Shown here: positions 1-64,000 of the stretch, piece by piece | Layout: every line of letters starts with the position of its first letter | How positions within the stretch are numbered: the stretch's first letter is position 1 | NCBI RefSeq assembly: GCF_000230715.2 | Contig: NC_019792.1 | Coordinates: 620,001-684,000 of the forward strand | Reading direction: 5' to 3' | DNA from: Natronobacterium gregoryi SP2 | Lineage (GTDB): Archaea > Halobacteriota > Halobacteria > Halobacteriales > Natrialbaceae | DNA length: 64,000 nucleotides | Notes under the pieces: model-generated | What the model saw: only the letters and a program-made list of their open reading frames with translations | Databases searched by the model: none | What the model was told of the DNA's origin: nothing | Made by a program: the position numbers and the translations under genes

Positions 1-351
1 CTCGGGATACCAGCCGACATAGAGGTCGAAGTCGTGGTTGACAAGCACCGCCCGGAGGAACTCGTCGCTGGCGAGTAACTCGATCGAGGCGTCGATCCCG
101 ACGGCTTCGAGAGCGTCTCGAACTCTGCGAGTGAGTCGGATGCTCTCTCGATCGCCGTCTGACGGAAGCGTGGTGATCGTCACGGAGAGTGGCTCGAGTC
201 CATCCCGGTTGACGGCACTGCGAACGTGGCGGAGACAGCCGCTGGTTGCGACGGCCAACCCGGTCGTGGCGAGCATCGTCCGACGGCTCGTTTCGCTTTC
301 CAGGCTATCGACGGAGCCATCGGACGGTTCGGTGGAGGGAGGGCCTGACAT
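1..351 (-). CDS. Peptide-type ABC solute-binding lipoprotein, N-terminal part (runs off the window)
   Basis: The first 117 codons are present; the rest lies before position 1. ATG at 349-351 opens a protein with an RR pair (residues 23-24) and the lipobox AVATSGC (Cys39), so it should be exported by Tat and lipid-anchored outside the cell. The mature part (TITTLPSDGDRESIRL, then FLRAVLVNHDFDLYVGWYP) parallels the complete solute-binding protein at 1254-3035, which reads FLEAVLLDRDVDLFVDRYP, so the two are paralogues of SBP family 5 (DppA/OppA type). No permease or ATPase is visible. A 15-bp promoter block upstream is identical to that of the paralogue. The ligand is unknown. Confidence 0.8.
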   Translation of the reverse strand, partial: MSGPPSTEPSDGSVDSLESETSRRTMLATTGLAVATSGCLRHVRSAVNRDGLEPLSVTITTLPSDGDRESIRLTRRVRDALEAVGIDASIELLASDEFLRAVLVNHDFDLYVGWYPE

Positions 352-387
352 TTCGGGTTCGTTCGTTTCTCAGTTCGCCGGTGGTGG

Positions 388-402
388 TATAACAGTATTG
401 TG
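388..402 (-). promoter_or_regulatory. Promoter block of the first solute-binding protein gene
   Basis: Read on the minus strand, CACAATACTGTTATA lies about 37 nt before the ATG at 351. The same 15 bases occur at 3061-3075 before the paralogous gene. The TTATA part fits a haloarchaeal TATA box and would place transcription start close to the start codon. Exact conservation between two paralogues suggests shared regulation. Confidence 0.55.
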
Positions 403-449
403 CTGGCTCACACGTAGCGAGGATCTGTTCCAGCCGTGACGGTCACGGG

Positions 450-1250
450 TTACCCAGCGTTTCGACTGTCGACGAGGGCCATCGAGAGAGCGACACACCC
501 GGCTGCCAGGGCGATGCCGGCGACGACATCGATCACCCAGTGGAATCCGAGGTACATCGTCGAGATGACGACTGAGAGTGCGATAACGACGGCGACGGGA
601 GTCCAGCGGGGATACTGCTCCCGAGTCCGGTAAGCGAAGATGGCGACAGTCACCGACAGTGACGTGTGTAGCGAGGGAAAGACGTTCGTACTGCTATTGA
701 GTTGGCGGGTGAAGTGGTGATACTCCGGGCTGGCGTCGTATACCATCGTGCCCGCGAGTAGGTCGGGCATCACGTTTCGGGGTCCGAGGGCGATGACGAC
801 CAGATAGAAGACGAGCCCGATCGTATAGTTCAACGAGTACGCCGCCAGAAGCTGTCGAAAATAGATGGTGTTCGACAACGCGAAGTAGGCGATTCCAGGG
901 AAAATAAGCAGGAAAGCGTAACCGTAGACGTAGATCGCCGAGAAATACGCCGTCAGCTCCGGGCTCGCGACCGACTGGAAGACGAGGACGAACTCCCCCT
1001 CGAGCTCGTAGAACAGCCAGGTGAGCTGAATCCCGATCGCATCGGAAATCGTCGGTCCCTCCTGGCGCATGACGCGGTTGATTCCGAGCACAACCAGGAG
1101 AACGACGAGCAACGGTCCGCTTTCCCGGAACCGCGATCGCCACTCCATCTGTAGCGTTGCGAGTCGACGACGACCGACGAACGTCGCCACCGCGACCGGG
1201 AGCAGGATACCGACCACGGCGACGACGCGAATCAGGACATCGGTCAACAT
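450..1250 (-). CDS. PAP2-superfamily membrane phosphatase (AUR1-like)
   Basis: 266 aa with about six membrane segments. The PAP2 signatures are FPSLHTSLS (about residues 191-199) and, after one helix, HWVIDVVAG (about 237-245), which hold the two catalytic histidines and the aspartate. Such enzymes hydrolyse or transfer phosphate on lipid or isoprenoid phosphates at the membrane, and the AUR1-like branch includes inositolphosphotransferases; the substrate here cannot be read from sequence. The ATG at 1248-1250 follows the stop of the upstream solute-binding protein gene (1254) by 3 nt, so the two are almost certainly co-transcribed. Confidence 0.85.
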   Translation of the reverse strand: MLTDVLIRVVAVVGILLPVAVATFVGRRRLATLQMEWRSRFRESGPLLVVLLVVLGINRVMRQEGPTISDAIGIQLTWLFYELEGEFVLVFQSVASPELTAYFSAIYVYGYAFLLIFPGIAYFALSNTIYFRQLLAAYSLNYTIGLVFYLVVIALGPRNVMPDLLAGTMVYDASPEYHHFTRQLNSSTNVFPSLHTSLSVTVAIFAYRTREQYPRWTPVAVVIALSVVISTMYLGFHWVIDVVAGIALAAGCVALSMALVDSRNAG

Positions 1251-1253
1251 CGT

Positions 1254-3035
1254 CTAGTACTCCCATACCAGCCGCCCGTCTTCGTCGGAGCGCAGTCCCG
1301 CCCGCTCGAACGCCGATCGTGCCGTCTCGAGGTCGAGGTCACCGTCGTTGCCGGCAAAGTCGTCATCGCCGTCCCACGCGAGTGCCGCGGGAGTCCACGC
1401 GTCGGGAACCGGCGTCGAGATTGGAACTGCGTCACCGTCGAAGCCGTTCTCGGCGAGCGTAGACTTGTCCAGCAACCGGGTGATCGCACGGCGCAACTCG
1501 ACGCCGTCCTCGTCACAGGGAGTCCGACGGGTGTTGAACCCGAGGTAGTAGAACGTCCTCGAAGGTTGAGCGGCGTGTTCGACGACGTCGTCTGCCGGAA
1601 CACGATTCACCGCGTACGCCTGGATCGGCGAAGCCGTTACGTCGGCGTCGCCGTCTGCGATCCGTTCGACCATGGAGGCGCTGTTGGGATCGACTTCGAA
1701 GTGGAGTTCGACGGCCGGTGGAGTGGCGGCTGCTGCCGACTCCTCGCCGTCTCCGCCCCGGACAGCGAAGTGCTCCTCGTGGCGCTCGAGAGTGAGCGAG
1801 TCACGTTTCGACCGATTCGCGAGCCGATAGACCCCACTTCCGACGGGGTCGACGTCGCCGGTGACGGGCTCCCGGTGGCCCTGCGGGGGAGACGACCGAT
1901 GCCCGCGTTCCGACGCGAGCCGCTCCTGCCAGACGTGTTCGGCCAAGATCGGAACAGTCAGTGCACGGCCAGCAACAGCCTCGGCCGCCTCGAGCGAAAT
2001 CGTCAGAGCGTACTCGTCGTGGACCTCGAGGTCGTCGACCGCCGAGATGCGGCCACTGTAGCGTGGTGCTGGCGAGGGAAATGCCGAGTCGGGGGCCGTA
2101 TCCGCGAGAAACCGATAGGTGAACGCGACATCGTCGGCAGTCACCGGCTGCCCGTCGTGGAACCGACAGCCCTCCCGGAGCGAGAGAGAGATCGTCGTCG
2201 AGTGGCCGTCCTGTTCCCACGTCCACGAGTCTGCGAGCCACGGTCGGAGCGTCCCGTCCTCGTAGGTGCCAAGCGAGTCATACAGCAGGTCCACGATCGT
2301 TCCGCGCCGGCGCATGGTCACCGACAGTGGGTTACAGTTTCGAGACGGCCGGGTATCCGTCAACAACGCGTGTAACCGATCGTCGTCCTCGACGGAAGCG
2401 AGATGCAGGTAACCGGCTCTAGACGCAACTGGGGCGTCATCCAGATCGTCGACCTCGAACCGATCCGACCGGACGAGACGGTGTTCGGTCGGGCGACAGA
2501 TCGGTTCGAACGGCTTCGCAGCGACGATCGCGTCTAGCAGGTCGGCGACATATCCGCGCCGCTCGGCCTCGCTTGCCAGGCGCTGGGCCTCGAGCAGCCG
2601 GTCTACGGTTTCGTCGGTGAACTCGAACGGGTTCTGGCGACCGGGCTGGGTTGCAAACCGCGAGTGGAGGGCACCGTAGAGGAAATCGGGGTCGGCGGCG
2701 GCGTCGACGGGATAACGATCCACGAAGAGATCGACATCCCGATCGAGGAGAACTGCCTCCAGAAATCCTGCCCGGGGACGGACATCGAGAGTAACGTCGA
2801 CGCCGACCGCCTCGAGATTCGACTCGAGGTGTCGGGCGATCCGGATCGCACCGCGGTCGTCGTCGGTCGGCACAGTCGCAAGCGACAGCGATACCTGTCT
2901 CCCGTCGTCGACGACAGTCTCGACGCCGCGGGTGACACAACCGCTCGTCGGGAGGAGGGCACCGACAGCAGCGGCGAGGACGGATCGACGGCGAACGGGG
3001 CCGGTGGAGGGGGAGGGGACGGACGTCCAATTCAT
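1254..3035 (-). CDS. ABC transporter solute-binding lipoprotein, SBP family 5
   Basis: 593 aa. The N-terminus has RRRSVLAAAVGAL followed by the lipobox PTSGC, so this is a probable Tat-exported lipoprotein. The family-5 core is clear: LADSWTWEQDG, then LREGCRFHDGQPVTADDVAF, the usual block of peptide/nickel-binding proteins, and later YYLGFNTRRTPCDE. An extra N-terminal section before the core (about residues 45-210) resembles a second, degenerate SBP half and is the part shared with the partial paralogue at 1-351. No permease or ATPase genes lie next to it, so it is an orphan binding protein. It heads a transcript that includes the PAP2 phosphatase. Confidence 0.85.
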   Translation of the reverse strand: MNWTSVPSPSTGPVRRRSVLAAAVGALLPTSGCVTRGVETVVDDGRQVSLSLATVPTDDDRGAIRIARHLESNLEAVGVDVTLDVRPRAGFLEAVLLDRDVDLFVDRYPVDAAADPDFLYGALHSRFATQPGRQNPFEFTDETVDRLLEAQRLASEAERRGYVADLLDAIVAAKPFEPICRPTEHRLVRSDRFEVDDLDDAPVASRAGYLHLASVEDDDRLHALLTDTRPSRNCNPLSVTMRRRGTIVDLLYDSLGTYEDGTLRPWLADSWTWEQDGHSTTISLSLREGCRFHDGQPVTADDVAFTYRFLADTAPDSAFPSPAPRYSGRISAVDDLEVHDEYALTISLEAAEAVAGRALTVPILAEHVWQERLASERGHRSSPPQGHREPVTGDVDPVGSGVYRLANRSKRDSLTLERHEEHFAVRGGDGEESAAAATPPAVELHFEVDPNSASMVERIADGDADVTASPIQAYAVNRVPADDVVEHAAQPSRTFYYLGFNTRRTPCDEDGVELRRAITRLLDKSTLAENGFDGDAVPISTPVPDAWTPAALAWDGDDDFAGNDGDLDLETARSAFERAGLRSDEDGRLVWEY

Positions 3036-3060
3036 CTGTCACGTGCTTTCGAGGGTGGGA

Positions 3061-3075
3061 TATAACAGTATTGTG
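3061..3075 (-). promoter_or_regulatory. Promoter block of the second solute-binding protein gene
   Basis: Exact 15-base match to 388-402, CACAATACTGTTATA on the minus strand, about 26 nt before the ATG at 3035. This spacing fits a leaderless transcript. Confidence 0.55.
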
Positions 3076-3209
3076 TCCTGCAGTCGACCCATCCCCGACC
3101 CCGCTTCGAGTTCCGATCGCCGCCGATCGACCGAGCCCGCGACGGAGACGCGACGCGAGAGTCGTCGTCGAACACAACATCAATAGGCGTACCGACGAAA
3201 CGGAAACAC

Positions 3210-3518
3210 ATGAGCGTCGCTGCCGAACGGATCGAACAACTCCACGAGTTAGCCAGAGCAGCGGCGACCGAGGACGACAAAGAGCGTGCACGCTACTACG
3301 TCCAACTCGCGCGCCGAGTCGCCGAACGAAACCGACTCTCGCTCCCCCGCAAGTTCCGCCGGTTCACCTGCGATAACTGCGACGCCTATCTCCGGCCAGG
3401 ACGGAACGCCCGCGTCAGACTCCAAGACGGTCACGTCGTGCTCACCTGTGACTGTGGGACACAGGCGCGGTACCCATACGAGGGGAGCGACGACGACACC
3501 ACCGACAGCAGGCAGTGA
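3210..3518 (+). CDS. rnp4: Ribonuclease P protein component 4 (Rpp21/Rpr2 family)
   Basis: 102 aa. Rpp21 is one of the archaeal RNase P proteins and helps the RNA subunit trim 5' leaders from pre-tRNA. The N-terminal half is helical and basic (ERARYYVQLARRVAERNRL). The zinc ribbon follows, with CDNC at residues 54-57 and CDC at 80-82, and the family motif PRKFRRFTCDNC. Length is typical. A CRM-domain RNA-binding protein and MscS follow on the same strand. Confidence 0.92.
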   Translation: MSVAAERIEQLHELARAAATEDDKERARYYVQLARRVAERNRLSLPRKFRRFTCDNCDAYLRPGRNARVRLQDGHVVLTCDCGTQARYPYEGSDDDTTDSRQ

Positions 3519-3708
3519 CCGACTCCCGTGGTTTGCTACCCAGTTGTCGGCTTCATCACCCGTGAACGGGTGGACTTTCGCCTCGCTACCGCTGTAACGT
3601 ACCGCCAGAATCGGAGGGGACACCCGTCTCTCGAGGGGACAACTGCTCGAGTCGCCGTCTCGTTCTATTCGCGAAGATACAAACCGTTCGACGCCAATAC
3701 TCGATGAT

Positions 3709-3957
3709 ATGGATCGAGAGATGCTTCGGAAACGAGCACACGACCTCGACGTCACCGTCTGGGTCGGCAAAAGTGGCATCGAATCCGTCGTCGACGAACT
3801 CGACGACCAACTAACCGACCGTGATCTGGTGAAGGTCAAATTCCTGCGGGCCGCACGCGCCGGCAGTTCGACCGAGGAGAAAGCAAAAGAACTAGCCGAC
3901 CGCGTGAGCGCGGACCTCGTCGAAACCCGCGGCCACACCGCCGTCCTGCATCGATGA
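3709..3957 (+). CDS. YhbY/CRM-domain RNA-binding protein
   Basis: 82 aa, a single CRM domain: an LRKRAHDL start, the GxxG-like loop VWVGKSGIESVVDEL, then LVKVKFLRAAR and the C-terminal strand DLVETRGHTAVLHR. CRM/YhbY proteins bind structured RNA and are linked to ribosome subunit assembly; the archaeal role is inferred. The ORF is preceded by about 190 nt after rnp4. Its last codons overlap the next gene by 4 nt (ATGA), so it is translationally coupled to the MscS channel. Confidence 0.88.
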   Translation: MDREMLRKRAHDLDVTVWVGKSGIESVVDELDDQLTDRDLVKVKFLRAARAGSSTEEKAKELADRVSADLVETRGHTAVLHR

Positions 3958-4865
3958 GCCTGCTTCCTCTCCAGGCCCAGGCCGGAGAGGACCTCGGCCC
4001 GATCGGGAACGTTTTCGAGTCGCTCGTGGACGAATCACTCGCTGCCAGTCTGGAGGGGGCGACCCTCTTTCTCGTCGCGTTCGTCGCGGTCTACGCAGTC
4101 GGCCGGCTAGCGCTCGTCCCGCTCGTCCGCCGAGCCCTCGAGACGCGCGAACTCGATGCCCACGCCCGTAAACCGCTGCTGAAGCTGACACGGTTTAGCG
4201 TCATCTTCCTGGCAGTTGCGATTGCCTTCGGCTTCGCCGGCTACGGTAACTTTCTCGTCTCGATGGCGGGTATCGCTGCGGCTGGCGCGATCGTGATCGG
4301 ACTGGCGATGCAACACACTATCGCGAACGTCGTCGCCGGCGTGTTCATCTACGCCGACGAGCCGTTTCGGATCGGCGACTGGATCGAGTGGGACGACTAT
4401 TCGGGCGTCGTCGAGGACATCAGTCTCCGAGTTACGCGTGTGCGGACGTTCGACAACGAACTGTTGACGGTGCCAAACGCACAGCTCTCTGAATCAGTGA
4501 TCAAGAACCCCGTCGACGCCGACGAACTCCGCCTGCGATTCGTCTTCGGCGTCGGCTACGACGACGACGTAGAGCAGGCCCGCGAGATCATCCGCGACGA
4601 GGCGACCGACCACCCGAACATCCTCGACGACCCCGAACCGTCGGTCCGGCTCACCGAACTCGGCGACTCCGACGTCGGCCTCGAGTCCCGATTCTGGATC
4701 GCAGACCCCTCTCGGAGCGACGTCGTCCGCATCAAAGGCGAGTTCGTCACCGCGGTCAAACAGCGGTTCGACGAGGCAGGGATCGACATCCCCTACCCCG
4801 TCCGGACGCTCGAGGGTGACCTCGGCCTCGAAACCGACCGTGGCATTCTCGAGTCCACCGAGTAA
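3954..4865 (+). CDS. Small-conductance mechanosensitive channel, MscS family
   Basis: 303 aa. Three predicted membrane helices lie in the first ~130 residues. The third is the glycine/alanine-rich pore helix (FLVSMAGIAAAGAIVIGLAMQ), followed by the soluble beta domain with the family signature EPFRIGDWIEWDDYSGVVED and VPNAQLSESVIKNP. MscS channels release solutes upon hypo-osmotic shock. The start overlaps the YhbY stop by 4 nt, so the three genes from rnp4 form one co-oriented cluster. Confidence 0.92.
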   Translation: MSLLPLQAQAGEDLGPIGNVFESLVDESLAASLEGATLFLVAFVAVYAVGRLALVPLVRRALETRELDAHARKPLLKLTRFSVIFLAVAIAFGFAGYGNFLVSMAGIAAAGAIVIGLAMQHTIANVVAGVFIYADEPFRIGDWIEWDDYSGVVEDISLRVTRVRTFDNELLTVPNAQLSESVIKNPVDADELRLRFVFGVGYDDDVEQAREIIRDEATDHPNILDDPEPSVRLTELGDSDVGLESRFWIADPSRSDVVRIKGEFVTAVKQRFDEAGIDIPYPVRTLEGDLGLETDRGILESTE

Positions 4866-5335
4866 TTTAATTCGGTGAATCGATACGCTGTGGCGCTCGC
4901 AGAATCGGCACAAACGGTCTGCTGAAGACGGACGATGAGTGTACCACGACGGCTCCGTTTGTTACGCCGGTAAGCTCACTATACGCATACTGATACTGTC
5001 GGACAGAAGTCAATACGAAGTCGACCGCGGACTCGCGGCCATCTCCTCCGGTGGCGGCCCCACCAGAGCGACCGATCGTCACGCAGTTCTGCCCGGCAGT
5101 ATGAACACCGGAGTCCTTCCCATCCTCGAGATCGGAACTCTCGAATGAAAACTTGCCTAGGGAGTGTTTTTGTGCAGCTGTTTGGCCCAACAATTGTATT
5201 AAATCTATTATATATTTAATAAAGGCACGAATGCCCAGTATAATATATAAACAAACGAAATAAAATCCGCAGACAGTGACTCATTTATAAACGACCCACC
5301 GCCGTCTGTCGGATTCGAAGCGTTCGGAAAACGGA
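4866..5335. other. Intergenic region with an AT-rich block
   Basis: No convincing gene; open frames here lack haloarchaeal composition. From about 5195 to 5290 the DNA becomes unusually AT-rich for this genome (ATTAAATCTATTATATATTT and similar), directly beyond the 3' end of the tRNA gene. No second copy of the tRNA end was found. Confidence 0.6.
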
Positions 5336-5410
5336 TGGGCGCTGCAGGATTTGAACCCGCGGCAGCTTGGTCCGAAGCCAAGTACTCTGTCCAGACTGAG
5401 CTAAGCGCCC
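5336..5410 (-). tRNA. tRNA-Arg (anticodon TCG)
   Basis: 75-nt cloverleaf on the minus strand. The 7-bp acceptor stem GGGCGCT/AGCGCCC is perfectly paired, with discriminator A and no encoded CCA. The D arm is GCTC...GAGT. The anticodon stem CTTGG/CCAAG encloses the loop CTTCGGA, which gives anticodon TCG (reads CGA). The T arm is GCGGG-TTCAAAT-CCTGC with one G-T pair. No intron. Upstream (higher coordinates) CTTATACG at about 5437-5444 can serve as TATA box. Confidence 0.95.
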
Positions 5411-5571
5411 TCATCGTATCTGTAACCGCGGGTCCCGTATAAGTGACTCGATTTTCAGCCGTTTCGATACTCTTCCACATTCTCTCGAGTCCCGATACGG
5501 GCACTTGATTCCCGGCCGATGAAAATTGACATTGGAGACTTTTTGAGGGGATACGTATCTTCGAGTACACC

Positions 5572-5754
5572 ATGACGGTGAACGAGCTGCCCCAGTCGGA
5601 CGACGGCCAGTCTGCGGACGCACCGCTCGAGTTGCTCACGGACGACGAGGAGGTATGGACGGCCGTTCCGGTCGATGCGACGGGGGATGACCGGGTGACA
5701 AAGTGGATCTCGGTCGACTACGACCTCCTCTGTGATCTCGAGGAGTGGCGGTAA
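5572..5754 (+). CDS. Small conserved haloarchaeal protein (DUF7511-like)
   Basis: 60 aa, acidic. The C-terminal half VWTAVPVDATGDDRVTKWIS followed by VDYDLLCDLEEWR matches a small domain that I recall recurring across haloarchaea (annotated DUF7511, from memory). Function unknown. It lies 72 nt before the DGGGP synthase gene on the same strand and could share its transcript. ATG at 5572 follows a promoter-like stretch. Confidence 0.7.
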   Translation: MTVNELPQSDDGQSADAPLELLTDDEEVWTAVPVDATGDDRVTKWISVDYDLLCDLEEWR

Positions 5755-5826
5755 CTGACTTTTCGATGGTTCTCACTTCGTCGGTGGATCGTGCCGTTTA
5801 ACCTGTCTGCCTGACCACTCCCGTGC

Positions 5827-6678
5827 ATGACAGCGGGGGAGACGGTTAGCGGGCTACTAGAGTTGACGCGGCCGGTAAACGTGATTGCGGCGAGTGTGCT
5901 GACGTTTATTGGCGCGTTCGTCGCAGGTGGAATCGTAGACCAGCCGTTTGCGGTTGCGGCGGCAGTGGGTGCGACCGGGCTGGCTGTGGGCGCTGGAAAC
6001 GCGATGAACGACTACTTCGATCGCGAGATCGATCAAATCAATCGGCCAGATAGGGCGATTCCACGCGGGGCGGTGAGCCCTCGGGGGGCGCTCGTGTTCA
6101 GCGTTGTTCTCTTCGGACTGGCGGTCCTGCTTGCGGTGTCGCTGCCGTGGACGGCGATCGGAATCGCGGCGATCAACCTCATTGCGCTGGTTGCTTACAC
6201 TGAATTCTTCAAGGGGCTTCCCGGCGTCGGGAACGCGCTGGTCGCGTACCTGGTTGGGAGTACGTTCTTGTTTGGTGCTGCAGCGGTCGGTGACGTCGGC
6301 CCTGCTGTCGTTCTCTTCTTGCTCGCGGCGCTTGCAACCCTGACTCGAGAGATCGTCAAGGACGTCGAGGATGTCGAGGGTGACCGGGAAGAGGGACTGA
6401 ACACGCTGCCGATCGCGATCGGCGAGCGACGGGCGCTGTGGATCGCCGCTGCGTTGCTAGCGATTGGCGTGCTGGCGAGTCCGCTCCCGTACCTTCTCGG
6501 GTACTTTGGGGCTGTCTACCTGGTGCTCGTTGTCCCGGCAGTCCTGATCATGTTCGGGGGGACCGTTCAGAGCTTCGACGATCCGACCGTGGGTCAGTCG
6601 TGGCTCAAGTACGGGATGTTTCTCGCGACGCTGGCGTTCGTCGTCGGACGGGGGTCGATGGAACTGGGGTTGTTTTGA
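5827..6678 (+). CDS. Digeranylgeranylglyceryl phosphate synthase (UbiA family)
   Basis: 283 aa, seven to nine membrane helices. This enzyme (geranylgeranylglycerol-phosphate geranylgeranyltransferase) adds the second geranylgeranyl chain in archaeal ether-lipid synthesis. Both UbiA aspartate motifs are present: NAMNDYFDREIDQINRPDRA near residue 60 (NDxxDxxxD) and EIVKDVEDVEGDREEG near residue 177. Length and motif spacing are those of the archaeal DGGGP branch rather than of CtaB or MenA. Confidence 0.92.
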   Translation: MTAGETVSGLLELTRPVNVIAASVLTFIGAFVAGGIVDQPFAVAAAVGATGLAVGAGNAMNDYFDREIDQINRPDRAIPRGAVSPRGALVFSVVLFGLAVLLAVSLPWTAIGIAAINLIALVAYTEFFKGLPGVGNALVAYLVGSTFLFGAAAVGDVGPAVVLFLLAALATLTREIVKDVEDVEGDREEGLNTLPIAIGERRALWIAAALLAIGVLASPLPYLLGYFGAVYLVLVVPAVLIMFGGTVQSFDDPTVGQSWLKYGMFLATLAFVVGRGSMELGLF

Positions 6679-6944
6679 GTCGGGTCAGAGTGAACGGGTG
6701 GTTCGAGGTAGCCGATAGATCGGTCGAGATCACTGTGCCAGGATCTGGCCGATGTAGCCCTGCGTGTTCCCGGCGGTTGCGTGCTTGGTTCGGATGACTC
6801 GCTTGGATCGTCTTCGACGTTCGGCCTACCGTCCGCTGTCGTTCGGGATGTCGGCGGCCTCTTTGGTCGTTTTCTGACGTTTCTGCAGACAGGATCGACC
6901 GAACCGACGACAGGTGTTTACGCGAGACTCGAGTATCGAGACGG

Positions 6945-7351
6945 ATGGTGGCGTCCGACGATGAGATCAGGGCGGCTCTCACACACGAGCCGGTCGCGGT
7001 GGTCGGCTGTTCGAGGACGCCGGGGAAAGCGGCCTACGATGTCCCGGCTTTCTTCCACGACCGAGAGTACGACGTGATTCCGGGTAACCCCTTTGTGGAC
7101 GAAACGTTCGGTCGGGAGGCCGCCGATTCACTCGCGGAGGTGACAGGGCTGATCGATGTCGTCTGTATTTCCGCCCGAGCGAGGGGGTGTGTGGGGTCGT
7201 CGACGAGGTCTGCAACCGAGACGATGTCGCAGTCGTCTGGACTCGGCAGGGCATCCGTGACGACGAGGCAGCCCCGGTCGCGAGAAGTGATGGTCGGGCG
7301 GTCGTTCAGGACCGATGTATGAACGTCGAGCACCGTCGACTGATCGCGTGA
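6945..7351 (+). pseudogene. CoA-binding (YccU-like) protein, frameshifted
   Basis: The first frame reads VASDDEIRAALTHEPVAVVG then CSRTPGKAAYDVPAF and PFVDETFG, the Rossmann start of CoA_binding_2 proteins, up to IDVVC near 7166. The reading then has to shift by -1 (from codon 7164-7166 to one starting at 7166) to continue as YFRPSEGV, VVDEVCNRDDVAVVWTRQGI and the typical family end VVQDRCMNVEHRRLIA, with stop at 7349-7351. The shift equals a one-base deletion. Unshifted, the protein carries an unrelated 50-residue tail. It is either a real pseudogene or a sequencing error; the intact halves suggest the event is recent. Confidence 0.8.
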
Positions 7352-7498
7352 CTGGCCGTCTCGAGGTTGGCTCCGGACCGGAATCGCCACCGGTGACTAC
7401 CACACCTAAATACGGCGGTATTTCGGCTGCATTTACGTCGAAAGGCCGACTCACCGACAGAGACTTATTTGCCAGAGGAGTAGTCGATACCAGTATCC

Positions 7499-7693
7499 AT
7501 GTGTGACCGGTTCGGGAGCTGTTCGAACGACGAGACCTGTCAGCTCGTTTTGCGGAACCGGGTTACGGGGATGGAAAAAGTGGAGCACTACTGCAAGGCC
7601 CACCTCGTGCTTCGGGTTTGGGAAGTCGAACGCGACGAGGAACTTGACGTCGTCGATGCGACGACGCTCCGACAATCCTCCACGCCGAGTTAG
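7499..7693 (+). CDS. Small cysteine-containing hypothetical protein
   Basis: 64 aa. The N-terminal half has four cysteines (C2, C8, C14, C32), and CKAHLVLRVWEVERDEELDV forms the C-terminal part, so a small metal site is possible. I do not recognise a family. The ACTTATTTG box about 35 nt before the ATG and the normal third-position GC support expression. The opposite-strand frame over the same bases is less convincing. Confidence 0.55.
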   Translation: MCDRFGSCSNDETCQLVLRNRVTGMEKVEHYCKAHLVLRVWEVERDEELDVVDATTLRQSSTPS

Positions 7694-7781
7694 TGCGCCG
7701 TCGAGTGGCGGCGTGTGCGTCGCACGGGTCTACCGCACTCGGTTCGACTCGCAGCGGTAAGTGGGGTGCCAGCGAGTTTGG

Positions 7782-8762
7782 TCAGGAGCTCCACTCCTCG
7801 AACGAGCGGTAGATCCCTTTCGAGAGGTACCGCTCGCTCGAGTCTGGAAAGATAGTTACGACCGTGTCGTGGGGCGTCTCGATATCGCCGATCGCTATCT
7901 TTCGGGCGACGCGTTTGGCTGCGACGCTGGCCGCGCCGGCACTCGAGGCGACGAGGTGGCCTTCCTCGCGTGCGAGTCTGACGAGTTCGTCGTGAGCGTC
8001 GCGGTCGGCGACGGGGTAGACGTCGTCGACTAGTTCGGGATCGAACAACTCGTTCGTGCTGGGGTCGTGGGTACCGATCCCCTCGATCTTGTACTCGTCT
8101 TCGTCGCGGTCTTCGCCGACGATTTCGCCGTACAGCGATCCTTCGGGTTCGACAGCGGCGACGTGGGTTCGATCGTCCTGTTCGAGAGCGTGACGGGCGA
8201 TTCCCATGAGTGTGCCTGCCGTTCCACAGCCGGCGACGACGGCACCGACCTCGCCATCGAGTGTCTCGTAGATTTCGGGCCCCGTGGTCGCGTAGTGGGC
8301 TTCCGCGTTCAGCGGGTTCGAGAACTGTTGGGGGACGACGGCGTCGTCGAGTTCCTCGGCCAGTTCGTGGGCGCGCTCGATCGCGCCGCCCATTCCGTCC
8401 TCGGTTGGGGTGTTGATTATCTCCGCGCCCAGTGCGTCCATGAGCTGCTGTTTCTCTTGGCTGAACCGTTCGGGGACGACGAAGATGGCGTCCAGTCCGA
8501 GCTGTTGGGCGGCAATCGCGAGACCGATCCCGGTGTTGCCGGCGGTTGGCTCGATTACCGTGCCACCTGCGGGAACGTCGCCCCGCTCTAGCATCCGCTC
8601 GAGCATGTACCGGCCGATCCGATCTTTCACGCTCGCTCCCGGATTGAACGACTCGAGTTTCGCGTAGATCCGGACGTCTTCGACCCCGTCCTGTATGCGC
8701 ACGAGCGGAGTCTGACCGATCGTCTCGAGTACCGACTCCATCGGTCGGTCGTGGCTCGTCAT
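7782..8762 (-). CDS. PLP-dependent cysteine synthase family protein
   Basis: 326 aa from ATG 8762 (an in-frame GTG at 8783 would add seven residues). Fold-type II PLP enzyme that makes cysteine from an activated serine plus sulfide or, for close relatives, cystathionine. The PLP lysine lies in GASVKDRIG, the asparagine loop is TAGNTGIG, the phosphate-binding loop is GCGTAGTLMG, and the PLP-nitrogen serine is in FPDSSERYLS. No heme-binding or CBS domains are attached. It could be O-acetylserine or O-phosphoserine specific; sequence alone does not decide. Probably monocistronic. Confidence 0.88.
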   Translation of the reverse strand: MTSHDRPMESVLETIGQTPLVRIQDGVEDVRIYAKLESFNPGASVKDRIGRYMLERMLERGDVPAGGTVIEPTAGNTGIGLAIAAQQLGLDAIFVVPERFSQEKQQLMDALGAEIINTPTEDGMGGAIERAHELAEELDDAVVPQQFSNPLNAEAHYATTGPEIYETLDGEVGAVVAGCGTAGTLMGIARHALEQDDRTHVAAVEPEGSLYGEIVGEDRDEDEYKIEGIGTHDPSTNELFDPELVDDVYPVADRDAHDELVRLAREEGHLVASSAGAASVAAKRVARKIAIGDIETPHDTVVTIFPDSSERYLSKGIYRSFEEWSS

Positions 8763-8904
8763 TGTGCTGGCAAATGTTGCCACTGTTGTTAGGTCTTGCC
8801 TTTACGCCCAGTCCCAGCGGGTCGCCCCATCCCGTTGGGGTCGACGGAAAGAGTGTGTGGGAGCCGTCGAACGTGGAGCGAAAGTGCGACGGCGTCGACC
8901 GGAG

Positions 8905-9204
8905 TTACGATTCGGTCTTGGGTCCGTCGACCGACTCCTCGTCTTCGCTCGCGAGTTCGACTTCGTCGATCGCTGCGTCCGCGAGAATTTGTTCGCCGTC
9001 GAGTCCCTGTTCGTCGGCGATCGCGATTAGCAGTTCGCGCTGTTCGGAGATTTGGTGGTCGAGTCGCTTGACCGTGTCGTGGGTGTCGTCCATTTCCTCT
9101 TCCAGACCGACGATCCGATCCTGGAGTTTCTGAACCTGTTTGTACATTGCCTCTGCTCTATCCGAGAGCCCCTGCAGTTTCTTTGCAGTGCTGCCAAGTC
9201 CCAT
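8905..9204 (-). CDS. Coiled-coil protein, DUF5798 type
   Basis: 99 aa. MGLGSTAKKLQGLSDRAEAM is followed by a heptad-rich coiled coil (about residues 20-62, VQKLQDRIVGLEEEMDDTHD) and an acidic tail. It matches a small haloarchaeal family that I recall as DUF5798; no function is known. It lies upstream of the cysteine synthase gene on the same strand with a 140-nt gap. Confidence 0.75.
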   Translation of the reverse strand: MGLGSTAKKLQGLSDRAEAMYKQVQKLQDRIVGLEEEMDDTHDTVKRLDHQISEQRELLIAIADEQGLDGEQILADAAIDEVELASEDEESVDGPKTES

Positions 9205-9344
9205 GTGCGTTCGATGTGTCGGCGCGATAATGGGCTTTTTCCTCTTTTGCGCGGTTCTGAGAGTTAATTGTCATCAATACACAATGGGCAACATATTTAT
9301 TACGAACCACCAGACCACCCTAAATGGGATCGGGGTGACCAACC

Positions 9345-9524
9345 ATGATGATACGAACGAACACCCCAAGCACCTGGATGCAAGGTCTCGAGCTGCCGTC
9401 CCGTCTCTTAGACAACGGTGACAGCGACTACGAACGGTACGAGGAGGACGACGAGTTCGAGACCGGCCCCCGCGCCGAGGAGTTCGACGAGGTCCTCGAG
9501 AGCGCAGAAGCCGGAGCCGAGTAA
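9345..9524 (+). CDS. Small acidic protein resembling an Hsp20 N-terminus
   Basis: 59 aa, MMIRTNTPSTWMQGLELPSR then LLDNGDSDYERYEEDDEFET and an acidic alanine-rich end. The first 38 residues resemble, from memory, the N-terminus of one group of haloarchaeal Hsp20/alpha-crystallin proteins, but the alpha-crystallin domain is missing: the frame stops where that domain would begin. It may be a truncated remnant or an independent small protein. A strong TATA-like stretch (CATATTTATT) lies about 50 nt upstream, so it is likely transcribed. Confidence 0.5.
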   Translation: MMIRTNTPSTWMQGLELPSRLLDNGDSDYERYEEDDEFETGPRAEEFDEVLESAEAGAE

Positions 9525-10163
9525 TCCACGCGGTTTTCGGCAGCTCCGAAACACCGGAAAAGACAGTCGGGGCGGCGATGACGTCGTCCCCATGATCGAG
9601 ACGCGACAGACGGCCAGGTGGGTCGGACTCGTCGGCTCTGACGGCGAGTGACCGTGGTAGTGTTGCCGAAGAGACTCGCGGTCTACAGGCAGAGCAGGCC
9701 GAGTGCCTCGGGGTCGTACGGAAAGCAACGATTTCCGTGACCGAGCGGACCAAAGCTCCGCGATGTCCCCAAGACCTCTGGTCTCGCTTGATGACGAGAC
9801 GCTTTGCGTCTCGAACCACTTGCCCCCGAAGCGGTTCACGTCGGCTCGTTTCTGTTGCTGATAGTCCGTTACTCGACCGCCTACCAGTTGGGGAGTGACA
9901 GCTTACGAAGGCGAGTCCCGGACGTGGTACCAGTCCCTCGAGATCGTCTAGTCGATGACGACCACGGGGGGCGGCCAGCTGGTCGTCGTCGCCGTTGCAG
10001 TGTACTTCCTCGCATTGCTCGTCCTGGCGGTCCCGCTCACGGCGAAAGAACGCGGCGAGTCTGGCGAGACAGACCACGGCAACCCCGAGTGGTCGCAGCA
10101 TCGATTTTGCCGCCCTCGTGCGATCGGAGAGACGAAAGGCCCTTAAGTTGTTGTCTCCTACGT
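9525..10163. other. Gene-poor region upstream of the SRP RNA
   Basis: No convincing gene. It holds a short perfect hairpin at 9795-9813 (CGAGACGC-TTT-GCGTCTCG). A 63-codon frame at 9955-10146 begins with one hydrophobic helix (LVVVAVAVYFLALLVLAVPL), but its end runs into the SRP RNA promoter and its second half has no protein-like character; it may be a gene remnant. The SRP promoter lies at about 10128-10148, with CGAAA followed by CCCTTAAGTT. Confidence 0.5.
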
Positions 10164-10476
10164 GACGGTGGATAGGTCGGGCAGTTTGGCCCTGCTCACA
10201 ACCCGCGCTATGGTCATTAGCGGGGACCAAACGCCGCGGGCGTCCGGTCAGACCGACCGGGGCCCCGGGAGCCAACGTGGAAGCCTCGTCCGTCGGGGAC
10301 AGCGGTCTACGGTGGCCGTCCGCAGGGACGTCCCATCGTGGTTGACCGGCGACAGCCCATCAGGCGCGGAAGCGAGCAGTGGACCGCCGGACACCTGTCG
10401 CTCGACGGGTCGCGGGGTGGAGAAGGCAACCGGGATTCCCCCAGTCGGAACGACGGGCAATCGCGGACTCCACACT
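10164..10476 (+). ncRNA. ffs: 7S signal recognition particle RNA
   Basis: Archaeal SRP RNA that, with SRP54 and SRP19, targets nascent membrane and secreted proteins. The SRP54 site of helix 8 is visible: TCAGGCGC-GGAA-GCGAGCAGTGG with the GGAA apical loop at 10368-10371 and the symmetric-loop AGCAG. Helix 4 is CCCGC...GCGGG near 10203-10228. Helix 5 pairs CCGCGGGCGTCCGG (about 10230) with the 3' strand ending CGCGG (10462-10466). The ends close through GTGGA (about 10168) with TCCAC (10469-10473) as helix 1. Upstream CGAAA plus CCCTTAAG is a good promoter. Ends are accurate to a few bases. Confidence 0.88.
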
Positions 10477-10861
10477 CATACTGCATTCCTCGAGACCGAT
10501 AGCGGTGACTCGCCTCGCCCCAGTACGAACGTCGATACCAGTACGACAGTCCGCCTTCCACCTTCATACGGTTTACTGTCAGTTCCAGTTCAACCGCGAT
10601 CCGAATGTACCAGGGCTCGATCACAGCACTCCGTCCCAGGGCTTGTACGCCGTGCAGCGACGCCGTCGTGAACACCAGAAACCGACTCGAGGGCAACCAC
10701 GACGACGCTTCGGAAGAACGCCTCGAGTCACGACACCAGATTTCGACGAGCCAGGACAGGGGATGCAAGCGGCGTTGCGGACTCGCAGTCGTGTCTCCGG
10801 CCGAAGGATATCGGGTGTCACGTCGACGAGCAAGTAAAGCTTACATGCGTCCCTCGTATTG
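10477..10861. other. Intergenic region between SRP RNA and the LolA-like gene
   Basis: No gene is supported. It contains a degenerate copy of the ~85-bp palindromic repeat at about 10565-10635 and, at its end, the promoter of the following gene. Confidence 0.55.
10565..10635 (+). repeat. Degenerate copy of the ~85-bp palindromic repeat (copy G)
   Basis: The left arm CATACGGTTTACTGTC and AGTTCCAG match the family, as does the decayed right arm CACAGCACTCCGTC near 10622-10635. The middle is diverged. It lies downstream of the SRP RNA. Confidence 0.45.
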
Positions 10862-11686
10862 ATGCCGACGATGATCGGTCGTCGCCTCGTTGCCGTGTTC
10901 GCTGTTCTCGCGGTCCTCGCCGTTCTTGGTGGTTTCACCGCTCTCGAGCCACACGCAAGCGAGCGTGACGAACCAATGCCGAAGGAACTCTTCGAAAGCG
11001 TGTTCGTTCACGCCGACGACCTCGAGAGCGTCCACGGCGACCGGACGACCGAAATCGTGGTCGGAACCGGAAGCGACGCCGAGACGCACAGCCAACGCGT
11101 CGAAGTCGTCGAGCGACCGTACACCGAGTACCGGAGCGAGGTTCTCGAGTCGGCCGACCCCGACCGCGTCGGCGACGTCTACGTTTCGACCGCCTCGATC
11201 AACTGGTGGTACGATCCCGACGCCAACGTGGCAGACTACTTTGCACCCACAGAGCCGTTCGACGACGACGCGGTTCGTGCGGATCGCGCCGACCATGCCG
11301 AACGCCAGCAGAGGTTGTCCGACCTCGAGTACGAAGGAGTCGAGACGGTCGCGGACCGCAAGACCCACGTGCTGACCGTCGAAGCGGAAACCGAGTCGGC
11401 CACAGACGGAGTGTCGGTTCTCGTCGGTGACACCGAGTTCGTCTACGCCCTCGAGACGGTCGATCCGAGCGACGAACTCGAGGTTCACGAACAACGGCTC
11501 TGGATCGACGCGGAGTACGAGTTCCCGTTGAAACAGGTGCTCGTTTTGAAGGCTGACACAGAGAACGAACGCTACGTCATGACCGAGCAGTTCGAGAGTG
11601 TCACGTTCAACGGCGACGTCGACGAGGAGACGTTCGCGTTCGAACCACCCGAGAACGCGACGGTGACCGATCTCGGCGGCGGTTGA
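10862..11686 (+). CDS. LolA-like (outer-membrane lipoprotein-sorting fold) secreted protein
   Basis: 274 aa from ATG 10862. One N-terminal hydrophobic segment (RRLVAVFAVLAVLAVLGGF) acts as signal or anchor. The remainder alternates strands as in the LolA/LolB-like fold that haloarchaea carry on their surface: SVFVHADDLESVHGDRTTEI, VVERPYTEYRSEVLE, then LWIDAEYEFPLKQVLV and VTFNGDVDEETFAFEPP. The family is often annotated as outer-membrane lipoprotein carrier or DUF2092; since archaea lack an outer membrane its role is unknown. No lipobox is seen. The convergent neighbour is an IS element. Confidence 0.72.
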   Translation: MPTMIGRRLVAVFAVLAVLAVLGGFTALEPHASERDEPMPKELFESVFVHADDLESVHGDRTTEIVVGTGSDAETHSQRVEVVERPYTEYRSEVLESADPDRVGDVYVSTASINWWYDPDANVADYFAPTEPFDDDAVRADRADHAERQQRLSDLEYEGVETVADRKTHVLTVEAETESATDGVSVLVGDTEFVYALETVDPSDELEVHEQRLWIDAEYEFPLKQVLVLKADTENERYVMTEQFESVTFNGDVDEETFAFEPPENATVTDLGGG

Positions 11687-12009
11687 GACGGTCTGTTGCA
11701 CTTTTCTGACGACGCCGTGAACTGCCAGCAGTCGTTCAGCAGCGGGTTACACCAGTCCGATCGTGGCGAGATACTCGGACGCGATATGTTTCATACGGTT
11801 TGCTGTCCGTCAGTTCCGGCGCGACCGCAGGAGGTCTCGCTGTCGCGCCGGGACATCGGGACAGCAGTCCGTATCACGGCCGGCCAGGGACTTCGTTCAC
11901 CGCGTGACCAAGAGCCTGCAGCGCCCATGCTTTTTCGACTCGGCCAGAACCCAGCACCCAGTAGGACGGGTTTCGATCGACTCGATCTCGAGTCACCAGT
12001 TATCTTGTC
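11687..12009. other. Intergenic region with palindromic repeat and IS target copy
   Basis: No gene. It holds repeat copy A (11792-11876) and the left 10-bp target duplication (12000-12009) of the IS4 element. Confidence 0.6.
11792..11876 (+). repeat. ~85-bp palindromic repeat, copy A
   Basis: Arms CATACGGTTTGCTGTCC and GGACAGCAGTCCGTAT with inner arms CGGCGCGACCGCAG and GCTGTCGCGCCGGGAC, an imperfect palindrome able to form a long hairpin. Six clear copies occur in this window (also near 37244, 52414, 52955, 58804, 59420). Confidence 0.9.
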
Positions 12010-13415
12010 CATTGGTCTTTAGTTAGGCCTCAGCAGCCGGTTTGATGGCGGTAGCGAGCTGTTCTTGGAGAACCGGGCGTTGTTTGTGGATCTTCTGTGC
12101 GTCGGCGATGAGGCGGTCAAGCAGTGGTGGCGGAGAATACCCGAGGTAGCCACTCAACCGGTAGAGAATGAGCTGGGCGTGCGACCGGAAGGTCGCCGCC
12201 CAGCGTTCCGGCGGAAACACGAGGTTATCATCTGCGTGTTCGATGACCAGGCTGAGCAACTCACGGCTCACGACCAAGGACAACAGCGCCGCGTACAGCA
12301 GAATCTCTACGACGTGCTTCTTCGTCGTATCGAACTCATCCAGTCTGTACTGCGTCTTCAGCTCCCGGAACAGTAGTTCTGCTTCCCAGCGACAGCGGTA
12401 GATCGTCGCTAGATCCTCCGGCAGGAACTCTTCACGCGAGAGATTCGTGATGTACAAATGGTAGTCGTCGGCGTCCTCGTTGCGGACGCCGACGACGCGG
12501 AACCGTTTCATATCACGTGACTGCGTGCCCGCGTACTCTCTCCGGTCAAACTCGATCTCAACTTCGACGTCGATGTACTTGCGGCAGAAATCGTCCACGA
12601 CGTCGAAGATCTTCTTCCCTTCCAAGGGAATGGCGCGGCCGCTCCATTCCCGTAACTCGTCGGTTACAACCGGGTTAGAGCTGCGTTTCAGTCGGCTCAC
12701 GAAGTAGCCGTCGTTCTCGTCGATCAACGCGAACCGCCGGTACTTGAAATAGGCCAGATCGAGGATCGCTAGCCGACCTTCGAGCCACGATCCTGTCTCG
12801 AACTGCGTACTGTCGTGTCTTTTCTCGTCTGTGACGCTGAACCGGTCGATCGTCTGCTCAGTGACGTTGTGGAGCAGGTGGAGCCGTGCTCCAGCCTGCT
12901 CCTCACGGCGACCTTCGTACTCCTCAGAAAGCAACTTGTGAAGCCGGAGAACCGTTCCATCTGCGATCATCACGTCTCTGAATCGGTTGAACTCCTCTGA
13001 GACAGTGTGGGGGACAGCGACCTCGTCGAGCCCGCACTCGACGAGGTCGCGGAGGTACTCTGCGAGAGTCGGCGTCAACCGCTGATAGAACCCTCCTGGG
13101 GACAATGTCTTGTCTGCAGTCGAGTTGTAGCTTCGTCTGAAGCTGGCGAGCGTTCGGCTTGCGCCGCCGGCGAAGCCGAACGCAAATGACCAGACGAGCG
13201 GTGGAATCTGCAGCTTCCGATCGCGCTCGACCACGCCGACGGCATCGGCGTGGTCTTCGAGCGCTTCAGATGGAAGGAAGTTAGTGAGATAGCGTTTCAC
13301 TTCCTGTGAGGAGGGGTTAGACTGCACATCTTCCTCCTCCTCCTCATTCCTTCCGAAAAGTAACTCCGATAAGCCGCCGCTATCGTGCGGTTTTGCGCCT
13401 AACTAAAGACGGATG
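12010..13415 (-). mobile_element. IS4-family insertion sequence (ISH8 group), complete
   Basis: About 1406 bp bounded by terminal inverted repeats CATTGGTCTTTAGTTAGGC (left) and CATCCGTCTTTAGTTAGGC (right, reverse complement), 17 of 19 identical. A 10-bp target duplication TTATCTTGTC occurs at 12000-12009 and 13416-13425. It carries one intact transposase and sits between the LolA-like gene and the S9 peptidase, about 180 bp upstream of the latter's start. Matching ends, intact duplication and intact transposase point to a recent insertion. Confidence 0.93.
12023..13327 (-). CDS. IS4-family transposase (ISH8 type)
   Basis: 434 aa DDE transposase. The first Asp lies in VMIADGTVLRLHKLL, the second in LAILDLAYFKYRRFALIDEN, and the C-terminal YREK box is YRCRWEAELLFRELK (Y, R+3, E+7, K+14), the catalytic Glu of IS4-type enzymes. 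No frameshift, full length. It is the only gene of the element and reads on the minus strand towards the LolA-like gene. Confidence 0.93.
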   Translation of the reverse strand: MQSNPSSQEVKRYLTNFLPSEALEDHADAVGVVERDRKLQIPPLVWSFAFGFAGGASRTLASFRRSYNSTADKTLSPGGFYQRLTPTLAEYLRDLVECGLDEVAVPHTVSEEFNRFRDVMIADGTVLRLHKLLSEEYEGRREEQAGARLHLLHNVTEQTIDRFSVTDEKRHDSTQFETGSWLEGRLAILDLAYFKYRRFALIDENDGYFVSRLKRSSNPVVTDELREWSGRAIPLEGKKIFDVVDDFCRKYIDVEVEIEFDRREYAGTQSRDMKRFRVVGVRNEDADDYHLYITNLSREEFLPEDLATIYRCRWEAELLFRELKTQYRLDEFDTTKKHVVEILLYAALLSLVVSRELLSLVIEHADDNLVFPPERWAATFRSHAQLILYRLSGYLGYSPPPLLDRLIADAQKIHKQRPVLQEQLATAIKPAAEA

Positions 13416-13593
13416 TTATCTTGTCTTTCTCTGGGTTGGTGCCTTCGTGGACGAAAGTGGAGGGGCTGGTCTCGAGGGGAGGGGAGTTCGTCGTTCCAAC
13501 GCAGCAATCGAGCGTATCGCAGTAGGCGTTTTCGAGCGACAGTCCCCCTCCGAGACCCATAGCTTCAAACGGGTACAGTGCGGCTACCTCATC

Positions 13594-15426
13594 GTGACAC
13601 GGGAGATTCGATCCTATCTGAGTGCACACGGCACGAAGGGACCGACGCTTGCACCGGACGGTAGGCTGGCGTTTCTCGCGGATACGACGGGATCGATGCA
13701 GGTTTGGACTCTGGGAAGACCGGAATCGTGGCCGACCCGGCGGACGTTCTACGACGACCGCGTTTCGTTCGTCTCGTGGTCGCCCGCTGGTGACGAAATC
13801 GCTTTCGGAAAGGACGCTGGAGCCGACGAACACGACCAGCTGTTCCGACTCGAGCCCGAGGACGGACGGATCGAGCAACTCACCGATCGGCCCGACGCGA
13901 TCCACGCGTGGGGTGGCTGGAGTCCGGACGGCGATCGAATCGCGTTTACCGCCAACCGACAGGACTCGTCGAATTTCGATGTATACGTGATGGACGTCGC
14001 CGACGACGAGTCCCGGTCCGAAAACGCCCCGACGCTCGTCTGGGAGGGCGATGGTCGGCTCGAGGTCAGCGCCTGGAGTCCGGATGGTCGGCACCTCCTT
14101 GTCGTCGAGGCCCACGCCAGCGCAGACGACGACCTCCACGTGGCCGACGTGGCGACCGGCGAACGCCGACACGTTACGCCCCACGAGGGCCACGTCCGCT
14201 ACCGCGATCCGACGTTTGGACCGGACGGGGAGGCGATCTACTGCGCGAGCGACGCGACCGACGACACCCTGGAGCTCGTCCGGATCGACCTCGACACACT
14301 CGAGGTCGATCCGGTCGTCGACGGCGGCGAGTGGAGCATCGACGGGGTCGCACTCGAGGCCGAGAGCGGCAGACTGGCGTTCACCCGTAACGTCGAGGGC
14401 TACTCCGAACTCCACGTCGGCCGGCTGGCGTCTCCAACGAAGGCAGACACTATCGAGGTCGAGGTGCCCGACGGCGTCGTTTCCAATCTGACGATCGGCT
14501 CCAGTGGCGAGCGTGCGGCGATGACCGTCTCCGCGACCGATCTGAACTACTCGATCTACACGGTCGACCTCGAGGGCGTCGGCGAGGACACGGCCCCAGA
14601 AGTAGAGCGGTGGACGGTCCCGTCGTCGGGCGGCGTCCCGCTCGAGGAGTACCACGGACCCGACCTGGTTCGGTACGAGACCTTCGACGGGCGGGAGATT
14701 CCCGCCTTTTTCACTCGTCCAGAGGAGTCCGAGGCGGGAGAGTCGCCAGTGATCGTGGACATCCACGGCGGGCCACACTCCCAGCGTCGGCCCTCGTGGC
14801 GCAACCGTCCCGTCCGGCAGTACTTCCTGGACGCCGGCTACGCCATCTTCGAGCCGAACGTTCGCGGCTCGTCGGGCTACGGCCGCGAGTACGCCGCCTT
14901 AGACGACGTCGAGAAGCGCATGGACTCGGTTCGCGACGTCGCAGCGGGCGTCGAGTGGCTCCGCGACCGTTCCGAGCTAGACGCCGACTCGATCGTCTGC
15001 TACGGCCGGTCCTACGGCGGGTTCATGGTGCTCGCCTGCATCACCGAGTACCCCGACCTGTGGGCGGCCGCCGTCGACTTCGTCGGCATCGCGGACTGGA
15101 TCACGTTCCTCGAGAACACCGGCGACTATCGACGCTCCCACCGCGAGGCCGAGTACGGATCGCTCGCGGAGGACCGGGAGTTCCTCGAGTCGATCAGCCC
15201 CATCCACGACGCCGAGCAGATCGAGTGCCCGCTGTTCGTCCAGCACGGCGCGAACGACCCGCGTGTGCCGGTCGGCGAAGCACGCCAGATCGCCGAGGCC
15301 GTCGAGGAACAGGGCGTCCCCGTCGAAACCTGTATCTTCGAAGACGAGGGCCATCACACGACCAAACTCGAGAATCGCGTCGAACAGTTCGAACGGATCG
15401 CGGACTTCCTCGAGGAGTACGTGTAG
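13594..15426 (+). CDS. S9-family serine peptidase (acylaminoacyl-peptidase/prolyl oligopeptidase type)
   Basis: 610 aa from GTG 13594. The frame is open further upstream into the IS element, but those residues do not resemble the family, whereas TREIRSYLSAHGTKGPTLAP is a normal start. The N-terminal beta-propeller repeats TolB-like strands (FVSWSPAGDEIAFG, GGWSPDGDRIAFTANR, SAWSPDGRHLLVV). The C-terminal alpha/beta hydrolase holds the triad: Ser in CYGRSYGGFM, Asp in GANDPRVP, His in EDEGHHTTK. These cytoplasmic peptidases cleave short peptides or blocked N-termini. The IS insertion lies ~180 bp upstream and may have displaced part of its promoter region. Confidence 0.88.
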   Translation: MTREIRSYLSAHGTKGPTLAPDGRLAFLADTTGSMQVWTLGRPESWPTRRTFYDDRVSFVSWSPAGDEIAFGKDAGADEHDQLFRLEPEDGRIEQLTDRPDAIHAWGGWSPDGDRIAFTANRQDSSNFDVYVMDVADDESRSENAPTLVWEGDGRLEVSAWSPDGRHLLVVEAHASADDDLHVADVATGERRHVTPHEGHVRYRDPTFGPDGEAIYCASDATDDTLELVRIDLDTLEVDPVVDGGEWSIDGVALEAESGRLAFTRNVEGYSELHVGRLASPTKADTIEVEVPDGVVSNLTIGSSGERAAMTVSATDLNYSIYTVDLEGVGEDTAPEVERWTVPSSGGVPLEEYHGPDLVRYETFDGREIPAFFTRPEESEAGESPVIVDIHGGPHSQRRPSWRNRPVRQYFLDAGYAIFEPNVRGSSGYGREYAALDDVEKRMDSVRDVAAGVEWLRDRSELDADSIVCYGRSYGGFMVLACITEYPDLWAAAVDFVGIADWITFLENTGDYRRSHREAEYGSLAEDREFLESISPIHDAEQIECPLFVQHGANDPRVPVGEARQIAEAVEEQGVPVETCIFEDEGHHTTKLENRVEQFERIADFLEEYV

Positions 15427-15606
15427 TGAGGCGGGTCTCGGGACTCTCGAAAGATCGCGTTAGGATCGACTAGGCTCGAGTCAGCAACAATACGACACAA
15501 AAATGAAGATACCATCCGTGACAAGCGATCGAATTCCGATCCCAATGTCCGCTATTAGAACCCCAGGAACGGCTTCTGGGAGTATGTTCCGGATGGTTAC
15601 CGGTGG

Positions 15607-16050
15607 TTAGTCACCGTCGACTTCGAAGTCACCGATCGTTGCAGTTGCGGTGGCCTGATCGTCTACAGGTTCCCCCTTGGGTTCGTCATCAAGCTCTCCG
15701 ATATACGCTACGACTGTGTAACTCTTGTCACCATTCTCGACGGTCTCCGCCATTCCTGTCGAGGTGAGAACGCCATCGTCGATGGGTTCTCCGTCGTTAG
15801 CATCCACGATGGCAACACCGTCCGCGTTACCCAGCGACGTCAGGGACACTTCGACCTCGCTCTGGTCGGCGTCGTCGATGTTCACGCCCGCCTGTGGGTC
15901 CTGCTGTACGTCGTCGCCGATCCCGAGCACGAACGTTGCGATCACGGCCGCGAGAATAACGGTAATCGCAACCATGAGAATAACGCCGATGACTGGTGAA
16001 ACGGCACGTTCGTCCTCGTCTCCAAACCGCTGAGTTACTGTTTCGAACAT
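15607..16050 (-). CDS. Type IV pilin-like protein (archaeal pilin N-terminal domain)
   Basis: 147 aa. The N-terminus [20 protein letters not shown] followed by [14 protein letters not shown] is the class III signal of haloarchaeal pilins: a charged leader, a cleavage site before AVSPVIGV, then the hydrophobic assembly helix. The rest is a short acidic beta-rich head with no cysteines. Such proteins are processed by PibD-type peptidase and form adhesion pili. The IS5-type element is inserted immediately before the ATG (16048-16050), and the first 11 bases of the gene are duplicated at its far end, so the gene has lost its own promoter. The transposase stop is only 21 nt upstream on the same strand, so expression would depend on read-through. 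Confidence 0.88.
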
Positions 16051-17118
16051 AAGGGTGTCATAGAAGAGTTCTCACACCGTGATCACGGTGCTTCCCGGAT
16101 TGTCTCCACGTTCGTAGTTGGTAATTGCGATGACGAGACGAAGGCACAGAGCGAGGAACACCTGCGATCGTGCGTGAACGCGGCCTCGGGCGTGCGTTCG
16201 CCCGAGGCCGCAGTCCTTCACTGATTCGTTGGTTCGTTCGACTCCAGTACGGCGGTTGTACGTCTCATCCAACGTGGACTGCTTCAACTGAACGTCCTCG
16301 CTGTGTTGTTCGATACGGTCTTCGACCCTATACTCGATATCTTTCGGGTCGTCGGTGTTTCGCGCGTTGTACGGGGCGACTGGCACGACCCCTGCAGCCA
16401 GCAGGTGGTCGTGCCAGTCCAGCGTGTCGTAGGCACTGTCACCGACCATCCAAATCGGCTTGGCGACGGCGAGCGCGTCACGGGTGACGCGCATCGCCGT
16501 CTCCTCTGTCGCTTGTTTACTCTCTGTGAACTCCGCCGCAATCGGGATCTTTTGCCCGGTCGAGACGATTGTACAGCCGTAGCCGTGGTAGTACTCGTCG
16601 TTGGTTGGATCGTAGCACTTCGACGCGTCTTGATCGGCAGGCATCGCCCTCACGTCAGTTGAATCAATGGAGTAGGTCAAGTCGAGCAGGCCCCGCAAGG
16701 CGGCCTGCTCGACGAGGTGGTCGAAAACCTCGTCAACGACGTGTTCGAGATCGGTGAGGAAGCGATCGACCGCGTCTCTCGACGGCGGTCGATCGAACCC
16801 ACAGCTCAGCCAGACAACTGTATTCCGTAGCTCTCGTTCAACGGGGCGAATGCCGTAGATGTCCTTGTAGTAGCAGTGGAGAAAGCCACGCATCAGCTCT
16901 GGAGGTTCGTGGTCTCGTGTTCGCCCCGTCTCCGCCGGGGCGAACACGTCGAACTCTTCGAGAAACTCGAAGGAAAGGTGCTCGAACAGCGCTAGCGTCT
17001 CGGTCTCCACGACATTGAAAAACGAGTCTACCGAAGGGTCATCTTGCAGGGTCGCTGAACTCATCCACCTCAGCGTTCACCCTGCTCTTTAGTGTGCTAC
17101 TCGTTCTATGACACCCTC
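16051..17118 (-). mobile_element. IS5-type insertion sequence, complete, inserted at the pilin start codon
   Basis: 1068 bp with terminal inverted repeats AAGGGTGTCATAGAA (left) and GAGGGTGTCATAGAA (right, reverse complement). Flanked by an 11-bp direct repeat GTTTCGAACAT at 16040-16050 and 17119-17129, which on the coding strand is ATGTTCGAAAC, the first codons of the pilin gene. One intact transposase. From memory the length resembles haloarchaeal IS5-family ISH11, but the duplication is longer than I recall for that element. Confidence 0.92.
16072..17064 (-). CDS. IS5-type DDE transposase
   Basis: 330 aa, intact. The DDE residues are visible: Asp in YSIDSTDVRAMP, Asp in MVGDSAYDTLDWH, Glu in the YREK box YNRRTGVERTNESVK (Y, R+3, E+7, K+14). 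The N-terminal part (SFEFLEEFDVFAPAETGRTR, LRNTVVWLSCGF) is the usual DNA-binding region of haloarchaeal IS4/IS5-type enzymes. It reads on the minus strand directly into the pilin gene. Confidence 0.92.
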   Translation of the reverse strand: MSSATLQDDPSVDSFFNVVETETLALFEHLSFEFLEEFDVFAPAETGRTRDHEPPELMRGFLHCYYKDIYGIRPVERELRNTVVWLSCGFDRPPSRDAVDRFLTDLEHVVDEVFDHLVEQAALRGLLDLTYSIDSTDVRAMPADQDASKCYDPTNDEYYHGYGCTIVSTGQKIPIAAEFTESKQATEETAMRVTRDALAVAKPIWMVGDSAYDTLDWHDHLLAAGVVPVAPYNARNTDDPKDIEYRVEDRIEQHSEDVQLKQSTLDETYNRRTGVERTNESVKDCGLGRTHARGRVHARSQVFLALCLRLVIAITNYERGDNPGSTVITV

Positions 17119-17730
17119 GTTTCGAACATGTGTATTTCTCCACACCAGAGTGCGGAAGTACCACTGCCGAGAGCGTGCAACAGAGTAACAACTGAAACTC
17201 GTGTGCACCGATCGTACAGCCCTCGTGCGATCAGGTGCGCACTGACTTTCAGTGCCTACTACGACTGCACGCGCTGGGGTGAAACTGTCCGACCCGATCA
17301 CCCGGCGCATCTTTCCGCCAGCCGTCTGGTGCTGGATTAGCCTGTGAATCAGTCGTACATATAATTAGCTCACGATTCAACCGAGTAAATGAAAACACGC
17401 TCGGTATCGGTTTCAACTCTGATAATCAGGCGGCCGCAGAACCGTTACAGAACTCCCTTGAAGTTTCGTCGTCTGTCGGTTTTGAGGACGTTCGGTCGGT
17501 ACGGCCGCGTGGAAACGACTAACGATATCGCCGTCCCTGATCGCCGTAAACGGTTGCGTTGCTGACGTACTCGACCGTGCCGTTGGGTGTGGATTCGCCT
17601 CCGAACAGACACCAGTGTGGCACTCGAGCGATACTGCCGAGTCCGGACTGTCACCGACGCTGATCGTCTCGAGGTCGTGAGTCCGTGCCGACTGCAGGGG
17701 CCGCGCTTGGAGACCTGGCGTGTGTGCGTG
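17119..17730. other. Intergenic region holding the displaced pilin promoter
   Basis: No convincing gene. Next to the IS, 17119-17129 repeats the pilin start (ATGTTCGAAAC on the minus strand); read on, it makes a seven-codon dead end, MFETRVS-stop, into the IS. The original pilin promoter should lie just beyond, at about 17130-17200. An AT-richer stretch occurs at about 17345-17400. Confidence 0.55.
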
Positions 17731-18216
17731 TCATTCGTCCTCGTAGAACTCGGTGTGTGGCTCGAGTGCATCCACTTTCGGCGGGTGCAGTTGTCGAACG
17801 ACGAAGACGTCGTAGACTCGCTCGGCAGCGACGTGGACGCCGACGCTCGTCAACGGCGTGACGACGCGCCCGACGTTGTCGCTGCCGAGGAAGACGACGC
17901 TGGGGTCGTACTCGAGTGCCAGCCGTTCGACGTGGTCGGCGATGCGGTCCTCCGATGGGAACTCTCGAATGCGGTCGTACTCGAAGGCGGCGTCGGGGGC
18001 GAGGTCCCCGACTTGCTCCCGGAGTCGGTCGACGGCGGCGTCGATGTCGTAGGGTTCGTCCTCGCCGATCCAGTTTTTCTCCCGTGCGTACCGGGTGCGT
18101 TCGGGAACGACCGTCACGGCGACGACGTCTTCCTCAAGAGCCCGGCCGTATTCGACGGCTCTGGCGAGTGCAGCTTCTGCGAGGTTCGATCCGTCGAACG
18201 GGACGACAAACGTCAT
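17731..18216 (-). CDS. Universal stress protein family protein
   Basis: 161 aa from ATG 18216 (GTG at 18231 is an alternative; the ATG fits a leaderless start after TTAATGT). UspA fold: MTFVVPFDGSNLAEAALARA at the start, a middle region with VVAVTVVPERTRY, and PSVVFLGSDNVGRVVTPLTS at the place of the GxRG...GS ATP loop. The loop is altered (no clear GxxG-S/T), so ATP binding is uncertain. Lies 42 nt downstream of the isomerase gene on the same strand. Confidence 0.82.
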   Translation of the reverse strand: MTFVVPFDGSNLAEAALARAVEYGRALEEDVVAVTVVPERTRYAREKNWIGEDEPYDIDAAVDRLREQVGDLAPDAAFEYDRIREFPSEDRIADHVERLALEYDPSVVFLGSDNVGRVVTPLTSVGVHVAAERVYDVFVVRQLHPPKVDALEPHTEFYEDE

Positions 18217-18258
18217 GGACGCGGCTTCCACGCCACGTACATTAACTCCGGAGGGTGG

Positions 18259-19008
18259 TCAGGCGTCTTCGAGTGCGGCCGTCGCCCGTTCTCCCGTATC
18301 CTGCAACAGCGCGAGGTCGTCGGTGAACACTTCGATTGCGACGGTGCCGTCGAAGCCGGCGAGGTGGTCGGTGACGATGCCGTAGTCGATCTCGCCAGCA
18401 CCGATCGGCAGGTGGGTGTCACCCCTGCTGCGGGCGTCGTGGACGTGGAGGTGCGAGACGAGATCGCCGTATCCCGAGAGGAACCGGTCGACGGCGTCGT
18501 TACCGTCTTCCATGTACGCGTGACCGATGTCGAAACAGACTGACGTGTCGGTTTCGCGCGCGAGGTCGCCAAGTACCGAGAGCGGGAGTCCCCGTTTCTG
18601 GTGACCGACGTTCTCCACGACGAGTTCGACACCTTCTGCCTCGGCCGCCGTGCCGATCGCCTCGAGCTGGGCCGCGAAGATCGGCCGAAGATCGGTGTCG
18701 TGGGGGTTGCGAGCGGTCCCGTGGAGAACGGCCTTTCGTGCGTCGACCGAGCCCGCCCACTCGAGTAGCCGTGACAGGTACTCCCGAATTGCGTCGTCGA
18801 TCTCGGGGACGGACGTCGCGACGACCTGTTTGAACGGGAGGTGGACACAGAGGTCGGCGTCCGAACCCTCGAGGACGGTCTCGAGTCGTTCGCTGTTGAT
18901 CGAGTCCATATCTGTTCCTTCACCGATCGATAGCTCCGCGAAGTCGAAGCCGTCGATGGTTCGTGCCGTTCGATCGATCGAGTCGCCTACGGTGAGCCCG
19001 AGGTCCAT
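18259..19008 (-). CDS. TIM-barrel sugar phosphate isomerase/epimerase-like protein
   Basis: 249 aa, AP-endonuclease-2/xylose-isomerase-like barrel. Metal ligands can be inferred: HLPF (His near residue 56), VLHGTARNPH, ELVVENVGH (Glu of strand 5), CFDIGHAYMED (Asp and His of strand 6), HLHVHDARSRGDTHLPIG (His residues of strand 7) and VAIEVF (Glu of strand 8). The substrate is unknown; endonuclease IV is less likely because the DNA-binding loops are short. Same strand as the downstream stress protein. Confidence 0.8.
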   Translation of the reverse strand: MDLGLTVGDSIDRTARTIDGFDFAELSIGEGTDMDSINSERLETVLEGSDADLCVHLPFKQVVATSVPEIDDAIREYLSRLLEWAGSVDARKAVLHGTARNPHDTDLRPIFAAQLEAIGTAAEAEGVELVVENVGHQKRGLPLSVLGDLARETDTSVCFDIGHAYMEDGNDAVDRFLSGYGDLVSHLHVHDARSRGDTHLPIGAGEIDYGIVTDHLAGFDGTVAIEVFTDDLALLQDTGERATAALEDA

Positions 19009-19120
19009 ACGTGTTCACGGGCCGGTGGCGTCATAGATTTTGTCCGACGGCGTGTGAGGTGAAGTGGCCCAGTGCTGTGGCGGCCGTGGTTTTTTACTCT
19101 CGCCGTGGTAGCGACTCTGG

Positions 19121-19564
19121 ATGAGGGGACTTCGCTGGATCAACCTGCCTGAAGCGGAACGAAACGAGTTTCTGGGAAACGGCGGGACGGGAGTGCTCGC
19201 GTTCGGGACTGGTCCCGACGAATCACCGACCGCGTTTCCGGTCTCCTACGGGTACGCCGCCGAAGCCGAAAGATTCTATTTCCGACTTTCTTTTTCTTCG
19301 GGAACCAGCAAAGAAGACGTCATCGACAACCCGGTCACACTCACCGTCTACGACGAAACTGACGAGGGCTGGCGTAGCGTCGTCGCGAGCGGACCGCTCG
19401 AACCGCTTTCCGACTTGCCAGAGGAGTCGATCGAAGTCCAGCAGATGTGGGCAGTCACAATTCCGACTATCGATATCTTCGATCGACCGCGAGACGAGAT
19501 TCCGTTCCAGGATTTCTGTCTGGACCCGAAGGCTATTACGGGTCGGAAAAGCGTTCCCGACTAG
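19121..19564 (+). CDS. Pyridoxamine 5'-phosphate oxidase-like flavin-binding protein
   Basis: 147 aa split-barrel protein. LRWINLPEAERNEFLGNGGT, VLAFGTGPDESPTAFPVSYG and FYFRLSFSSGTSKEDVIDNP are the FMN-binding strands of the PNPOx-like family common in haloarchaea (nitroimidazole-resistance/heme-utilisation branch). Physiological substrate unknown. Single gene, start at ATG 19121, divergent from the isomerase gene. Confidence 0.8.
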   Translation: MRGLRWINLPEAERNEFLGNGGTGVLAFGTGPDESPTAFPVSYGYAAEAERFYFRLSFSSGTSKEDVIDNPVTLTVYDETDEGWRSVVASGPLEPLSDLPEESIEVQQMWAVTIPTIDIFDRPRDEIPFQDFCLDPKAITGRKSVPD

Positions 19565-19643
19565 CCCAGGGGCACCCGGCCCCAGACTGCAAACGCCGAG
19601 AGTCGCTACAAAAGTTAACTCATCACAGCTCCAATAGATCAGT

Positions 19644-20087
19644 ATGTGTGCTCGCGTCACGGACGTCATGACTGAAAACGTCGTCACCTGTGAACGTGAT
19701 ACGTCTCTCGCGCCGGCGGCAAAGCGGATGGTCGAAGAGGAAGTCGGCAGCGTCGTCGTTACGAACGACGGGACGCCGTACGGAATCGTCACGGAATCGG
19801 ACGTCGTCTACGCCAGTTATCGTGCAGACCGACCGATCACGAAGATTCCGACGCGGAAGGTTGCGAGCCATCCACTCGAGACCGTCGAACCGACGGCCCC
19901 CGTTCGTCTCGTCGTCGACCGGATGCGTGAAGAGCAGATCAAGAAACTCGTCGTCGTCGAGGATCTGACGTTACGAGGGATCGTAACGACCTGGGATCTC
20001 GTCGATCACTATGGCGAGCTGACGGGCGAAGTCAAGACGATCCGTCAGCGAAGACAGCGGCGTGCCGACGAGTGGACGGGTCTGTGA
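19644..20087 (+). CDS. CBS-domain protein
   Basis: 147 aa with two CBS motifs forming one Bateman module: VTDVMTENVVTCERDTSLAP to GTPYGIVTESDVVYA (residues 5-50) and TRKVASHPLETVEPTAPVRL to LRGIVTTWDLVDHY (about 70-127). A basic tail RQRRQRRADEW follows. Such stand-alone modules sense adenine nucleotides and regulate partner proteins; the partner is unknown. It starts 79 nt after the PNPOx-like gene on the same strand. Confidence 0.88.
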   Translation: MCARVTDVMTENVVTCERDTSLAPAAKRMVEEEVGSVVVTNDGTPYGIVTESDVVYASYRADRPITKIPTRKVASHPLETVEPTAPVRLVVDRMREEQIKKLVVVEDLTLRGIVTTWDLVDHYGELTGEVKTIRQRRQRRADEWTGL

Positions 20088-20407
20088 GCTGTCCATCGAT
20101 TAGAGTGGGCTCCGGCTCGCACGCTCTCTCGCGAGACCCTGTCGACTCCTGTTGTGTTTAGCCGACAATACTACTGGCTCAGTCTGGCAGCCGGATCGTG
20201 AGTCGTCGTCGCAAATGTGGTCCGGAGTTGCTGTCCGTCGGTGTCTGTGAAACAGCGAATTACTCTGCTTGTACCGATACAGCGACATAGTAGTCTGTGG
20301 GTCGGGTCGGCCAGTCTCGAGGAAACCGTAGCGAGCGACTTCCTCGTTACACAGTATTGGAAATAGAGCACAATATATTAATACCTCCCCTCCGTACCAC
20401 GACGTGT
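20088..20407. other. Intergenic region with the VKOR promoter
   Basis: No gene seen. The end contains CACAATATATTAATACC (about 20370-20386), a strong TATA box 25-30 nt before the VKOR-like start codon. Confidence 0.5.
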
Positions 20408-21043
20408 ATGTCGACGAAAACCCGATCCATCCGATCCTTCGACTCCGAGTGGCAGTACTCCTCGAGCGTCTCGTTCCTGTTTGGGACGTTCGCGGCTGTC
20501 GCCGTCCTCGGTTGGCTGGTCAGTTCGCTGTTGACCGCAATCCACGTATTCGCACTCCCTGCAATACCGGCTGACGCGCCAGTGCAGGGAAGCATCGAGG
20601 TCATCACGAGCCAGTGGGCCTACGTGTTCGGCGTGCCCCTCGCGACGCTTGGTGCGTTCTACTACCTGCTCACGCTCGGATTCACGCTCTGGTGGTTCGA
20701 CACGCGTCACCCCCTGATCGTCAAGATCCTCACGCCGCTCACGGCGTCTGGCGTCGTCTTCTCGGCGTTTTTCGTCTGGCTCCAACTCGTTCCGATCGGT
20801 GAAATCTGTCCGTTCTGTATGATGTCGGCAGCCGCGACTGTGATCCTCTTCGGACTCGAGTTGGCGATCCTCCGACGGAGCGATGCACCGCCACTCTCCG
20901 AGATGGTTGGTGACGCTGGGACGTTGTTCGATCAGACCAACGTCGCCGTCGTCGTCATCCCGATGTTGATCGGTCTGGTCGCCATCGTCGGGATGTTCCT
21001 GATTCCGCTCCTGCCGCTCCCGGACCCGGTTCCGTTCGCGTAA
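20408..21043 (+). CDS. Vitamin K epoxide reductase (VKOR)-family membrane protein lacking loop cysteines
   Basis: 211 aa from ATG 20408, leaderless after a strong TATA box. Five hydrophobic segments. The VKOR redox motif CPFC lies in GEICPFCMMSAAATVILFG, and SQWAYVFGVPLATLGAFYY is the usual conserved helix. VKOR proteins reoxidise DsbA-like partners with quinone. The protein contains only the two CPFC cysteines: the loop pair normally found before the SxxA...G.P helix is absent (VQGSIEVITSQWAY in its place). It may use a different shuttle, accept electrons directly at CxxC, or be non-catalytic. A DsbA-like lipoprotein is encoded at 54651-55292. Confidence 0.82.
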   Translation: MSTKTRSIRSFDSEWQYSSSVSFLFGTFAAVAVLGWLVSSLLTAIHVFALPAIPADAPVQGSIEVITSQWAYVFGVPLATLGAFYYLLTLGFTLWWFDTRHPLIVKILTPLTASGVVFSAFFVWLQLVPIGEICPFCMMSAAATVILFGLELAILRRSDAPPLSEMVGDAGTLFDQTNVAVVVIPMLIGLVAIVGMFLIPLLPLPDPVPFA

Positions 21044-21207
21044 CCGACTTCTTTTCGCCGTCGGTCCGTCCGGTCTCGAGCGACGACCACGTCTCCGCGA
21101 AGTCAGCCGCTGGTCCTCATCGCGTAACCGTGGTACGTCGAATGTACATCGTGAAACGTCTCCGGATCTCGCAAGTTCGTGTGCCCTCGAGTCCTAACGG
21201 CGAACCA

Positions 21208-21245
21208 CGCCTGCACTGTGGGTCGAACCTGGTCGTGTCGACCGC
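21208..21245 (-). repeat. Fragment of a type II CTAG-bounded element
   Basis: GCCTGCACTGTGGGTCGAAC and CTGGTCGTGTCGACC match an inner part of the 88-bp type II element with a shortened middle. It ends where the type I element begins. Confidence 0.45.
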
Positions 21246-21329
21246 CTAGTTGAGAGTTTGCCCAAACCAATCACGATTCTCGATCAGAAGTAGAGTGCAC
21301 TAGTCAGAGTAGACATGGGACGCTACTAG
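21246..21329 (-). repeat. Type I CTAG-bounded element, partial copy
   Basis: Reverse-complement copy of the elements at 47451 and 62095, from CTAGTTGAGAGTTTGCCC through ATCACGATTCTCGATCAG to GGGACGCTACTAG. It lacks the outermost ~25 bp at one end. Its final CTAG is shared with the adjoining type II element. Confidence 0.75.
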
Positions 21330-21413
21330 TACCGTCCCAACCGTCGACTGACGGGTCGAATCGAGCCACACCGCCAGATTCGACCCATCAGTGCAGGCTT
21401 GGGCCGCCACTAG
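21326..21413 (+). repeat. Type II CTAG-bounded element
   Basis: 88 bp, CTAGTACCGTCCCAACC ... GGCTTGGGCCGCCACTAG, terminal inverted repeats with CTAG at both ends. Another copy at 38646-38733 in inverse orientation. Its right-end CTAG contains the TAG stop codon of the thioredoxin reductase gene. Confidence 0.85.
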
Positions 21414-22444
21414 TCGCTCGCTTCCGCGAGCAACTCCTGTGTGGCCTCGTCCGGCCGCTTATCGAGCCACTCCTCGGCGTCGAGGGCAGCCATACTTCCC
21501 GTGCCGGCGGACGTGATCGCCTGCCGGTAGTCGGGGTCCATCACGTCGCCCGCGCCGAAGACGCCCGCGACGGTCGTCTCGGTGGTCATCCCCTCGAGGG
21601 TCTCAAGGTGCCCGCTGTCGGACAGTTCGACTGGCGTGTCCTCGAGAAAGTCGGTGTTGGGGACGTGGCCGACGCCGTAGAAGATGCCGCCGACGTCGAC
21701 CTCTTCCCGTTCGACGTCGTTGCCGTCGTCTCGCTTCTCTTTCGGGCGGCCGTCGGGATGTGAGAGCAGTGTCGCACCGGTGACGCCGGTCTCCTGGCTG
21801 CCGTGGATCTCGAGCAGTTCGGTGTTCCAGCGGAACTGGATATCGTCGTGTTCGAGGGCGCGGTCGGCCATCACCTCGGAGGCCCGGAGCTCGTCCCGGC
21901 GGTGGACGACGGTGACACTCTCGGCGAACTTCGTGAGGAAGAGTGCTTCCTCCATCGCCGAGTCGCCGCCCCCGATCACGAGCACGTCGTCGCCACGGTG
22001 GAACGCGCCGTCGCAGGTCGCACACGTCGAGAGGCCATAGCCCATCAGTTCGTCCTCGTTCTCCGCGCCGACCCAGCGGGCGCTGGCACCGGTCGCGACG
22101 ATGAGTGCCCCCGTCCTGACGACCTCGCCGTTCGTGAGTGTGAGTTCGAACGGCCGATCCTCGAGAGTCGCGTTCTCGACGGTTCCGTGAGCGAACTCTG
22201 CCCCGAATCGCTTTGCTTGCTCTTTACCCCGCTGGATCAGCTCCATGCCGCCGACGCCTTCGGGAAAGCCCAGGAAGTTCTCGACGTCGGTCGTTAACGT
22301 CAACTGGCCGCCGGGTTCTGGGCCTTCGAGCACGAGCGGCTCGAGGTCGGCCCGTGCGGCGTAGACTGCTGCCGAGAGGCCAGCGACGCCGGAGCCGGCG
22401 ATCACTACGTCTCGAATTTCGGCCGCGTTGCCCGCATCGCTCAT
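21410..22444 (-). CDS. trxB: Thioredoxin-disulfide reductase
   Basis: 344 aa from ATG 22442-22444. FAD-binding GSGVAGLSAAVYAARADLEP, the redox motif CATC (STCATCDGAFHRGDD), NAD(P)-binding GGGDSAMEEALFLTKFAE and the C-terminal FAD motif GVFGAGDVMDPDYRQAITSA define a low-molecular-weight thioredoxin reductase. It reduces thioredoxin with NAD(P)H or F420-type donors; the pyridine specificity motif HRRDELRA favours NADPH. The start overlaps the thioredoxin stop by 4 nt, so trxA-trxB form an operon. The stop TAG lies inside the end of a repeat element. Confidence 0.93.
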   Translation of the reverse strand: MSDAGNAAEIRDVVIAGSGVAGLSAAVYAARADLEPLVLEGPEPGGQLTLTTDVENFLGFPEGVGGMELIQRGKEQAKRFGAEFAHGTVENATLEDRPFELTLTNGEVVRTGALIVATGASARWVGAENEDELMGYGLSTCATCDGAFHRGDDVLVIGGGDSAMEEALFLTKFAESVTVVHRRDELRASEVMADRALEHDDIQFRWNTELLEIHGSQETGVTGATLLSHPDGRPKEKRDDGNDVEREEVDVGGIFYGVGHVPNTDFLEDTPVELSDSGHLETLEGMTTETTVAGVFGAGDVMDPDYRQAITSAGTGSMAALDAEEWLDKRPDEATQELLAEASD

Positions 22445-22800
22445 TCGGTGTACTCGTCGATTAGGCCCCGCAGTCGGTCTTCGGGCAAGACACCGACGTG
22501 CTGTTCGACCTGTTCGCCGTCCGCGAACAGCAGGATCGTCGGCACACCTCGGACGCCGTAGTCGCCGGCCAGTAGCTGGTGTTCGTCGACGTCGACCTTC
22601 GCGATCACGGCGTCGGTTTCCTCGGCCAGCGTCTCGAGGACGGGCTCGAGCATCTGACAGGGGCCACACCAGTCGGCGTAGAAGTCCACGAGGACGACGT
22701 CGTGGTCGGTGACGACGTCGTCGAGGTGCTGCTCACCGTCGACGTAGAGTGGCTCGTCTGCAGGGGTGCCGTTCGTTCCACTGTGTGCATCAGTTGCCAT
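22441..22800 (-). CDS. Thioredoxin
   Basis: 119 aa from ATG 22800, preceded by GAGGTG and, further up, CCTTTAAACG as TATA box. Classical thioredoxin with VDFYADWCGPCQMLEPVLET, VDVDEHQLLAGDYGVRGVPT (cis-Pro) and LLFADGEQVEQHVG. A ~25-residue acidic extension precedes the fold. Cytoplasmic disulfide reductant, translationally coupled to its reductase. Confidence 0.93.
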   Translation of the reverse strand: MATDAHSGTNGTPADEPLYVDGEQHLDDVVTDHDVVLVDFYADWCGPCQMLEPVLETLAEETDAVIAKVDVDEHQLLAGDYGVRGVPTILLFADGEQVEQHVGVLPEDRLRGLIDEYTE

Positions 22801-22960
22801 CACCTCTTGATACGGCCCACTGCCGTTTAAAGGTTTGTGTTTATTGTACAATACAGTGGCGACGGTAGGAGAGCCGACGGACGGAGACACTCAGTTACGA
22901 GATAGACCCGGCCGTCCAGTCGATCCGCTTCCAGAGCAGTGACCTGCACAAGAGACGCGA

Positions 22961-24823
22961 TCAGACAGGCTCGAGTTCCGTCAAGGCCCTATCGTACGTC
23001 TCGTGGATGCGATCACGAGCCGACTCGTCGAGGTCGCGGCGACGTTTGACGTCGTACCCGTAGACGCCAGGTCCCTCGCGTAGGGCCTCTTGATCCTCTT
23101 CCCGAGCGGTAATCGTCTCGGACCGGAGCCGCGTTACGTCGGCGGCGTCGGCGTCGACGGCCCTGGCGTAGTCACGTTCGAGCCACTCCTCGACGCCGAT
23201 CGCGTATGCCTCCTGGACGACATCGCGGTATCGCTCCGGCAAGACGTTGTACGAACAGAACGGGACGACGCGACCGTCTGGCATTCCGTAGTGGACGCTA
23301 CACCGTTCGACCCGGTCGACGTCGTAGTTGTACGGGTCCATGAAGTGCATCATCCCGAGGAACAACGCGTTGCGATGGAACTCGACGAGACCGTCGTACG
23401 TCCCGGACCTGAGCGACTCGAGGAGCCACCGACCGAAGTGGACGTCGTCGGGTTCGGCCGATCGGTCCACGACTCGATACAACTCGTAGGCGAGACGCGT
23501 GCCGACGCGGGCCCGCTGGAGACGCCCGAGCGGCGCGTCGAACTCGTCAGCGAGCTCCTCGAGTGCCCGCAGGAACTCGTCGACGTCGACGAACTCCGTA
23601 ATCGGGACGAGACGATCCTCGTCGACGTACGCGTACGTTGCCATGCCACACGCAAAGTGTGCCGAAAGCTCGTAGAGCGGTCGCTCGTTCCACAGCCAGG
23701 AGAACGCGCTGACCGGGAGAACACTCGGGACCGGATACCACGCGTCGGCCGGAATCGCGCCGTTAGTGCCGTCCTCGATGGCGTGGATGGCATCGGGAAT
23801 GGTCACTCGCTGGGCGTGACGCTGGTGGTCGGGCATTCGGCCGACCAGCGAGACGGGCTGAAAGTTCACTCCTCGGACGACGTCGATGTTCGCAGCAGCG
23901 AACCGGATGATGTCGGCGAGTTGGTGGTCGTTCTGTCCGCCGATGACTGTCGGCACGAGGACGACCGGTAGCTGGGCCTCCCTGCAGGCACGGAGGGCGT
24001 CGGGCATCTCCCAGTAGTTTTTCGGGTTCGTTTCCGGGTCCACACCGTCGAAGCTCGTGTACAGGGTGTTGACCCCGGCCTCCCGGAGGTCGTGAGCGAG
24101 CGCGGTGTCGTCCGCCAACGTCGCACCGTGTGTGTTGAGCTGAATGTGGTCGACCACCTCCCCGACGGTCTCGACGACCTCGTCGATATCCTCACGCAAC
24201 GTCGGCTCGCCGCCGGTGAGCTGTATGGCGTTACAGCCGATCGGCTCTTCGTCGGCCATCGCCGCTGCCATCTCTCGAATCTGGGACTTCGTCGGCTCGT
24301 AGAGTGGGTCGTCTTCGCGGGCGTAGAAAAAGCAGTACCAGCACGAGAGATCACACCGATTCGTGACGGAGACGTTGCCGAGTCCGGTGTGGGACTCGTG
24401 TGCCGGGCAGAGTCCGCAATCGGTCGGACACGTGGGGACACCGTCCGGCTCGTGGTGAGACGAGCCGAGGTGGTCCGACTCGTCGTCCCACGCTCGAGCC
24501 CGATAATACAGCGACGCGTCCCGCCAGTATACGTCACGAATCTCGCCGTGGTCGTCACACACCTTGGCGAGCCGAATCTCGTCGGCGGCCTCGTAGACGA
24601 CCATCGGGACGAGCAGGTCGTCGTCTCGGTCGGCGGCGACGCAGTCAGGACAGAGACTGCCCGTCACCTTCAGGTACCGATCCGCGCCCGGCGCGATCCG
24701 CGACGCAAAATCGATCGCGTCCTCTCGCGAGAGTGGTGCGCGAGACGAGACGGTCACCTGTCTCGATCGACCCTCGTTTTGCTGTATTCTCTGCCCCGAT
24801 TTCGACGGTTGCTCCCCAGCCAT
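22961..24823 (-). CDS. Radical SAM protein with tetraether lipid synthase (Tes)-like architecture
   Basis: 620 aa. Order of features: CPDC and VCDDHGE (an N-terminal metal/FeS site, about residues 58-90), CPTDCGLCPAHESHTGLG (about 131-148), then the radical SAM cluster CDLSCWYC (CxxxCxxC, about 156-163), LTGGEPTLREDIDEVV for SAM binding, and a long C-terminal part with further cysteines (HFACGM, ERCSVHYGMP, VVPFCSYN). This arrangement is that of the MJ0619/Tes family, which joins the two isoprenoid chains of archaeal lipids into tetraethers or macrocycles. Haloarchaea mostly make diether lipids, so the actual substrate is open. Single gene. Confidence 0.8.
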   Translation of the reverse strand: MAGEQPSKSGQRIQQNEGRSRQVTVSSRAPLSREDAIDFASRIAPGADRYLKVTGSLCPDCVAADRDDDLLVPMVVYEAADEIRLAKVCDDHGEIRDVYWRDASLYYRARAWDDESDHLGSSHHEPDGVPTCPTDCGLCPAHESHTGLGNVSVTNRCDLSCWYCFFYAREDDPLYEPTKSQIREMAAAMADEEPIGCNAIQLTGGEPTLREDIDEVVETVGEVVDHIQLNTHGATLADDTALAHDLREAGVNTLYTSFDGVDPETNPKNYWEMPDALRACREAQLPVVLVPTVIGGQNDHQLADIIRFAAANIDVVRGVNFQPVSLVGRMPDHQRHAQRVTIPDAIHAIEDGTNGAIPADAWYPVPSVLPVSAFSWLWNERPLYELSAHFACGMATYAYVDEDRLVPITEFVDVDEFLRALEELADEFDAPLGRLQRARVGTRLAYELYRVVDRSAEPDDVHFGRWLLESLRSGTYDGLVEFHRNALFLGMMHFMDPYNYDVDRVERCSVHYGMPDGRVVPFCSYNVLPERYRDVVQEAYAIGVEEWLERDYARAVDADAADVTRLRSETITAREEDQEALREGPGVYGYDVKRRRDLDESARDRIHETYDRALTELEPV

Positions 24824-24956
24824 CGACGATCACCGTTCGATGATCGACGACGTGTGCCATCGAATACCGCCGCCGGGTTCTGTAAATTGGGAACGATACC
24901 AGTGTTTATTATAGTCGATCAAACAAGTTCGATCGTGAGTGCCCCGCGACGCGGTG

Positions 24957-25301
24957 CTACTCGTCGTCGCCAGCGAGCGCGACCGGGTCCGGATACGACT
25001 CGAGGTCGCGTACCTCTCGGGTCGTCCGTCCGTCGTCCGATTCGCGGTAGTGGTGTAGTTGAATCCACTCGATCTGGCGATTGTACCTGATTGCCACGCG
25101 CTCCCAGATCTCTCCGCCGTCGGCGTCGGGCTGGATCGAGCGCGTCTCGTAGGCCCGAATCTCGTAGTCGCCGTCGGCATACCCCATCACCTCGAGCGTC
25201 GTTCGCTCGGGTTCGAGTTCCGCCGCGGCGTACTCGAGGATGCGATCGGCGAGGGCGTCCAAAAGCGCGAGCGAGGGAACACCGTCGTCGCTGTTCGTCA
25301 T
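24957..25301 (-). CDS. Conserved haloarchaeal hypothetical protein
   Basis: 114 aa, acidic. Helical start (ALLDALADRILEYAAAELEP), then strands with VMGYADGDYEIRAYETRSIQ and RVAIRYNRQIEWIQLHHYRE. No recognised family or catalytic motif. It lies 133 nt upstream of the radical SAM gene on the same strand. Composition is typical of the genome and the start ATG is unambiguous. Confidence 0.6.
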   Translation of the reverse strand: MTNSDDGVPSLALLDALADRILEYAAAELEPERTTLEVMGYADGDYEIRAYETRSIQPDADGGEIWERVAIRYNRQIEWIQLHHYRESDDGRTTREVRDLESYPDPVALAGDDE

Positions 25302-25670
25302 CGGTCGAGAGTCACTGGCCGCATCGAAGCGGTGGTCGTCCGTCGCAGGGAGTGACGGACGTGATCGGAGCGATCACACGGTCGGGCTACCATCCCACTC
25401 GAGTTAACTCTTACAGGCAAACTCCCGTCCTCGGGGAGCACCACAGCGACGTCGGGAGCGAGGAGCGCAGTAGGGCGGGGAGACAGCCGTACGCCACGGC
25501 CACTCTCGATCGGTCGCCACGATTTCGACGGCTGCAGGCCCGGCGCTCGGAAGCCCCGTCGCAATCGGTGGTGCCGGACTCCGACGCGTTCGGTTCGAAC
25601 GTCAGCGGTGTCGCTCGAAAACTGACCGAAAACCGGCGGGTTTTACGCTCGCCATGCAGAGAGTACGAGT
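25302..25670. other. Intergenic region before metG
   Basis: No gene is convincing. It contains a GC hairpin-prone stretch (CTCCCGTCCTCGGGGAG at about 25422-25438, and AGGGCGGGGAG at about 25472). The metG promoter should lie at about 25640-25650 (GGGTTTTACG). Confidence 0.45.
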
Positions 25671-27821
25671 ATGAGCAACGACGAGTTTCCGACGGACAGT
25701 CCAGCTGTCGTGACCTGTGGGTTGCCCTACGCTAACGGTGACCTACACGTCGGCCACCTGCGAACGTACGTCGGTGGCGACGCCTTCGCACGGGCCCTCG
25801 AGACGCTCGGCCAGCAGACGGCCTACGTCTGTGGCTCGGACATGCACGGGACGCCGGTCGCCGTCAACGCAGAGCAGGAGGGCGTCGATCCCGAGGAGTT
25901 TGCGCTGGAGTGGCACGAACAGTACGAGGAGACGTTTCCGAAGTTCAACGTCGACTTCGACAACTACGGCCACACCCACGACGAGACGAACACCGAACTC
26001 ACCCAGGAGATCGTCCGCACGTTAGACGAGGAAGGATACGTCTACGAAAAGGAGATCCAGGTCGCCTACGATCCCGACGCCGACCAGTATCTCCCCGACC
26101 GCTACGTCGAGGGGACCTGTCCCTACTGTGGCGAGAAAGCCCGTGGCGACGAGTGTGACGAGGGCTGTCAGCGCCACCTCGAACCTGGCGAAGTCGAGGA
26201 CCCGGTAAGTTCGATCACGGGCAACCCCGCGAAGTACCGCGAGCGTTCCCACAAGTTCTTCGAGGTCTCCGAGTTTGCCGACTTCCTCACGGAGTTTCTC
26301 GACGACTTAGAGGGGACTTCGAACGCGCAGAACCAGCCCCGGCAGTGGATCGAGGACGGTCTGCAGGATTGGTGTCTCACCCGCGACATGGAGTGGGGGA
26401 TCGACTACCCTGGCGAGGAGCAGCGGGACGTCGTCCTCTACGTCTGGGTCGATGCCCCGATCGAGTACATCTCGAGTACGAAACAGTACAGCGAGCGCGT
26501 CGGCACCGACGAGTACGACTGGGAGCAGGTCTGGAAGGGCGAGGGTGACATTGTCCACGTCATCGGCCGCGACATCATCCAGCACCACACGATCTTCTGG
26601 CCAGCGATGCTCGAGGGTGCAGGCTACAACGAGCCCCGTGGCGTCGCCGCGACTGGCTTCATCACGATCAACGGCAAGGGGCTCTCGACCAGTCGGAATC
26701 GTGCGATCTGGGCGAAGGAGTACCTCGAGGAGGGGTTCCACCCCGACTTGCTGCGGTACTATCTGACGACGACCGGCGGCCTCCAGCAGGACGTCGACTT
26801 CTCCTGGGACGCCTTCCAGGAGAAAGTAAACGGCGAACTCGTCGGCACGGTCGGCAACTTCTGGTATCGATCGCTGCTGTTTGCCTACCGCAACTACGAG
26901 GGCACGCCCGACGCGGACGTCTCGGAAGACGTCGAAAACCGGATCAACGGCGCGATCGAGGACGTTCGCGAGGCCGTCAACGACTACTCGCTGCGGGGCG
27001 TCGGCCAGGCTGGGACCCAGCTCGCGCAGTTCGGCAACGAGTACATCCAGCACCACGAACCCTGGAAGCTCACCGACGAGGAGAGCGAGGCGCGACGCGC
27101 CTCGGAAGAGCCGAGCGGCGACGAGCCGCGAGGCCCCGAGAAAGCAGCCCAGGTCATCCGCGACTGCGTCCAGATCGCCAAGGCCGTCGCGGTCCTCTTA
27201 GAGCCCATCGCCCCCGACAAGGCCCAGGGCCTGTGGGAGCAACTCGGCGAAGACGGCGATATCGCGGACGCTTCCCTCGAGGACGCCCTCGAGGCCCCGC
27301 CGCGGAACTTCGACGAACCTGGCGAACTCTTCGAGAAGATCGAGGACGACCGCGTGGCGGAACTCAACGAGAAACTCGAGGAACGGGTCGCTGCCGCGGC
27401 CGACGACGAAGACGAAGGCGAGGACGAAACCGAAAGCGACGACACCGATGCCGACGTATCCGATGGTATGGGAGACACGGACGACCTCGAGCCACTGGCC
27501 GAGGATCGCATCGGCTTCGAACAGTTCCAGGACCTCGACATGCGCGTCGGCCGTATCGAGACTGCCGAGGGTATCGAGGGCGCGGACGACCTCGCGCGTC
27601 TCGAGGTCGACATCGGCTTCGAGACCCGCCAGGTCGTCGCGGGCATCAAGCAACTGCACGACCTCGACGAACTGCCCGGCGAGAAGTGCATCCTGCTTGT
27701 GAACATGGAGCCCGCCGAACTGTTCGGCGTCGAGTCCAACGGGATGCTCCTCGCCGCGGGCGAAGAGGCGCACCTGCTGACGACCCACGGGGACGCCGAA
27801 GTCGGCGAGAAGGTAGAGTAG
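25671..27821 (+). CDS. metG: Methionyl-tRNA synthetase
   Basis: 716 aa. Class I catalytic core with the HIGH-type motif HVGHLRTYV, the zinc knuckle CPYCGEKARGDECDEGC (about residues 145-161) and the KMSKS-type loop GKGLSTSRN. An anticodon-binding helical domain follows (about 400-560), then an acidic linker (about 580-615) and a C-terminal EMAP/tRNA-binding domain (IGFEQFQDLDMRVGRIETAE to NGMLLAAGEE). The fused C-terminal domain gives extra tRNA affinity and is common in haloarchaea. It charges initiator and elongator tRNA-Met. Confidence 0.96.
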   Translation: MSNDEFPTDSPAVVTCGLPYANGDLHVGHLRTYVGGDAFARALETLGQQTAYVCGSDMHGTPVAVNAEQEGVDPEEFALEWHEQYEETFPKFNVDFDNYGHTHDETNTELTQEIVRTLDEEGYVYEKEIQVAYDPDADQYLPDRYVEGTCPYCGEKARGDECDEGCQRHLEPGEVEDPVSSITGNPAKYRERSHKFFEVSEFADFLTEFLDDLEGTSNAQNQPRQWIEDGLQDWCLTRDMEWGIDYPGEEQRDVVLYVWVDAPIEYISSTKQYSERVGTDEYDWEQVWKGEGDIVHVIGRDIIQHHTIFWPAMLEGAGYNEPRGVAATGFITINGKGLSTSRNRAIWAKEYLEEGFHPDLLRYYLTTTGGLQQDVDFSWDAFQEKVNGELVGTVGNFWYRSLLFAYRNYEGTPDADVSEDVENRINGAIEDVREAVNDYSLRGVGQAGTQLAQFGNEYIQHHEPWKLTDEESEARRASEEPSGDEPRGPEKAAQVIRDCVQIAKAVAVLLEPIAPDKAQGLWEQLGEDGDIADASLEDALEAPPRNFDEPGELFEKIEDDRVAELNEKLEERVAAAADDEDEGEDETESDDTDADVSDGMGDTDDLEPLAEDRIGFEQFQDLDMRVGRIETAEGIEGADDLARLEVDIGFETRQVVAGIKQLHDLDELPGEKCILLVNMEPAELFGVESNGMLLAAGEEAHLLTTHGDAEVGEKVE

Positions 27822-27851
27822 CGTCGTATCTCGTCGCCCTTTTTCCGCCCG

Positions 27852-30050
27852 TCAGAACGGGAGTCCGAGGAAATTCCAGTAGGCAAACAACCAGCAGAAC
27901 CCGGCCATCGAGAGGACGACGAGCGTGTAGTGAAGCCGGGACGGGAGTCCCCACCAGCGGTCGCGCCAGGCCTGTATCGTACAGATCGCTGCCAACACCG
28001 TTCCGACGGGGCCGACGATCGGTAGCAGCGAGACTACCTGGAAGCTCGGAGGTGGGCTGCTGAACAGCGTGTAGGGGTTGAACAGGAAGACGGCGACGGC
28101 CCCGAGGAGAAAGCCAAACAGCGACGCGATCGTCCCGCCGGCGAGCCAGCGTGCGCGAGTCGGTGAGAGCAGGGACGTGAGCGACGCCGCCGAGCCCGAG
28201 TTCGAGTCGGAGTCGGCAGGCGGTTCGGCACTCGTCTCTACGACGCGGTCGTCCTCGGCATCCGCCGCGGGTTCGCTGGCCGTCGCGTTCGTGTTAGCGC
28301 TCGAGTCCGATTCTCTGTCCCCGTCTCCGTTCTCGTCTCTGTCTCCGTCCGAGCCAGCCGCCGACCCGTCGGCACCGTCGTCACGAATCCACCGCCAGCC
28401 ACGCGCCAGCGGCCAGCCGACGACACCCGAGAGCATCCCGACGGCTGTCGCGCCCGCGAGGCCGGCGTGAACCGACAGCGACTCGTGGCTCGAGACGCCC
28501 TCGAAGGCCTGGTGGCCGACGAAGAGCCGCGTAATCTTCCCGTCGGTCGCGCCGAACGCGAGAGTTCCGTTCCCGTCCCGTTCCTCGAACACCAGCGAGT
28601 CGCGTTCGACCCATCGGTCCGGACCGCCGCCGAAGTCGGTGACGAGGTAGCCGTCGTCGTCGACGGTGACGTCGACGCTTCCCGCCTGCAGGGTCGAGGG
28701 GAGCCTCGCCATCGTCGATTCGGCGATCCGCGTTCCGCGATACGTTCCTGCGAGTTCGTCGGCCCGTTCGGGTCGTCCCTCCGGTTCCGGGGTGTCGTCC
28801 CCGGGATCGGTGGGGAGGAACTCCTCGAGAAACGCCTGCCGAAATGCGGGCGCGGCTTGCTGGCCGGTGTCCGTATTGTACGCGAGGACGACCCCGACGT
28901 CGGCCGCGGGCACGAACAGGAGGTCGGTGTAGAACGAGCCCGGAACGTGGCCGTTGTGCCAGAGCGTCCGTCCGTCGCCGTGGCTGTCCTCGAAGAGCCC
29001 GAACGCGATCCCGTCGATCGCCTCGTGGTGAGTGAACCACTGGTCGTGGAGTCGGTCGACCGTCTCTGCCTCGAGCACCCGTTCGTCGTCGACTTCGCCG
29101 TCGCCGAGGTGAGCGCGTGCCAGCCGTGCCACGTCGGTCACGGTCGCGGACAGCGAGCCCGCCGGAGCCAACTCGAGGGCGAGGCTGGGTGCTTCCATCG
29201 GCGTTCCCGTGAGGCTGCTGTAGCCGGTCGCGGCGTCGACGGCGAGGTCGTCGGGTAGTGGCTGTGCGAACGTCGATCGGTCCATCCCCAGCGGGTCGAG
29301 CAGTTCCCGTTCGACGTACTCCTCGAACGGCGTTTCCGTCACGTCGGCGACGACCTGTGCGGCGAGTGCCGTCCCGTAGTTCGAGTACGAGACGACCTCG
29401 CCGGGTGGACGAACGCGCTCGGGTCGTGCTTCGGACAGGACGGTCGGGAGCGGCCGGACGTCGGCGGGACCGTCGACCCAGGTCCCGCGGAATCGCTCCT
29501 CGAACCCGGCGGTGTGGGTCGCCAGGTGGGCCATCGTGATCGGTTCGTCGTCCGTCTCGGGGATCGAGACGGACGCGAGATAGCTGTTTACGTCCTCGTG
29601 GGGGTCGATCCGTCCGTCCTCGATCAGTTGCATTACGGCAGTCCAGACGAACGGTTTCGACACCGAGCCGAACCGGAACACCGTCTCGTCGGCCTCGACG
29701 GCCGTTTCGGACTCGGCGTCGGTCTCGCCGTACCCGTTTGTGAACACGACCTCGTCGCCGTGGACGACGGCGACCGCGGCACCGACGATGTCGTGGTCCG
29801 CGAGGTGGGTCTCCATCAGGTCGTCGACGAACGGTTCCAGGTCGTCGACCTCGAGGTCGATCTCGAGGTCGTCTGCCGAGAGTTCGTCGGTCCGTTCGGG
29901 GTCTCGCGTGCCGACCGTCTCGGACGGCCGGACGCGGTTTCCGTCGTCGCCGTCGGCTGCACCGCTGTCGTGACCGGCGAGAGCGCCGAGCCCGAAGAGG
30001 GAACCGCCCGCACCGGCGAGCAGTCGTCTGCGGGGAAGTCGTCGCGTCAT
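27852..30050 (-). CDS. Serine hydrolase (class C beta-lactamase fold) with C-terminal membrane domain
   Basis: 732 aa. Tat signal MTRRLPRRRLLAGAGGSLFG. The hydrolase domain (about residues 60-400) has the nucleophile motif SVSK in FRFGSVSKPFVW, the tyrosine motif YSNYG and the third motif HNGH in place of KTG. This is the penicillin-binding/esterase-like family with unknown substrate, acting outside the membrane. A second beta-rich domain follows, one helix near 565, a long low-complexity acidic stretch (DGDRDENGDGDRESDSSANT) and three to four membrane helices at the end. Divergent from a winged-helix regulator, with a palindrome between. Confidence 0.85.
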   Translation of the reverse strand: MTRRLPRRRLLAGAGGSLFGLGALAGHDSGAADGDDGNRVRPSETVGTRDPERTDELSADDLEIDLEVDDLEPFVDDLMETHLADHDIVGAAVAVVHGDEVVFTNGYGETDAESETAVEADETVFRFGSVSKPFVWTAVMQLIEDGRIDPHEDVNSYLASVSIPETDDEPITMAHLATHTAGFEERFRGTWVDGPADVRPLPTVLSEARPERVRPPGEVVSYSNYGTALAAQVVADVTETPFEEYVERELLDPLGMDRSTFAQPLPDDLAVDAATGYSSLTGTPMEAPSLALELAPAGSLSATVTDVARLARAHLGDGEVDDERVLEAETVDRLHDQWFTHHEAIDGIAFGLFEDSHGDGRTLWHNGHVPGSFYTDLLFVPAADVGVVLAYNTDTGQQAAPAFRQAFLEEFLPTDPGDDTPEPEGRPERADELAGTYRGTRIAESTMARLPSTLQAGSVDVTVDDDGYLVTDFGGGPDRWVERDSLVFEERDGNGTLAFGATDGKITRLFVGHQAFEGVSSHESLSVHAGLAGATAVGMLSGVVGWPLARGWRWIRDDGADGSAAGSDGDRDENGDGDRESDSSANTNATASEPAADAEDDRVVETSAEPPADSDSNSGSAASLTSLLSPTRARWLAGGTIASLFGFLLGAVAVFLFNPYTLFSSPPPSFQVVSLLPIVGPVGTVLAAICTIQAWRDRWWGLPSRLHYTLVVLSMAGFCWLFAYWNFLGLPF

Positions 30051-30086
30051 GGACCATCAATTGTCGTGACAGCACAATATGCATTT

Positions 30087-30104
30087 GGAGTAATATTTTA
30101 CTCC
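30087..30104. promoter_or_regulatory. Palindromic operator between hydrolase and winged-helix regulator
   Basis: GGAGTAA-TATT-TTACTCC, a perfect 7-bp inverted repeat around an AT-rich centre that also looks like a TATA box. It lies 20 bp before the regulator start (30125) and 37 bp before the hydrolase start (30050), so a dimer bound here could control both promoters. Confidence 0.6.
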
Positions 30105-30124
30105 AGAAGATGTGGCTCGAGACG

Positions 30125-31033
30125 ATGAGCGACGAGCAACACGGGCAACGCCCGCGACTCGCCGAGCGCCCGGCCGACCCGTTCAAAGCGCTCGGCAACG
30201 AGACGCGCCTCGAGATTCTCCGGGTGCTGTACGACCGAGGGCAAGCGAATGGGGAACCGACGACTACAGTCACACCGTACTCGGAGCTTCGAGGTGCCGT
30301 CGGTATCGAGGACAAGGGAAACTTCAACTACCATCTTCGCCAACTCGACGACAGGTTTCTCGAGCGCGACGACGACGGCTACCGGCTCACGTTCGCTGGC
30401 TTCGAGATCGTGAAGGTGATCGACCTCGATGCCTGGCGCTCCCACGAGCCGTGTGGCCCGACGACGATCGCGGACGACGCGGACGAGAGTGCACCGCTGA
30501 CGGCGGTCTACGAGGATAGCGTCGTACAGATTCGGCGTGGCGACGAGACGCTGTACGCCCACGCCGTCAGACCCGCTGGTGCGGCCGATCGGGGGCTGGA
30601 ACTGCCACGGCTCCTCGAGGTCGCAGCGACGCTGTGGCGACACACGGTCGAGCAGTTTCTCGCGGGGATCTGTCCGTACTGTCAGGCGACTGTCGAGCGG
30701 TCGGTGACCGTAAACGACGAGGGTGACGGCGACACGTCGTGGACGTACACCTTCGATGCGAGTTGTGTCGAGTGTGGGCCACTCGGCGGCTCGCACGTCG
30801 GCGTGGTCCCCATCACCCATCCGGGCGTGATCTCGTTTTGCTGGGCGCGCGGGGTCGACGTCACCGAGCGGCCAGCGTGGGAACTGCCGTTCGTCGACGA
30901 CACGGCGGTCACAGCGGTCGCCGAGGACCCGGTCGAACTCCGCGTCGACGTCGAACTCGAGGGTGATCGACTGGCTATGTTCGTCGACGAAAACGCAACG
31001 ATCCTCGATCTGCAACAGGAGATCGGCGAGTGA
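30125..31033 (+). CDS. ArsR-like winged-helix transcriptional regulator with zinc-ribbon region
   Basis: 302 aa from ATG 30125 (an ATG at 30110 adds five residues but is too close to the palindrome for a leaderless start). The N-terminal winged helix is DPFKALGNETRLEILRVLYD then NFNYHLRQLDDRFLERDDDG. The C-terminal half carries a possible zinc site, CPYCQA (about residue 185) with SCVECGP (about 215), and a beta-rich ligand region. This regulator family is widespread in haloarchaea. It is divergent from the serine hydrolase, its likely target, and autoregulation through the palindrome at 30087-30104 is plausible. Confidence 0.82.
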   Translation: MSDEQHGQRPRLAERPADPFKALGNETRLEILRVLYDRGQANGEPTTTVTPYSELRGAVGIEDKGNFNYHLRQLDDRFLERDDDGYRLTFAGFEIVKVIDLDAWRSHEPCGPTTIADDADESAPLTAVYEDSVVQIRRGDETLYAHAVRPAGAADRGLELPRLLEVAATLWRHTVEQFLAGICPYCQATVERSVTVNDEGDGDTSWTYTFDASCVECGPLGGSHVGVVPITHPGVISFCWARGVDVTERPAWELPFVDDTAVTAVAEDPVELRVDVELEGDRLAMFVDENATILDLQQEIGE

Positions 31034-31046
31034 CGACCGCAATCGA

Positions 31047-32765
31047 TCAGAACAGCCCCGTCACCGTCCCGTCGTCCTCGAGATCCATCTCGAGTGCCGC
31101 CGGCTCGGACGGCAGACCGGGCATCGTGAGTACGTCGCCGGTTAGCGCGACGACGAAGCCCGCACCCGCGGAGGGACGCAGTTCGCGAACTGTCAGCTCC
31201 CATCCTTCCGGCGCGCCGTTTTTCGACGAGTCGTCGCTGAAGGAGTAGGGCGTCTTCGAGAGGCAGACCGGAGCCGTCTCGAGGTCGACGCGCTCGAGGC
31301 GTTCGAGGTCGTCTCGAGCGTCGGCGGTGAACGTGACGCTGTCGGCACCGTAGACCTCCGTCGCGACAGTCCGGATCTTCTCCTCGACGGGCGCGTCCTG
31401 TTCGTACAGTGGGCTGAACTCGTCGTCGTGGGCGTCGATTGCGGCGTCGATGGCCTCCGCGAGGTCGATGCCGCCCTCGCCGCCGTCACGGTGGACGGTC
31501 GATTCTGCCGCCCGAACGTCGAGGTCGTCGTGGCAGTGCTCGAGGATGGCGTCGACTTCCTCGTCGGTGTCGCCGGGGAAGCGGTTAACCGCGACGACGA
31601 CGGGGACGCCGTACTTCTGCAAGACGGAGACGTGTCGGTCGAGGTTCTCGAAGCCGGCACGGACCGCCTCGACATCTGGCTCCTCGAGCGCGTCGAATTC
31701 GACGGGCCACATGTCTTTCCCGTGGCACTTCAGCGCGCGGACGGAGACGACGAGCGTCGCGGCGGCGGGCTGGAGGTCGGCTGCGGGAGCGACGATGTCG
31801 AAGAACTTCTCGGCGCCGAGATCCGCGCCGAAGCCGGCCTCGGTAACGACGTAGTCGGCCAGTGCGCCGCCGATCTTGTCGGCGACGATCGAGTTCGTCC
31901 CGTGGGCGATGTTCGCGAACGGGCCGCCGTGGACGAACGCCGGCGTCCCCTCGATCGTGCCGACGACGTTGGGCTGGAACGCGTCTTTGAGCAAGACTGC
32001 GACCGCGCCGGTGACGCCGAGGTCGTCGACGGTCACCGGCTCGTCGTCGACGTCGTAGGCGACGACGATCCGGCCGATCCGTTCTTTGAGGTCGGCGACG
32101 CTATCGGCGAGACAGAGGACGGCCATCAACTCTGAGGCCGCGGTGAGGACGAACCCACCCTCGCGTGGTTTCCCGTTGGTCGAGCCGCCGAGGCCGACGA
32201 CGAGCTCCCGCAGCGCGCGGTCGTTGGCGTCGATCGCTCGCGGCCAGACGACCTCGGTGACGTCGATCCCCTCGTCGTTACCCTGGTGGACGTGGTTGTC
32301 CAGCGTCGCCGAAATGAGGTTGTGTGCCGACGTGATGGCGTGTAAGTCGCCCGTGAAGTGGAGGTTGATGTCCTCCATCGGGAGCACCTGCGAGTAGCCA
32401 CCACCGGCCGCGCCGCCCTTGATGCCGAAGACGGGGCCGAGCGACGGCTCCCGGACTGCTGCGACGGCCGACTTTCCGAGCCGATCGAACGCCTGGGCGA
32501 GCCCGACGTTCGTCACCGTCTTCCCCTCGCCGCGTGGCGTCGGCGTCATGCCCGTGACGAGGACGTATCGGGCGTCGGCCGCCCCTCGATTTGTCAGCTC
32601 GTGGGTCGTCTCGGGTGCGAGTTTGACGACGTGGTCGCCGTAGGGCTCGAGGTCTTTCGGCTCGAGTCCGAGCGGTGCGACGACGTCTTCGATCGGCGTT
32701 TTCTCGGCAGTACGGGCGATTTCTGCGTCCGATGCGATCGGTTCGTCCGAGGATGGTGTGGTCAT
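31047..32765 (-). CDS. fhs: Formate-tetrahydrofolate ligase
   Basis: 572 aa from ATG 32765 (an upstream in-frame GTG at 32801 is less likely). It uses ATP to join formate to tetrahydrofolate, giving 10-formyl-THF. Family blocks: TPTPRGEGKTVTNVGLAQAF (P-loop-like ATP site), EPSLGPVFGIKGGAAGGGYS, DINLHFTGDLHAITSAHNLI, GPFANIAHGTNSI and TEAGFGADLGAEKFFDI. Length is normal. It is divergent from a formate dehydrogenase alpha subunit, so the two likely share formate as intermediate. Confidence 0.95.
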   Translation of the reverse strand: MTTPSSDEPIASDAEIARTAEKTPIEDVVAPLGLEPKDLEPYGDHVVKLAPETTHELTNRGAADARYVLVTGMTPTPRGEGKTVTNVGLAQAFDRLGKSAVAAVREPSLGPVFGIKGGAAGGGYSQVLPMEDINLHFTGDLHAITSAHNLISATLDNHVHQGNDEGIDVTEVVWPRAIDANDRALRELVVGLGGSTNGKPREGGFVLTAASELMAVLCLADSVADLKERIGRIVVAYDVDDEPVTVDDLGVTGAVAVLLKDAFQPNVVGTIEGTPAFVHGGPFANIAHGTNSIVADKIGGALADYVVTEAGFGADLGAEKFFDIVAPAADLQPAAATLVVSVRALKCHGKDMWPVEFDALEEPDVEAVRAGFENLDRHVSVLQKYGVPVVVAVNRFPGDTDEEVDAILEHCHDDLDVRAAESTVHRDGGEGGIDLAEAIDAAIDAHDDEFSPLYEQDAPVEEKIRTVATEVYGADSVTFTADARDDLERLERVDLETAPVCLSKTPYSFSDDSSKNGAPEGWELTVRELRPSAGAGFVVALTGDVLTMPGLPSEPAALEMDLEDDGTVTGLF

Positions 32766-32953
32766 GCGACGACATTCGAAGCAGTCTGGGTCAAATACCA
32801 TCCCCGACTATCACGATCTGGGAACATCTGTGTCGGTTGACCGTCAGATACGAGACCGGGCAACGAAAGAGGGGTCAGTGACGCCGATATCGCATTGTCG
32901 AAGACTCGGAATCGGAGGCATACTTAACGTCGGGCCCGGTTCAACTCTCGCGT

Positions 32954-35062
32954 ATGGGAACTGCCGACGATCCGCCGAGTCCGTTTCTCGGGTCAGCCGC
33001 CGAGAACGGAGACTCGGGTACCGAGGCCGAATCCGCGTTCGACTCCCAGAAGAGCATCTGTCCGTTCTGTGGCGTCGGCTGTGGCATCCGACACGGCAAC
33101 CGCGACAAGGCCACCGGCTGGGCGGGATCGGTCAACCGCCGCGGTGAAGTGTGCCCGAAAGGCGTCGCCGCGTTCGAACCCGTCCGTAGCGCGGACAGGC
33201 TCGTTCGGCCACTCGTCTACGAGTCCGGGACGCACGTGACCGCGCCGTGGGACGAGGCACTCGACCGCCTCGAGTCGGGTATCCGCACCGCCGTCGACGA
33301 ACACGGCCCAGAAGCCGTCGCCTGCTTCGCTTCCTCGAGTTGCACCAACGAGGAGAACTACCTGGTCCAGAAGATCGCTCGCGCGCTGGGGACGAACAAT
33401 ATCGACAACTGTGCGCGGCTCTGTCACGCCTCGACGGTCGCCGCGATGGTCGAGCGGTTCGGGGCCGGCGCGATGACAAACACGCTCGAGGACGTCGGCG
33501 AGGCGGACGTCTTTCTCGTCTGTGGTGCAAATCCGGCTGCACAGCATCCGATCGCGTTTCAGTCGTATCTCGCACCCGCCGTCGACGACGGAACGACGCT
33601 GCTCCACGTCGATCCCCGCGAGACCGAGACGACGAGCAAGGCGGACGTTCACCTCCCCGTCACGCCGGGCTACGACATCCCACTGTTGAACGCGATGGCG
33701 AAAGTCGTCGTGGGGGAGGGGCTGGTCGACGAGGCGTTTCTCGACGACCGCGCCGACGGCCGCGAGGCGTTCGAGGCCCACCTCGAGGACGTCGACGTCG
33801 AGGCGAACGCGCGGGAAGCGGGCGTCGACCCGGACGACCTGCGGGAGGCGGCCCGGGCCTACGGCGAGGCCGACCGCGCTGCCGCGTTTACGGGGATGGG
33901 GATGAGCCAGCACCACTGCGGGACAGACAACGTCCACGCGCTGATCAACCTCGCCGTCCTCACCGGTAACGTCGGGAAACCCGGTACCGGAATCAACCCG
34001 CTGCGGGGACAGAACAACGTCCAGGGTGCGAACGACGTGGGCGCACGCCCGGGCGATCTGCCGGGATACGACGCCGTAACCGACGCCGACGCTCGCGAGC
34101 GCTGTGCCGACGTCTGGGGATTCGAGCCGCCCGCCGAACCCGGCCGCACGCAGGTCGAGTGGACTCGCTCGGTCGGCGAGGACAACGGGATTCGCGCTGC
34201 CGTCGTCTTCGGCGAGAATCCCGCCGTCACCGAACCGAACGCCAGCGAGGTCGCCGACGCGCTCGCGGATCTTGACTTCTTGGCGGTCATCGATCTCTAC
34301 GAGACCGCGACCGCAGAACTCGCCGACGTCGTCCTCCCCGGCAGCGCCTGGGCCGAAAAAGCAGGCACAGTCACGAACACCGATCGCCGTGTCCAGCGGA
34401 TGCGCCCGGCCGCCGAACCCCCTGGCGAGGCGCGTCGCGACCTCGAGATTCTCCAGGCGGTCGGGCGACGGCTCACCGACCTCGGGTTCGAGTACGACGG
34501 TCCCGCGACTGTCTTCGACGAACTGACGGAGGTGGCGCCGATCTACGGCGGGATGTCCTACGAGGAGATCGGTGAGGAGTACCAGCGATGGCCCTACCCC
34601 GACGGTGCGAACGAAGGGGTGGACGTCCTCCACACAGCAGCGTTCGCGAACGGTGACCGCCGGACGGAACTCGCTCCCGTCGACCACGTCCCGCCGGCCG
34701 ACGACCTCGAGGACGACCAGCTCGTGTTGACGACGGGCCGCGTGCTCCAGCACTTCAACAGCGGCGCACTCACCCGGCGGTCGGGGACGCTGATGCGACT
34801 GCGCGGCGAGGACGTCGTCCAGATCCACCCCGACGACGCCGCCGAGCGAGGGATCGACGACGGTGACGAGGTACAGCTCTCGAACGACCGCGGGAGCGTG
34901 ACCGTCTCCGCCGAGGTGACGGCGGCGATCACGTCCGGAACGGTCTTTACCACGTTCCACTACGCGGAACCGCTGATCAACGTCCTGACTGGCGACGCGC
35001 TCGATCCGGTAGCGAAGATTCCGGAGTACAAACACAGCGCAGTGACCGTCGAGTCGACGTAA
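32954..35062 (+). CDS. Formate dehydrogenase alpha subunit (molybdopterin oxidoreductase)
   Basis: 702 aa. The N-terminal 4Fe-4S site is CPFCGVGCGIRHGN with the later Cys of GEVCPKG. The catalytic region NNIDNCARLCHASTVAAM has cysteine where many formate dehydrogenases have selenocysteine. Molybdopterin-binding blocks MGMSQHHCGTDNVHALINLA, LRGQNNVQGANDVGA and the C-terminal TTGRVLQHFNSGALTRRSGT are present. No Tat signal and no extra N-terminal ferredoxin domains, so it is cytoplasmic. No beta subunit is adjacent, so the electron acceptor is unknown. Close relatives include assimilatory nitrate reductases, but the active-site block favours formate. Confidence 0.88.
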   Translation: MGTADDPPSPFLGSAAENGDSGTEAESAFDSQKSICPFCGVGCGIRHGNRDKATGWAGSVNRRGEVCPKGVAAFEPVRSADRLVRPLVYESGTHVTAPWDEALDRLESGIRTAVDEHGPEAVACFASSSCTNEENYLVQKIARALGTNNIDNCARLCHASTVAAMVERFGAGAMTNTLEDVGEADVFLVCGANPAAQHPIAFQSYLAPAVDDGTTLLHVDPRETETTSKADVHLPVTPGYDIPLLNAMAKVVVGEGLVDEAFLDDRADGREAFEAHLEDVDVEANAREAGVDPDDLREAARAYGEADRAAAFTGMGMSQHHCGTDNVHALINLAVLTGNVGKPGTGINPLRGQNNVQGANDVGARPGDLPGYDAVTDADARERCADVWGFEPPAEPGRTQVEWTRSVGEDNGIRAAVVFGENPAVTEPNASEVADALADLDFLAVIDLYETATAELADVVLPGSAWAEKAGTVTNTDRRVQRMRPAAEPPGEARRDLEILQAVGRRLTDLGFEYDGPATVFDELTEVAPIYGGMSYEEIGEEYQRWPYPDGANEGVDVLHTAAFANGDRRTELAPVDHVPPADDLEDDQLVLTTGRVLQHFNSGALTRRSGTLMRLRGEDVVQIHPDDAAERGIDDGDEVQLSNDRGSVTVSAEVTAAITSGTVFTTFHYAEPLINVLTGDALDPVAKIPEYKHSAVTVEST

Positions 35063-35080
35063 GCCACTGCGGCTTCGGCC

Positions 35081-35368
35081 TCAGATCTCGTCGACCAGGT
35101 GGGCGAACTCGTCGGTTTCGACGGCCGCCATCGTCTGGCCGTCGAGTCCGTGCCGGCGAAGCGTCAGTGCGGCTTTGAACGCTCCCTCGCGATCGTCGGC
35201 TTCGAAGACCACGAGAAAGTCCTGTTCGCCGAGAATAGCGTAGGAATCCACGAGGTCGGCGTCGTGTTCTGCAAACTCCGTCCTGATCTCACCCCAGATC
35301 GACGCGAGTTCCTGTGTGTTCTGGACGTCGCGATCCGCGAGTTCGATGAGCGAGACGTACCTGTTCAC
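35081..35368 (-). CDS. GYD-domain protein
   Basis: 95 aa from GTG 35368. NRYVSLIELADRDVQNTQEL then SYAILGEQDFLVVFEADDRE and LRRHGLDGQTMAAVETDEF match the small ferredoxin-like GYD family, of unknown function. The open frame continues far upstream on this strand, antisense to pyruvate kinase, but only this part has protein-like content. It ends 19 nt from the convergent fdh-like gene. Confidence 0.75.
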   Translation of the reverse strand: MNRYVSLIELADRDVQNTQELASIWGEIRTEFAEHDADLVDSYAILGEQDFLVVFEADDREGAFKAALTLRRHGLDGQTMAAVETDEFAHLVDEI

Positions 35369-35486
35369 GCTCGAGTTGGAGACGACCACGCGGAAAACGA
35401 TTGGCGTGGCACGAGACGGCCAGCAAAGTAGACTCAAGACCGAGTAAACCACCGGCCTTTTGACTGTGCTCGAGGTAGCTCGAGTC

Positions 35487-37244
35487 ATGCGAAACGCGAA
35501 GATCGTCTGTACGCTGGGGCCGGCCTCGAACGACCGGCGGACGATTCGTGATCTCGCCGACGCCGGGATGTCCGTCGCCCGGTTGAACGCGAGCCACGGG
35601 AGCCGGGAAGACCGGGCCGACCTCATCGATCGCGTCCGCTCCGTCGACGAGGCCCGCGACGAACCCGTCGCAGTCATGCTGGACATGCAGGGACCGGAGA
35701 TCCGAACTCCACCTCTCCCCGCGGACGAAACGGTGCTGCTCGAGACCGACTCGGAGATCCGGTTCGTCGACGGCGACGCGGTCTCTTCAGAGACCGTCGG
35801 CCTCTCACTGTCGATCGACACTGTCGAACCGGGGGATCGAATCCTGCTCGACGACGGACTGATCGAGACGACCGTCCTCGAGTGTTCGGACGACGAGATT
35901 CGGGCACGTGTCGACACCGGCGGCAAACTCGGCAGTCGAAAGGGCGTCACCGTCCCCGGCAGCGACCTCGACCTCGACATCGTCACCGAAAGCGACCGCA
36001 GAGAGCTCGAACTCGCCGCCAGCAAAGATGTCGACTTCGTCGCGGCGAGTTTCGTCCGGGACGCCGACGACGTCTACGAGGTCAACGAAGTGCTCGAGGA
36101 GTTCGATGCCGACATCCCGATCGTCGCGAAGATCGAACGCGCGGGTGCCGTAGAGAACCTAGAAGCTATCGTCGAAGCCGCCTACGGCGTGATGGTCGCT
36201 CGCGGCGACCTCGGCGTCGAGTGCCCGATGGAAGATGTCCCGATGATCCAGAAACGGATCATTCGCACCAGTCGAAACGCCGGGTCGCCAGTCATCACGG
36301 CGACCGAGATGCTCGACTCGATGGTGACGGCCCGGCGACCGACGCGTGCGGAGGCGTCGGACGTGGCAAACGCCGTCATCGACGGCACCGACGCCGTCAT
36401 GCTCTCGGCAGAAACCGCGGTCGGCGACCATCCAGTCGCCGTCGTCGAGGCGATGGACCGCATCGTCCGTCAGGTCGAACACTCCACCGAGTACGAGGAA
36501 CTGCTCGAGCAACGCGTCCCGACTGCAGGCGAATCCCGTACCGACGCCCTGGCACGATCGGCACGCTACCTCGCACGCGATATCGGCGCGGACGCGGTCG
36601 TCGCTGCGACCGAGTCCGGCTACACCGCGCTCAAGACCGCCAAATATCGGCCCGGCGTTCCCGTCGTCGCCTCGACACAGAACGACGAAATCCGTCGGCG
36701 ACTCGCGCTCTCGTGGGGCGTCACTCCGCTTTATGCCCGCGTCTCCGACCAAGGTGCCGACGCAGTCGTCCAGAAAGCCGTCCAGTCGGCTCTGGACGCC
36801 GGCGTCGCCGAAAGCGGCGACACGGTCGTCGTCCTCTGTGGCATGATGACCGACCTCGAGGGAGCCAACACGACGAACATGATGAAAGTTCACGTCGCCG
36901 CTGAAGCACTGACGACGGGACGGGTCGTCGTCGACGGCTGTGCGACCGGCCCCGTCACTCGCGTCCCCGGCGGGGATCTCTCGGACGTACCGGACGGTGC
37001 GATCCTCGCATTGCCAGCAGAGTTCGACGACGAGTTCGACGGCGACCCCACAAAGATCGGTGGCATCGTCAACGCGGAGCGTGGGATGACCGGATATCCG
37101 GCGCTCGTCGCCCGCGAGATGGACGTGCCGATGATCAGTGACGCCGCCGTCTCGGAACTCGAGGACGGGACCACAGTAACTGTCGACGCCGAACGTGGCG
37201 TCGTCTACGCAGGCGAGATCGGCGACCGGACGAATCGGGTCTGA
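35487..37244 (+). CDS. pyk: Pyruvate kinase with C-terminal PEP-utilizer-like domain
   Basis: 585 aa from ATG 35487 (RNAKIVCTLGPASNDRRTIR is the family start). It converts PEP and ADP to pyruvate and ATP. Core motifs: MSVARLNASHGSREDRADLI, DMQGPEIRTPPL, VAKIERAGAVENLEAI, the signature MVARGDLGVECPMEDVPMIQ and ITATEMLDSMVTARRPTRAE. After the alpha/beta C-terminal domain an extra ~100-residue PEP-utilizing-enzyme mobile domain follows (DGCATGPVTRVPGGDLSDVP to GTTVTVDAERGVVYAG), but its usual catalytic His is not evident. The stop TGA at 37242-37244 abuts palindromic repeat copy B. Confidence 0.95.
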   Translation: MRNAKIVCTLGPASNDRRTIRDLADAGMSVARLNASHGSREDRADLIDRVRSVDEARDEPVAVMLDMQGPEIRTPPLPADETVLLETDSEIRFVDGDAVSSETVGLSLSIDTVEPGDRILLDDGLIETTVLECSDDEIRARVDTGGKLGSRKGVTVPGSDLDLDIVTESDRRELELAASKDVDFVAASFVRDADDVYEVNEVLEEFDADIPIVAKIERAGAVENLEAIVEAAYGVMVARGDLGVECPMEDVPMIQKRIIRTSRNAGSPVITATEMLDSMVTARRPTRAEASDVANAVIDGTDAVMLSAETAVGDHPVAVVEAMDRIVRQVEHSTEYEELLEQRVPTAGESRTDALARSARYLARDIGADAVVAATESGYTALKTAKYRPGVPVVASTQNDEIRRRLALSWGVTPLYARVSDQGADAVVQKAVQSALDAGVAESGDTVVVLCGMMTDLEGANTTNMMKVHVAAEALTTGRVVVDGCATGPVTRVPGGDLSDVPDGAILALPAEFDDEFDGDPTKIGGIVNAERGMTGYPALVAREMDVPMISDAAVSELEDGTTVTVDAERGVVYAGEIGDRTNRV

Positions 37245-37325
37245 TATGGTTTGCTGTCCGTCAGTTCCAGCGCGACCGCGAGCCCGCCTGCGGTCGCGCC
37301 GGGACAGCGGGACAGCAGTCCGTAT
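37242..37325 (+). repeat. ~85-bp palindromic repeat, copy B, starting at the pyk stop codon
   Basis: TGATATGGTTTGCTGTCC ... GGGACAGCAGTCCGTAT, with inner arms AGCGCGACCGCGAG and CTGCGGTCGCGCC. The TGA at its left end is the stop codon of pyk, so a read-through hairpin would form immediately after translation ends; a terminator role is possible. Confidence 0.9.
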
Positions 37326-37466
37326 GCCACCCGCTCCAGTGCCGACGGATCGCACAACCGTGCGATGGCCCAGGCGGGCGTCGGCGAGTTGCGGCCGTCC
37401 GTCTGACTCTCGACCGGCGAGACACAGTACCACGGGTTTTTGACCGCCGACCCATTACGAGCGGAT

Positions 37467-37796
37467 ATGACAGACGACCCGTTCGGAACGAACGGCGAAG
37501 ACGACCGGCGGGAGTCACCCCCCGGGGCGGCCGAGGCACCGCCGACGGAACGCGATACGCCGACATCTTCAGCCGAAACGGATCGCATCCCGATGAACCT
37601 CTCGAGAGACGACAGCGACCCGACGACCACCGATCCCGGGGACGACGAGAACGACGAAACCGACCCCTATGCACCCGAACCCGGTTCCGCACGGATCGAA
37701 GCCGGCGAGCCAACCCTCGAGAACGTCGTGTTCGTCCTGGTCGGCGCAGTTGCGATGGTGCTCGTCATCGCTCACGTCGTTTCGCTTCCGCTGTAA
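37467..37796 (+). CDS. Small acidic protein with one C-terminal membrane helix
   Basis: 109 aa from ATG 37467. About 80 residues of acidic, proline/threonine-rich disordered sequence (ESPPGAAEAPPTERDTPTSS, TDPGDDENDETDPYAPEPGS), then PTLENVVFVLVGAVAMVLVI, a single tail anchor, ending at residue 109. The tail is the conserved part of a haloarchaeal family of unknown function. Confidence 0.7.
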   Translation: MTDDPFGTNGEDDRRESPPGAAEAPPTERDTPTSSAETDRIPMNLSRDDSDPTTTDPGDDENDETDPYAPEPGSARIEAGEPTLENVVFVLVGAVAMVLVIAHVVSLPL

Positions 37797-37891
37797 CCGC
37801 AGTTTTTACTTCGTTGGACCGCTCGACGCTACTTTCTCGCAGCGATGCAACCCTCGTAACAGCTAAAAGATTGCCGTGTGATACGGTAGCC

Positions 37892-38605
37892 ATGGATGCG
37901 GTCCGGACGGTCCTCGAGCGGTACGCAGCGGGGACGCCCCACGAGGAACTGGCACGGGCGTTTCTCGAGCATCGGCGCTGGACCGGCGACGATCCCTATC
38001 TGTTGCTCACAGAGGCGGCTGCCTCGACGACCGGCCAACGCTTCACGGGCGGCATCAAACCCGCAGTCGAACGCTTCCAAGAGACGTTCCTCGAGACCAA
38101 CCGTGTCACCTCGTTCGACGAACTTGCAGCGCTCGATCCCGAAAGCGACGATCTCGTCGACGCACTCGGCGCAGAGCGGAAACGACACGTCCTCCTCGAG
38201 GCCGCAGACGTACTCGCGGATCGACCCGAAGACGATGACCTCGCCGCGCTTTCGGGGTGGGCCGCCGAGGCCGACCACTACCGGCACGACGAGAATCCAA
38301 TCGGCTCGATCGCCGGCGTCGGTCCCTCGACGTTCCAGTATCTTCGCCAGTTGGCCGGCGTCGACGCCGCTCGCCCCGACCAGGACGTCGTCGAGTTCCT
38401 CACGGCCGTCGATGCGGAACTCGAGTCCTCACCACTGGACACCAGCGACCCGTGCTACACCATCGCCTCCTGTGAGTGGCTCGCACTCGTCTCGTCGTTC
38501 CGGCCGCTCGAGATCGATCGGATCGCCTGGTGGACGGTTACCGACGAAGACGAACGTGAGACCGTGCTAACAGACCAGTTAGAGGGCTTCACCGTCGACT
38601 CCTGA
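37892..38605 (+). CDS. Conserved haloarchaeal protein, helix-hairpin-helix-like
   Basis: 237 aa from ATG 37892. All-helical and acidic. The stretch NPIGSIAGVGPSTFQYLRQL then AGVDAARPDQDVVEFLTAV (about residues 130-170) resembles the helix-hairpin-helix and following Asp region of HhH-GPD DNA glycosylases (GVGPST...D), but the rest does not match a known glycosylase. Function not assigned. A TATA-like CTAAAAGATTG lies about 30 nt before the start. Confidence 0.62.
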   Translation: MDAVRTVLERYAAGTPHEELARAFLEHRRWTGDDPYLLLTEAAASTTGQRFTGGIKPAVERFQETFLETNRVTSFDELAALDPESDDLVDALGAERKRHVLLEAADVLADRPEDDDLAALSGWAAEADHYRHDENPIGSIAGVGPSTFQYLRQLAGVDAARPDQDVVEFLTAVDAELESSPLDTSDPCYTIASCEWLALVSSFRPLEIDRIAWWTVTDEDERETVLTDQLEGFTVDS

Positions 38606-38645
38606 CGTTCCTCGAGACTGTTCTGCGCCCCGGCTTTCGTCGCTT

Positions 38646-38733
38646 CGAGTGGTGGGCCAAGCCTGCACTGCGGGGTCGAATCTGGCGGTGTGGCTCGATT
38701 CGACCCGTCAGTCGACGGTTGGGACGGTACTAG
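38646..38733 (-). repeat. Type II CTAG-bounded element, inverse copy
   Basis: 88 bp, CGAGTGGTGGGCCAAGCC ... CGACGGTTGGGACGGTACTAG read on the plus strand, nearly identical to the reverse complement of 21326-21413. The right-end CTAG is intact, the left end has mutated to CGAG. It truncates the DUF892-like gene on the minus strand. Confidence 0.85.
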
Positions 38734-39131
38734 TGGCTCCGTACCCCCGTTCGACAGGTCCATCCGATCGGCGAGAGCAAGCAGCATCTCGAGCCTGATG
38801 CTCTCGAGACGGTCGATCACCCGGCCGAGTCCCATCCCGATCAGGTCACCAAGAACCGGATCTTGCAGGTCGGCGACGAGTTCGTCCCGTCCGGCACGGA
38901 GGCTCTCGAGCGACGCGCTCTCGATTACGTCGAAAATTCGCTCGAGCCGCCCGATCTGGTCGGTCGTGCGCTCGCTGTAAGCCGTGAAAACGCCTCGAGT
39001 TCTTCGTCTGTCACGGCCTCTGTGAGTTCTGTCTGGCGGTCCTCGAGTTCACGCTCGACGTGATAGAGTTCCCGAAGCGTCCGGGCGAAGAGGTCGCGTT
39101 CACTTTCGATCGTACCGGTCGGTGTCTCCAC
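38734..39131 (-). pseudogene. DUF892/YciE-like ferritin-superfamily protein, frameshifted and truncated
   Basis: From GTG 39131 the frame reads ETPTGTIESERDLFARTLRE, LYHVERELEDRQTELTEAV and DEELEAF, the start of DUF892 (YciE/YciF) helical proteins. At the T-run near 38993 the frame must change to continue as FTAYSERTTDQIGRLERIFD, ESASLESLRAGRDELVADLQ and LGDLIGMGLGRVIDRLESIR, up to MDLSNGG, where the type II repeat starts. Full-length relatives have a further helix pair, missing here. Two independent lesions make it a clear pseudogene. The original function was probably stress-related ferroxidase-like. Confidence 0.75.
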
Positions 39132-39184
39132 AGCTGGCCTAAAGCGGTTCTGCCGTCGACTGAAACGCCGATCACGCCAGCCGG

Positions 39185-39285
39185 GCGTCAGTGATCCGCA
39201 ACTGCCCGCGTGTCCCCTCTCACTCAGTCACGTAATCCAGTTCTATCCGCCGGTCCATGTGCGGTCCGTCGACCACCAGCGTCTC
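39185..39285 (-). repeat. Duplicate of the 3' end of the Dph6-like gene
   Basis: 101 bp identical, but for one base, to 39398-39498, the last codons of the Dph6-like gene. The copies are direct repeats 213 bp apart. The downstream copy cannot be expressed as part of the protein. Confidence 0.92.
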
Positions 39286-39384
39286 AGAACCACCTTTTCC
39301 GCCTCGGGTCGCCTCTGGCGACCACTCGGCGCAAAAATCTGGACCAAAAAAGCCGCTCGTTCACTTCGTTCACTCGCGGTACAG

Positions 39385-40110
39385 TCACTCTAACCCTGCG
39401 TCAGTGATCCGCAACTGCCCGCGTGTCCCCTCCCACTCAGTCACGTAATCCAGTTCTATCCGCCGGTCCATGTGCGGTCCGTCGACCACCAGCGTCTCGA
39501 ACTCGCCACCCTCACCGAGAATGTGAACGCCGTACTCCTCGTTGAGTTCTTCGAGTTCGGCTAATGTCTCGCGGTCGAGCGTCCGGCCAAGCCACGACTC
39601 GTCCAGCCCGTGGGCCGCGACCTGGATGATCGAAATCTCGAAGCCCGCCTCGAGCATCGCGTCGGCGAGCTCACGGGGCTTTTCCTCCCACAGCGGGGCG
39701 AACAGGTCACAGCCGAGTCGATCGCACAGCCCCTCGATCCGGGTCGTCTGGTACTCGCTCTCGACAGCACCCGCAGTGACGCCAGCAATGCCACCCTCGA
39801 GTTCGTCGTCGAGTTCCTGCAGGGCCGCTTCCAACGGCTCGAGTTCGTTGTCGCCCTGGACGCTCGAGTCGGTGACGCTCTCGGCTTCGAAGTCGTCCGG
39901 TTCGACATCGACGAGGTCGATCCCGACGCTCTCGGCAGCCAGCGTCGCCAGGTCGGTCGCAGGAACGTGATACATGTAGGAGTCGCCCGCGGGATGGACG
40001 GTGACCAGCCGTCGCACGTCGAGTCCCTCCTCGAGAGCCCGGTACAGTGCCCACGAGGAGTCTTTTCCGCCCGAAAAGAGGCTCACCCACACGCCCTCTA
40101 TCTCGCTCAT
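39385..40110 (-). CDS. Diphthine-ammonia ligase (Dph6-like ATP pyrophosphatase)
   Basis: 241 aa. N-terminal PP-loop SLFSGGKDSSWALYRALEEG, then VTVHPAGDSYMYHVPATDL and the adenine-binding region, and the C-terminal signature GEGGEFETLVVDGPHMDRRI typical of the Dph6/MJ0570 family. It amidates diphthine on elongation factor 2, the last step of diphthamide synthesis. Start ATG 40110 is 41 nt after the DUF373 stop on the same strand. A stray copy of its last ~100 bp lies downstream. Confidence 0.88.
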   Translation of the reverse strand: MSEIEGVWVSLFSGGKDSSWALYRALEEGLDVRRLVTVHPAGDSYMYHVPATDLATLAAESVGIDLVDVEPDDFEAESVTDSSVQGDNELEPLEAALQELDDELEGGIAGVTAGAVESEYQTTRIEGLCDRLGCDLFAPLWEEKPRELADAMLEAGFEISIIQVAAHGLDESWLGRTLDRETLAELEELNEEYGVHILGEGGEFETLVVDGPHMDRRIELDYVTEWEGTRGQLRITDAGLE

Positions 40111-40151
40111 AGGAGAGCGTTAGGGGCCGGGAGTAAATGGGTGACGAGTCG

Positions 40152-41450
40152 TTACTCGTCGCTCGAGTCGTCCCGATCCCGTCCCGACTCCGTCTTTCGC
40201 TCGGCGTCGGCCCGGGAATCCGCCTCGCGGTCGGGGGCCGAACGGCCGTCGATGCTTGGATCGGGCCCACCGTCGGTGAGTCCGGACTCCGACCGCTGTG
40301 GACTCGAGTCTGTGTCGTCGCTCAGTGAGAGTTCGTCACGACCACTGAAAGCGACCGCGATCCGCGCGCCGACGAGACTCACGGCGATCGCCGTCGAGAC
40401 GAATATGATCAGCCGCTGGACGGGTGAAAAGGCGACCCCCTCGATCACCGGCGGGACGAACTCGCTGCCTGGAACCGCCAGTGAGCCGATCACGCCCTGT
40501 TGCTCGAGGAAGTACGCCGCGAACCCCCGCAACACCAGCGCGACCGCAAGCAGGAGAAACGGCAGGTTGAGATAGGAACGTCGAACCGGAGCCTCGCCGA
40601 TGATCTCGTCGAGGATTCGGCCGACACTCGCCGTGATACCCGCCATCGCGAGCCACGGGATGCTATCGAAAACGAACTGCATCGTGGGCACAAACACGCC
40701 CTGGGGATCGTCGAGACTCGAGACGCCGAGCGCGCCAGCGAACAGACCGACGAGGGTCAACCCGGCGGCGACGACGTAGGTGACGACCGACACCTGGCCG
40801 GAGTACAGTGCCTCGCGTGCCTGGTGGGCCACCCCGGTCATGATCTCGTCGACGTTGAGTCCCTTGTACAGCAAGAACAGACCGATGACGGTCGTGATCG
40901 CCGCTGCCCCCTCTGCGGTCCCAAACTGCATCGCAAGGACCGGGAAGACGAGCAGCGTGATCCCGACCGGAACGAGGATCGTCTGTCGCAGTTCTTCGTC
41001 GGCGAGAAACTGCTTGAGCAGGTAGTACGTCGATTCGATGTCTCTCGCCTGGCGGACGACGACGCGGTCGACGGAGTCGACCTGAACACGACTCTCGACG
41101 ATCGGCACCAAGCGTTCGTCTTCGGCGCTGTCGATGACGACGACCGCCGAGTCGGGTTCGTGTTCGTCGATGAGTTCGTCTAACTGGCGCGCGACTGCCC
41201 TGTCGGCCGAAACCATCGACTCTCGGTCCCCCGAGACGACCGCGACGATCGTCTCCTCGTTCTCGTCGCGGAGGTCCTGTGCGACCCGCAACGTCTCGAG
41301 CAGGGAGTTGACTCCCGAATCCTCCGGATCCGCGAGCCCGATGTCGGTCACGAGCGCGCGAACTGCCTCCCAGCCGACGATCGGCGTCCGCAATCCGGTC
41401 TTGCGGCCCACGTCGTCGGTCCGGTCGAGACGGACGACCAGCGTTGTCAC
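40152..41450 (-). CDS. DUF373 family membrane protein
   Basis: 432 aa. A soluble N-terminal domain (about residues 1-165: TTLVVRLDRTDDVGRKTGLR, SGVNSLLETLRVAQDLRDEN, IVAVVSGDRESMVSADRAVA) is followed by about six to seven membrane helices (VGITLLVFPVLAMQFGTAEG onwards) and a long charged disordered tail. This is the archaeal DUF373 family, function unknown. It precedes dph6 on the minus strand and may be co-transcribed. Confidence 0.9.
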   Translation of the reverse strand: MTTLVVRLDRTDDVGRKTGLRTPIVGWEAVRALVTDIGLADPEDSGVNSLLETLRVAQDLRDENEETIVAVVSGDRESMVSADRAVARQLDELIDEHEPDSAVVVIDSAEDERLVPIVESRVQVDSVDRVVVRQARDIESTYYLLKQFLADEELRQTILVPVGITLLVFPVLAMQFGTAEGAAAITTVIGLFLLYKGLNVDEIMTGVAHQAREALYSGQVSVVTYVVAAGLTLVGLFAGALGVSSLDDPQGVFVPTMQFVFDSIPWLAMAGITASVGRILDEIIGEAPVRRSYLNLPFLLLAVALVLRGFAAYFLEQQGVIGSLAVPGSEFVPPVIEGVAFSPVQRLIIFVSTAIAVSLVGARIAVAFSGRDELSLSDDTDSSPQRSESGLTDGGPDPSIDGRSAPDREADSRADAERKTESGRDRDDSSDE

Positions 41451-41515
41451 GGTTGCCGTTCAGTCCCGTGTGACGATAAAACCACTCACTTATCGTACCG
41501 ATTCCCCGTCGAACA

Positions 41516-42520
41516 TCAACTTCGCAACCGGAACCCACGTTCGTCGGCGAGTCCGCTGAGACCAGCACCGAACGCATACGCAACCGACTGAGCACTCGTA
41601 CCGACGCGAGCCATCAGCGGCCGATCGGGTTCGAACTCTTCGACGACCACGTCGTCGGTCTCGAGTCGTTCCTCGAGTGCCTCCTCGATCTCCCGGCGCG
41701 TCCCGAGTTCGTCGACCAGCCCCATCTCGTGGGCCTGGTCGCCGAGGTAGATCCGCGCCTCGGTGTCGCGGACGAACTCCGCGTCCAGATCCCGGCCGTC
41801 GCTGACGCGGTCGACGAACGTCTCGTAGTAGTCGTCGATCAACCCCTGGAGATACTCGCGTTCGTCGTCCTCGAGTTCTTTCAGCGGCGTCCCGGCGTCT
41901 TTGTACTCGCCGGCAGCGAACCGTTCGTAGGAGAGACCGACTTTTTCGGCGAGTTCGCTCGCGTTCACCCGGGAGCCGATAACGCCGATCGAGCCGACGA
42001 TCGATCCCTCCCGGGCCCAGAGTTCGTCACAGCCGCTGGCGATCCAGTAGCCGCCGCTGGCACAGGTATCCGTCGCGTAGGCGACCGTCGGGCCGTCGAA
42101 TCGCTGGGCCGCGAGCCGGATGTCGTCGCTTGGGACGACCTCGCCGCCGGGTGTGTTCAGCTTCAACAAGAGAGCGGCGACGTCGTCGTCCTCGTTCGCG
42201 CGGTCGATCTGCTCGACGACGTCGTCAGCCGGCGTCGCACGCGGACTCGAGGGCAGCGGTCCGCCTCGTCCGTCGCGGGTTATCGGCCCCGAAACGGTGA
42301 TTTCCGCGACGTTGTAGCCGGGAAACGCCGAGGCTGCGACGTTGCCCGCAACTTTCAGTCCACCGAGAACGACGACGAGCGCCAGTCCGATTCCGAACAG
42401 GTCGGCGACGTCGTCTGGATAGACGACGAACAGGCCGACGCCGGCGACGATGGCGATTGCCGTCGTGGCCACGACGACCAGGAATCGTCCGAGACCTTCC
42501 TTACTGACCACAGCTGTCAC
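41516..42520 (-). CDS. sppA: Signal peptide peptidase SppA-type (S49) membrane protease
   Basis: 334 aa. Two N-terminal membrane helices (about residues 12-60), then the S49 domain. The Ser nucleophile is in DTCASGGYWIASGCDELWA and the general-base Lys in RFAAGEYKDAG. The substrate-binding block LLLKLNTPGGEVVPSDDIRL is also present. Single-domain length as in archaeal and Bacillus SppA. It degrades leftover signal peptides in the membrane. Confidence 0.92.
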   Translation of the reverse strand: MTAVVSKEGLGRFLVVVATTAIAIVAGVGLFVVYPDDVADLFGIGLALVVVLGGLKVAGNVAASAFPGYNVAEITVSGPITRDGRGGPLPSSPRATPADDVVEQIDRANEDDDVAALLLKLNTPGGEVVPSDDIRLAAQRFDGPTVAYATDTCASGGYWIASGCDELWAREGSIVGSIGVIGSRVNASELAEKVGLSYERFAAGEYKDAGTPLKELEDDEREYLQGLIDDYYETFVDRVSDGRDLDAEFVRDTEARIYLGDQAHEMGLVDELGTRREIEEALEERLETDDVVVEEFEPDRPLMARVGTSAQSVAYAFGAGLSGLADERGFRLRS

Positions 42521-42748
42521 CTCTGCTCATAGCGGCAGTTCCGAGTGCTACTCCGTTAACTTTGCTGTCGCTATCGACCTTGCGAAAATTGCCTTGCCTC
42601 CGTCCCACGTCCACGACCGACTCCGAAAGCGGGGCTGGTGACCGAGTGACCCGGCCGGATTACTATAGCCCACTACAGCAGATGCTACCGGTACCCGATC
42701 GTGGAACGAACGGCGACGACGAACGTGGGACGAATCGAACTGACGACC

Positions 42749-43630
42749 CTAGAGTAGACCCGTCTTCTGGAGCTTCATCAGGTCCTCGGTGTCGAGCGTC
42801 TCGCCTTCCTTGAACTTCTGATAGATCTCTTCGGCCTCTTCTTTGGCCTCTTCTTTCTTCTTGTCTCGCTCGGTCTTGCGCTCTTCTTCCTCCTGTTTGT
42901 CCAGTTCGCGCAGTCGCTTCTGGACGCGGACGAAGTCCTCGTGATGACGGTCGGCAGCCTCCTGAGCGTCGACGAACTTCTCGTGCATCTCGTCGGCTTC
43001 GTCACGGATGTCGTCGGCCTCGCGGTAGGCCTCGATCATCTGGTTGTGGTGCTCCTGAGCCTTGTCCGCAAGCTCCGTGACCTTCTGGTGGTGCTTGGAG
43101 GCTTCGGAGCGGACTTCTTCGGCTTCCTCGACGAGTTCTTCGAGATCCTCGTTTTGCTCGAGCTTTTCTTTGCGCTCTTCGTACTCTTCGCGTTTGGACT
43201 CGATCTTCTCGATCAGTTCCTGCTCTTCCTCGCTCGAGAGGACCTCGGTCTGCTGTTTGAACTCGAGTTGTTCGATTTCCTCCTCGAGTTCTTCGAGGTC
43301 TTTGCCTTCGTCGAGTTCCATGTCCGACTTGAGCTGTTCGACTTTGTCGAACAGTTCGTTCGCTTCGGCGTTGAGCTCGTTTCGTTTGTCCTTGTGCTCT
43401 TGGACCTGCTCGTTTAGCTCGTCGCGCTTTTCGCGGTGCTCTTGAGCCTCGTCGACCTTCTCGCGAGTCTTCGCGTTCAGGTCGTCGCGCTTGGAAGCGC
43501 GGTCGGAAGCCATCTGGTTGAGCTCGTTTCGTCGGTCCCGGAGCTGTCCGGCCTTCTTGATGAGCTCGCCTTTCGATTTGTTCTCTAGGTCGTCCTCTGT
43601 CAGTTCGATGTTCTTCGATTCGTCTACCAT
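42749..43630 (-). CDS. Long coiled-coil protein
   Basis: 293 aa from ATG 43630. Nearly the whole length is heptad-rich and extremely charged (REKRDELNEQVQEHKDKRNE, QELIEKIESKREEYEERKEK), ending EEAEEIYQKFKEGETLDTED and LMKLQKTGLL. The end and start are conserved in an archaeal family of unknown function often found near phosphoserine phosphatase or tubulin-like genes (from memory). Unlike its neighbours it is rich in Lys and AAG/GAG codons. Cytoplasmic scaffold is a guess. Confidence 0.82.
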   Translation of the reverse strand: MVDESKNIELTEDDLENKSKGELIKKAGQLRDRRNELNQMASDRASKRDDLNAKTREKVDEAQEHREKRDELNEQVQEHKDKRNELNAEANELFDKVEQLKSDMELDEGKDLEELEEEIEQLEFKQQTEVLSSEEEQELIEKIESKREEYEERKEKLEQNEDLEELVEEAEEVRSEASKHHQKVTELADKAQEHHNQMIEAYREADDIRDEADEMHEKFVDAQEAADRHHEDFVRVQKRLRELDKQEEEERKTERDKKKEEAKEEAEEIYQKFKEGETLDTEDLMKLQKTGLL

Positions 43631-43890
43631 GTTATTCGAACCTCTGTGCCATACCCGCACCGGGGGAGGCAGCCGAAGTCGGCTGCGTGGAGCGATAGCT
43701 GACGATCTGCGAAATCCCGGTGAATAAGATTCCCTGTCATCGATCGTCGAGCTATGCGCGCCCCGGTGGCGTTCTGGTACCGGTTACTACCGTCGCATGT
43801 CATTTAAATGTACCGGTCCGAGGATTCCCGAAAACGGATAGCAGGCGGCTCGTCCGTCGTGTTGGTGTCTCACAGGGACCGGCGAGTTGC

Positions 43891-45801
43891 CTATAAACGA
43901 TATCGGTTCGTAGCGGCCCGATCGTCCGCTACAACGGTTAGCTCGACGACATCAGCGTCGGCGGGAACGGTCAGGGCCCCGGCATCGCTCGTCCCGAGCG
44001 CGTCGGCGAGGAGCGTTTCCTCGCCACTTTCCTCGCCGGCCGCCCACTCGACCGTCGCTTCAAGCACCGCTGGCGTGTCGTTACAGACCGTGATACCGAT
44101 CGCTCGACCGGAGGCGGGTGGCTCATCCAGGACTGCCTGCACCGGCTCGAGAGCATCTGAAACTGGTTCGTAAGCCGGCTTCGGCTCGCCGTCGGCCGCC
44201 GTAACGCCCATCCCGCCGCCCTGGGCGACGTCACGGATCGGGGCGGTGGCGAAGATCCCACACCCCTCGCGGCGCAGCGTCTCGATACCCCGCTTCAGCG
44301 TTCGTGCCTGGTAGATCCGAGACGCTTCCGGGTCGGTCTCGTGGCGAGCGAGTGCATCCTCGTTCAGGCCGGGAACGCCGGCCGGATCGGCGTCAGCCAC
44401 GAGCGAGCCGGCGTCGAGTCCACCAACGACCTCGACAAGCGAGGGATAGGTCTCGAGCAACCAGGGAAGATCACTGGCCTCGAGATACTCCCACCCCGTC
44501 GAGAGGTGGGCTCCGTCGGGATCGGTCCCGACCGGGCCGGTGACCGGGACGACCGGCGTGTCGTCCGGGAACGCTTCGGCGATCTCTTCGGCAGGTTGCC
44601 GCTCGACCGATGTCCGCCAGGCACGATACCTGACGGCGAGTCTGCCCGTGATCCCACTCCCGACAGGAGCATCGAACGGAGCTGCGGGTTCGTCTTGAGC
44701 GCCGTAGAGCACGATACTGGGGTGTGAGCCATACTCCTCGGCGAGAGTTGCCGCCAGTTCTCGGCCGCGTTCGACGACATCTGCCACACCAGCCGCGAAC
44801 TCGGGGCCGCTCGCGGGAAGGTCCTGCCAGACGAGCAGCCCTGCCTCGTCACAGGCCGCGTGGAACGCCGGGTCCGGGACGTGTGCACGCGCACGAATTA
44901 ACGTCGCGTTGGCCTCGAGTGCTCGCGTCACGTCGTCGACCGGATCACCGCCCGGGAGTCGGGTGAATCCACGGGCACGAACCCGCTGGCCATTGACGAG
45001 CAGTCCCTCGTCGTCGCGTTCGACTCGCCTGAATCCGACGAGCCGTTCTGCCGCGTCGTCGCCGAGTTTCGCACGGACGGAGTATCGGTGCTGGTGGCCG
45101 TAGCCACGTGGCCACCACAACGACGGATCGCGGAGTTCGACCGTCCGCGAGACCGTCGTTCGCTCGCCGGCAGCCGCGGTCACCGGAACCCGTTCCATCG
45201 TCGCGCTGCCTCCGCGTTCGTTCGGCCGGACGGTCAGTCTGATGGCGTCGTCGATCGCGACGCCCGCGTCGACCTCGAGTTCGATGTCGAGCACGCCGTA
45301 CGTCGAGTCGTCGTCCCGATGTTGCAGACGAGGGCGTGTCTCCAGTCGCCGAATAAACGCTGCGGGACGTGACTCGACGTCGACCCCCCACCTGATACTC
45401 GGCGTCGAGAGCGACGACGGAACCTCGTCGGTACCGCGGATGCCAGTAAAGGCGTCAGGCGGCTCACAAACGACGATCAGTTCGCTGGACTGCCCGGGGT
45501 CGAACGTGAACCGGACCGGGACGAATCCGAACGCCGACTCGCCTCGTCTCTCACCGTCGAGCCAGACTGTCGTCCGTCCGTACCCGCCACGGACCGCGAG
45601 CCACGCGCGTTCGTCGTCGCTCGAGCGTGGCTCTTCGATCGTCGTCTTGTACGCGATCGGTCCTCTCTCGCCCGCGTCACCGAACTCGGGTCGCCGATCC
45701 GGAACGGAAACCGGCTGCCAGGACTCGACTGCCGGTGGCCCGTCTCTCTCCCGGTCGATCACCCGCCCGCCGCTCCACTCGTCTGTCATTGCCGTCGACA
45801 C
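43891..45801 (-). CDS. Glycoside hydrolase family 2-like protein, possibly inactive
   Basis: 636 aa. It has the GH2 order: jelly-roll sugar-binding domain (VRGGYGRTTVWLDGERRGES), immunoglobulin-like domain (LRDPSLWWPRGYGHQHRYSV, the usual GH2 signature) and TIM barrel (CDEAGLLVWQDLPASGPEF, YGSHPSIVLYGAQDEPAAP). The acid/base site normally reads W-C-G-N-E; here it is YGAQDE, and the second catalytic Glu motif S-E-F-G is not found (VEVVGG occurs at the likely place). No signal peptide. Closest functional group would be beta-mannosidase/galactosidase, but activity is doubtful. Confidence 0.78.
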   Translation of the reverse strand: MSTAMTDEWSGGRVIDRERDGPPAVESWQPVSVPDRRPEFGDAGERGPIAYKTTIEEPRSSDDERAWLAVRGGYGRTTVWLDGERRGESAFGFVPVRFTFDPGQSSELIVVCEPPDAFTGIRGTDEVPSSLSTPSIRWGVDVESRPAAFIRRLETRPRLQHRDDDSTYGVLDIELEVDAGVAIDDAIRLTVRPNERGGSATMERVPVTAAAGERTTVSRTVELRDPSLWWPRGYGHQHRYSVRAKLGDDAAERLVGFRRVERDDEGLLVNGQRVRARGFTRLPGGDPVDDVTRALEANATLIRARAHVPDPAFHAACDEAGLLVWQDLPASGPEFAAGVADVVERGRELAATLAEEYGSHPSIVLYGAQDEPAAPFDAPVGSGITGRLAVRYRAWRTSVERQPAEEIAEAFPDDTPVVPVTGPVGTDPDGAHLSTGWEYLEASDLPWLLETYPSLVEVVGGLDAGSLVADADPAGVPGLNEDALARHETDPEASRIYQARTLKRGIETLRREGCGIFATAPIRDVAQGGGMGVTAADGEPKPAYEPVSDALEPVQAVLDEPPASGRAIGITVCNDTPAVLEATVEWAAGEESGEETLLADALGTSDAGALTVPADADVVELTVVADDRAATNRYRL

Positions 45802-45830
45802 TGTCCGCGAAATTAAAAGTTGTTCCGGCG

Positions 45831-46913
45831 CTAAAATAGCCCCTCGAGACGATCGTCGATGAGGTCCTCCTCGGCATCGTCCCGATCACCGTCGCTTGCC
45901 TGCTTTGCCGCCCACGCCTCCTCTATCAGATCTTCTACACGACCTGGCCGGTCGACGTTCCCGAGCAAAACGAGAGCTCCGAGCCGGCCGCTCTCCAGCG
46001 GGAAGTCCCCACCGCGGATTCTCCGACTGCCGACTTCCTCGCTGATCCACCGCCGTGCCTTCTCGACGCCCTTGCGTGAGATGATCTCGGGTTCACCCGC
46101 GACGACGAGCAACGCGGAGTCGGCAGTCGTCGCGTCAGGAAGGCTCGTCCCCGTAAGCAGCGCTTGTCTCGAGACTGTCATAACTGTCCGCACGTTTTCT
46201 GCGCTGTCCTCGCTCGCTGGCGCACTCGCATAGCCAAGCGCCGCAATCCCCCCCGAACGGAGCGTATTGATGACCTCACTCGAGTCGACGACACTGGCTC
46301 CGACTCCCTCGACGGCCTCACCGGAAGCGAGCAACAGGCCGACCCGCTGGGCGATGTTGCCGTTGATCGTGTCGTAGGCACCCTCGACGCTCTCGCCCTG
46401 TTCGTGCCAGGCGTCGTTGTCGATCAACAGGGTCGCATCGGCCGCGTCGACAACCGTCTTCAGCGCGTTGCCGGCGTTTACCCGGTAGAGTTTCCCCTCG
46501 TTGTGGCCGGGAACGACACCAATCGCGTACACCGGCTTGTCGTAGATTCCCTGGAGGGCGTCGACGATCACCGGTGCCCCGCCGCTACCCGTACCGCCAC
46601 CGAGACCGGCGATCACGAAAATCGCTTCGACGTCGGACGTGATCCGGCCCTCGAGTTCGTCCAGCACCTGCTGGACGTTCGATTCGACGAGTGACTCACC
46701 GAGGTCGCGGTCGCCGCCAGCGCCGTGTCCGCCAACCTGGTCTGCACCGACCAGCTGCGTGTCGACGTATTCGATCGATTGGAGGTCTGATGTTGCGGAG
46801 TTGATGGCCAGGGCACCACGAACGGCGTCGAATCCCATCTCGGCGTCGAACCGAGCGAGCCGTTCGGTTATCTTTCCACCGGCCTGACCAACTCCGATCA
46901 GGGCAGCTTTCAT
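45831..46913 (-). CDS. cetZ: CetZ-type tubulin/FtsZ superfamily GTPase
   Basis: 360 aa. N-terminal GVGQAGGKITERLARFDAEM, the tubulin GTP loop AGLGGGTGSGGAPVIVDAL (about residues 102-120), and the synergy-loop region DNDAWHEQGESVEGAYDTIN with NGNIAQRVGLLLASGE. The sequence branch is CetZ (HxGGGD-type loop GGHGAGGDRDLGES) rather than FtsZ1/2. CetZ proteins polymerise with GTP and control cell shape in haloarchaea. Downstream on the same strand, 30 nt away, is the GH2-like gene. Confidence 0.94.
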   Translation of the reverse strand: MKAALIGVGQAGGKITERLARFDAEMGFDAVRGALAINSATSDLQSIEYVDTQLVGADQVGGHGAGGDRDLGESLVESNVQQVLDELEGRITSDVEAIFVIAGLGGGTGSGGAPVIVDALQGIYDKPVYAIGVVPGHNEGKLYRVNAGNALKTVVDAADATLLIDNDAWHEQGESVEGAYDTINGNIAQRVGLLLASGEAVEGVGASVVDSSEVINTLRSGGIAALGYASAPASEDSAENVRTVMTVSRQALLTGTSLPDATTADSALLVVAGEPEIISRKGVEKARRWISEEVGSRRIRGGDFPLESGRLGALVLLGNVDRPGRVEDLIEEAWAAKQASDGDRDDAEEDLIDDRLEGLF

Positions 46914-47028
46914 ACAGTTTCAATGGGCTAACCCTCTGTTGAACGTTCCGGTAAAAATCGACAGTCAGCTCCAGTGATACGTTTCGGTAATGGCAATACA
47001 CTTGTAACCGACTGCTGTCTGTTCCGGT

Positions 47029-47454
47029 ATGTTCCACGAACAGCGAACGACTGTCCCCGATTCGCCCGCGCAACTCCGTGAGGAGTATCGCTCGGAACTC
47101 ACCGCGACCGTCGACGACCACGGCCTCGAGACGGCCGTCGACGAGACGGGTCTCGACCGGTCGACGCTCGAGGGAGTCCTCGACGGCGACGCCTCAGACA
47201 TCTCACTCGAGGAAGCAGCCGAGATTCTCGCGCTCGAGGAGGGGATTCGGGATGCCGAGACCGTCGTGACGATGGCAACCGAGAACCTGCTGATGGGGAT
47301 GTCGACGGCCGTCATGGACGTCGACGCCGTCGAGAGCGAACTCGAGATCGAGATGGATGCGAAAGAAGCTCAACAGAAAATAGAGCGACGTGCGTCCATG
47401 TCGTTCGAGGAGTACGTTCACCTGCAGCACGTGATCGTGGGCAATATGCCCTAG
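47029..47454 (+). CDS. Conserved haloarchaeal protein, DUF5791 type
   Basis: 141 aa, acidic and helical: SPAQLREEYRSELTATVDDH, LDRSTLEGVLDGDASDISLE, NLLMGMSTAVMDVDAVESEL, ending SFEEYVHLQHVIVGNMP. It matches a haloarchaea-restricted family (DUF5791, from memory) of unknown function. Divergent from cetZ, 115 bp apart. Its TAG stop (47452-47454) lies inside the CTAG end of a type I repeat. Confidence 0.78.
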   Translation: MFHEQRTTVPDSPAQLREEYRSELTATVDDHGLETAVDETGLDRSTLEGVLDGDASDISLEEAAEILALEEGIRDAETVVTMATENLLMGMSTAVMDVDAVESELEIEMDAKEAQQKIERRASMSFEEYVHLQHVIVGNMP

Positions 47455-47562
47455 TGGCGTCCCAACCGTCGACTCTGACTAGTGCGCTCTACTCCTGATC
47501 GAGAATCGTGATCGGTTTGGGTCAACTCTCAACTAGTCGGTCCACGTTTGGGACGGTACTAG
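47451..47562 (+). repeat. Type I CTAG-bounded element between two stop codons
   Basis: 112 bp, CTAGTGGCGTCCCAACC ... CGTTTGGGACGGTACTAG, terminal inverted repeats with CTAG ends. Internal CTAGTGCGCTCTACTCCTGA and TCGAGAATCGTGAT are shared with copies at 21246 and 62095. It fills the whole space between two convergent genes and provides the TAG stop of both. Confidence 0.9.
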
Positions 47563-47705
47563 ACGACAGTGTCGACCCACTCTGCGGTGACGAACTTGTA
47601 CCGACATCCCTCACAGAGTGGGAGTTCGACGGCGTCGTCCGTCGACAGGTGGACGTGGTAGCGGCGACTCGGAAGTTCTTCCTCACAGTTTGCACACGTT
47701 TCCAT
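47559..47705 (-). CDS. Small zinc-finger protein
   Basis: 48 aa from ATG 47705, leaderless after GCTATACG; a GTG at 47750 would add 15 residues. METCANCEEELPSRRYHVHL and LPLCEGCRYKFVTAEWVD give two CxxC knuckles (C4, C7, C31, C34), one zinc ribbon. Tiny proteins of this kind are frequent in haloarchaea; role unknown. The stop TAG lies in the end of the type I repeat. Confidence 0.72.
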   Translation of the reverse strand: METCANCEEELPSRRYHVHLSTDDAVELPLCEGCRYKFVTAEWVDTVV

Positions 47706-47836
47706 CGTCGGTACCCAGTACGATATCGTGTCGTATAGCGGTTCGTTCACGATGTCCTGACCGTCGGCCCGTCTGCCGAGAACGCAGTGTCGACCGCGAG
47801 CAATGAACCTATGTGACTTCCGCCGCGAGTTTCTGT

Positions 47837-48727
47837 ATGCACGTCGCTATCCTTGGCTGTGGTTACGTCGGTCTCGAACTCGGTCGCCAGCTCACCGCCC
47901 GCGATCACGAGGTCGTCGGCGTTCGCCGTTCCGACGCAGGGATCGACGCGATCGAAGACGCCGGCTTCGACGCCGTCCGCGCGGACGTCACCGATCCCGA
48001 GAGCCTCGCGTCCGTCCCCGATGTCGACGCGGTCGTCTTCGCCGCCAGCAGCGGCGGCCGCGACGCCGAGGCCGCACGCGAAATCTACCTCGAGGGACTT
48101 CGAACCGCAATCGAGACCTTCGGCGACCGCGAGAACGCGCCCAACCGACTCGTCTACACCTCCTCGACGGGCGTCTACGGCGATCACGACGGCAACCCGG
48201 TCGACGAGGAGACGCCACTCGAGCCGACGACAGAGAAGACCGAGGTGCTCGTCGACGCCGAACGACTCGCGCTCGAACTATCCGCGGAGTACGGCGTCGA
48301 CGGCACCGTCGCTCGCTTCGCCGGCCTCTACGGTCCCGGCCGGTACCGCCTCGAGCGGTATCTCGACGGCCCCGTCACCGAGGGGTATCTGAATATGGTC
48401 CACCGTGACGACGCCGCGGGTGCGGTCCGGCACCTGCTCGAGGAAGACCTCGCAACCGGCGAGGTGGTACTCGTCGTCGACGACGAACCGATCGAGAAGT
48501 GGGCGTTCGCGGACTGGCTCGCCGACGAGTGTGATCGGTCGCGGCCCGAGAAACAGACGACAGCCGATCGACTCGAGAACGACGAGCTCTCGGCGAGCGC
48601 GCGCCAGCGAATCCTGGCGAACAAGCGCTGTTCGAACGAGAAGCTGCGGGAAGCCGGCTACGAGTTCGCCTACCCGACGTTCCGCGAGGGCTATCGTGAC
48701 GTGATCGACGACTACTGCAACGAGTGA
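47837..48727 (+). CDS. NAD-dependent epimerase/dehydratase (SDR) family protein
   Basis: 296 aa from ATG 47837. NAD(P)-binding start HVAILGCGYVGLELGRQL (GxxGxxG), DVDAVVFAASSGGRDAEAA, active-site region LVYTSSTGVYGDHDGNPVDE (Ser/Thr and Tyr-containing VYG) and FAGLYGPGRYRLERYL. It belongs to the atypical SDR/YeeZ-like branch, substrates unknown. The ABC transporter ATPase starts 31 nt downstream on the same strand. Confidence 0.85.
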   Translation: MHVAILGCGYVGLELGRQLTARDHEVVGVRRSDAGIDAIEDAGFDAVRADVTDPESLASVPDVDAVVFAASSGGRDAEAAREIYLEGLRTAIETFGDRENAPNRLVYTSSTGVYGDHDGNPVDEETPLEPTTEKTEVLVDAERLALELSAEYGVDGTVARFAGLYGPGRYRLERYLDGPVTEGYLNMVHRDDAAGAVRHLLEEDLATGEVVLVVDDEPIEKWAFADWLADECDRSRPEKQTTADRLENDELSASARQRILANKRCSNEKLREAGYEFAYPTFREGYRDVIDDYCNE

Positions 48728-48758
48728 TTTTTGCTGCTCGGCGGTGTGGCTCGAGTCC

Positions 48759-49652
48759 ATGCCGACGATCGAGATAGCCGATCTCACCAAACGTTACGGG
48801 GATGTCGTCGCGAACGACGCCGTCACTTTCGACGTCGAATCAGGCGAGATATTCGGCTATCTGGGCCCCAACGGTGCAGGGAAGACGACCACCATCCGGC
48901 TGTTGCTCGGCCTGATCACACCAACCTCCGGCACAGCCGAGGTACTTGGCGCTGACATCCGTGATCGACGGGCACTCACCGAAGCGAAGGCGAGCATCGG
49001 CTACCTGCCGGATACGCTGGGATTCGAGGAGCGCCTCACCGGGCGGCAGGCACTCGACTACTTCGCACGGATGCGTGGCGACGAGCGCCGAGACGAGTTA
49101 CTGGAACTGTTTCCCCCGCCACTCGAGAAACCGATCGAAACGTACTCGGCGGGGAACCGACGGATGCTCGGTATCGTCCAGGCGTTCATGCACGACCCCG
49201 ACCTCGCTATTCTGGACGAGCCGACGTCCGGGCTGGACCCGCTCAAACAGGACCGGATGCACGCCTTTCTCGAGGAAGAACGCGATGCCGGCAAGACGAT
49301 CTTTTTCTCGTCGCACGTTCTCAGCGAGGTCCAGCGCGTCTGCGATCGCGTGGGGATCATCCGGGAGGGGAAACTGGTCGCCCTGGAGGAGATCGACGAC
49401 CTGCTGCAACGCAGCGGCAAGCAGGTCCGGGTGCAACTGGCCGAGTCGGTCGAAGAAGACGGGTTCGTCACGCCGGAGATGATCGACGTCGAAACCGTCG
49501 ACGCCACGGTCCGGTTCACCTACACCGGCGAGTCGGCCGACCTGCTCGAGCATCTCGTCCAGTACGAAGTCGAAGACGTCGACATCGGAGACCCTCAGCT
49601 CGACGACATCTTCAAACACTACTACGGGGACGAGCCCGCGGAGGCAGGATGA
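48759..49652 (+). CDS. ABC transporter ATP-binding protein
   Basis: 297 aa from ATG 48759. Walker A GPNGAGKTTT, Q-loop GYLPDTLGF, signature region YSAGNRRMLGIVQAFMHDP (in place of LSGGQ), Walker B LAILDEPTSGLD and H-loop FFSSHVLSEV. It is the CcmA/drug-export type that works with ABC-2 permeases. A ~75-residue C-terminal extension follows. The stop overlaps the first permease start by 4 nt. Substrate unknown. Confidence 0.93.
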   Translation: MPTIEIADLTKRYGDVVANDAVTFDVESGEIFGYLGPNGAGKTTTIRLLLGLITPTSGTAEVLGADIRDRRALTEAKASIGYLPDTLGFEERLTGRQALDYFARMRGDERRDELLELFPPPLEKPIETYSAGNRRMLGIVQAFMHDPDLAILDEPTSGLDPLKQDRMHAFLEEERDAGKTIFFSSHVLSEVQRVCDRVGIIREGKLVALEEIDDLLQRSGKQVRVQLAESVEEDGFVTPEMIDVETVDATVRFTYTGESADLLEHLVQYEVEDVDIGDPQLDDIFKHYYGDEPAEAG

Positions 49653-50431
49653 CGGCCATCCTGCGCGTCGAGTCGCGGAAGCTGGTTCGTGGAACGGCGA
49701 TCCTGACGGGACTTCTCGTCATGCTTTCGGCGTTTTTCTTCGTCGTCTTCCCGAGCATCCAGGAAGAGGCGGAGCTGTTCGAGGAGGTGTATCCGGAGTA
49801 CTTGCTCGACCTCCTGGGGATCGAGGAACTGCACACGATCGAGGGGTTCGTCGGCGGCTACATCTTCCCGTTCATCTGGATTCTGTTGGCCGGGATCTAC
49901 TTCGCGTACGTCAGTGCAGGCATGATTTCGCAGGACGTCCGTGCCCGACGAATGGACCTCTTGCTCGCGAACCCGATCTCTCGCGAGTCGGTCGTCCTTC
50001 AGAAGGTTGCCGCCCTGTGGGTTCCCCTGGTCTCGTTGACCACCGGGATGGTGGCGGTGTTACTCGCCGGTGCGACCGTCCTCGGGGAACCGATCGATCC
50101 CGTCTCGCTCGCGATTGTCCACCTGCTCGGGATTCCCTACCTGCTGGTCTGTGCCGGAATCGGGATTCTCCTCTCGGCCGTCGTCGATCGCGTCGAAACC
50201 GCACAGGCTACGGCGCTGGTGCTGGTGTTCGCGTTCTGGCTGGTCGACGGTCTCTCACACATGAACCCCGACTTCGAGTGGGTCGGCGAACTCACCCCGA
50301 GTCGGTACTACGATCCGTCGGCGATCCTCGTCCACGAGGAGTACGCCCTCCTCGACGCCGGAATCCTTCTCGTGGCGTTTCTCGTCCTGGTGAGTACCGC
50401 CGTCCTCGTCTTCGTACGGGGGGACATATGA
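49649..50431 (+). CDS. ABC-2 type permease, first of a tandem pair
   Basis: 260 aa, six membrane helices. TAILRVESRKLVRGTAILTG, RARRMDLLLANPISRESVVL and LQKVAALWVPLVSL are the coupling region of ABC-2 (NosY-like) permeases. It is clearly a paralogue of the next gene, with HTIEGFVGGYIFPFIWILLA against HTIEGFIAAEIYSFFWSLLL. Overlaps both neighbours by 4 nt (ATGA), so all three transporter genes are coupled. Confidence 0.9.
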   Translation: MTAILRVESRKLVRGTAILTGLLVMLSAFFFVVFPSIQEEAELFEEVYPEYLLDLLGIEELHTIEGFVGGYIFPFIWILLAGIYFAYVSAGMISQDVRARRMDLLLANPISRESVVLQKVAALWVPLVSLTTGMVAVLLAGATVLGEPIDPVSLAIVHLLGIPYLLVCAGIGILLSAVVDRVETAQATALVLVFAFWLVDGLSHMNPDFEWVGELTPSRYYDPSAILVHEEYALLDAGILLVAFLVLVSTAVLVFVRGDI

Positions 50432-51207
50432 CGGCCATCCTCCGACTCGAGTCCAGGAAACGCGTCCGGGGTTCGGCGCTCCTCCTCGCCGTGTTCGCCG
50501 TGCTATCGACGCTTTACTTCTCGATGTTTCCCGGCATCCAGGAGGAGATGGACGTCTTCGAGGCGGCGTTTCCGGACTACATGTTCGACATATTCGGGAT
50601 CGAGGAGCTTCACACGATCGAGGGGTTCATCGCCGCCGAAATCTACTCGTTCTTCTGGAGTCTCCTGCTGGCTATCTACTTCGCCTACGTCGGGGCCGGA
50701 CTGATCGCGAGCGACGTCCAGGACCGGACGATGGACCTCACGCTGTCGAACCCGGTCTCTCGCGAGTCGGTCGTCCTCCAGAAGGTCGCCGCGCTGTGGG
50801 TCCCCCTGGTCGCGTTGAACGTCGGCGTTCCGATCATCGTCTCCGTCGGCGCGCTCGCCATCGGCGAGTCGTTCGATCCCATCGCGCTCGCGATGGTCCA
50901 CCTGCTCTCGATCCCTTATCTGCTAGTCTGTGCCGGAATCGGGCTCGTACTCTCCGTCGTCGACCACGTGAGACGCGCCAGGGCCACAGCCCTGATACTG
51001 GTGTTCGTGCTCTGGCTGGTCGACGGCGTCTCCCGCGTGGACTCGGACTACGAGTGGATCGGCGCGTTCACGCCGAGTCGGTACTGGGAGGAGACGGACA
51101 TCCTCCTCCACGAGGAGTACGCGTTCGCCGACGCCTTGCTCCTTCTGGTGGTGTTTCTCGCCCTGGTCTGCCTCGCGGTCGTCGTCTTCGTCCGCCGGGA
51201 TATCTGA
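50428..51207 (+). CDS. ABC-2 type permease, second of a tandem pair
   Basis: 259 aa from ATG 50428, six membrane helices. TAILRLESRKRVRGSALLLA, RTMDLTLSNPVSRESVVLQK and FTPSRYWEETDILLHEEYAF parallel the preceding gene over the whole length, showing an old tandem duplication. The two permeases can form a heterodimer driven by the upstream ATPase. Confidence 0.9.
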   Translation: MTAILRLESRKRVRGSALLLAVFAVLSTLYFSMFPGIQEEMDVFEAAFPDYMFDIFGIEELHTIEGFIAAEIYSFFWSLLLAIYFAYVGAGLIASDVQDRTMDLTLSNPVSRESVVLQKVAALWVPLVALNVGVPIIVSVGALAIGESFDPIALAMVHLLSIPYLLVCAGIGLVLSVVDHVRRARATALILVFVLWLVDGVSRVDSDYEWIGAFTPSRYWEETDILLHEEYAFADALLLLVVFLALVCLAVVVFVRRDI

Positions 51208-51277
51208 CCGACGGAGACTCTCCACGAAGTGAACGAAGGGACGGGCTATTTCGGCGTTGGCGACGTGTTTCGGACGA

Positions 51278-52261
51278 ATGACTCCGAGCCGACGGGAATT
51301 ACTCGCGATCGCGGGAGCGACAGCGACGATGACGGCAGTCGGTGGCTGGCCGACGGTCGCTGCACAGGAGACCGTCGACCCCCCGACGTACAGCCAGTGG
51401 CTCGCACTCGAGGACGACGGTCTCGAGTTCGTCTTCGTCGACTGGGCGAACGTCGGCGACGAGGCGATCGTCGAACTCGAGGAGGCGGACCCGGACGAGG
51501 AGGTCCCAGCGGAGTACGAGGACGATCCGATGGTCGCGCCAGCCTCGGAGGGACTGCTCTCGGCGTATTTCTTCCTCGGCGTCGACCTCGCCCAGTACAG
51601 GCTCGGCAGGCTCCTCGACGACGAGGACGCGTTCGAGTCGACGGTCGAGGGCCTGCTCCGGACGACCGACGCGTTCGTCGTCTCCGGGGAGATGCAACCC
51701 GAGGAGATCGACGAACAGCTGACCGCCGAGCCGGAGATCGAGTTCCTTAGACAGCTCGAGCGGACGGACGAGATCGGCGAGTTCGACGTCTACACGCCGG
51801 TCGAGGGCGACGACGTCGCGGTCGGGGTCGGGACCGACGCGATCGTCGTCGCCGACGGCGAAGCCGACACACCGGAGACAGCCCTCGAGACGCTCGTCGG
51901 TGCGTGGGAAGGTGACGTCGAGCGGGCGATCGAGGAGTCGGAGTCGTTCGCGTGGCTGCTCGAGGCCGCCGGCGACGGTGAGGTCGTGGTCGGACAGTAC
52001 GGTGATCGCGTCGCCGCCACCGACGGCGCGCTGGTGGATATGGCCTTCGAGGAACTCGAGGACGCCGAGGGGGTCGTCTCCTCGCTCACGCCCGAGAACG
52101 AGGACACCGCGAGCGGAGCGTTCGCGGCGATCGTCGACGGTCCCGACGAAGATGCACTCGGAGAGCTACTCGGGTCGTCGGCCGACCAGCAGTCGATCAC
52201 GATCGTAAACGACCAGGTCGTCGCGGCGGGCACCTGGAGCGAAGTGGAGAATAGATTCTGA
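51278..52261 (+). CDS. Tat-exported hypothetical protein
   Basis: 327 aa from ATG 51278. Tat-type signal TPSRRELLAIAGATATMTAV with cleavage near VAAQE; no lipobox. The mature part is acidic with two similar alpha/beta halves (VDPPTYSQWLALEDDGLEFV; VEGDDVAVGVGTDAIVVADG; AFEELEDAEGVVSSLTPEN). Similar secreted proteins of unknown function are common in haloarchaea. It follows the ABC transporter by 70 nt and may be related to it. Confidence 0.72.
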   Translation: MTPSRRELLAIAGATATMTAVGGWPTVAAQETVDPPTYSQWLALEDDGLEFVFVDWANVGDEAIVELEEADPDEEVPAEYEDDPMVAPASEGLLSAYFFLGVDLAQYRLGRLLDDEDAFESTVEGLLRTTDAFVVSGEMQPEEIDEQLTAEPEIEFLRQLERTDEIGEFDVYTPVEGDDVAVGVGTDAIVVADGEADTPETALETLVGAWEGDVERAIEESESFAWLLEAAGDGEVVVGQYGDRVAATDGALVDMAFEELEDAEGVVSSLTPENEDTASGAFAAIVDGPDEDALGELLGSSADQQSITIVNDQVVAAGTWSEVENRF

Positions 52262-52598
52262 AAACTCGTCGACCCGGACTTCTCTCGACCGACCTCGGTG
52301 CGGTCGTGTCGACGTCCGTCGGAGTTCGAGGAATCGAGCCGACGCTGCCGTCGTCACTGGATCGAAGCGTGATTCGATCCGGCGTGGCGTCGAGCAGATG
52401 GCGGCCCCCCGTTCATACGGAGTGCTGTACTGACGTCCCGGCACGACCGCGAGCCCTCTTGCGGTCGCGCCGGAACTGACTGACAGCAAACGGTCTCAGT
52501 ACGGCGACTTCGTTTGGTGACGCCGGCCCCACTCTCCGCCACGTGCGAACTGGGGGAGCATCGCCACATCTTTCGCCATCACTCGTCAACCGAGAATA
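52262..52598. other. Intergenic region with palindromic repeat copy C
   Basis: No clear gene. Repeat copy C occupies 52414-52498. A 27-codon minus-strand frame (52496-52579, MAKDVAMLPQFARGGEWGRR...) ends on the TGA at the repeat's end but is too short to call. Confidence 0.5.
52414..52498 (-). repeat. ~85-bp palindromic repeat, copy C
   Basis: Inverse orientation: CATACGGAGTGCTGTACTGA ... CTGACTGACAGCAAACGGTCTCA. The right end read on the minus strand is TGAGACCGTTTGCTGTC. Inner arms GGCACGACCGCGAG and TTGCGGTCGCGCCGG. Confidence 0.88.
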
Positions 52599-52814
52599 AT
52601 GGCAACTCGAGAATACGTCGACTCCGATCGCCGGTTCTACTACGCTGTCGGTGTGTTCGTTATGCTGGTGTTCGTCGGTGCCATCGCCGTCTCGTCGATA
52701 CTGGACCTCGTGACCATCGATCGGCGACTCGTTCCACTCGCTGTCGGGTTCTTCCTGTTTCTGTTCGTCTATTTCGTTTCGATACGTGTGCAGGCTCTCG
52801 AGCCGGAGTCATAA
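52599..52814 (+). CDS. Small membrane protein with two helices
   Basis: 71 aa. ATREYVDSDRRFYYAVGVFV, then two hydrophobic helices (VGVFVMLVFVGAIAVSSILD, about residues 16-37, and RLVPLAVGFFLFLFVYFVSI, about 43-62). No family recognised. ATG 52599 follows GAGAATA; the composition fits a real gene. Confidence 0.6.
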   Translation: MATREYVDSDRRFYYAVGVFVMLVFVGAIAVSSILDLVTIDRRLVPLAVGFFLFLFVYFVSIRVQALEPES

Positions 52815-53164
52815 ACGACGAGAACAGAGACTCGAGGAGACGCTCGTCTGTTTCGACGTCCGCTGGTGGGGTGAAACCGCCGGGCTCGAAGACAGAGCGA
52901 GCCAGATCCCGGGCATGCTCCTCAGCGGTCCACTGACGACATCCGGCCCGTACTGTGAGACGGTTTGCTGTCAGTCGTTTCCGGCGTGACACCGAGCGCA
53001 CCTGCGGTCGCGCCGGGACGTCGGGACAGCAGTCCGTATGGGTGGGAGTACGCGCTCCGCAGTCGACGTAACTCGCTCGCCGGTCGGGAGTTCGACAGAG
53101 CCAGGTGAGCCGGCCGATCACCGGTTCCCAATTTGTTTTGCCGTTCGACAGTGACTGTCTGACT
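52815..53164. other. Intergenic region with palindromic repeat copy D
   Basis: No supported gene. Repeat copy D lies at 52955-53039. A minus-strand stretch at about 52820-52955 reads plausibly (EEHARDLARSVFEPGGF, DVETDERLLESLFSSFMTP) and could be a gene remnant, but it lacks a start and clear end. Confidence 0.45.
52955..53039 (+). repeat. ~85-bp palindromic repeat, copy D
   Basis: GTGAGACGGTTTGCTGTCAG ... GGACGTCGGGACAGCAGTCCGTAT. Inner arms CGGCGTGACACCGAG and CTGCGGTCGCGCCGGG. The left TGA is preserved. Confidence 0.88.
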
Positions 53165-54169
53165 ATGGAGTACACGACACTCGGTAACACCGGAACGACC
53201 GTCTCGAGACTCTGTTATGGCACCTGGCGCTTTGGCAAGAAACACGGCGACACCCTCGAGACCGACCGCGAAGAAGCCCACGAGTTGCTCGACGCCGCCT
53301 GGGAGCAGGGAATTAACTTCATCGACACCGCCAACGTCTACGGCGACCCCGACGGCACGAGCGAGGAGTGGATCGGCGAGTGGCTCGAAGAGTACGACCG
53401 CGAAGACTTCGTCATCGCCTCGAAAGTCTACTTCCCGTTCGACGGCTGGGGCGAACCCGGACCGAACGACTCTGGCCTCGGACGCAAACACATCCGGGCA
53501 CAGATCGAGGGGACGCTCGAGCGACTGGGCACCGACTATCTCGACCTTTACTACATCCACCGCTGGGACGACGACACGCCGATCCGTGAGACGATGTCCG
53601 TGCTCACGGACCTCGTCTGCGAGGGGAAGGTCAACTACCTCGGCGCGAGTTCGATGGCCGCCTGGAAGCTCACGAAGGCGCTGTGGACCAGCGACGTGGA
53701 GGGGCTCGAGCGGTTCGACGTCACTCAGCCGATGGTCAACGCCGCCCACTACGACGCGGTCGGCGACTATCTCGACGTCTGTGCCGACCAGGAGCTGGCG
53801 GTCTGTCCCTACTCGCCGCTCGCCGGCGGGTTCCTGACCGGCAAGTACGACCGCACCGAAGACGGGACCGTCGAGGCACCGGACGGCTCCCGGGGCACGC
53901 TCACCGAAACGTTCGGCGACCGGTACGCGACCGACCGAGCCTGGGACGTCCTCGAGGCCGTCGAAGAAGTCGCGGAGCAAGTTGACGCGACGCCAGCACA
54001 GGTGTCACTGCGGTGGCTGATGGCACAGGATCGGTTCACTTGTGTCCCGATCGTTGGCGCTCGTTCGCCCGCCCAACTCGCGGAGAACGTCGGTGCCGTG
54101 GAGATCGATCTCACGGACGAGCAGTTCGAGCGGATCGACGAGGCTCGCGCTGGCGCTGGCGAACAGTAA
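53165..54169 (+). CDS. Aldo/keto reductase
   Basis: 334 aa from ATG 53165. TIM-barrel oxidoreductase using NADPH: FIDTANVYGDPDGTSEEWIG (catalytic Asp and Tyr), VIASKVYFPFDGWGE (catalytic Lys), LYYIHRWDDDTPIRE (His) and the cofactor-binding VPIVGARSPAQLAENVG. It belongs to the Kvb-like/YajO branch; the physiological carbonyl substrate is unknown. Likely monocistronic. Confidence 0.92.
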   Translation: MEYTTLGNTGTTVSRLCYGTWRFGKKHGDTLETDREEAHELLDAAWEQGINFIDTANVYGDPDGTSEEWIGEWLEEYDREDFVIASKVYFPFDGWGEPGPNDSGLGRKHIRAQIEGTLERLGTDYLDLYYIHRWDDDTPIRETMSVLTDLVCEGKVNYLGASSMAAWKLTKALWTSDVEGLERFDVTQPMVNAAHYDAVGDYLDVCADQELAVCPYSPLAGGFLTGKYDRTEDGTVEAPDGSRGTLTETFGDRYATDRAWDVLEAVEEVAEQVDATPAQVSLRWLMAQDRFTCVPIVGARSPAQLAENVGAVEIDLTDEQFERIDEARAGAGEQ

Positions 54170-54251
54170 CACGTCGATAGAACTGCGCCATCGCTCCCGA
54201 GTCGCGTAGTTACACTCGCAAGAAACGAAAACCGGTCAGTCGTTCAGCCGT

Positions 54252-54446
54252 TTACAAACGGGTGACGTTGGTTGCCCGGGGGCCCTTGGGGGCCTGTTCG
54301 ATGTCGAATTCGATGTCTGTGCCTTCTTCGAGGTCCGGACCGCCAACGTCTTCCATGTGGAAGAAAACGTCCTCGTCCGCGTCGTCCGTCGAAATGAAAC
54401 CGTAACCGCCTGTGTCGTTGAAGAAATCAACGTTACCTTCTGCCAT
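54252..54446 (-). CDS. Cold-shock domain protein
   Basis: 64 aa from ATG 54446, leaderless with GTTATATGG about 25-30 nt upstream. Single CSD: MAEGNVDFFNDTGGYGFIST, ADEDVFFHMEDVG (RNP1-like GYGFIS and RNP2-like VFFHM) and FDIEQAPKGPRATNVTRL. It is a single-stranded nucleic-acid-binding RNA chaperone, strongly acidic as expected. Confidence 0.94.
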   Translation of the reverse strand: MAEGNVDFFNDTGGYGFISTDDADEDVFFHMEDVGGPDLEEGTDIEFDIEQAPKGPRATNVTRL

Positions 54447-54650
54447 TGCTTTTGTACAGAGCCGGGCCACCCATATAACAGTGGCGATATAATTATTCGG
54501 TCGGTATCATTACACACGATCACAGAAATACGCCTATCGCCGCGCTCAAGCAGGATTTCGAGAGATCGAATTAAACACGTCGCCGAGAAATCGTTTCTCG
54601 ACGAGATGAGAATTCGAGATCGGTGTCGTCAGATCCTACCGTAGCCGGCT

Positions 54651-55292
54651 CTATGCTTCTTCGACGTGTGAGGCGACCGCGTCGGGATCGAGCGGTTCGT
54701 CGACGATCGACCCGTCGACGACGACCGTCGGTGTCCCCCCGACCCCCGTCTCTTCGCCGCGGTCGCGGTCGGCGACGATCGTCGGATAGTAGGCCCCGTC
54801 CTCGAGTGCGCTCGAGACGACGTCGGGATCGACGTCGACGACGCTCGCCAGTTCCGCGAGCGCGTCGTCGCTCCAGTCGTCGCTTGCCATCACTGCAGAC
54901 TTGTAATCGAAGAACTGGCCGTTCGGATCGCCTTCACCTTCGTGGGTTTCGGATTGGACCGCTCGAGCGGCGTTTGCCATCCTGACCGACTCGTCGGCCG
55001 CGTCGACGGGGAAGTCGTAGTGGCGATACGAGATCTCGTCCGACTCGACGTACTCCTCGGCGAGCACCGGAACCACCTCGGCCTGGAACTGGTGGCAGGC
55101 CGGACAGCCCAGATCCTCGTAGACCTCGACGGTGACAGCGCCGTCACCCAGCGTCGGGACTGGGAGCTGGCGTTCGGGATCGACGCCCTCGAGTTCCTCG
55201 AGGCCGCCCATTTGCAGGGCGCTACAACCGGCGAGGGAGACGGTTACGGCGGTTCCAGCGACGGCACTCGAGAGGAACGAACGACGGTGCAT
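54651..55292 (-). CDS. DsbA-family thioredoxin-like lipoprotein
   Basis: 213 aa. Tat-type signal MHRRSFLSSAVAGTAVTVSL with lipobox SLAGC (Cys23), so membrane-anchored outside. Thioredoxin fold with redox motif CPAC in VEVYEDLGCPACHQFQAEVV, DYKSAVMASDDWSDDALAEL helical insert and the cis-Pro loop TGVGGTPTVVVDG. It probably oxidises or isomerises disulfides of surface proteins. The VKOR-like protein at 20408 is a candidate partner, although it lacks loop cysteines. Confidence 0.88.
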   Translation of the reverse strand: MHRRSFLSSAVAGTAVTVSLAGCSALQMGGLEELEGVDPERQLPVPTLGDGAVTVEVYEDLGCPACHQFQAEVVPVLAEEYVESDEISYRHYDFPVDAADESVRMANAARAVQSETHEGEGDPNGQFFDYKSAVMASDDWSDDALAELASVVDVDPDVVSSALEDGAYYPTIVADRDRGEETGVGGTPTVVVDGSIVDEPLDPDAVASHVEEA

Positions 55293-55336
55293 GGCTGCCG
55301 ATAGACGCCGATCGTGGTTAGGGGTTCGGAAAGCGG

Positions 55337-56770
55337 TTACAGCACCAGCGCGTCGACGACGATCGCGACCAGGACAGCTCCGAGGAAGGCATTCGACGCG
55401 TGAAACGACCGGAACGCAGCGCGTTCGGTCTGTTCGAAGTGCAAGACGACGGCGGCCCAGAGGAAGATACCGCCGAAGACCACGACCACCGCCGCGTACA
55501 GTGCGCCGAGGCCAGTGATCCAGGCGAGTGCGACCGTCGAGACCAGCGTCGCGGCGATGTAGTAGACGATGTGTTTCCGGGTGACGGTCTCCCCCCGGAC
55601 GACTGGCATCATCGGGAACCCACCACGCGCGTAGTCATCTTGGTAGGCCAGCGCGAGGTTGTAAAAGTGAGCAGGCGTCCACAGGAAGATGACGCCAGCA
55701 AGCGCCAGCGCCGGCAGCCCGATTTCGTTCGTAACCGCAGCCCAACCGATCAGCGCCGGGAGCGCACCTGCAGCGCCACCGATGACGGTATTCTGGACCG
55801 TATTTGGCTTGAGCAACAGCGTGTAGACGACGCTGTAAAACAGGATCGCCGCCAGTCCGAGTGCGGCCGCGAGCCTGTTTATACTCAGGAAAACGCCGAT
55901 CGACGCGACGGTCAAGAGCCCGCCGAACGCGAGTGCGTTCCGTACCGGGATCAGCTCGGTCGCAAGCGGACGGTCCGCCGTCCGAGACATCCGGCGGTCG
56001 ATGTCGCGCTCGAGGACGTTGTTGAAGGTTCCGGAGGCACCGATCGCGAGGACGCCACCGCCGAGCGTGGCGGCGATCGTGTAGGCGTCGAGCGCGGGCC
56101 CGGCAGCCAGTGCCATCCCCGCGGCAGCAACGAGACAGAGCAGCCACATCAGGCGTGGCTTCATCATCTTGAAGTAGGCGGCGGCAGTGAGCCGGACACG
56201 AGCGAGCCGACTCGAGGGGAGTGTCCGGTCGGTCGGTGTCGGCTCTGCCGGCTCCGGTGCGAGTTCGGGTGTCTCGATCGTGTCGTCGTCGGTGCCCGTC
56301 GCGGCCTCTAAGTCCCAGGCCAACGCGAGGACGATCGTCGAGAAGACGAGGACGCCGAGCCCGAGGTGAAGTCCCGGCACGATCGCGGCAGGGCCAAGCG
56401 TCGCGACCACTGCGCCGACGCCGACCTGGACGAGATAGAGGACGGCACCGACGAGGATCGTCGCGCGAACGCGTCCCGGAAGCTCCCCGAAGACGGCGGC
56501 GACAGTCGTCGCGGCGACCAGAAGACCGACCACCACGGCGGCGATGCGGTGGCCCCAGGCAATCGCGAGTTCGGTCTGGTTCAGCGGGTCCGTCGGTGCG
56601 TGACACCCCGGCCACGTCGAACACGCCGCAACCGCGTCCGTCAGCGACGTCGTCGCGCCGACGATCAACAGGAGATAGACGCCGAGCGCGGTCGCTGCAA
56701 GCAGTGCCGAAAAGCGTCGTCGGGTCCCGATCGGGCGAGGAAAGGTCCCGGACTCGGTTGCTGTTACCAC
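55337..56770 (-). CDS. ctaB: Heme O synthase with N-terminal CtaA-like domain
   Basis: 477 aa. The first ~155 residues hold four membrane helices of the heme A synthase half-domain (CSTWPGCHAPTDPLNQTELA, WGHRIAAVVVG with a heme-ligand-type His, GLHLGLGVLVF). After a linker the UbiA-type farnesyltransferase follows: MKPRLMWLLCLVAAAGMALA, ASGTFNNVLERDIDRRMSRT (NxxxDxxxD) and YQDDYARGGFPMMPVVRGE. It attaches farnesyl to protoheme for heme-copper oxidases. The fused N-terminal half is known from other haloarchaea and may contribute to heme A formation. Confidence 0.92.
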   Translation of the reverse strand: MVTATESGTFPRPIGTRRRFSALLAATALGVYLLLIVGATTSLTDAVAACSTWPGCHAPTDPLNQTELAIAWGHRIAAVVVGLLVAATTVAAVFGELPGRVRATILVGAVLYLVQVGVGAVVATLGPAAIVPGLHLGLGVLVFSTIVLALAWDLEAATGTDDDTIETPELAPEPAEPTPTDRTLPSSRLARVRLTAAAYFKMMKPRLMWLLCLVAAAGMALAAGPALDAYTIAATLGGGVLAIGASGTFNNVLERDIDRRMSRTADRPLATELIPVRNALAFGGLLTVASIGVFLSINRLAAALGLAAILFYSVVYTLLLKPNTVQNTVIGGAAGALPALIGWAAVTNEIGLPALALAGVIFLWTPAHFYNLALAYQDDYARGGFPMMPVVRGETVTRKHIVYYIAATLVSTVALAWITGLGALYAAVVVVFGGIFLWAAVVLHFEQTERAAFRSFHASNAFLGAVLVAIVVDALVL

Positions 56771-56847
56771 GGCTGTTCTCGTCTAAATCGTTAGACTCCG
56801 CGTATTTATGATTCCCGCTTTTCCCATCAAACGCGGGGTCGTCGACC

Positions 56848-57138
56848 TCACATCCCCATGTCCTCGGCCGCGGCCGGTACCGGCAACGCCGTTGGGGCGA
56901 CGCCAAGTAACTCCCCGGCGTGGTCGAGTGCCATGTCGAACCCGTAGTAGCGCTCGAGTTCGTCGTCGTCCGGCGTCGGTCGAACCGCGAGCATCGCGTA
57001 TCCCTCGATATTCTGGGCAATAGCGGCGGTTCCGTGGCCGCTCTCGCGCTCGAAGACGAGGCGTCGTTCGCTCTCGGTCTCGTCGTAGGTCGCGACGACG
57101 TCGTCGGTCGTCGCCGTGTACTCGTCGCTTTCGGTCAT
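56848..57138 (-). CDS. Conserved haloarchaeal hypothetical protein
   Basis: 96 aa from ATG 57138 (GTG at 57147 adds three residues). DDVVATYDETESERRLVFER, IEGYAMLAVRPTPDDDELER and YYGFDMALDHAGELLGVAPT form a small alpha/beta protein of unknown function. Located between ctaB and a divergent DUF3267-like gene. Confidence 0.62.
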   Translation of the reverse strand: MTESDEYTATTDDVVATYDETESERRLVFERESGHGTAAIAQNIEGYAMLAVRPTPDDDELERYYGFDMALDHAGELLGVAPTALPVPAAAEDMGM

Positions 57139-57236
57139 GCTAGACACTCATCGGGCAAGCACCGGGAAGCTATCGGTTTCGGTCGCCGGCCTTCCGAACC
57201 GACATCGATTTTTCGCCCCCACTGGGAGTACGTGTC

Positions 57237-58130
57237 GTGACGACGGCGACGACTGCTCGCCGACCGCTCGCGACGTTTCGGCTTACCCGACGAGTCGCAC
57301 TACTGTGGCTCGTCGTGGCCGTCGCCGGGTTCTTCGCGTTTGCGTACGCGTTCAGTCACTTGCTCGCGTTGTTCCAGGGAGAGGCTCTCGAGCCGATCGT
57401 CTTCGGCCCGACTCCACCCCCTACCCTGGCCGAATGGACCGTCGTCTCCACAGGACTGGTGGCACTCGTCGTCGTCGTTCACGAGTCGATACACGGCGCG
57501 TTTATCGCCAGGTACGGTGGCTCCCCGTCGTTCGGCGTCGGACGGTCCTCGTTCGTCTTTCCGTACGCCTACGCCGAGTCCACCGAGACGAGTTACACGC
57601 GCACCGAAATGCTCGTCGTCCTGCTCGCTCCCGTCGTAGGCATCACGACGGCAGGCGTGTTCGTGCTTGCTCTCTACCCATCGCCAGTACTCGTCGTGGC
57701 TCTGGCTGCAAACACCGCTGGGTCGATCGGTGACCTCTGGATGGCTGTGGCGTTGCTGCACCACCCACCGGACGTTCGCGTCGCTGGGCTTCCGGACGGG
57801 ACCAACCGAGGGTTCGCCATTTACAGACCAGCAACTGAGTCCGCGTCGGCCACGTCGTCCCGAAACGAACGCCGTCCCGGAACCGTCGTCCTCTCGCAGG
57901 TCGCTGCCGGTACCGTCGGAACGTTCGCGCTGGTTACAACCGGATTGGTCGTGGCCGTCCTCTGGTCACTGGCAGTCGAATCCGGGACAGTCGTCGTCGG
58001 TGACGGGAGCTGGCTGCTCTTCCGTCACGAGCGCCACGCCGACGGCAGCGTCCATCTCGAGGTCGGAGCGACGGTCGCGCTCGCGCTGTCTGTCGCCGGC
58101 GGCGTCGTCTGGGCGCTCTTCCGACCGTGA
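57237..58130 (+). CDS. DUF3267-type membrane metalloprotease-like protein
   Basis: 297 aa, six or so membrane helices. HExxH occurs as VVHESIHGAFIARYGGSP within the second helix, and NTAGSIGDLWMAVALLHHP supplies a conserved Asp-like third ligand region, as in site-2-protease-like DUF3267 proteins. A 40-residue soluble stretch and two more helices follow. Substrate unknown. Start GTG 57237. Confidence 0.8.
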   Translation: MTTATTARRPLATFRLTRRVALLWLVVAVAGFFAFAYAFSHLLALFQGEALEPIVFGPTPPPTLAEWTVVSTGLVALVVVVHESIHGAFIARYGGSPSFGVGRSSFVFPYAYAESTETSYTRTEMLVVLLAPVVGITTAGVFVLALYPSPVLVVALAANTAGSIGDLWMAVALLHHPPDVRVAGLPDGTNRGFAIYRPATESASATSSRNERRPGTVVLSQVAAGTVGTFALVTTGLVVAVLWSLAVESGTVVVGDGSWLLFRHERHADGSVHLEVGATVALALSVAGGVVWALFRP

Positions 58131-58290
58131 ATCCACGGCGAGAACGCCACGGGAACCGTCTCCATCCGCCCTGCGAGTCGAACTACAGCGTTGTCGCCGC
58201 TCCCGTCGGGTGACTCCACGTCACTGACCAACCGTCGGGACGTCCGATCCGAACCGTAACGCTCGAGCGCTCGCTGTTCGAACGCAGTGT

Positions 58291-58596
58291 ATGAGCAAGT
58301 GGTTACAGAGCGGTCGTCGCCGTGACGTCTGCTTCCTCCTCGCCGCCGAAGGCGAAGACGGGGCGTTGCGCGGCCAGGAACTGAAGTCTCGCCTCGAGTC
58401 ACATTACGACGAGCGGCTCGAGCCAAAGTCGTTCTACGGTTCGCTGTCGGCGCTGGTCGACGCGGGTTTCGTCGAGAAACGAACAGCGGGGTTACACGAC
58501 GTCTACGCACTGACCGAGGCCGGTCGACGACGAGTGAGCGAACACTACGCGTGGATCAATGACTGCCTCAAACCGTCCAGACGTACCGAATCGTGA
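58291..58596 (+). CDS. PadR-like winged-helix transcriptional regulator
   Basis: 101 aa. RRRDVCFLLAAEGEDGALRG, ELKSRLESHYDERLEPKSFY and GSLSALVDAGFVEKRTAGLH with DVYALTEAGRRRVSEHYAWI form the PadR winged helix (the usual ...PKSFYGSLS... recognition helix), without a C-terminal ligand domain. Target unknown; the DUF3267-like gene 160 bp upstream is a neighbour on the same strand. Confidence 0.85.
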   Translation: MSKWLQSGRRRDVCFLLAAEGEDGALRGQELKSRLESHYDERLEPKSFYGSLSALVDAGFVEKRTAGLHDVYALTEAGRRRVSEHYAWINDCLKPSRRTES

Positions 58597-58803
58597 CTCA
58601 CCTGAAGAGCGAGGGCTCGAGACGACCGGCGTCCCGTCGTTACGACAATCGTTGATCCCGTCCGACCTCGAGACACTCGATCTGCTCTTTGTCGAGTCGT
58701 CGAGTTCGGTCGTGGGAGAACGCATCCGGATTGTGGGACCGATTTCCCGGTCCAACTGCTGCGGGGAGTGGTTGCACGGAGAGCGGCTTCCGGTGAACCG
58801 TAT

Positions 58804-58887
58804 CATACGGACTGCTGTCCCGCTGTCCCGGCGCGACCCCAGGAGGCTCGCGGTCGCGCCGGCACTGACGGACAGCAAACCGTATCA
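58804..58887 (-). repeat. ~85-bp palindromic repeat, copy E
   Basis: Plus-strand CATACGGACTGCTGTCCCGC ... ACGGACAGCAAACCGTATCA. Read on the minus strand it begins TGATACGGTTTGCTGTC, where TGA is the stop of the decayed minus-strand gene next to it. Confidence 0.9.
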
Positions 58888-59178
58888 AAGCCCGAACTCG
58901 AGAGAGCTGTGTGCCAGTAGCTTCGATAGTTCGGCCGTGGTGTCTTCGATACGAGTCCACTGGGCTGGGTCGGTTCGAAGCCACGTTTCTGCGACCGTTA
59001 GTGCCGGCGTGACAAAGTAACTGAGAACGAGAGGTTCGTCGTTGTCTCTTCTAAGAGGAACATCAGACTTACCCCTGTCGCCGCGTACTTATCTGGCATA
59101 GCGATCCTCGCCGTCGGAAACAGCCGTCTGCAGCAGTATCTCGGGTGCTGGATCGGCTGTGGCGTACGGTCGTACTGT
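58885..59178 (-). pseudogene. Decayed gene, C-terminal part
   Basis: On the minus strand a continuous frame reads ADPAPEILLQTAVSDGEDRY, one in-frame stop (59089-59091), then SDVPLRRDNDEPLVLSYFVT, PALTVAETWLRTDPAQW and RIEDTTAELSKLLAHSSLEF-GL, ending at TGA 58885-58887. Codon use and protein-like content are those of a haloarchaeal gene, but there is no start codon and upstream frames are broken. Family not recognised. The stop is supplied by the end of repeat copy E. Confidence 0.45.
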
Positions 59179-59181
59179 TCA

Positions 59182-59419
59182 CCTTCGACCGTCTCTCCTC
59201 ACCGTTCGGCTGTCACACAACTCTTTACACCCCATTGTGAACGGCTGTCCGACCGTGATCGGCAGCCAAAATATCGAGAATAGTAACTGTATTCGAAGAT
59301 TATTGCTATGGCACTACTAGCTGAGACGATCCACTGTAACTACGTACCGCCGGTTACCGGTCCCGGGCTGGCGGTTGGCACCCATCGACGACAGCGCACC
59401 GGTTGACGGGTCGCCGTTT
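59182..59419. other. Intergenic region
   Basis: No gene recognised. Possibly more of the decayed minus-strand gene, with broken frames. A short AT-rich stretch occurs at 59270-59310. Confidence 0.4.
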
Positions 59420-59502
59420 CATATGGACTGCTGTCCCGCTGTCCCGGCGCGACCGCAGGAGTTCGCGGTCGTGCCGGAACTGACTGACAGCAAATCGTAT
59501 CA
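59420..59502 (-). repeat. ~85-bp palindromic repeat, copy F, at the stop codon of an HTH-10 gene
   Basis: Plus-strand CATATGGACTGCTGTCCCGC ... CTGACTGACAGCAAATCGTATCA. On the minus strand it starts TGATACGATTTGCTGTC and that TGA (59500-59502) is the stop of the regulator gene. Confidence 0.9.
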
Positions 59503-60150
59503 CTCACGGTCCACGAGGAGAAACTCCTCGATCAGTTCGGCAGATCCGCGCCTGAGGCGGCCACTGACCGCCGTTCGAGAGACCCCGAGCAGATCGGCCA
59601 GTTCCTCGACCGAACTCTCACGGGGTTCGTCGTAGTAGCCGTGCCTATAGGCGGCGACCAGCGCCTCTGTCTGGGACTGTGTTAGTCCGAACTCGAAGCG
59701 ATCGTCGAGTTCGTCGTTCTGCGTAACCTCGAGAACGTCGAACTGAATTCCTTCCTCGCGTGCGCACTCGTCGAGTTCGTACAGAACGTCGTGGCTCTCG
59801 AGTTGTAACTGCAACAGCCACCCGTTCAAGTAACTCCGCGACTCGAGGGTGAGTCCACCGCGTTCGCTGATCCGTGGCGTGATCAGTTTCGCGTCGTCGC
59901 TGTACTCGATCCGGTAGGTTCGCTGTCCCGCGAACTCGAGGACGAGAGCGAAGTCGGCGACCGTGTGGTCTCCCTCGAGTGCCGACTCGACGACGTCGAA
60001 GTCGTCCGCTTCGATCCGGAAGAAATAAACGTTGTGGTGGGGGTCGGTGCCCGCGTCAGAGAGAACGGCAATCTCCGTCTCCGAGACCGAGCGAATGGTC
60101 GATACAAGCGCCAGGTCAGGATGTTCGACGTAGACTCGCGTCGAGATCAT
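59500..60150 (-). CDS. Bat-like HTH-10 transcriptional regulator
   Basis: 216 aa from ATG 60150. The N-terminal region (ISTRVYVEHPDLALVSTIRS, VYFFRIEADDFDVVESALEG) is the beta-rich sensor half of bacterio-opsin-activator-like proteins. The C-terminal HTH-10 is LTQSQTEALVAAYRHGYYDE, PRESSVEELADLLGVSRTAV then SGRLRRGSAELIEEFL. The start overlaps the stop of the paralogous upstream gene (ATGA), so the two are co-translated. Targets unknown. Confidence 0.9.
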   Translation of the reverse strand: MISTRVYVEHPDLALVSTIRSVSETEIAVLSDAGTDPHHNVYFFRIEADDFDVVESALEGDHTVADFALVLEFAGQRTYRIEYSDDAKLITPRISERGGLTLESRSYLNGWLLQLQLESHDVLYELDECAREEGIQFDVLEVTQNDELDDRFEFGLTQSQTEALVAAYRHGYYDEPRESSVEELADLLGVSRTAVSGRLRRGSAELIEEFLLVDRE

Positions 60151-60869
60151 CGATGGAGTCGGTTTGCGACGTTTCGTTTCTGGAGCCGCGAGTCCGTCGG
60201 CGCTGGACTGTCGACGACCAGCGCCGTCTCGATCAGTACCTTCAGTCCGCGTCGAAGACGACCGTTGACGGCCGACGGTGAAATGTCCAGTTCGGCGGCC
60301 AACTCCTCGAGCGACGTCTCCCGCGGCTCCCTGAAGTAGCCCCGTTCGTACGCCGTCACCAGTGCCGTTCGCTGCTGGTCGGTGAGCGAAGCCGGATCGA
60401 CGTCGGTTCCGGATCGGCGCTGCCGGGAGAGGTCGAGCATCTCGAACTCGAATCCGTCGGTTCGTGCCCGCTGCCAGACGTCGTACAGACCGCTCTCGTC
60501 GGGAAAGGCCCACCGTTCGCGCCAGCCACGTGGCGGGTGTGGTATCGGCGAACTCCGGGCGTCCAGCACGAACCCGCCAACTTCCGTCACGTCCGGCGCG
60601 AGAAGCTTCGTCTCCGGTCCGAACTCGATCCGCCACAGGTAGCGGTCGTCGACGGCCGACACCTGTTCGAAATTTCGAACGGACCGGTCGTCCTCGAGGA
60701 GCGGCCGGAGTTCGTCTGGCTCGTCGTCGAACCGAAAGAAGTAGACGTGCTGTTCCGGGGTCGTGCTGCGTTCGCCGACGACACCGACAGTCAGGTCTGG
60801 CGATGTGGTAAGCGTGTCGACGAGTGCACCGTCTTCGTGGGCAAACCGGACCTCGGTGATGAGTGCCAT
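60147..60869 (-). CDS. Bat-like HTH-10 transcriptional regulator, paralogue
   Basis: 240 aa from ATG 60869. Same layout as the next gene: sensor half ALITEVRFAHEDGALVDTLT, VYFFRFDDEPDELRPLLEDD and HTH-10 LTDQQRTALVTAYERGYFRE, PRETSLEELAAELDISPSAV, NGRLRRGLKVLIETAL. Tandem duplication followed by strong divergence. A GATA/bop-type light or oxygen sensor (PAS/GAF) is not fused, so input is by the N-terminal domain. A third regulator-like gene lies upstream on the same strand. Confidence 0.9.
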   Translation of the reverse strand: MALITEVRFAHEDGALVDTLTTSPDLTVGVVGERSTTPEQHVYFFRFDDEPDELRPLLEDDRSVRNFEQVSAVDDRYLWRIEFGPETKLLAPDVTEVGGFVLDARSSPIPHPPRGWRERWAFPDESGLYDVWQRARTDGFEFEMLDLSRQRRSGTDVDPASLTDQQRTALVTAYERGYFREPRETSLEELAAELDISPSAVNGRLRRGLKVLIETALVVDSPAPTDSRLQKRNVANRLHR

Positions 60870-60955
60870 CGTGTGGTGTCTCGTCTCGTGGGAGAACGAC
60901 ACCCACACCCTTAAGCCTCGGTGTTGGTTCAGCGCCAGCAGAAAAACGAGGGGAG

Positions 60956-61867
60956 CTACGGCTGCGGCCAGGACTGGACGGCAGACGCCTCCCGCAGTCG
61001 CTCGATGACGTCCTCTCGACCGACGTTTCGGTCGTAGCCGTCGCTGAGTCGACCGACAACGAACTCGAGCAGATTCAGCCGCCGCAACAGGTCGAGCGTC
61101 TCGTTGCGGTCCAGACCCACGTCTCGTTCGACCTCGTAGATCGTGTTCGAGCGAGAGACAGTCTCGACGAGTCCGTCGACGGTAACTTCCGCCGGAAGAC
61201 CGAGTCCGTCGGTGAGCACGACCTGTGATAGACCGTCGGGCGTCGACTCGAGTCGGTCGGCCTCGCCAGACGGTGGCGACGGCGCGTCGATGTCGTCGGT
61301 GTCGTACCGCTCCGGCTCGTGAATCCCGTAGTCGATCATGTAACGACGCACTGTCTCGGCGGTGACGTCCATCTCGATGGCGTCACTCATCTCTGCGAAC
61401 GTCTCACAGGAGTCGTACACGGTAGCCAACAGTTCGGGGTCTCTGAACGGTGGCACGTCGCGGCCACAACCGGTGTCTCCATCGTCACTCTCGACCACGC
61501 TCGCACGACGCTCTCGGTCGGCGTTCTCGTCTCCCCCCACCGTCGCGCGGAGCGAAGCCGTTACCGACCCCTCGTCGGTGACGGCAGCGGTCGTCGGCTC
61601 CACCTCGAGTCCGTCGTCTGCCGGGACGACCGGTGTGTTCGTCTCGAGGACGAACTGCAGTCGACCGTCGGCGTCGACCGCGACATCGTCAACGGCGAGT
61701 CCCCCTTTCCCGCCACCTGCCATCGGAACGGTGAGTTCCACTTCGGCGGTCGATCCAGTGTCCGCGTCGATCCGACCCGTGAATTCGACCCCGTGTACGG
61801 TGCCGACGACCTCCTCACACTCCTCGAGGAAGTGCCCGAATTGTTGAATACTGGTACCAACACTCAT
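60956..61867 (-). CDS. Haloarchaeal regulator-like protein with two helix-turn-helix regions
   Basis: 303 aa. N-terminal domain IQQFGHFLEECEEVVGTVHG, AEVELTVPMAGGGKGGLAVD and LQFVLETNTPVVP is beta-rich. A linker follows, then FAEMSDAIEMDVTAETVRRY MIDYGIHEP (HTH-like, about residues 155-185) and the C-terminal SRSNTIYEVERDVGLDRNET, LDLLRRLNLLEFVVGRLSDG. The C-terminal part looks like a second DNA-binding unit. Family known only from haloarchaea as far as I recall; role unproven. TATA-like CACTTAAAG lies about 55 nt before the ATG. Confidence 0.7.
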   Translation of the reverse strand: MSVGTSIQQFGHFLEECEEVVGTVHGVEFTGRIDADTGSTAEVELTVPMAGGGKGGLAVDDVAVDADGRLQFVLETNTPVVPADDGLEVEPTTAAVTDEGSVTASLRATVGGDENADRERRASVVESDDGDTGCGRDVPPFRDPELLATVYDSCETFAEMSDAIEMDVTAETVRRYMIDYGIHEPERYDTDDIDAPSPPSGEADRLESTPDGLSQVVLTDGLGLPAEVTVDGLVETVSRSNTIYEVERDVGLDRNETLDLLRRLNLLEFVVGRLSDGYDRNVGREDVIERLREASAVQSWPQP

Positions 61868-62392
61868 GGTTCACTATGGCCCGTAATCTGCAATGGTGAT
61901 TCGTGATGAACTGTGGAGGTCTTTAAGTGCTGGCGAACTCCGCCTTCGACCGCAAAGATCAGTACGAGCCGACGGCCGAGTAGCGACAGTGGCGAGTCTT
62001 TCCTGCTGGGGCGGCTCCGGACGTGTCGGCCGGTTCGGCCTAACATACGGCTTACGTAACTAGTTACAGGTATCAGTCGACGCTTGGCGGAGTACTAGTA
62101 CTGTCCCAAGTCTACTCTGACTAGTGCGCTCTACTCCTGATCGAGAATCGTGATTGGTTTGGGCCAACTCTCAACTAGTCGGTCCACGCTTGGGATGGTA
62201 CTAGCGAGTACGGGACTCACACTCGCATAGCAAAACGGCAACTCGTCCTCTCTGAACGCCAGCGTCTGCTGCACGCCGATCACGCCACTTTCCAGTGACC
62301 GAACTCTCCCCGGCCATCAGTGTTTACTGTCGGTGTATTGATAGTATCATGTATCCACGTCAATCAGGTAGCGTGAACCGTCATGCGGGTTT
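61868..62392. other. Intergenic region with type I repeat
   Basis: No gene. It contains the promoter of the minus-strand regulator (about 61918-61927), the type I element (62095-62204) and the promoter of the stress protein near 62330-62360. Confidence 0.55.
62095..62204 (+). repeat. Type I CTAG-bounded element
   Basis: 110 bp, CTAGTACTGTCCCAAGTC ... CGCTTGGGATGGTACTAG with terminal inverted repeats. Internal block nearly identical to 47451-47562 (CTAGTGCGCTCTACTCCTGA, CAACTCTCAACTAGTCGGTC). It does not touch a coding sequence. Confidence 0.9.
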
Positions 62393-62875
62393 ATGTCGGT
62401 CGAACGTGACGGCCAGGATGTGTACGAACGGATACTCGTCCCGACCGACGGTAGCGAGTACGCCGCGGACGCGGCCGAACGAGCGTTCGAGCTCGCAGCC
62501 ACGACCGATGCGACCGTCCACGTCGTAAGCGTCGCCGAAACCGGACCGCTCGTCTCCGTTCGACTTCCCGGCGACGACGCGAGCGCAGCCGAAATCCTGA
62601 CTAGACGAGCGAGTGAGTTCGTCGCAGAACTCGAGACGCGCGCAGACGAGCGCGGCCTCGAGGTATCAACGGCGGTCCTGACCGGCGTCCCGGTTCGAGA
62701 AATCCTCGAGTACGCCGACGAGGTCGACGCCGACGCCATCGTCATGGGAACGAGAGGCCGCGGTGGCGTCAGCCGGCTGATGCTCGGCAGCGTCACCGAC
62801 GCGGTAATCCGCCACAGCGGTATCGACGTTCTCGTCGCTGGGACCAGATCAGAACACGTTCTGCCCGAAGAGTGA
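62393..62875 (+). CDS. Universal stress protein (UspA family)
   Basis: 160 aa. YERILVPTDGSEYAADAAER at the start and VMGTRGRGGVSRLMLGSVTD (the ATP-binding GxxGxGG...GS loop, intact) near residues 120-139, ending VIRHSGIDVLVAG. So unlike the copy at 17731 this one should bind ATP. Length and fold typical. Convergent with the following gene. Confidence 0.93.
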   Translation: MSVERDGQDVYERILVPTDGSEYAADAAERAFELAATTDATVHVVSVAETGPLVSVRLPGDDASAAEILTRRASEFVAELETRADERGLEVSTAVLTGVPVREILEYADEVDADAIVMGTRGRGGVSRLMLGSVTDAVIRHSGIDVLVAGTRSEHVLPEE

Positions 62876-62876
62876 G

Positions 62877-63281
62877 CTACCGCTCAGCGCCAGCGATCGA
62901 TTTCGACCGGCGACCGATTCCCCAGCCAAACAGCGCGAGGCCGACGAAGATGCCGATCGCCTGCAGAAGATGTGCGGTCGGTATTTGTTCCGGGGAAAAC
63001 CCCCAGGCGTCGAGGCCGAGACTCAGAAGTAACGAGAGCAAAAAGAGTCCGAGACCGATGTCGGCGGCGCGCATGTTCGGCAGCGCCGCGGGCGAAGAAA
63101 ACAGTCTGGCGGCCGCGTAGAACGCACCCGTGTAGGGGAGCCACCCGATACCGAGGTACAGGACCGCTCTCGAGTGCTGACCGGCCTGGACGTGACGCGG
63201 AATGGAGACGAGATAGACGACAGCAGCGACGATCACGCAACCGGCGAGTAAAAGCGAGTAGCGTTTTCGCTTCGTCTCCAT
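62877..63281 (-). CDS. Small membrane protein with four helices
   Basis: 134 aa. Four predicted helices (YSLLLAGCVIVAAVVYLVSI, LYLGIGWLPYTGAFYAAARL, IGLGLFLLSLLLSLGLDAWG, AIGIFVGLALFGWGIG) and basic ends. No family recognised. It ends 1 nt after the stress protein stop on the other strand. Confidence 0.68.
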   Translation of the reverse strand: METKRKRYSLLLAGCVIVAAVVYLVSIPRHVQAGQHSRAVLYLGIGWLPYTGAFYAAARLFSSPAALPNMRAADIGLGLFLLSLLLSLGLDAWGFSPEQIPTAHLLQAIGIFVGLALFGWGIGRRSKSIAGAER

Positions 63282-63441
63282 CGGTACGTGTCCAGAACGC
63301 CGCGAAACTGTTCAATCTACCGATTAGTTCGCCGGAATCCCTCTATCAAATCCTGAACATCGAGATCACCGACGTATTTGTGCCCGGTGTTCGAACACGA
63401 CGTATGGACCGCATCGGAACCGACGGCCGCTTCGCCGAGCA

Positions 63442-64000
63442 ATGAAAGGCTACTATCTCCGCTATCTACAGGTGCTCGTTCGGTTTCTCCCCGTCGCTAT
63501 CGCACTGCTCAGGGACCGGCGTCGATTCTTGCTTTTTGGCCCGCCACGACAGGCTCCACCCGCTGTTCATCACCAGCGCGCGAGACGACTCACCGAGACG
63601 ATGCTCGACCTCGGGCCAGCGTTCATCAAGGTCGGCCAGGTTCTCTCGACACGTCCCGACATCGTCCCACCGATCTACGTCGAGGAGTTCGCGACGCTGC
63701 AAGACGAAGTTCCCGAAGACGTCGGCGGCGATCCGATGACCGTCGTCGAGGAAGAGCTAGGAAACGATCCGGCCGTCGACCTCGAGACGCTCGAGCGCGT
63801 CGCTGGCGGGTCGCTCGCGTTCGTCTACACGGTCGAGTTCGACGCCGGAGACGAACGAGAGCGGATCGCACTGAAGGTCCGCCGCCCCGGTCTCGTCTCG
63901 GTCATCGAACGGGACCTCCGGGTCATCCGCGGGCTCGTCCCGCTGCTGTCGACGTTCGCCGACGAACGACAGCGCTACTCACTGCGGAATCTCGCCGACG
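63442..64000 (+). CDS. AarF/UbiB (ABC1) family protein kinase-like, N-terminal part
   Basis: 186 codons before the window ends. ATG 63442. KGYYLRYLQVLVRFLPVAIA, ETMLDLGPAFIKVGQVLSTR (the KxGQ motif with PD following), EEFATLQDEVPEDVGG and the kinase glycine-loop region RVAGGSLAFVYTVEFDAGDE (A-rich in place of glycine, as typical) with the conserved Lys in IALKVRRPGLV. UbiB-type atypical kinases support quinone metabolism or lipid transport. The catalytic C-terminal part is outside the window. Confidence 0.92.
   Translation, partial: MKGYYLRYLQVLVRFLPVAIALLRDRRRFLLFGPPRQAPPAVHHQRARRLTETMLDLGPAFIKVGQVLSTRPDIVPPIYVEEFATLQDEVPEDVGGDPMTVVEEELGNDPAVDLETLERVAGGSLAFVYTVEFDAGDERERIALKVRRPGLVSVIERDLRVIRGLVPLLSTFADERQRYSLRNLAD

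Follow-up and report, generated by a model that had tools for sequence, protein, structure and literature searches.

The window, i.e., the whole stretch of 64,000 nucleotides of Natronobacterium gregoryi SP2 that was analyzed, carries on its minus strand, in downstream order, a 114-aa gene, a gene of the tetraether-lipid synthase family (tes), trxA, and trxB. The features of the locus are as follows.

21410 to about 22444 (start inferred), minus strand: trxB, a pyridine-nucleotide-disulphide reductase gene, forming a flank and not part of a tes operon.
22441-22800, minus strand, ATG at 22800: trxA (thioredoxin), likewise a flank and not part of a tes operon.
22825-22853, minus strand: conserved promoter region of trxA, in the gap that separates the tes stop from the trxA ATG, with the palindrome TATTGTACAATA at 22842-22853 and TTTAAAC at 22825-22831; similar in three congeners.
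22961-24823, minus strand: tes, encoding a 620-aa radical SAM tetraether-lipid synthase (Tes/GDGT-MAS family), assigned from frame, profile, ligands, fold, and tree.
23255-23650, minus strand: C-terminal auxiliary [4Fe-4S] site, C392, M492, C508, and C523 (MJ0619 C338, M439, C455, and C470) with Y512 (Y459), from the residue map; Met439 and Tyr459 as given in the accessible part of PMC9433317.
24332-24355, minus strand: radical SAM cluster motif C157-X3-C161-X2-C164 (CX3CX2C), from the residue map and Pfam.
24398-24430, minus strand: N-terminal auxiliary [4Fe-4S] site, C132, C136, C139, and H142 (MJ0619 C73, C77, C80, and H83), from the residue map and the accessible part of PMC9433317.
24548-24652, minus strand: rubredoxin-like iron site, C58-X2-C61 ... 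C89-X2-H92 (MJ0619 C9, C12, C33, and H36), from the residue map; site as in the accessible part of PMC9433317.
24904-24915, minus strand: candidate TATA-like element ACTATAATAAAC, 81 bases upstream of the tes ATG, proposed from sequence resemblance only.
24957-25301, minus strand: 114-aa gene with no Pfam family, marking the other flank; in three tes-less congeners it lies immediately before trxA.

The frame at 22961-24823 runs unbroken from ATG to TGA over 620 codons, and its product scores 677.4 bits (cut-off 450, E 1e-203) with the NCBIfam model NF045702, "tetraether lipid synthase Tes". Furthermore, it matches PF04055 at 93 bits and PDB 7TOL at E 6.6e-109 over residues 41-549, the GDGT-MAS of M. 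jannaschii being the sole full-length relative with known structure found. The motifs CPDC (C58 and C61), CPTDCGLCP (C132, C136, and C139), and CDLSCWYC (C157, C161, and C164) claimed in the initial annotation are all present, as are the later cysteines it had mentioned (C392, C508, and C523). It is confirmed that the open reading frame at 22961-24823 on the minus strand is a real gene and that its cysteine motifs and family match are not due to chance, and sequence, structure, and phylogeny all support the identification of the protein as Tes. Judging from the sequence, the automatic NCBI annotation should carry the name Tes.

The definitions of the cofactor sites were taken from the accessible part of Lloyd et al. 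(2022; PMC9433317) and mapped through a joint alignment; H83 is our own assignment for the "conserved histidine" of the N-terminal cluster, which is unnumbered there, and C338, C455, and C470, also unnumbered, were assigned to the C-terminal cluster by invariance. In that alignment, all 15 metal-ligand positions of MJ0619 are retained in the window protein together with Y459 and Q268. G359 and G223, the other intact copies from haloarchaea, have the same set, and so do 109 of 109 archaeal Tes loci used as reference, which comprise 79 named-genome loci (from the best 80 of 518 relatives) and 30 further loci. The comparison of active-site residues, here those of the cofactor sites, that the initial annotation had proposed as a check comes out for Tes. 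The C-terminal cluster with its labile Met is described as the site of the S-C intermediate in the accessible part of PMC9433317. An AlphaFold2 model of the window protein, built from an 18-row alignment, reached pLDDT 79.2 and pTM 0.84 and superposes on 7TOM (498 aa) with TM 0.90 and on 7TOL (493 aa) with TM 0.91, by target length, with an rmsd of 2.6 and nearly the whole enzyme covered; the next-best structural matches are MoaA chains at a TM of about 0.5. Briefly, the window protein resembles MJ0619 along its whole length (about 40% identity over 482 aligned residues) and shares its fold and all four metal sites, but differs in about 50 extra N-terminal and 70 extra C-terminal residues, both partly of low confidence in the model, and in its host, a haloarchaeon without reported tetraethers.

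Whole-family searches of four halobacterial families covered 125 + 170 + 18 + 146 = 459 genomes. The initial annotation had called the enzyme conserved, a description that does not hold for Halobacteria: the intact type is sporadic, occurring in 3 of 459 genomes (the window's genome, G223, and G359). A second type (B) was found in 7 of 459, and no genome of the 459 carries both. Tes was not found in 123 of the 125 genomes of the family of the window's genome, all four congeners included. Among 14 genomes searched as controls, only three yielded a Tes match, and Haloferax volcanii was not one of them. A class-wide draw of 391 genomes yielded four above the Tes cut-off, all within the ten carriers of the intact or B type, and 16 with partial matches only (234-269 bits); these 16, together with the partial matches of 18 genomes and G339 from the family searches, are excluded from the intact and B counts. 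The other two intact copies are 65-67% identical to the window protein, and pairwise dN/dS among the three is 0.22-0.34, a rough estimate at dS 0.8-1.2.

A third type (C) is represented by four tested proteins, three from the 16 partial-match genomes and one from a family-wide search. Each scores higher on the TrsS model (339-358 bits, cut-off 490) than on the Tes model and falls under both cut-offs. The C-type proteins (e.g., L115, L116, L017, and L127) share the rubredoxin-like and radical SAM sites with the window Tes, but all four lack the N-terminal cluster, M439, and Y459, and they fall outside the Tes clade in the 51-row tree described below. The C type is probably the commonest "Tes homologue" of Halobacteria and is likely to be counted as such by BLAST; it is in part plasmid-borne (Haloarcula halophila, Salinirubellus, and Halorarius). 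The accessible part of Zeng et al. (2022; PMC8941075) had already placed Tes homologues in 20 Halobacteria genomes, described their function as unclear, and noted that strains analyzed earlier showed no GDGT; Methanococcus maripaludis is the test host published there. The term "Tes homologue in Halobacteria" covers three things, with the coupling cluster kept in one only, and, as far as our searches show, the division of the halobacterial homologues into intact, cluster-less B, and TrsS-like C types, with the window gene in the intact type, is new with respect to the literature searched.

The main tree comprises 51 rows under LG+C20, nine of them halobacterial (three intact and six B-type). 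Tes is split from the TrsS-like outgroup at 100/100, and the nine halobacterial rows form a single clade inside Tes (100/100), which recurs in smaller trees; the window protein is therefore not in a distant clade, one part of the outcome that the initial annotation had named as contrary to its reading. Within the clade, the three intact copies group together (95/87), as do the six B-type rows (100/100). Its placement with Thermoplasmata, DPANN, and Hydrothermarchaeota has support of 96/88 and 100/96, whereas Archaeoglobi, MJ0619, and the remaining methanogen-like rows lie apart from it; amino-acid composition is unusual in several rows, halophilic ones included, and the deep branching is less certain than these support values. 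Tes of Thermoplasmata, Archaeoglobi, and DPANN (e.g., L041 from Thermoplasma sp. and L049 from Archaeoglobus sp.) is 45-52% identical to the window protein among the best 80 of 518 relatives and has identical ligands, whereas the halobacterial clade sits on a separate long stem (0.58). Many hosts of such Tes are known GDGT makers, whereas the haloarchaeon is not.

Vertical descent from a methanogen-like ancestor was rejected: constraining the nine halobacterial rows with seven rows of the methanogen-like block, on the premise that families f14, f21, f23, and f28-f30 are the nearest relatives of Halobacteria, lowered the log-likelihood by 175.5 (p-AU 1e-53). A constraint joining the window gene with the copy from the same family (G223) was marginally rejected (p-AU 0.045), which is at most suggestive with respect to transfer within Halobacteria. 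No close donor is visible, none of the best 80 of 518 relatives exceeding 52% identity. A further candidate (L031, "Halobacteriales archaeon MAG107", JAIVGT010000156.1) was not counted as halobacterial; it groups with Thermoplasma, sits on a 3-kb contig, and is probably a binning error. A virus-borne origin was rejected, as a tblastn search of 50,697 phage records found nothing and viral_contigs yielded one pattern match and no relative. A plasmid-borne gene was rejected as well: seven plasmid records matched, all below 31% identity, and five of them are also the best matches of the C type. Horizontal transfer most likely brought the gene into this lineage, as one free-standing cassette. Since the GC content of tes (0.64) is like that of the window (0.63), the acquisition, if it took place, was not very recent. 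Gain of tes is favored over loss elsewhere because of its rarity; the empty site alone cannot separate the two.

This empty site is seen in three congeners (G166, G320, and G084), where trxA and trxB come immediately after the 114-aa gene and the genome yielded no Tes; the fourth congener, G362, with a genome 85% complete, yielded neither the flank nor Tes. G084 has the exact palindrome (TATTGTACAATA) upstream of trxA, and G320 has TATTGCACAATA and G166 TATTGTGCAATG in its place, followed in each by a TTAAA element; this conservation implies that tes is a free-standing unit, with the end of a gene on one side and the promoter region of trx on the other. The 114-aa gene, present in three of the four congeners, was not found in the other intact tes carriers (G359 and G223), whose neighborhoods have nothing in common with the window locus among the nine window genes compared, and no companion lipid gene was recognized beside the window tes. 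The remark that the gene stands alone near thioredoxin genes was accurate, as the next genes on that strand are trxA and trxB, and trxA has its own conserved promoter region. An operon linked to thioredoxin was rejected on the basis of the trxA promoter region kept downstream of tes, the three congeners having the same trx genes without tes, and the differing neighbors of the carriers; a functional link of tes to thioredoxin is doubtful. As separate observations, the perfect palindrome TATTGTACAATA resembles an operator of the kind that a thioredoxin regulator would bind, and a VKOR-family membrane protein encoded close to trxA-trxB (20297-21043) is possibly a disulfide-forming partner.

With its cofactor sites, fold, placement, and reading frame all intact, the window gene probably encodes a catalytically complete tetraether synthase (Tes/GDGT-MAS). 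By analogy with M. jannaschii, the radical SAM cluster would generate a 5'-deoxyadenosyl radical, and this would abstract a hydrogen from an archaeol phospholipid, at the methyl that ends one of its saturated phytanyl chains. The C-terminal [4Fe-4S] cluster would then trap the resulting carbon radical through a carbon-sulfur bond until a second radical attacks the cluster-bound carbon and the two chain ends are joined. Geranylgeranyl reductase is needed for saturated chains, and the window's genome has four genes of that family above the cut-off. A Piwi-domain (Argonaute-like) gene is also present in this genome. Products may be macrocyclic archaeol and/or GTGT/GDGT, and perhaps mixed C20-C25 chains, which are proposed because haloarchaea produce sesterterpanyl archaeols. 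Since the enzyme needs several oxygen-sensitive clusters, its activity, if expressed, would probably be confined to low oxygen or particular growth conditions, and such restriction could explain why the product has gone unseen. Between the two options raised in the initial annotation, unreported lipid coupling and a different substrate, the intact coupling cluster favors coupling as the predicted role.

Halobacteria are a standard example of archaea without tetraethers, as stated outright in the accessible parts of, e.g., PMC6423904 and PMC10704169. A known family occurs here in an unexpected host, which may make lipids unreported from Halobacteria. Tetraether or macrocyclic lipids were not found in the nine Halobacteria strains of Bale et al. 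(2019; PMC6423904), and none is reported in the seven-strain Halobacteria lipidome of Yao et al. (2023; PMC10704169), as far as the accessible text of each goes; from that text, neither set is known to include carriers of intact tes. Halorubrum lipids are described without caldarchaeols in PMC2739508, the accessible part of which mentions macrocyclic archaeols as background only, and the accessible parts of PMC12042123 and PMC9385802 add nothing on Halobacteria. No report of a tetraether or macrocyclic lipid from Halobacteria was found in the accessible portions of the open-access literature searched. With an intact Tes in a complete genome, and in a species that can probably be cultured, the exception lends itself to a direct test by lipid extraction, and a halophilic source, if true, would matter to geochemistry for GDGT and extended-archaeol signals in hypersaline deposits.

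An alternative that we regard as unlikely, but worth weighing, is that the coupling chemistry is that of Tes and the substrate or product is other than GDGT, e.g., C25 sesterterpanyl chains, macrocyclic archaeol alone, or some other isoprenoid. The absence of GDGT from the Halobacteria of PMC6423904 and PMC10704169, as far as their accessible text goes, speaks for it, and the long halobacterial stem allows a substrate shift. Furthermore, according to the accessible part of PMC8941075, the Tes homologue MA_1114 of M. acetivorans yields no GDGT and just a trace of macrocyclic archaeol, so membership in the Tes family does not by itself determine the product; an Altiarchaeum geyser community bearing tes is described, in the accessible part of PMC13003381, as a source of extended tetraethers that contain C25 chains, which makes C20-C25 products thinkable in a haloarchaeon. 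Against this stand the unchanged cofactor sites and the high overall fold agreement with MJ0619, and substrate-specific evidence was not found. That tes is a recent import, silent or without a role in its host, appears improbable: its absence from the four congeners searched and from 123 of 125 family genomes, together with the empty site in three congeners, would fit, but the frame is intact, the ligands are retained in three separate lineages, the GC content matches that of the window, pairwise dN/dS is well below 1, though rough, and a candidate promoter lies upstream. The reading of the protein as a TrsS-like enzyme or as a pterin methylase (MJ0619 was formerly taken for a "class D methylase"), suggested by the Pfam label Zn_ribbon_HMPTM of the N-terminal domain and by partial resemblance to the TrsS model (NF045646, 283.7 bits), can be dismissed as very improbable, given a TrsS score far below its curated cut-off of 490 beside a Tes score above its own, the 100/100 separation in the tree, and the accessible account of Lloyd et al. 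(PMC9433317), in which pterin activity was not confirmed and lipid coupling was demonstrated.

Tetraether synthesis by the intact enzyme remains the preferred reading, although the lack of tetraethers in the Halobacteria strains cited, the MA_1114 result, the lack of a recognized companion lipid gene, and the unshared neighborhoods of the three carriers count against it. A broader proposal can be put forward tentatively, at somewhat below an even chance: some haloarchaea would make membrane-spanning or macrocyclic isoprenoid lipids, possibly with mixed C20-C25 chains, via a horizontally acquired Tes, and the sister enzyme without the coupling cluster, paired with a methyltransferase, would run a different radical reaction on the same lipid-handling scaffold. 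This sister B type comprises seven full-length proteins (L113, L171, L172, L173, L174, L175, and L176, from genomes G303, G806, G786, G416, G451, G452, and G415), 51-56% identical between genera. It is the sister group of intact Tes in the tree and retains the radical SAM and rubredoxin ligands and Tyr459, but in all seven proteins M439 is replaced by R or K, the substitutions C338S and C470S are present, and C77 and H83 are missing from the N-terminal cluster. Without the coupling-cluster ligands, the B type could not, by the published mechanism, hold the S-C intermediate, so a different reaction would be expected, and the intact and cluster-less sister enzymes offer a natural experiment on the role of the C-terminal cluster. 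A methyltransferase neighbor was seen at none of the three intact loci, whereas a homologous class I methyltransferase gene adjoins the B-type gene on the opposite strand at all seven of its loci (query L173 and six others). The model of the B-type protein of G303 retains the Tes fold (TM 0.80 to 7TOM, rmsd 7.3), with low confidence at residues 132-176, the expected place of the N-terminal cluster.
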